13,384 bases of DNA from an uncultured Eubacterium sp. GTDB lineage: Bacteria; Bacillota_A; Clostridia; Lachnospirales; Lachnospiraceae. The DNA lies in the NCBI GenBank assembly GCA_948560485.1, contig CAOXUF010000032.1:1-13384 (forward strand). The letters are read 5' to 3'. The stretch's first letter is position 1. Each line of letters opens with the position of its first letter. The notes beneath the pieces were generated by a model. It saw only the letters and a list, made by a program, of their open reading frames with translations. It did not search any database and was not told the DNA's origin. Made by a program: the position numbers and the translations under genes. Positions 1-13,384 of the stretch are shown here, in pieces.

Positions 1-649
1 CATTCACTTCCTCGTCTGTAGCATCCTGAAATACTTTCCAATGATTAAGAGTTTTGTTAATCTCCTCTACTGCCCATTCATAATCAGATAATGTAGCTTG
101 TCTCCTAAATTCTGCAAGATACTCTTCTACTTCAGCCTTTGCCTCTTGATATGTAAAATAAACTTTATCTGGTCTGATGCTCACATGAGTTATATGATGC
201 TGCCACATGGGGTATTTCTTAATAATACGGAACCCTTCTTTGGTAATATCAGTTTCAATATTTCCATGAAAAATCTTATCGGATTTAACAAGCAAACCTG
301 CTTCATACGCTTTCTTGATCGACTCAGGATCGTCTATCCGTACACATAATTCATTAAATAATTTTTCATCTTCAGGATCGGTTCTCCATTCCAAATCAAA
401 TAGTTTTGTATCATATGTCCAGCCTTTAGGAAGTTTTCTATATTTTTGATTATCCTTAAATTCATCAATCGGAACTCCATCTATATATCTTGTTTCTTTT
501 GCTTTCAATAAATCTATACATACAGCATCAGAAAATTGTTCGTCTACTCTGCCGTATTTCACACTATATTCATTTCCACTTCTATTGCACCAATAAACTA
601 TGTCACCATGTTTAAACCTCTTTTCAAAACCTTTTTGAATATTTATCAC
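1..649 (-). CDS. Conserved phage-type protein of unknown function, 3' end outside window
   Basis: An open minus-strand frame runs 216 codons from 649 to the left edge with no stop, so the C-terminus lies outside the window. The N-terminal part reads HGDIVYWCNRSGNEYSVKYG, followed by LPKGWTYDT at about residues 75-83 and KKYPMWQHHITH near residue 147. It is rich in charged and aromatic residues, with no signal peptide, membrane segment or catalytic motif that I recognise. The start is uncertain. GTG at 649 lies only 3 nt after GAAAGG; the next codon, ATA at 646, would be better spaced, and no ATG is available near the N-terminus. It follows the helicase gene across a structured 170-nt gap, so it may be translated from a structured leader. 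Function unknown; I am confident it is coding. Confidence 0.8.
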   Translation of the reverse strand, partial: MINIQKGFEKRFKHGDIVYWCNRSGNEYSVKYGRVDEQFSDAVCIDLLKAKETRYIDGVPIDEFKDNQKYRKLPKGWTYDTKLFDLEWRTDPEDEKLFNELCVRIDDPESIKKAYEAGLLVKSDKIFHGNIETDITKEGFRIIKKYPMWQHHITHVSIRPDKVYFTYQEAKAEVEEYLAEFRRQATLSDYEWAVEEINKTLNHWKVFQDATDEEVN

Positions 650-822
650 CAACCTTTCAGTGCAGTTTGCCCTTGTTCTCGTACAAGGAAGGATCTGCAC
701 TACCGCCTGTCGTAAACGCCATTCCTACCGTTTGAAGTGTGTCGTTAGAATTGGTAAGGCAACTATCTCACGAATGGAAATCACCAGTTATGAGCCGATG
801 ACTTTCCTTTGAAACCGATGAT
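650..822 (-). ncRNA. Structured intergenic RNA or 5' leader (two strong hairpins)
   Basis: There is no convincing gene between the helicase stop and the next gene. The sequence is richer in G+C than its surroundings and folds well. One hairpin pairs 659-665 with 695-701 (AGTGCAG/CTGCACT) and encloses a second stem, CCTTGT/ACAAGG at 671-676 and 683-688, with a 6-nt loop. The other pairs 776-787 with 795-807: on the minus strand GGAAA-(bulged G)-TCATCGG pairs with CTGGTGATTTCC around a 7-nt loop. A third, weaker helix is possible between 724-729 and 753-759. Neither hairpin is followed by a T-run on the minus strand, so these are not ordinary intrinsic terminators. The proximal hairpin ends about 10 nt before the GTG at 649, which suggests a leader acting on the downstream gene. 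I match it to no known RNA family. Confidence 0.45.
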
Positions 823-2310
823 TCAAGTCTTATTTTTCAATCCTATTTCAAGATATAATTCATCAACCGCATTACCCTTTCGCTTTAAACAGTTATAAAT
901 CTTTTCATCAATGGTGTTTTTGCCTTGTAAAATAATATAAGTACATTTATTATCCTGACCTATTCTATGTATTCTATCTTGACTCTGGCGGTATTCCTCA
1001 TAACTAAAACTCAAAGAATAATAAATGTTATAGGTACAATTTACAAATGTTAAACCTTTTCCAAGCAACTTAGGGTGTGTAAATAACAATTTAATCTCAT
1101 TATTTTTAAACTGACGAATTATCGAATCTCTATCTTTCGTCTGTGATGTAAGTGCTACACCATTATATTTCTCTGCAAGTCTATTGATTTCATGCTGAAA
1201 CTGACACCATATTATTATAGGTTTATCTCCTATTTCTTCAAATGCAGCATCTAATAGTTTATCTTTATTTGTATCAAAATCTATAATAGAACCATCTTTA
1301 TTGATAACAAATCCACTTACTATTTCCCTTAATTTCATCAGCTTTGCAGTAAATTCAAACTTAGACCACTCATTTATGTTGTCCTGTATATCACGAATCA
1401 TATCGTCATAATATTTCTTCTGTTCTTTACCTAGTTCAAATCGCTTTACTTCAAATACTTTTGGAGGAAGGTTAACACAATCCTCTTTCTTTAAAAACAC
1501 AGATTTTTCTCTAAGTCTGTTAAAATATGCTTCTTTATCTTCTTCTGTTTGATACCATCTATGGGGATTTGCCATATCTTGATGAAAATATCTCGCCTGA
1601 AAACCGTAAAAATTGTTACCAAATACTTCCGGATCAACAAATTTCATCTGAGGGAAGATTTCAGAATTATGATTGGGTGTTGGTGTTCCTGACAATACAA
1701 ATCTATGAGAAATGATATCTATCATTTGTAGTAATTCATTTGTAATTTGACTTGTCATGTTCTTCATCACTTGACTTTCGTCAATTATCATACAATCAAA
1801 ATTCATTTTCAAAATATCATTTTTGAGAATCTTAAAGCTCTCATAATTCATAACATATATATCAGTTTTATCATTCAAAAATGATATTCGTTCTCTTCTA
1901 CTATTTCCCCAACAATTTATAATACTTAATTCAGGATAAAATTCATTACAATCGTCAATCCATGCTGTTTCGATTACAGATAAAGGACACAAAATTAAAG
2001 TCTTTTCATAATGCTTTGCAAGTTCCAAACCCATAATTGTCTTTCCTGTGCCTGTATCGGCAAAAATGCCATAACAGCCTTCATTTAAAGCAATGTTTAC
2101 GATTTTCTTTTGATATTCTCTAAGATGAGGAGAAAGTTCAAATTGAACAATCTCCTTTTCTTTTACTTCAATTTCTAAATCTATAAGACCATACTCTTGT
2201 AACTTCTTAACTGCTGAATCTGGAAATTCCCATTTACCATTTTTAAACTTTCTTCCCTCAATGGTTCTTATGTATGGTATCTTCTCTACCGGAATCTCTA
2301 AAGACACCAT
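823..2310 (-). CDS. SNF2-family DEAD/DEAH-box helicase/ATPase
   Basis: The 495-aa protein carries the full superfamily 2 set. LREYQ (63-67) is the Q-like element, ADTGTGKT (84-91) is Walker A with K90, DESQ (177-180) is motif II in place of DEAH, SGTPTPN (207-213) is motif III, and QSQDRIHRIGQ (442-452) is motif VI. The DRxHRIGQ signature is typical of SNF2/SWI2 proteins, which translocate on double-stranded DNA. The N-terminal 50 residues (IPYIRTIEGRKFKNGKW) loosely recall the HARP-type domain of SMARCAL1-like enzymes; this is tentative. ATG at 2310 overlaps the end of the upstream methyltransferase by 13 nt, and its ribosome site AGGAGGAG lies inside that gene, so the two are probably translationally coupled. 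It may remodel DNA in replication or modification. Family assignment is firm; the biological role is not. Confidence 0.93.
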   Translation of the reverse strand: MVSLEIPVEKIPYIRTIEGRKFKNGKWEFPDSAVKKLQEYGLIDLEIEVKEKEIVQFELSPHLREYQKKIVNIALNEGCYGIFADTGTGKTIMGLELAKHYEKTLILCPLSVIETAWIDDCNEFYPELSIINCWGNSRRERISFLNDKTDIYVMNYESFKILKNDILKMNFDCMIIDESQVMKNMTSQITNELLQMIDIISHRFVLSGTPTPNHNSEIFPQMKFVDPEVFGNNFYGFQARYFHQDMANPHRWYQTEEDKEAYFNRLREKSVFLKKEDCVNLPPKVFEVKRFELGKEQKKYYDDMIRDIQDNINEWSKFEFTAKLMKLREIVSGFVINKDGSIIDFDTNKDKLLDAAFEEIGDKPIIIWCQFQHEINRLAEKYNGVALTSQTKDRDSIIRQFKNNEIKLLFTHPKLLGKGLTFVNCTYNIYYSLSFSYEEYRQSQDRIHRIGQDNKCTYIILQGKNTIDEKIYNCLKRKGNAVDELYLEIGLKNKT

Positions 2311-3332
2311 TTATTATTTTCTCCTCCTGTAGACTTTTCTTTAATTTCCTTAATTTCTTTTACTTTTAATCCCAATGCTTTAAGTTGATTTTCCAATTCT
2401 TTAATCTCGGCACGAATATCCTTTTTCTTTTGAGCCAATTCTTTCTGTTCTGCCTTTTCTGCTTTAGCATTAGCACTCTGCTCTTTACCAGCAAGCAATT
2501 CTGCTTCAAATCGTTCCTTCATTTTCTCTACAGAATCATCAGATTCAAATATGGAATTATCCCAGAGGTTAAATCTCTTTTCATTCCCTAAATCATAAAA
2601 CTCTTTATTGAGTTCAATTCCTACTGCATTTCTACCACATTCAATAGCAACTTTATTAACTGTTCCAGCTCCAGCAAACGGATCACACACTGTATCACCA
2701 GGACAAGACCATAATTTTACACACCGTTTCACCAATTCTTCAGCAAATGGAGTAGTATGTCCTATACCAGAATTACTAATATTCCATACACCATCTGCCC
2801 AATCAGCCCACTCTTCCAATGTAATATCTGATGCTTTAATTAATTCACAATCGCCAAACTTCTTATATACATATACAAATCCTACATTGGCAGCTAAAAT
2901 CGTGTCTCTTGCCTTCATATTACGATAATATAAATTACCCTGCGCAAGCATGGCTCTCTGTGCTGAATACTTACGCCAAAATGCTTTTGTCCAAAGAGAA
3001 AAATTATTATCAAGGAAAATCTTATTAATATCTCCTGTTAAACTTTCCTGTCCCATTTTGTTATCTCTACCAACAGTGTAATTGTAATCTTCAAACTGCA
3101 TAACAAACTTTCCACCTGGCTTCAGAACCCGCTCACATTCTGTGATTACAAGTCCCAACAAATAATAGTATTCTTCATAACTTTCACAGTTGGATAGATC
3201 AGACGGGTCATTGCTATAAACCCTAAGATTGTGATATGGGGGTGAGGTTATAATAAGATCAATACTTTCTGTATCCATTTTCTTTAGTTCTTTAAGGCAG
3301 TCTCCATTAATCCATTCATTTTTTAATCTCAA
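2298..3332 (-). CDS. DNA methyltransferase, beta-class motif order (TSPPY)
   Basis: The 344-aa protein has catalytic motif IV, TSPPY, near residue 30 and the AdoMet-binding motif I, DPFAGAGT, near residue 218, followed by GIELNKEFY. The order IV then I is that of beta-class amino-methyltransferases, which make N6-methyladenine or N4-methylcytosine; the SPPY form is compatible with either. The last 80 residues are charged and heptad-like (KDIRAEIKELENQLKAL), predicting a coiled coil for dimerisation or partner binding. Translation starts with TTG at 3332 after a good AAGGAGA site; no in-frame ATG is nearby. It ends in TAG, overlapping the helicase by 13 nt. No restriction endonuclease is adjacent, so it is probably an orphan phage methyltransferase that protects or marks phage DNA. 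The upstream region carries an unusual antisense-RNA-like element. Confidence 0.93.
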   Translation of the reverse strand: MRLKNEWINGDCLKELKKMDTESIDLIITSPPYHNLRVYSNDPSDLSNCESYEEYYYLLGLVITECERVLKPGGKFVMQFEDYNYTVGRDNKMGQESLTGDINKIFLDNNFSLWTKAFWRKYSAQRAMLAQGNLYYRNMKARDTILAANVGFVYVYKKFGDCELIKASDITLEEWADWADGVWNISNSGIGHTTPFAEELVKRCVKLWSCPGDTVCDPFAGAGTVNKVAIECGRNAVGIELNKEFYDLGNEKRFNLWDNSIFESDDSVEKMKERFEAELLAGKEQSANAKAEKAEQKELAQKKKDIRAEIKELENQLKALGLKVKEIKEIKEKSTGGENNKWCL

Positions 3333-3356
3333 TATGTATATCTCCTTTACTTTTTA

Positions 3357-3385
3357 TTGAGATCAACTTCGACTTGTGATATAAT
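3357..3385 (+). promoter_or_regulatory. Strong sigma-A-type promoter on plus strand with extended -10
   Basis: TTGAGA at 3357-3362 matches the -35 consensus at five of six positions. The spacer is exactly 17 bp, and TATAAT at 3380-3385 is a perfect -10 preceded by the extended TG (3377-3378). It is the best promoter match I found in the window, and it points away from all annotated protein genes. Predicted transcription starts near 3391-3393. No plus-strand protein gene follows, so it should drive a short non-coding RNA. Confidence 0.65.
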
Positions 3386-3404
3386 CAGATAGTCAAAGTT
3401 AATC
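3361..3404. promoter_or_regulatory. 13-bp dyad centred on the -10 box (operator candidate or leader hairpin)
   Basis: GATCAACTTCGAC (3361-3373) and GTCAAAGTTAATC (3392-3404) are inverted repeats with two mismatches, separated by 18 bp. The centre, 3382.5, is exactly the middle of the TATAAT box, as expected for a repressor operator. On minus-strand RNA both mismatches become G-U pairs, so the same sequence could instead form a 13-bp hairpin in the methyltransferase leader. The left arm contains a GATC that overlaps the -35 box. Confidence 0.5.
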
Positions 3405-3467
3405 ATTTGACGTTTTTTAATCTCATGCTACTGGTTGTCTCGCCAAAGTCAGACCAGTAGCATTTTA
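3392..3467 (+). ncRNA. Putative small antisense RNA directed at the methyltransferase mRNA
   Basis: Predicted start and end come from the promoter at 3357-3385 and the terminator-like hairpin at 3425-3463. The RNA would have a 5' hairpin (GTCAAA 3392-3397 with TTTGAC 3406-3411), an unpaired linker GTTTTTTAATCTC (3412-3424), and a 3' hairpin with an 11-bp stem. The linker plus the first base of the stem is perfectly complementary over 13 nt to TGAGATTAAAAAA at the methyltransferase start codon, so pairing could block its initiation. The hairpin-linker-terminator design is typical of bacterial small RNAs. The RNA is also antisense to the methyltransferase leader in cis. Expression is not shown by sequence. 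Confidence 0.45.
3425..3463 (+). terminator. Perfect 11-bp hairpin, probable terminator of the plus-strand RNA
   Basis: ATGCTACTGGT (3425-3435) and ACCAGTAGCAT (3453-3463) pair perfectly around a 17-nt loop. On the plus strand the stem runs into TTTT (3463-3466), a short T-tract giving modest terminator quality. On the minus strand it is followed by GAGATTAAAAAA, which would not terminate, so plus-strand function is favoured. Confidence 0.5.
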
Positions 3468-3512
3468 TGTAATCATCTTTCGATGTTACTAAACTATTAT
3501 TTCTACTTTTTA

Positions 3513-4103
3513 CTATTTTAATTTTCTTTCATATTCATGTAATTCTTCTATAATCAAATCTTTTGGCAACAAATCTCTACAAAAATAAGCTGTTGCAAAA
3601 GGACTTCCTTTTACTACATTCTCCATATGTTTTTTGTCATGATAAGAAACTCTCGCATCGAAACTCAATAACTGAATGCCTTGCTTGAAATATTTATATC
3701 TTGTTTTTCCTTGCAAGGAATTCAGTAGTAACAAAATCGCAAATGGTTTATTAAATAAATACAATCGCTCCAACGCTTTATCCTTCAATGAGAATGGAGG
3801 ATTGCTTACAATAATATCCCATGTATCAGGTTCATACTCGAAAAAGTCTTGTCCTTCTTGTAAAGAACTTCTTGCTACTTTATATCCTAATTATTTTAAT
3901 CTCTGATAAAATGCTGACCATTCACAATCAAACGGACACCAAATAATCTTGTCTTTTGACAAATACTTAATAATATGATCCGTTATGTAGTAAGGCGAAT
4001 AAAGTTCATTGTCTTCTTTATCAGATGTTAAATATCCTACGTTTAATCCCAATTGTTCACCATATTACTTAGTAGCTGCGCAGCTTTCTTCACCAGTGAA
4101 CAT
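3513..4103 (-). pseudogene. Phage-type adenine DNA methyltransferase interrupted by two TAA codons
   Basis: One continuous 197-codon frame starts at ATG 4103, five bases after AAGAAGGA, and ends with TAG at 3513. It is broken only by TAA at codon 13 (4065-4067) and codon 71 (3891-3893). The readable protein contains IIWCPFDCEWSAFY, then GQDFFEYEPDTWDIIVSNPPF with catalytic motif NPPF at codons 101-104, then KPFAILLLLNSLQGKTRYKY. This is the pattern of small phage N6-adenine methyltransferases, including the aromatic catalytic motif. Coding similarity is preserved on both sides of each stop (RLK-stop-LGYKV; ATK-stop-YGEQLG), so each is probably a single substitution, for example from GAA or AAA. 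TAA ends several other genes here, so reassignment is unlikely. A 91-codon C-terminal piece starting at TTG 3788 would lack most of NPPF's context. Alternatives are sequencing error or readthrough. Confidence 0.8.
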
Positions 4104-4161
4104 TCGTATCCTTCTTTAATTTCTAAACATAATTGTTACTTTACGTGTTACAAAACATTTA

Positions 4162-4893
4162 TCAACTTGTAAAATAATTCTTGTCATTTTCTATTAGGAC
4201 TTTATAATTCATAAGAATTTCATATATATTATCAGGAATTATCCCCTTATATTCATTTGTTACTTTTTGAATTGCAGCTTCTTTTGTTTTTGCGTACATT
4301 TTATAAGCATCCTCCAATTTTGAATATGTACCTAAATATTTACCATTATATGAAGCAATATATTTACTTGATTGACTCATGGTTATTCCAACTGGCAGAC
4401 CATTTTCTTTTGGCTTACATGTAAATAATTCATTTATTCTTTGTGGAACTAACATACATGAATATGGTGAATATATTTTATTTTTTGGATATTTTATATC
4501 TTTATCTATGTGAAGTTTTTCATTGCCTACATCATATTTATTTTTTTCATACCAATCAGCAAAATTTTGAAAACTGTGCCAAATTTTAGAAACTGTACAT
4601 AGGTTATAATAAGCAGGGTATTTATTCTTTTGCTCTGGATCATAACACCTCTCTAACATGTGCATCCAACTCAAATAAACATCAGAAATCTTTTTACCAT
4701 ATCTGCTTTTCCATTTACCTACATCAATATACCCAACACCATACAATATTTTGTCATACGGATTCTTTACTTCACCTCGTTTGAAATTCGTATAAGTAAT
4801 ATGTTCTTTGATAAAATGAAAATCATCTAAAAATTCTATATCCATATCATCCCATCGTCTGTAACGAACGATCTTCATTTTTGTTCTGATCAT
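4162..4893 (-). CDS. HNH-type endonuclease with C-terminal AP2-like DNA-binding domain
   Basis: The 243-aa protein matches the free-standing phage HNH/AP2 endonucleases. Family landmarks are NPYDKILYGVGYIDVGKW (44-61), WMHMLERCYDPEQKNKYPAY (76-95), then WHSFQNFADWYE (105-116), LHIDKDI (127-133) and YSPYSCMLVPQRIN (141-154). A C-terminal AP2-like module has LPVGI, KYIASYNGKYLGTY and EDAYKMYAKTKEA (about 166-207). Such proteins usually act as homing-like nicking or cleaving enzymes that move by gene conversion; the AP2 fold supplies DNA recognition. The classical HNH triad is degenerate, as is usual in this subgroup. The ATG at 4893 has only a distant AAAGGTG, so the start is uncertain; M6 is an alternative. 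It lies 58 bp upstream of the broken methyltransferase and may have arrived as a mobile gene. Confidence 0.8.
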   Translation of the reverse strand: MIRTKMKIVRYRRWDDMDIEFLDDFHFIKEHITYTNFKRGEVKNPYDKILYGVGYIDVGKWKSRYGKKISDVYLSWMHMLERCYDPEQKNKYPAYYNLCTVSKIWHSFQNFADWYEKNKYDVGNEKLHIDKDIKYPKNKIYSPYSCMLVPQRINELFTCKPKENGLPVGITMSQSSKYIASYNGKYLGTYSKLEDAYKMYAKTKEAAIQKVTNEYKGIIPDNIYEILMNYKVLIENDKNYFTS

Positions 4894-4934
4894 CTCACGG
4901 CTGCAGCACCTTTATCCTTTCTGCATTATTTCTC

Positions 4935-5138
4935 TTAAATTTCCTTAATTTTATCTGCTAACATATTTATCAATCTTGCACCATGCGGATATAACGCATT
5001 TTCCATAACTATGTAATCTAATTGTATTACTCCTCTGCCTTGATTTTCTGCAATAATATCTGCTAAAATATTGAAAAAATCTGCTTGTTGTGTAGAATCC
5101 ATATTCCAAAATTCTTCAGCTAATTCTTGTGGATTCAT
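4935..5138 (-). CDS. Small acidic phage protein of unknown function
   Basis: The 67-aa frame beginning MNPQELAEEFWNMDSTQQAD is acidic and predicted helical, and looks like a small conserved phage protein. I recognise no enzymatic motif. The start is a puzzle: ATG 5138 has no good ribosome site. A perfect AGGAGG lies at 5175-5180, nine bases before two in-frame ATA codons (5165 and 5162). Starting there would add ITREVNIE before MNPQ, which reads as natural protein. Initiation at ATA, or an ATG lost by G-to-A change, is therefore possible. Confidence 0.75.
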   Translation of the reverse strand: MNPQELAEEFWNMDSTQQADFFNILADIIAENQGRGVIQLDYIVMENALYPHGARLINMLADKIKEI

Positions 5139-5197
5139 TTCAATATTAACTTCTCTTGTTATTATTTCTTTTCACCTCCTGCGATGAAACAGATTTT

Positions 5198-5422
5198 TCA
5201 TTCAGTATATCCAAACTCAGACATAATTGATTTTATTTGATCCTCATTATAAGCATACTGTTTTGGATATCTATGCTCTGCTATTTCACAAGCCATAGAT
5301 TCTATAATTTCTTTCATCTCTTCTTTACAATCGTCATATCCTTCTTGATATCCCGAATCTTTACCCGATTCATATATTATTGTCTCGTTACTATCAATCA
5401 TATCACTATATTTCCCTTCCAC
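5198..5422 (-). CDS. Small acidic phage protein of unknown function
   Basis: The frame gives 74 aa from GTG 5422, or 67 aa from ATG 5401. The ATG is preceded by GGAAGGG about 12 bases upstream; the GTG lies inside the right end (minus-strand sense) of the palindromic element at 5421-5548 and has no clear ribosome site. I favour 5401. The protein is strongly acidic and likely helical (SGYQEGYDDCKEEMKEIIES). I recognise no family. It is the first gene after the palindromic element, which would form its leader if transcription enters from upstream. Confidence 0.65.
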   Translation of the reverse strand: MEGKYSDMIDSNETIIYESGKDSGYQEGYDDCKEEMKEIIESMACEIAEHRYPKQYAYNEDQIKSIMSEFGYTE

Positions 5423-5548
5423 ACTTGACTACCTATCAGAATGCTCAAGACACAAACTTGAACATTCCTCGTAAGAAAGGAGGTTAAAATGAAAACAACA
5501 AAATTTATCTGATTGAGTGATTGAACACTCTGGTAGATAGTCAAGTGT
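5421..5548. repeat. 128-bp imperfect palindromic element with two internal hairpins
   Basis: The ends are 20-bp inverted repeats with two mismatches: ACACTTGACTACCTATCAGA at 5421-5440 and the complement of ACACTTGACTATCTACCAGA at 5529-5548. Inside are an 11-bp hairpin with one mismatch (GAATGCTCAAG 5439-5449 with CTTGAACATTC 5457-5467) and a 5-bp hairpin (GAGTG 5515-5519 with CACTC 5526-5530). The whole can be drawn as a three-way junction or cruciform. I see no target-site duplication, so a miniature transposon is possible but not supported. It could also be a structured leader for the gene starting at 5401-5422. Confidence 0.6.
5489..5512 (+). other. Seven-codon plus-strand frame with perfect ribosome site inside palindrome
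   Basis: AAGAAAGGAGG at 5473-5483 is followed five bases later by ATG AAA ACA ACA AAA TTT ATC TGA, encoding MKTTKFI. It is the only plus-strand start I see with a textbook ribosome site. The frame is too short for a protein. It may be a leader peptide, a remnant of a truncated gene, or chance. Confidence 0.3.
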
Positions 5549-5564
5549 ATGTTTTTATTTTCAA

Positions 5565-5596
5565 TGCCCTGTGTGACTTTAACGCCACGCAAGGCA
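5565..5596. repeat. 11-bp inverted repeat between lipoprotein gene and palindromic element
   Basis: TGCCCTGTGTG (5565-5575) and CACGCAAGGCA (5586-5596) form an inverted repeat with two mismatches and a 10-nt loop. One mismatch becomes a G-U pair on either strand. No T-run follows it in minus-strand direction, so it is a poor intrinsic terminator even though it lies just after the lipoprotein gene. Confidence 0.4.
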
Positions 5597-5612
5597 ATTT
5601 AAAATATCAAAA

Positions 5613-6137
5613 TTAATAGTTCTCAGGAATACTCCACTCTTCACAAAGTCTTGCGTCCAATTTGGTCTGGCTAACTGTGATTTCACTTTCAACATATGTA
5701 GGCTTGATATTGTCGTCCTTGTCAGTTGTCAGAATCCATGTTGCAGAAGATGTGACACTGTTTGTATATAATCCATTCGGTTCTTCCAGAGGTAATGTTG
5801 CACCACTGTATTCATATCTCTCTGGATTGGTAATGCTTGCACCATATGGAATGCCATATCCAACGCAAGTTCCTTGATAAATCCATTTCCCTGTGTAATT
5901 ATTCTTGGTATACCAGTGACAAACAAGATTCGGGTCATCTCTTAACTCGTAGATCTCTTTCAACTGCGAATACTCATATCCGTTTGAAATCTGCGGAAGC
6001 CCATGCATATCAAAAATCTGCTGTTTCATTTCGCTTGTGTAGGATTTTTCTTTTGAGGAATTAGATTCTGTACAACCTGTTAGAACACAAACCATAAGTA
6101 CCATCATAATTCCTACTGCAAGTAATCTTTTCTTCAT
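5613..6137 (-). CDS. Small secreted lipoprotein of unknown function
   Basis: The 174-aa protein begins MKKRLLAVGIMMVLMVCVLT followed by GC, a type II signal peptide with lipobox LTGC at 19-22; C22 would be lipidated and the mature protein anchored on the outer face of the membrane. The mature part contains CHWYTKNNYTGKWIYQGTCV (about 73-92), then GYGIPYGASITNPERYEYSG, with paired cysteines and many aromatics, suggesting a compact extracellular domain. AAAGGAG lies about 10 bases before the ATG at 6137. It follows the membrane protein gene by 21 bp and was probably co-transcribed from the candidate promoter at 6571-6600. Phage lipoproteins often block superinfection, but nothing here proves that. 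Confidence 0.85.
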   Translation of the reverse strand: MKKRLLAVGIMMVLMVCVLTGCTESNSSKEKSYTSEMKQQIFDMHGLPQISNGYEYSQLKEIYELRDDPNLVCHWYTKNNYTGKWIYQGTCVGYGIPYGASITNPERYEYSGATLPLEEPNGLYTNSVTSSATWILTTDKDDNIKPTYVESEITVSQTKLDARLCEEWSIPENY

Positions 6138-6158
6138 AATAAATAATCTCCTTTTCTT

Positions 6159-6545
6159 TTAATTGTTTAAGCATTTGATGTAAAACTGCTTTAATGTACT
6201 GTTATCAATGGAATCCATATCAAGATTCGGGTATCTCAAAATGACATATTCCATAATTGTATTCTTCTCAGTGTCGTTTTCTGCCTCGTTGTATTCCTTA
6301 TAGGATTTAGCAAGAAAACTCGCCGCCTGTTCTGTATATGTCACGCTATCCTTGAATACTTCCCGCTCTGCGTTCTTTTGCCATTTGCCGATTGTAAGTG
6401 TGTATCCCACACCGCCAATCCCTCCTAAAACTGACAATACAGCAATAGCAATTAAGATTTTTGTTCCAATTTTGCGAACTACATAAGTTCCCTCTCTTAC
6501 TTCTTTGTCAACATCCTGTTTAAATTCTTTGTCTAATTTACTCAT
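6159..6545 (-). CDS. Small single-pass membrane protein of unknown function
   Basis: The 128-aa protein has a charged N-terminus (MSKLDKEFKQDVDKEVREG), one hydrophobic glycine-rich segment at about 28-52 (ILIAIAVLSVLGGIGGVGYT) and a polar C-terminal domain of about 75 residues. Positive charges (R24, K25, K29) before the segment predict a cytoplasmic N-terminus and an outside C-terminus. AGAAGGGAG stands about 7 bases before ATG 6545. Its neighbour downstream is a lipoprotein, so the pair probably works at the cell envelope. No family recognised. Confidence 0.8.
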   Translation of the reverse strand: MSKLDKEFKQDVDKEVREGTYVVRKIGTKILIAIAVLSVLGGIGGVGYTLTIGKWQKNAEREVFKDSVTYTEQAASFLAKSYKEYNEAENDTEKNTIMEYVILRYPNLDMDSIDNSTLKQFYIKCLNN

Positions 6546-6570
6546 TGTTTCTCCCTTCTGTAATATATGT

Positions 6571-6600
6571 TTTAGAATATCTATAACAATAAAGTGTCAA
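6571..6600 (-). promoter_or_regulatory. Candidate promoter for the membrane-protein/lipoprotein pair
   Basis: On the minus strand TTGACA (complement of 6595-6600) is a perfect -35, followed after 18 bp by TCTAAA (complement of 6571-6576), a four-of-six -10. Transcription would begin around 6564, just before the ribosome site of the gene starting at 6545. The -10 is weak, so it may need an activator. Confidence 0.4.
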
Positions 6601-6619
6601 ATTTAATAAGGTCTGACAC
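6594..6619. promoter_or_regulatory. Dyad GTGTCA-N14-TGACAC overlapping the -35 box
   Basis: GTGTCA (6594-6599) and TGACAC (6614-6619) are perfect 6-bp inverted repeats separated by 14 bp. One arm overlaps the TTGACA -35 of the candidate promoter. The geometry suits a dimeric repressor or activator site. With six bases per arm, chance is a real alternative. Confidence 0.35.
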
Positions 6620-6651
6620 ATTGACCTCAAAAAGCAGTTGAAATCTCGAAT

Positions 6652-6770
6652 TTATTGCCTTACCTCAATTAGCACTTCTCCATCTTCACCAATTAGTTTC
6701 TCACCACTTTCAAGGTATATAATCCTGTTTTGTCATTGATTCTGAAAAACTCATTGCTTGTAAAAATTAT
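6652..6770 (-). pseudogene. Frameshifted small gene with apparent loss of ATG start
   Basis: Two overlapping minus-strand frames join into one sensible 39-aa protein if one base is restored. Frame one reads IFTSNEFFRINDK; frame two reads NRIIYLESGEKLIGEDGEVL then IEVRQ and stops at 6652. The break falls in GACAAAACAGG, where AAAA for AAAAA would explain the shift. No ATG, GTG or TTG precedes it in frame; ATA at 6770 stands where an ATG would overlap the upstream stop as ATGA. A single G-to-A change would turn AAATGA into the observed AAATAA. The restored length, 120 nt, is an exact codon multiple. No family recognised. It looks decayed, unless ATA initiation and frameshifting are used. Confidence 0.5.
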
Positions 6771-6907
6771 TTGAACTCATCCAACAACCAATCAATGTTA
6801 CCTATTTCCTCTTTCTTACCAGTAAAAATTTTCTTTAATGAAACTGTTTCACCATTTTCATCTGTGAAAGAGAATGATATTTTACCTACTATTTCTTTGT
6901 CGTTCAT
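6767..6907 (-). CDS. 46-aa phage protein of unknown function
   Basis: The frame begins MNDKEIVGKISFSFTDENGE and ends WLLDEFK, 46 residues in all. The ATG at 6907 is separated by one base from the stop of the upstream gene, and AGGAGGGTGGG within that gene's last codons provides a strong ribosome site, so translation is coupled. The first half looks like a beta-hairpin (GKISFSFTDENGETVSLKKI) and the end like a short acidic helix. I recognise no family. Confidence 0.7.
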   Translation of the reverse strand: MNDKEIVGKISFSFTDENGETVSLKKIFTGKKEEIGNIDWLLDEFK

Positions 6908-6908
6908 T

Positions 6909-7418
6909 TTATCCCACCCTCCTTAATATTTCTCTATAAAATTCTTTATCATTGTCATGCTGCGTACAATCAGTAACACATTCCAAATTTATTTCTTTTG
7001 TGATTACATATGGTAAGAAATAGTCCAGTTTCTTTTTGGTTCTATCTTCTAAGTTCAAATAACACTTATTGAAATAATCATTACAATTATTCTTTCTCTC
7101 TTGATTTTTACTTCTATTTACATTTGTGATATATTCCTGATCCAACCACCTACGATACAAAACATATTTTACGAACTCTAAGCCTTGATATACCGCTCTA
7201 GAAATCGGCTTTCTCGCTCCGAAATCATACACAATACATTTGTGTCCAAGTGCCAGATTCATAAGAAAATCATAATCCAAATCCTGAATGAGCCTGTCCC
7301 AATTTTTCTGTTCACAAATAGTTGATTGGATGCGGATGAATCTATAATTTCCTTGTAAATTTGGAATTGCTTCTACTCCATTTGTAAGATTTATATAATT
7401 ATGTGTTATAAGAATCAC
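6909..7418 (-). CDS. 169-aa protein of unknown function linked to RNA repair genes
   Basis: The GTG start at 7418 follows the kinase stop codon directly, so it is the next gene of the RNA-repair run. The N-terminal half is the more conserved-looking part: NGVEAIPNLQGNYRFIRIQS (13-32), then CIVYDFGARKPISRAVYQGL (61-80) and FVKYVLYRRWLDQEY (82-96). The second half is polar and lysine/asparagine-rich with several cysteines (C111, C118, C146, C151) that could bind metal, though no CxxC pair is present. There is no signal or membrane segment. I do not recognise an enzymatic family. The basic and aromatic YRRW segment could contact nucleic acid. Its position suggests an accessory factor for RNA end repair; that is inference from context only. 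Confidence 0.82.
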   Translation of the reverse strand: MILITHNYINLTNGVEAIPNLQGNYRFIRIQSTICEQKNWDRLIQDLDYDFLMNLALGHKCIVYDFGARKPISRAVYQGLEFVKYVLYRRWLDQEYITNVNRSKNQERKNNCNDYFNKCYLNLEDRTKKKLDYFLPYVITKEINLECVTDCTQHDNDKEFYREILRRVG

Positions 7419-8339
7419 CTACCTCATTTTGTCGCACTTATTAAAATCTAAAAGTAACTTATACTTATATTCTCCAAATCTTCTCTTCCATTTTTGCTTT
7501 GCTTTTTCACTATCCCAAGACATAGGCATCATGTGATAATTTACCAAAAACAATATATTTAATAATTCTTCATCTGAATAATCTCTATATTGTTTAATAT
7601 TTTCTAAGTTACTCAACAGATAATAACACCCTACATTTTCATGCTGATAATAATGTGCAATTCCGTCATTATCAAATTTTTGTGTAAATACTTTACCGAT
7701 GTCATGTAATCTTGCAGCAAATAGATATTCAGTATTTACATATTCGCCAATCTTCTTGAAAATATTATATGTAAATTCACAATGTTCATATAAATCCATA
7801 GTGTGATATGGGTTCATCTGGTTGAAACCTTCCATCTCCTCATAGCAATCAGTAACAAATACATCGTTTATATACTTGTCTTCAAATTTATGTATAATAA
7901 TTTCATCAAATCCTTCTTCTATAAATGGTATCTGAAAATTCATCATTTGCTTCTGAATTACATGGTGTGGAACGGGATATTCTTTATAAATATTGTCTTC
8001 AATACACTGTTCAACTGGTTTAGGAATTATGTATGCAATTTTATAACAAGGAATCTTTCTAACATTCTCAAGTAAACTTCGTCTTGCTTTCATATTAATA
8101 TTTGTTGCATCTGCAATTACATTAATACCGTTTTTCAGATTATCCTTTATTCTACGATGAAAAATCTTAAATACTTCATCATTTTTAGACTGATCAATAA
8201 CACCGCCTTCACAAATTTCACCACGAATATCATCTGATGAAACAATCACACAATTATTTTCATTTGCAATATCTCTACCAATAGTTGACTTTCCACTAGC
8301 AGATAAACCAACCATAATATAAAATTTGGGTTTACTCAT
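7419..8339 (-). CDS. Polynucleotide kinase fused to HD-domain phosphohydrolase
   Basis: The 306-aa protein has two domains. Residues 1-150 are a P-loop kinase of the T4 polynucleotide kinase type: Walker A GLSASGKST (11-19), SSDDIRG (34-40) matching the S-x-D-x-R substrate element, and VIADATNIN (74-82). Residues 175-270 form an HD domain with H179, H186, HD at 212-213 (RLHDIGKV), HE at 233-234 and H269 as likely metal ligands. T4 Pnkp carries a HAD 3'-phosphatase in the second position; here an HD domain replaces it and may remove 2',3'-cyclic or 3'-phosphates. The 5'-kinase would phosphorylate the other end for the ligase. ATG 8339 overlaps the previous gene by 8 nt. Domain calls are firm; the 3'-end activity is inference. 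Confidence 0.9.
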   Translation of the reverse strand: MSKPKFYIMVGLSASGKSTIGRDIANENNCVIVSSDDIRGEICEGGVIDQSKNDEVFKIFHRRIKDNLKNGINVIADATNINMKARRSLLENVRKIPCYKIAYIIPKPVEQCIEDNIYKEYPVPHHVIQKQMMNFQIPFIEEGFDEIIIHKFEDKYINDVFVTDCYEEMEGFNQMNPYHTMDLYEHCEFTYNIFKKIGEYVNTEYLFAARLHDIGKVFTQKFDNDGIAHYYQHENVGCYYLLSNLENIKQYRDYSDEELLNILFLVNYHMMPMSWDSEKAKQKWKRRFGEYKYKLLLDFNKCDKMR

Positions 8340-9135
8340 TATTATTTACCTCACGCCTGATACTGAAAGTAATCAGATCAGTCATAACTTTTATCATCAA
8401 ATTATCTGCTTCTTTGTTAATAACAACTGGATTATTTACCATATAATTATCCTTATATTCTTTAATCCAATCACAAGTATCTTTTGCAATTTTCTTTGCA
8501 TCCTCTAAGGAATATATATAATCTGATTTAACTCTAAGTAGTTCTTCTCTATTTGTTGGAATAAGAATCTGTCTATACACTTCACCATTACAATATCTTT
8601 GAACAAAATCTTTCAATCGTAAAATATGATGCAACTGTTTATTATCATAGCCATACTTATCAATCTTTTCCTTAATACTTGGATACGGATGAGTAAGTGC
8701 ATTATACTTTTCAAGAGCCATACCAGACATGCAATTCACACTTGCATAATTGTTATATCTTGCAATTTTTTCCGCATTATCCAACATAGGTCTATATAGT
8801 GATTTATATATAGGATTCAGTTTGTAATATTGTGTAAAAAGCAATTCAATAAAGTTAATATTCTGTTTCTTAAAACATTCAAACATTTTACGAATATCTT
8901 TTACATCGCATAAACAGTTATCGCCCATATCTACTGTAGTGCTTACTGGTTGCCTATTCAGTACAATATCTTCTAATGTAGGAAGAACAATTGCTTTTGT
9001 ATCAACATCTGACTTCTCATAATCTAATTCATAATTCTGTGAACCATATAAGAAAACGCCAACCACGTTGTAACCTAATTCAACTAACTTTTCATAATGT
9101 ATTTCTACTTGATTTTGAACTTCTGTTTTAAACAA
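8332..9135 (-). CDS. rlaP: RlaP-type nucleotidyltransferase of RNA repair
   Basis: The 267-aa protein has a polymerase-beta-type nucleotidyltransferase signature at its N-terminus: FLYGSQNYELDYEKSDVDTK (28-47), with G31-S32 and the metal-binding aspartates D43 and D45. The GSxNYxLDxxxSDxDTK form is that of the RNA repair pathway polymerase-beta family (RlaP, Pfam PF10127). A helical C-terminal region follows, with HHILRLKDFVQRY near 168-180. These enzymes are thought to add nucleotides to damaged RNA 3' ends, although substrates are poorly defined. It starts with TTG at 9135 after GAGGAG, four bases beyond the ligase stop, and ends overlapping the kinase. Its place between ligase and kinase supports the assignment. 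Confidence 0.88.
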   Translation of the reverse strand: MFKTEVQNQVEIHYEKLVELGYNVVGVFLYGSQNYELDYEKSDVDTKAIVLPTLEDIVLNRQPVSTTVDMGDNCLCDVKDIRKMFECFKKQNINFIELLFTQYYKLNPIYKSLYRPMLDNAEKIARYNNYASVNCMSGMALEKYNALTHPYPSIKEKIDKYGYDNKQLHHILRLKDFVQRYCNGEVYRQILIPTNREELLRVKSDYIYSLEDAKKIAKDTCDWIKEYKDNYMVNNPVVINKEADNLMIKVMTDLITFSIRREVNNNE

Positions 9136-9139
9136 TTAA

Positions 9140-10498
9140 TCACTCCTCTACAAAAATTTTTGTATAATCTTCTACTCCCATATCTTTTAATTTCTTATAA
9201 TGTGGACATTTATCATTACCATTTTTGATAACATTAATTTTGTTTCCAAAATATAATTCTCTACAATATCCTTGATATTCTTTTGGAACATTCTCAGAAA
9301 CATAAATCATGAACTCTTTCTTATTACTTTTGGGTGCTAAATAATAATATTTTTCAATGATTTTTTCAGTTTTAGCTATATATTCAACAACAACATTGGC
9401 AACCTTCTTGACTTGATCATGGTAAGCAACTGGAAGTTTTGAAAGAAGATCGTCATACTTGTTATCAGCTATACTACGGATAATCAAATTTATAGATGAG
9501 AGTTTTGATAGTGCTTTATGAATATGTACATAATCATTATATTTTAGTTTCACTTTATATCCATCAATATTAATCACAAACCCTTCAGCTTCGTCAGATG
9601 ATTTATCGTCTAATTCTTTCATTACTTGTTCAATAGTCTTATCAAATAATTTAGTTGTAGGAATATTAAACACTTTTGCAAACTCCAAAACGGTACGATA
9701 ATCATATTCTTCTCCATTATCCACTCGCCTAATTCCAATAAGATATAACCCCTCTTGTTCTTTTGTATATTTGACAACATGTGCATCCTTTAAAGATATA
9801 TACTCAAATATAAAAGTACACTCTGGATATTTTTCTAACATTTCTTTATATCCTGGCAATTCATTAATCATTCTATATCCGTCTTGCAATCTCCAAGAAT
9901 TATCTGGATTAATTGCTTGACTTCCTGCCATGATAATTCTATTGTTATACCAACGTGCAGACTGCATAGATCCGTCAAGCTTATCTGAAAACTCTATTGT
10001 TTTTGCATTGGATATTCTTTTTCTGATATTATCTAAACTCGTTTCTTCAAGTTCATTTACATTAAAGAATTTTGAAAATGGTGATAAAATAATACAGTCA
10101 TTTTCTACATCAATAACTACACTTCTACACTCTCTATAAAAACCACCATATCTATCCCATAAATCTTCACCAGATGCTTCTACTTCTCCATCATAAATAT
10201 TGCTATATCGTCCATATCTAATAAGTAACATATTTTCATGCTGATTTAATTCAAGACAGGATAACAACTCCTCATATTCCTTATATTGATTAAACGGTTC
10301 TATACCATTTAGTTCTGACACCCATCTCTCTAAACAAGTTTCTGACTCATTTGTATATCCCTCTTTGTAGTAATATGTGATATATCCCAGTCTTCTTTTA
10401 TATTCATTTTTGATCTCTATAAATTTGTTCAACACGGGATTCCAGCTCAATTTCGCACCTACTTTCTCTGATTTTTGCCAATGAAATGCAAGATTCAA
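9140..10498 (-). CDS. T4 Rnl1-like RNA ligase
   Basis: The 452-aa protein shows the nucleotidyltransferase motifs of T4 RNA ligase 1. Motif I is KLDG (173-176), with K173 as the AMP-accepting lysine; FIFEYIS (229-235) is motif III, LYLIGIRR (251-258) motif IIIa, EGFVI (305-309) motif IV and YKVKLKYNDYV (314-324) motif V. GFYRECRSVV (119-128) is the typical upstream element. It is longer than T4 Rnl1 (374 aa), mostly through extra N-terminal sequence, and has a helical C-terminal domain with DYTKIFVEE at the end. The enzyme seals 5'-phosphate to 3'-hydroxyl RNA ends, classically tRNAs cut in the anticodon loop. The TTG start at 10498 overlaps the upstream stop as TTGA and lacks a strong ribosome site, so it depends on coupling. 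Confidence 0.92.
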   Translation of the reverse strand: MNLAFHWQKSEKVGAKLSWNPVLNKFIEIKNEYKRRLGYITYYYKEGYTNESETCLERWVSELNGIEPFNQYKEYEELLSCLELNQHENMLLIRYGRYSNIYDGEVEASGEDLWDRYGGFYRECRSVVIDVENDCIILSPFSKFFNVNELEETSLDNIRKRISNAKTIEFSDKLDGSMQSARWYNNRIIMAGSQAINPDNSWRLQDGYRMINELPGYKEMLEKYPECTFIFEYISLKDAHVVKYTKEQEGLYLIGIRRVDNGEEYDYRTVLEFAKVFNIPTTKLFDKTIEQVMKELDDKSSDEAEGFVINIDGYKVKLKYNDYVHIHKALSKLSSINLIIRSIADNKYDDLLSKLPVAYHDQVKKVANVVVEYIAKTEKIIEKYYYLAPKSNKKEFMIYVSENVPKEYQGYCRELYFGNKINVIKNGNDKCPHYKKLKDMGVEDYTKIFVEE

Positions 10499-10728
10499 GT
10501 ATATAATTCAAGCGATTTCAATTTATAATAAGTTCTCGGATTCACACATATTCTTCCATTCATCATAATCACCTTATCATCTTCAATGAAATTATATGTT
10601 GTATATCCATATCTTTTAGCCCATTTCTTGTTAATTCTCTTTTTCCTATGTGTTCTATTTTGCTTTTTACTATCAGGAACAACTATTATTGGAATTCCTG
10701 TATACTTTGCAAATATTCCATTATTCAC
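10495..10728 (-). CDS. Small basic phage protein of unknown function
   Basis: The 77-aa protein has a very basic middle, KKQNRTHRKKRINKKWAKRY (21-40), and ends with MNGRICVNPRTYYKLKSLEL. The lysine/arginine cluster suggests nucleic-acid binding. GTG at 10728 lies seven bases after GATGAGG and overlaps the upstream gene by 8 nt; its stop overlaps the ligase start. Small basic proteins with this KKRINKKWAKRYGY pattern occur in phages, but I know no assigned function. Tight linkage to the ligase makes an RNA-binding role possible. Confidence 0.8.
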   Translation of the reverse strand: MNNGIFAKYTGIPIIVVPDSKKQNRTHRKKRINKKWAKRYGYTTYNFIEDDKVIMMNGRICVNPRTYYKLKSLELYT

Positions 10729-11149
10729 TTAAATACCTCATCAAATTTTCATAATGCTTATCCATACATTCTCTAAATTCCTTACCACATCTCTTATAAC
10801 TTTTATTCGATTTAATCTTAATGTCAGCACCATAATATCCAAAAGCCTGTCCTTTATGTATATAACTATTCTCTTTTTCACTATCAAAACAATAGCAGAT
10901 ATATGAATCATACATATATGATGGCTCAATACCAAATAGGATTCTGAAACCATTATCTTCTAATTCTATTTTGAAATCAAAACCACCAACATCATTAATA
11001 GTTTCGTCTTTTAATAAATTTAGAATATCTTCAAAGAACAACTTTACAGCATCATTAAATTTTTTATTATCTGTCCATTCGTTGTCAAAAATTACTGGCG
11101 ATGGATTCCCAAGACCAGTATAAATATTGCCTGTGATTCTTCTACGCAT
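10721..11149 (-). CDS. 142-aa phage protein of unknown function
   Basis: The protein begins MRRRITGNIYTGLGNPSPVI and ends ECMDKHYENLMRYLSE. It is soluble, acidic in the middle and rich in tyrosine and asparagine (PSYMYDSYICYCFDSEKENS). I see no catalytic motif, membrane segment or signal. ATG 11149 shares one base with the preceding stop (TAATG), and the end overlaps the following gene, so it is part of the same translated run. A shorter frame inside it on the same strand is a shadow. Confidence 0.75.
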   Translation of the reverse strand: MRRRITGNIYTGLGNPSPVIFDNEWTDNKKFNDAVKLFFEDILNLLKDETINDVGGFDFKIELEDNGFRILFGIEPSYMYDSYICYCFDSEKENSYIHKGQAFGYYGADIKIKSNKSYKRCGKEFRECMDKHYENLMRYLSE

Positions 11150-11277
11150 TAGTCACCATCCTGTTCCTGTGGTTCCAATCCTATTCTCATTCGCAGAACA
11201 TCTTCCTCAATCTGATCTGTGTTAGTTTTGATTTCTCTTCCAAAAGCGTCTTTGATAATAATATTTATGTCTTTCAT
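11149..11277 (-). CDS. 42-aa phage protein of unknown function
   Basis: The frame runs from ATG 11277 to TAA 11149: MKDINIIIKDAFGREIKTNT, then DQIEEDVLRMRIGLEPQEQD and GD. AAGGAG lies about nine bases before the start, inside the last codons of the upstream gene, and the stop overlaps the next start as TAATG. The protein is acidic at its C-terminus. No family recognised. The conserved operon geometry argues that it is real. Confidence 0.7.
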   Translation of the reverse strand: MKDINIIIKDAFGREIKTNTDQIEEDVLRMRIGLEPQEQDGD

Positions 11278-11283
11278 ATTCAA

Positions 11284-11451
11284 TCACTCCTTAATCAAAA
11301 TCGCCATCCAGTATTCGCAATCGTATACATTTCCACCAACTTCTCCAGCATAACCACAATTGGTAGAAGAAATTTTATATCCTTGTAAAATTAGCCTATC
11401 TACTTTTTCTTTAAATACCTTATGGTCATTTTCACTAACAGTTTCTATCAT
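11284..11451 (-). CDS. Small DUF1737-like phage protein
   Basis: I place the start at ATG 11451, six bases after GAGAGGTGAT, which gives 55 aa; an in-frame ATG at 11472 would add seven residues but has no comparable ribosome site. The pattern MIETVSENDHKVFKEKVDRL, ILQGYKISS, then a loop and YWMAILIKE resembles the short DUF1737-type proteins: a helix followed by a G-W/Y-K-strand and a terminal hydrophobic strand ending in KE. That match is from memory of the pattern. Function unknown. It is followed immediately by the 42-aa gene. Confidence 0.7.
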   Translation of the reverse strand: MIETVSENDHKVFKEKVDRLILQGYKISSTNCGYAGEVGGNVYDCEYWMAILIKE

Positions 11452-11486
11452 GTATTTATCACCTCTCTCCATATGAATCGCAGATT

Positions 11487-12038
11487 TTATTGCTCTAATT
11501 TTCTTAAATAGGAATCACATAACATTTTCACTTTAAAACTTGGAATATATTCCATATATTTTGATTCAACAAAATCATATCCTATATTTTTATGGCACTT
11601 AGGACATATCAAAATAGGTCGAAAATCATTATCAATAACTGGAAAACAGCTAACTATTTCAAATCCACAATCACACTTGGAAATATGTTGATGATATTCA
11701 TATTTCATAATTCCATCTTTTAATGTTGACGTATTAGTTCTGCTTATTCCATTTTTATATGTTAAAGCATAAAATTCTAAATCTTGATCGTCATAAGGTT
11801 TATTATTTTTGAATAAATAATAATGCGTCAATTCATGTGCCAAAACGTCTGCGATAATAAATATGTTTTGCTTAACTAAATGTTTTGAAACTTCTATATA
11901 TTGATTATCATAATCAGAAACAAACCATGCGTGTGTTCTCTTTAATCTATTATTGATACTAATTGGTATATCCAACTGTTCTTCATAAAAATATTCATAT
12001 ATAAATTTTCCAAATTGATTAAGTTCTATCTCGTCCAT
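11487..12038 (-). CDS. SprT-like zinc metalloprotease with C-terminal zinc ribbon
   Basis: The 183-aa protein contains HELTH (68-72) in the context VLAHELTHYYLF, the zinc metalloprotease signature of SprT-like proteins. A C-terminal zinc-binding module has CDC at 122-124 and CPKC at 145-148. This is the layout of small bacterial and phage SprT-like proteins. The eukaryotic relative SPRTN digests DNA-crosslinked proteins; whether phage versions do is unproven. AAAGGAG precedes ATG 12038 at a workable distance, and the gene lies 39 bp after the cytosine methyltransferase. That neighbour traps DNA covalently during catalysis, which makes a role in clearing DNA-protein adducts an attractive guess. 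Family call is good, function inferred. Confidence 0.82.
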   Translation of the reverse strand: MDEIELNQFGKFIYEYFYEEQLDIPISINNRLKRTHAWFVSDYDNQYIEVSKHLVKQNIFIIADVLAHELTHYYLFKNNKPYDDQDLEFYALTYKNGISRTNTSTLKDGIMKYEYHQHISKCDCGFEIVSCFPVIDNDFRPILICPKCHKNIGYDFVESKYMEYIPSFKVKMLCDSYLRKLEQ

Positions 12039-12077
12039 AATTTATCTTCTCCTTTGAAACGTGGGTTCTATTGCCCT

Positions 12078-13325
12078 CTAATATTTCCAGTCATCTTCTC
12101 TAACCTGGTAAGCATCTCCACACTGGATAATATCATGATAGTTTTTCATTGCTATTTTCTTCGCATAATCATCAATCTCATATGCCTTATATGTAATGTT
12201 CGTGTATCCCAACTTATCCAAACAATATCTACCTGTTGCAATACCGTCATACATAGATAAAACTTCTATTGGATAATCTTTTGGAATATCAATATGTGAT
12301 AAGATATGTATGATCACTTCTGCTGTCCAGCCATTACCAATACATTTATAACGCTGTGCATTTGAAATCCCTTCTGTGTAATTATCTGGAAGAGTCTGTA
12401 ATCTTTCACATTCAATAGGAGTTAATTTACGAATAGTATAATATCCACCTGGTAGATCGATTTCATATCTTTCTTCTTTACACCATATATATCCATCCTT
12501 GATTCGATATATCAACTTCCCATCAATTTCAATGTTCCCACTTTCGTGAATAATTACATTTTCATAATCATCTAAATTGAAATCCGTCAATTCAGCAACC
12601 ATTGTTCTACGATGCTTATTTAGTGTTTGTTTTGGATTGGAACCTTTATAATAATTGGCATCTATACAATGCGCCTTATCTTTATCATCTGATCCAAATG
12701 AGAAAACAGGTGCAATATATAATCCTGTCTTACCACCTTGTCCTCCACCACCAGCATTTATTGTTACTGATTTACCAAAACTACTATAAACTCTGTGTGC
12801 TTGAGCTGTACTCCCAATATCCCCGATTCTCACAGGTTCAGCAATCATTGTATGTCTATGACGTTTTAAAGTATCTGAAATAATAGCACCTGAACATCTT
12901 GTAGTAAGGGCGTATGATTTCTCCAACCAAGTTGCTCCGCTTTCTAAAATATCAACTAGTAATATTCCTCTATCTTCAGGCTGATTCACACCAGGAATAT
13001 TATGAGCATAAAAACGCTGCCGGTTCTGTGCTGATACTAATGCTGAATTTATATATTGTAATTCTGTATTTAATTCATGACTAATCTGATCCTTAATAGG
13101 CTGTGCTGCTGATTTATTATTTTCATATAAGAAGAAATCTGGTTTGAATTTCTCTTTTGCGATTAAATAGTTTTCAAACAGTTCCCATCCTAATCCTTCT
13201 GGTTTCGTTTCTCTGTTATTCTTCTGAGCTATTGACCAGTGAGTGCAAGGCGATCCGCCGATTAGCAGTCTCAAGGGTCTACCATTAAGTTCCTCTAAAC
13301 TAAATCTTTTATTATTACTTACCAA
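12078..13325 (-). CDS. Circularly permuted C5-cytosine DNA methyltransferase
   Basis: The 415-aa protein opens with catalytic motif IV, LLIGGSPCTHWS (20-31, nucleophile C27), followed by YENN (67-70, motif VI), SAQNRQRFY (98-106, motif VIII), a variable region, RKLTPIECERLQTLPDNYT (motif IX) and CIGNGWTAEV (motif X). The AdoMet-binding motif I, LSMYDGIATG (356-365), YEID (382-385) and GDAYQV (403-408) come last. In ordinary C5 enzymes I-III precede IV, so the gene is permuted with ends between III and IV. The variable target-recognition region contains a repeated pattern, TLKRHRHTMIAE and TLNKHRRTMVAE (152-163, 234-245). Start is TTG 13325, preceded by an in-frame stop and with no clear ribosome site; it may be coupled to the upstream frame that overlaps it. 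Confidence 0.9.
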   Translation of the reverse strand: MVSNNKRFSLEELNGRPLRLLIGGSPCTHWSIAQKNNRETKPEGLGWELFENYLIAKEKFKPDFFLYENNKSAAQPIKDQISHELNTELQYINSALVSAQNRQRFYAHNIPGVNQPEDRGILLVDILESGATWLEKSYALTTRCSGAIISDTLKRHRHTMIAEPVRIGDIGSTAQAHRVYSSFGKSVTINAGGGGQGGKTGLYIAPVFSFGSDDKDKAHCIDANYYKGSNPKQTLNKHRRTMVAELTDFNLDDYENVIIHESGNIEIDGKLIYRIKDGYIWCKEERYEIDLPGGYYTIRKLTPIECERLQTLPDNYTEGISNAQRYKCIGNGWTAEVIIHILSHIDIPKDYPIEVLSMYDGIATGRYCLDKLGYTNITYKAYEIDDYAKKIAMKNYHDIIQCGDAYQVREDDWKY

Positions 13326-13375
13326 ATGTCTTTATCTACAAGGCGTTGCAACGCTAATTTATCCGGAATTACTTG
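13319..13375 (-). other. C-terminal end of an upstream frame at the window edge
   Basis: A minus-strand frame reads QVIPDKLALQRLVDKDIW and stops at TAA 13319, overlapping the methyltransferase start by 7 nt. It looks coding, but TAA stands in frame at 13376-13378, immediately before it. Possible explanations are another nonsense mutation, a start at ATT 13369, a frameshift, or chance. The window edge prevents a decision. Confidence 0.35.
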
Positions 13376-13384
13376 TTATATCCT

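Follow-up and report, generated by a model that had tools for sequence, protein, structure and literature searches.

The window, as we call the whole stretch of 13,384 nucleotides analysed here, has all of its longer reading frames on the minus strand. Opposite to them, at 3357-3467, a near-consensus promoter and two hairpins follow one another on the plus strand, just upstream of a gene for a DNA methyltransferase. What does this element encode, and by what means, if any, does it act on its neighbour? The initial annotation had answered that it specifies a small antisense RNA repressing translation of the methyltransferase, in trans through a 13-nt match between the RNA's linker and the start of the mRNA, and also in cis through the complementary leader. 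We examined this proposal by computation, from the anatomy of the RNA gene to its relatives in other phages and in plasmids.

A small RNA gene on the plus strand

The promoter described earlier was indeed present. It reads TTGAGA-N17-TATAAT (3357..3385, plus strand), with the extended element TGATATAAT at 3377-3385, and its hexamers are identical in a relative phage (L001/L024; see below). A weighted scan of the plus strand placed this site first, with a score of 13.5 as compared to 11.3 for the runner-up. Two sites in the window matched the consensus at 11 of 12 positions, namely, this one and another at 4181, and only the former has the extended TG. Since the total of promoter-like sites in the window (81) matched that of shuffled sequences (79.5), it is the quality of the 3357-3385 promoter alone that stands out.

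The predicted antisense RNA is ~75 nt long (3392..3467, plus strand), as judged from folds and model matches, with its start placed by the promoter. Folding of 3392-3475 reproduced the order of 5' hairpin, linker and terminator-like hairpin that had been claimed (-24.6 kcal/mol, z = -5.2; equal stability in 0 of 200 shuffles). The 5' hairpin (3392..3411, plus strand) has a stem of 6 bp, GUCAAA/UUUGAC, and is followed by an unpaired linker (3412..3424, plus strand). The terminator hairpin (3425..3463, plus strand) is formed by 11-bp arms at 3425-3435 and 3453-3463, an exact inverted repeat, and contains the loop core CTCGCCAAAGT (3439-3449, plus strand), with the hexaloop CGCCAA at 3441-3446. 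Behind it lies a T-rich terminator tail (3464..3473, plus strand) with five T among its first 8 nt; the tail of the close relative L023 is longer by one T. An automatic scan of the window returned no terminator, its rule admitting only loops of 3-8 nt and this loop having 17 nt. By its sequence, 3357-3467 on the plus strand looks like a complete small-RNA gene, running from an extended -10 promoter through the 5' hairpin and linker to an intrinsic terminator.

The methyltransferase gene and its leader

The neighbouring gene (2298..3332, minus strand) encodes an N6/N4 DNA methyltransferase of 344 aa (Pfam PF01555, E = 5.3e-31), with a TTG start at 3332 and the Shine-Dalgarno sequence AAAGGAG at 3342-3348. 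The matches to this protein in 17 related loci (L001-L017) all start from residue 1. Since the RNA is divergent from the methyltransferase gene and upstream of it, its antisense partner would be the leader rather than the coding start. A minus-strand scan found no convincing sense promoter directly upstream of the leader (best scores 7.8 and 7.1, ranks 26 and 51), so that read-through from upstream genes must be assumed.

Folding of the leader gave a putative target hairpin (3425..3463, minus strand; -18.8 kcal/mol, z = -4.5), the mirror image of the terminator hairpin, with a loop region, ACUUUGGCGAG, that contains UUGGCG. A second leader hairpin (3361..3404, minus strand) would join arms 3391-3404 and 3361-3374 through 14 pairs, including two G-U, around the -10 box; inverted repeats around the -10 were found at p < 0.02 in 7 of the 15 members of the group described below, including both the window and the closely related L023. 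Overlapping this second hairpin in bases is a predicted start-codon-sequestering hairpin (3323..3366, minus strand; arms 3355-3366 and 3323-3334), which holds the Shine-Dalgarno sequence in its loop and is weaker in L001. Since the leader can fold back onto its own start codon, the 13-nt target of the proposed trans pairing is not simply free. By eye, no exact second CGCCAA, as used in the pseudoknot of plasmid rep mRNAs, was seen in the minus-strand leader; CGUCAA at 3412-3407 (UGUCAA in L001) could pair with UUGGCG, with one G-U. Nor was a clear U-run, as of a sense-leader terminator, seen past the second hairpin of the members inspected by eye, save that L058 has a short one.

That the leader repeat arose from a longer duplication of the methyltransferase 5' end was considered and found not convincing: the local alignment score was 32 for the window, equalled by 126 of 10,000 shuffles, and 36 for L001, equalled by 13 of 10,000, and an unrelated site in the window also scores 36. 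Apart from these features, the minus strand has at 3347-3406 a 19-codon open frame, MINFDYLIISQVEVDLNKK, which ends just ahead of the methyltransferase Shine-Dalgarno sequence and for which no ribosome-binding site of its own was seen by eye.

Conservation among methyltransferase relatives

Methyltransferase-like loci from viral contigs (n = 22) were collected, and the upstream regions of L001-L017 were viewed; the remainder, L018-L022, were partial or were matches of 25-36% and lower. By eye, the antisense element was present in L001 and absent from the 16 others (L002-L017), whose best antisense promoters scored 5.5-9.8 vs. 13.5 for the window. The RNA model matched 1 of 17 records that encode a methyltransferase relative (counted without L015, the upstream region of which is identical to that of L008). 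The expectation that promoter and match would be kept wherever the methyltransferase is kept thus failed among the more distant relatives, and the RNA is not an obligate partner of the enzyme. Rather, it has the look of a leader module that can be exchanged.

The sole carrier was a phage of Eubacterium plexicaudatum ASF492 (L001/L023 in IMG/VR, L024 in a genome assembly), which is 97% identical to the window over bases 810-3510, a block that ends at most 3 nt from the stop codon of the upstream gene. The near-consensus extended -10 promoter is retained on the plus strand in both. Promoter plus RNA (3357-3463) differ between the two by 3 substitutions in 107 positions vs. 19 in 239 fourfold sites (p = 0.051) and, when the linker is set aside, by 1 in 94 vs. 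the same 19 in 239 (p = 0.0099). A further search gave three loci (L024-L026), two of which, L024 and L025, were aligned; the element is absent from L025. Searches of genomes of the host phylum, by pattern (398) and by model (378), and of the host family by model R1 (n = 397) found carriers of the loop in one and the same host only, an absence elsewhere that is weak evidence since at most 12 candidates were scored per genome or the exact pattern was required. Matches of R1 without the loop, i.e., G151/L044 (E = 0.0445, in 1 of the 397 genomes) and L037 (E = 0.28), were taken as chance, and the match in G332 was limited to a 24-nt piece near a Shine-Dalgarno sequence.

Two of the loci without the antisense element, L009 and L012, have near-consensus sense promoters (15.8 and 14.8) ~85 nt ahead of the methyltransferase gene; by eye, hairpins come next, close to the predicted 5' end. 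At L024:3929-4032, single A residues are missing from two A-runs at the methyltransferase start as compared to L001, giving a fused frame; these are perhaps assembly errors.

Recurrence of the element in viral genomes

A model made from the window and L023 only gave a further, weak match in that relative phage (E = 0.16 in 139,513 bases; 0.051 in a smaller search), which proved to be a second copy. This copy lies upstream of a C5 methyltransferase gene and on the opposite strand to it, with an extended -10 promoter, a 5' hairpin and an identical loop, CTCGCCAAAGT, and its 14-bp stem is wholly unlike that of the window yet paired. Viral contigs were scanned with the pattern TGATATANT-N38-68-CTCGCCAAAGT, i.e., the -10 element plus the terminator loop (CUCGCCAAAGU). 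Results showed 30 loci, in which the loop is closed by a stem of 9-15 bp (22 loci) or of 4-6 bp (eight loci, regarded as stemless: L048, L052, L065, L066, L067, L070, L072 and L073). Several of the 22 stemmed loci are near-identical, one stem being common to seven of them. With the window included, there are 14 distinct stems, and each of nine inner positions shows four or five pair types. A control scan with the loop reversed gave seven loci with stems of 2-6 bp, and a stem of at least 9 bp occurred at 299 of 20,000 random positions.

The stems covary. Twelve of the 15 members were aligned (A6); this alignment was fitted to the structure, as the stem comparison of the scan loci was not. In it, all 17 of 17 pairs vary in both partners, a result equalled by 1 of 500 shuffles. 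Of its cells, 97.9% were paired, and the covariation score was 1.056 vs. 0.234 in shuffles (0 of 500 for both measures); slid controls were 36-52% paired. Helix 1 of the alignment, the 5' hairpin, was 96.7% paired and changed on both sides in 6 of 6 pairs, and a 5' hairpin stood at the 5' end of all 16 sequences that were folded. Behind the terminator hairpin, all 23 stemmed members have T-rich tails, with T at 4-7 of 8 positions, which argues for an RNA on the plus strand. A second model found the held-out members L074 (2.9e-5), L050 (1.4e-4) and L064 (0.0031), themselves picked by the same pattern. Since the scan fixed the -10 and the loop, conservation of the loop is not measurable on its own matches; evidence from outside the scan is limited to the consensus of the Rfam family RF02589 and to two streptococcal phages with CTCGCCAAATTT, which were picked up through DNA similarity with L060 and not through the loop pattern. 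Both of these phages retain CTCGCCAAA beside an integrase gene (annotated as 'mobile element protein' in one of them). The window fits the group in its extended -10, its 5' hairpin, its long variable stem with the CUCGCCAAAGU loop, its T tail and its nearby opposite-strand start.

A possible third element of the relative phage, with one hairpin, was noted at L036:10921-10968 (plus strand), upstream of an opposite-strand gene; it comprises an extended -10, a 9-bp A/T stem around ACGCCAAT and a T-rich tail.

Genes adjoining the elements

Most members of the group are located ahead of genes on the opposite strand. A start with a Shine-Dalgarno sequence lies on that strand 0-72 nt from the -10 in 12 of the 15 members, as compared to 1 of 5 non-hairpin scan loci and 0 of 7 reversed-loop loci. 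The former control took five of the eight stemless loci, the other three resembling copies of L066 and L067. A minus-strand frame of at least 50 codons running through the promoter from a Shine-Dalgarno-backed start was found in none of the 15 members. For L057, L047 and L063, no start so backed was found within 120 nt; the methyltransferase starts of L057 (PF00145) and L063 (PF01555) are 252 and 261 nt away and lack Shine-Dalgarno support.

The adjoining genes are diverse. Methyltransferases stand beside the window element and L023 and beside L063 (PF01555 in each) and beside L057 (PF00145), and integrases beside L060 and L064. Prophage sRNA candidates reported in PMC3675131 all adjoined integrase genes and were removed from the list there. 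Rha is found beside L054 and, by sequence likeness, beside L062, while a PriCT_1 primase adjoins L049, an HTH protein L046 and a Gp111-like protein (below the Pfam cut-off) L050. L074 has a DUF3173 gene ahead of an integrase-like frame, and the gene adjoining L047 had no Pfam match. The Pfam scan covered the adjoining genes other than those of L058, L061 and L062 and the integrase-like frame of L074.

Relation to known antisense RNAs

Plasmid ColIb-P9 is one of the IncI-complex plasmids with an RNAI/Inc antisense RNA. The motif 5'-rUUGGCG-3' is named in the title of a 1998 paper by Asano and colleagues. In IncI-complex plasmids, RNAI controls rep by a kissing contact with stem-loop I (PMC10724649), and a figure legend gives the hexanucleotide TTGGCG as the contact site (PMC7646527). 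In the sequence of the IncK plasmid pCT, we found RNAI as a terminator hairpin with the loop CCCGCCAAAGTT, followed by TTTT and lying within the repA leader on the strand opposite to repA. The pCT RNAI and the window RNA are alike in their CGCCAA-loop terminator hairpin, small asymmetric bulge and T tail, and in a target loop with UUGGCG. IncI-complex RNAI also resembles the window RNA in lying on the antisense strand inside the leader of the gene controlled, provided that the window leader is transcribed. However, the target of RNAI is a replication initiator whereas that of the window RNA would be a PF01555 methyltransferase, the pCT stretch folded without the 5' hairpin that the window RNA has, and the IncI-complex rep mRNA has a second CGCCAA for an activating pseudoknot, for which the window leader offers a near-match at best. 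Family model R2 matched pCT in the right place, but the match (15.1 bits, E = 4.2) was not significant. On this comparison, the window RNA most likely works like plasmid RNAI; yet, given the lack of a replication gene, the near-match pseudoknot partner and the non-significant model match, it was not filed as a member.

One member belongs to a catalogued family. L060, which fits the pattern and directly precedes an opposite-strand integrase gene, is also a copy of RF02589 (Spy779816, a Streptococcus pyogenes sRNA), just reaching the Rfam threshold (68.2 vs. 67 bits). Like the group, RF02589 is a two-hairpin RNA with a cgCCAA loop. Among the 13 members other than the window that were scanned, L060 alone matched RF02589 at the gathering threshold and the other 12 did not; the window itself had no such Rfam match, either at the gathering threshold or, in 3300-3560, at E <= 10. 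The passages returned by our literature search described no function for RF02589.

Restraint of a DNA methyltransferase by a small antisense RNA from a reverse promoter has a precedent in EcoRI Rna0 (PMC3874152), which is 88 nt long and targets the modification gene; the window RNA would correspond to it if the proposed restraint is correct. The Rna0 promoter is inside the restriction gene and faces the methyltransferase promoter, with mutual interference, and the passages of PMC3874152 on Rna0 that were available to us mention no CGCCAA loop. P22 sar (104 nt) and pAD1 RNAII (66 nt) are further short antisense RNAs of mobile elements that block translation of their targets (PMC13397905; PMC3874152), as is proposed for the window RNA. 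P22 sar pairs with the overlapping ant mRNA (PMC13397905; PMC3874152); pAD1 RNAII uses direct repeats, which resembles the 13-nt idea, although the repeat of the window RNA is not conserved in its relative. Two other candidates were set aside: mimicry of an AbiF/type III antitoxin, the abiF motif RF03085 (PMC12373285) being absent from 3300-3560 at E <= 10, and skipping-rope RNA, which was not among the Rfam matches at E <= 10 in the same interval. Among the matches listed from the open-licence literature, none linked the UUGGCG loop with the leader of a phage gene. On this view, the window RNA would be an antisense RNA with the plasmid loop that phages direct against the leaders of methyltransferase and other genes.

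Proposed mechanism

Since the IncK RNAI shares hairpin, loop, tail and position with the window RNA, a cis-antisense kissing-loop RNA is the most likely interpretation. We hold it probable that the RNA is cis-antisense to the methyltransferase leader, that CGCCAA and UUGGCG kiss, that expression is thereby lowered, and that the module is not tied to the enzyme. With the same anatomy and position as RNAI, and with UUGGCG in the mirror hairpin, kissing followed by pairing along the leader would be the most economical mechanism. If both strands are transcribed, the terminator hairpin would expose the hexaloop CGCCAA and the mirror hairpin of the leader UUGGCG; these two loops would kiss first, and pairing would then spread along the leader, as for RNAI/Inc RNA with rep mRNA. 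In this manner, the RNA may repress the methyltransferase in cis. Binding could lower expression by refolding of the downstream leader into a form with a closed start codon, by making the antisense-leader duplex a substrate for RNase III, or by both. In other viral loci, the same module would operate with freely varying stems ahead of different genes.

The start-closing step was modelled by removing the antisense-covered part of the leader. In the window, the cost of opening the start rose from 4.2 to 6.5 kcal/mol, an effect equalled by 2 of 200 shuffled leaders. The cost also rose for 10 of 14 members, and 6 of 12 real leaders were equalled by no more than 3 of their 60 shuffled versions; L058 was absent from both of these tests, and the shuffled-leader test was done without L057 and L063, the gene starts of which are distant. 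The effect fails in the close relative L023 and in L060, where 57 of 60 shuffled leaders did at least as well. Evidence for closing of the start by leader refolding is mixed and only suggestive.

Beyond this locus, we lean somewhat towards the view that phages and other mobile elements share an exchangeable leader-antisense module with the CGCCAA loop, acquired by methyltransferases, integrases, Rha and primases for fast, stem-specific self-repression. Incompatible plasmids repress each other, and DNA methyltransferases can shield phage DNA from restriction. Were this view correct, plasmid copy control would be a single application of a device general to mobile elements, and the UUGGCG/CGCCAA device of plasmids would also set the levels of phage methyltransferases, integrases and regulators. 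The stem of each copy would confer its own immunity or incompatibility specificity, and crosstalk would be expected, with elements of equal stems repressing each other's gene. A set of RNA genes, including the catalogued streptococcal sRNA, would come under one testable rule.

Alternative explanations

The RNA could instead act in trans, with the CGCCAA loop as a common seed or protein-binding site for a host target and its position in a leader incidental. Consistent with this, elements with different stems and linkers have one loop in common (the scan having fixed the loop), self-antisense pairing by itself needs no single loop sequence, and the Rfam entry for the streptococcal copy calls it no more than an sRNA. 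However, proximity to an opposite-strand start, as found in 12 of 15 members vs. 1 of 12 controls in total, speaks against it, and plasmid RNAI retains the same loop while acting on the leader that it overlaps. We therefore regard this alternative as unlikely.

Pairing of the linker, TTTTTTAATCTCA, in trans over the methyltransferase start so as to block translation was the mechanism favoured by the initial annotation. The complementarity itself is exact, 3413-3424 plus A3425 being a direct repeat of 3319-3331. In the window, linker and start would pair at -16.9 kcal/mol, rank 1 of 22 starts, and when the RNA region was shuffled with its dinucleotides preserved, 3 of 2000 sequences had a match of at least 13 nt, a frequency to be read in light of the match having been picked after the fact. 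In the relative phage, the sole relative in which the RNA was found, a G in the target is replaced by A and the linker differs at two positions (3412 and 3413 in L023); pairing drops to -7.0 kcal/mol and the methyltransferase start to rank 88 of 166 phage starts. The window linker binds one unrelated start of that phage better (-18.2 kcal/mol) than its own target. Of four substitutions between the two phages in 3319-3463, three are in the pairing partners and one is in the promoter spacer, the rest being nearly unchanged; seen across promoter plus RNA, two of three fall in the linker. Linkers of other distinct members seem unrelated by eye. Given the loss of pairing in the relative phage, the 13-nt match was rejected as the main mechanism, and we consider trans repression through the linker highly improbable. 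What stands of the antisense proposal, by the evidence of the family, is a plus-strand RNA gene antisense to the methyltransferase leader.

That the minus-strand leader alone is functional, as a riboswitch-like or protein-bound structure with the plus-strand promoter and terminator as by-products, is scarcely credible: the minus strand does fold both hairpins well (z = -4.9), and the inverted repeat at the window -10 pairs fully (with two G-U) on that strand only, but the T-rich tails in 23 of 23 stemmed members, the retained extended -10 and the cataloguing of the streptococcal member as an sRNA in this orientation all speak for the plus strand.

Other features of the window

Several further features were noted in the window. 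Directly abutting the antisense element, 3513-4160 (minus strand) is a DNA-methyltransferase-like frame with in-frame stops and, by eye, an SNPPF motif; the relative phage has a different gene in its place. Near the right end, the leader of a C5 methyltransferase gene (13296-13384) is 97% identical to that of the relative phage, in which the second antisense element begins ~175 nt further upstream. A matching element of the window phage, if kept, would lie just past the right end of the window. The C5 methyltransferase itself (12078-13325, minus strand) has 415 aa vs. 599 aa in the relative, and by eye the two share their first residues and then diverge. Two short segments located at gene starts or slightly upstream of them, 6552-6653 and 4887-4931, share 84% and 91% identity with the relative although their flanks do not align, and leaders seem to be exchanged as modules. 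Finally, 7419-10498 (minus strand) encodes a T4-type RNA ligase beside an AAA_33/HD protein and another protein, and looks like a phage RNA-repair cassette.
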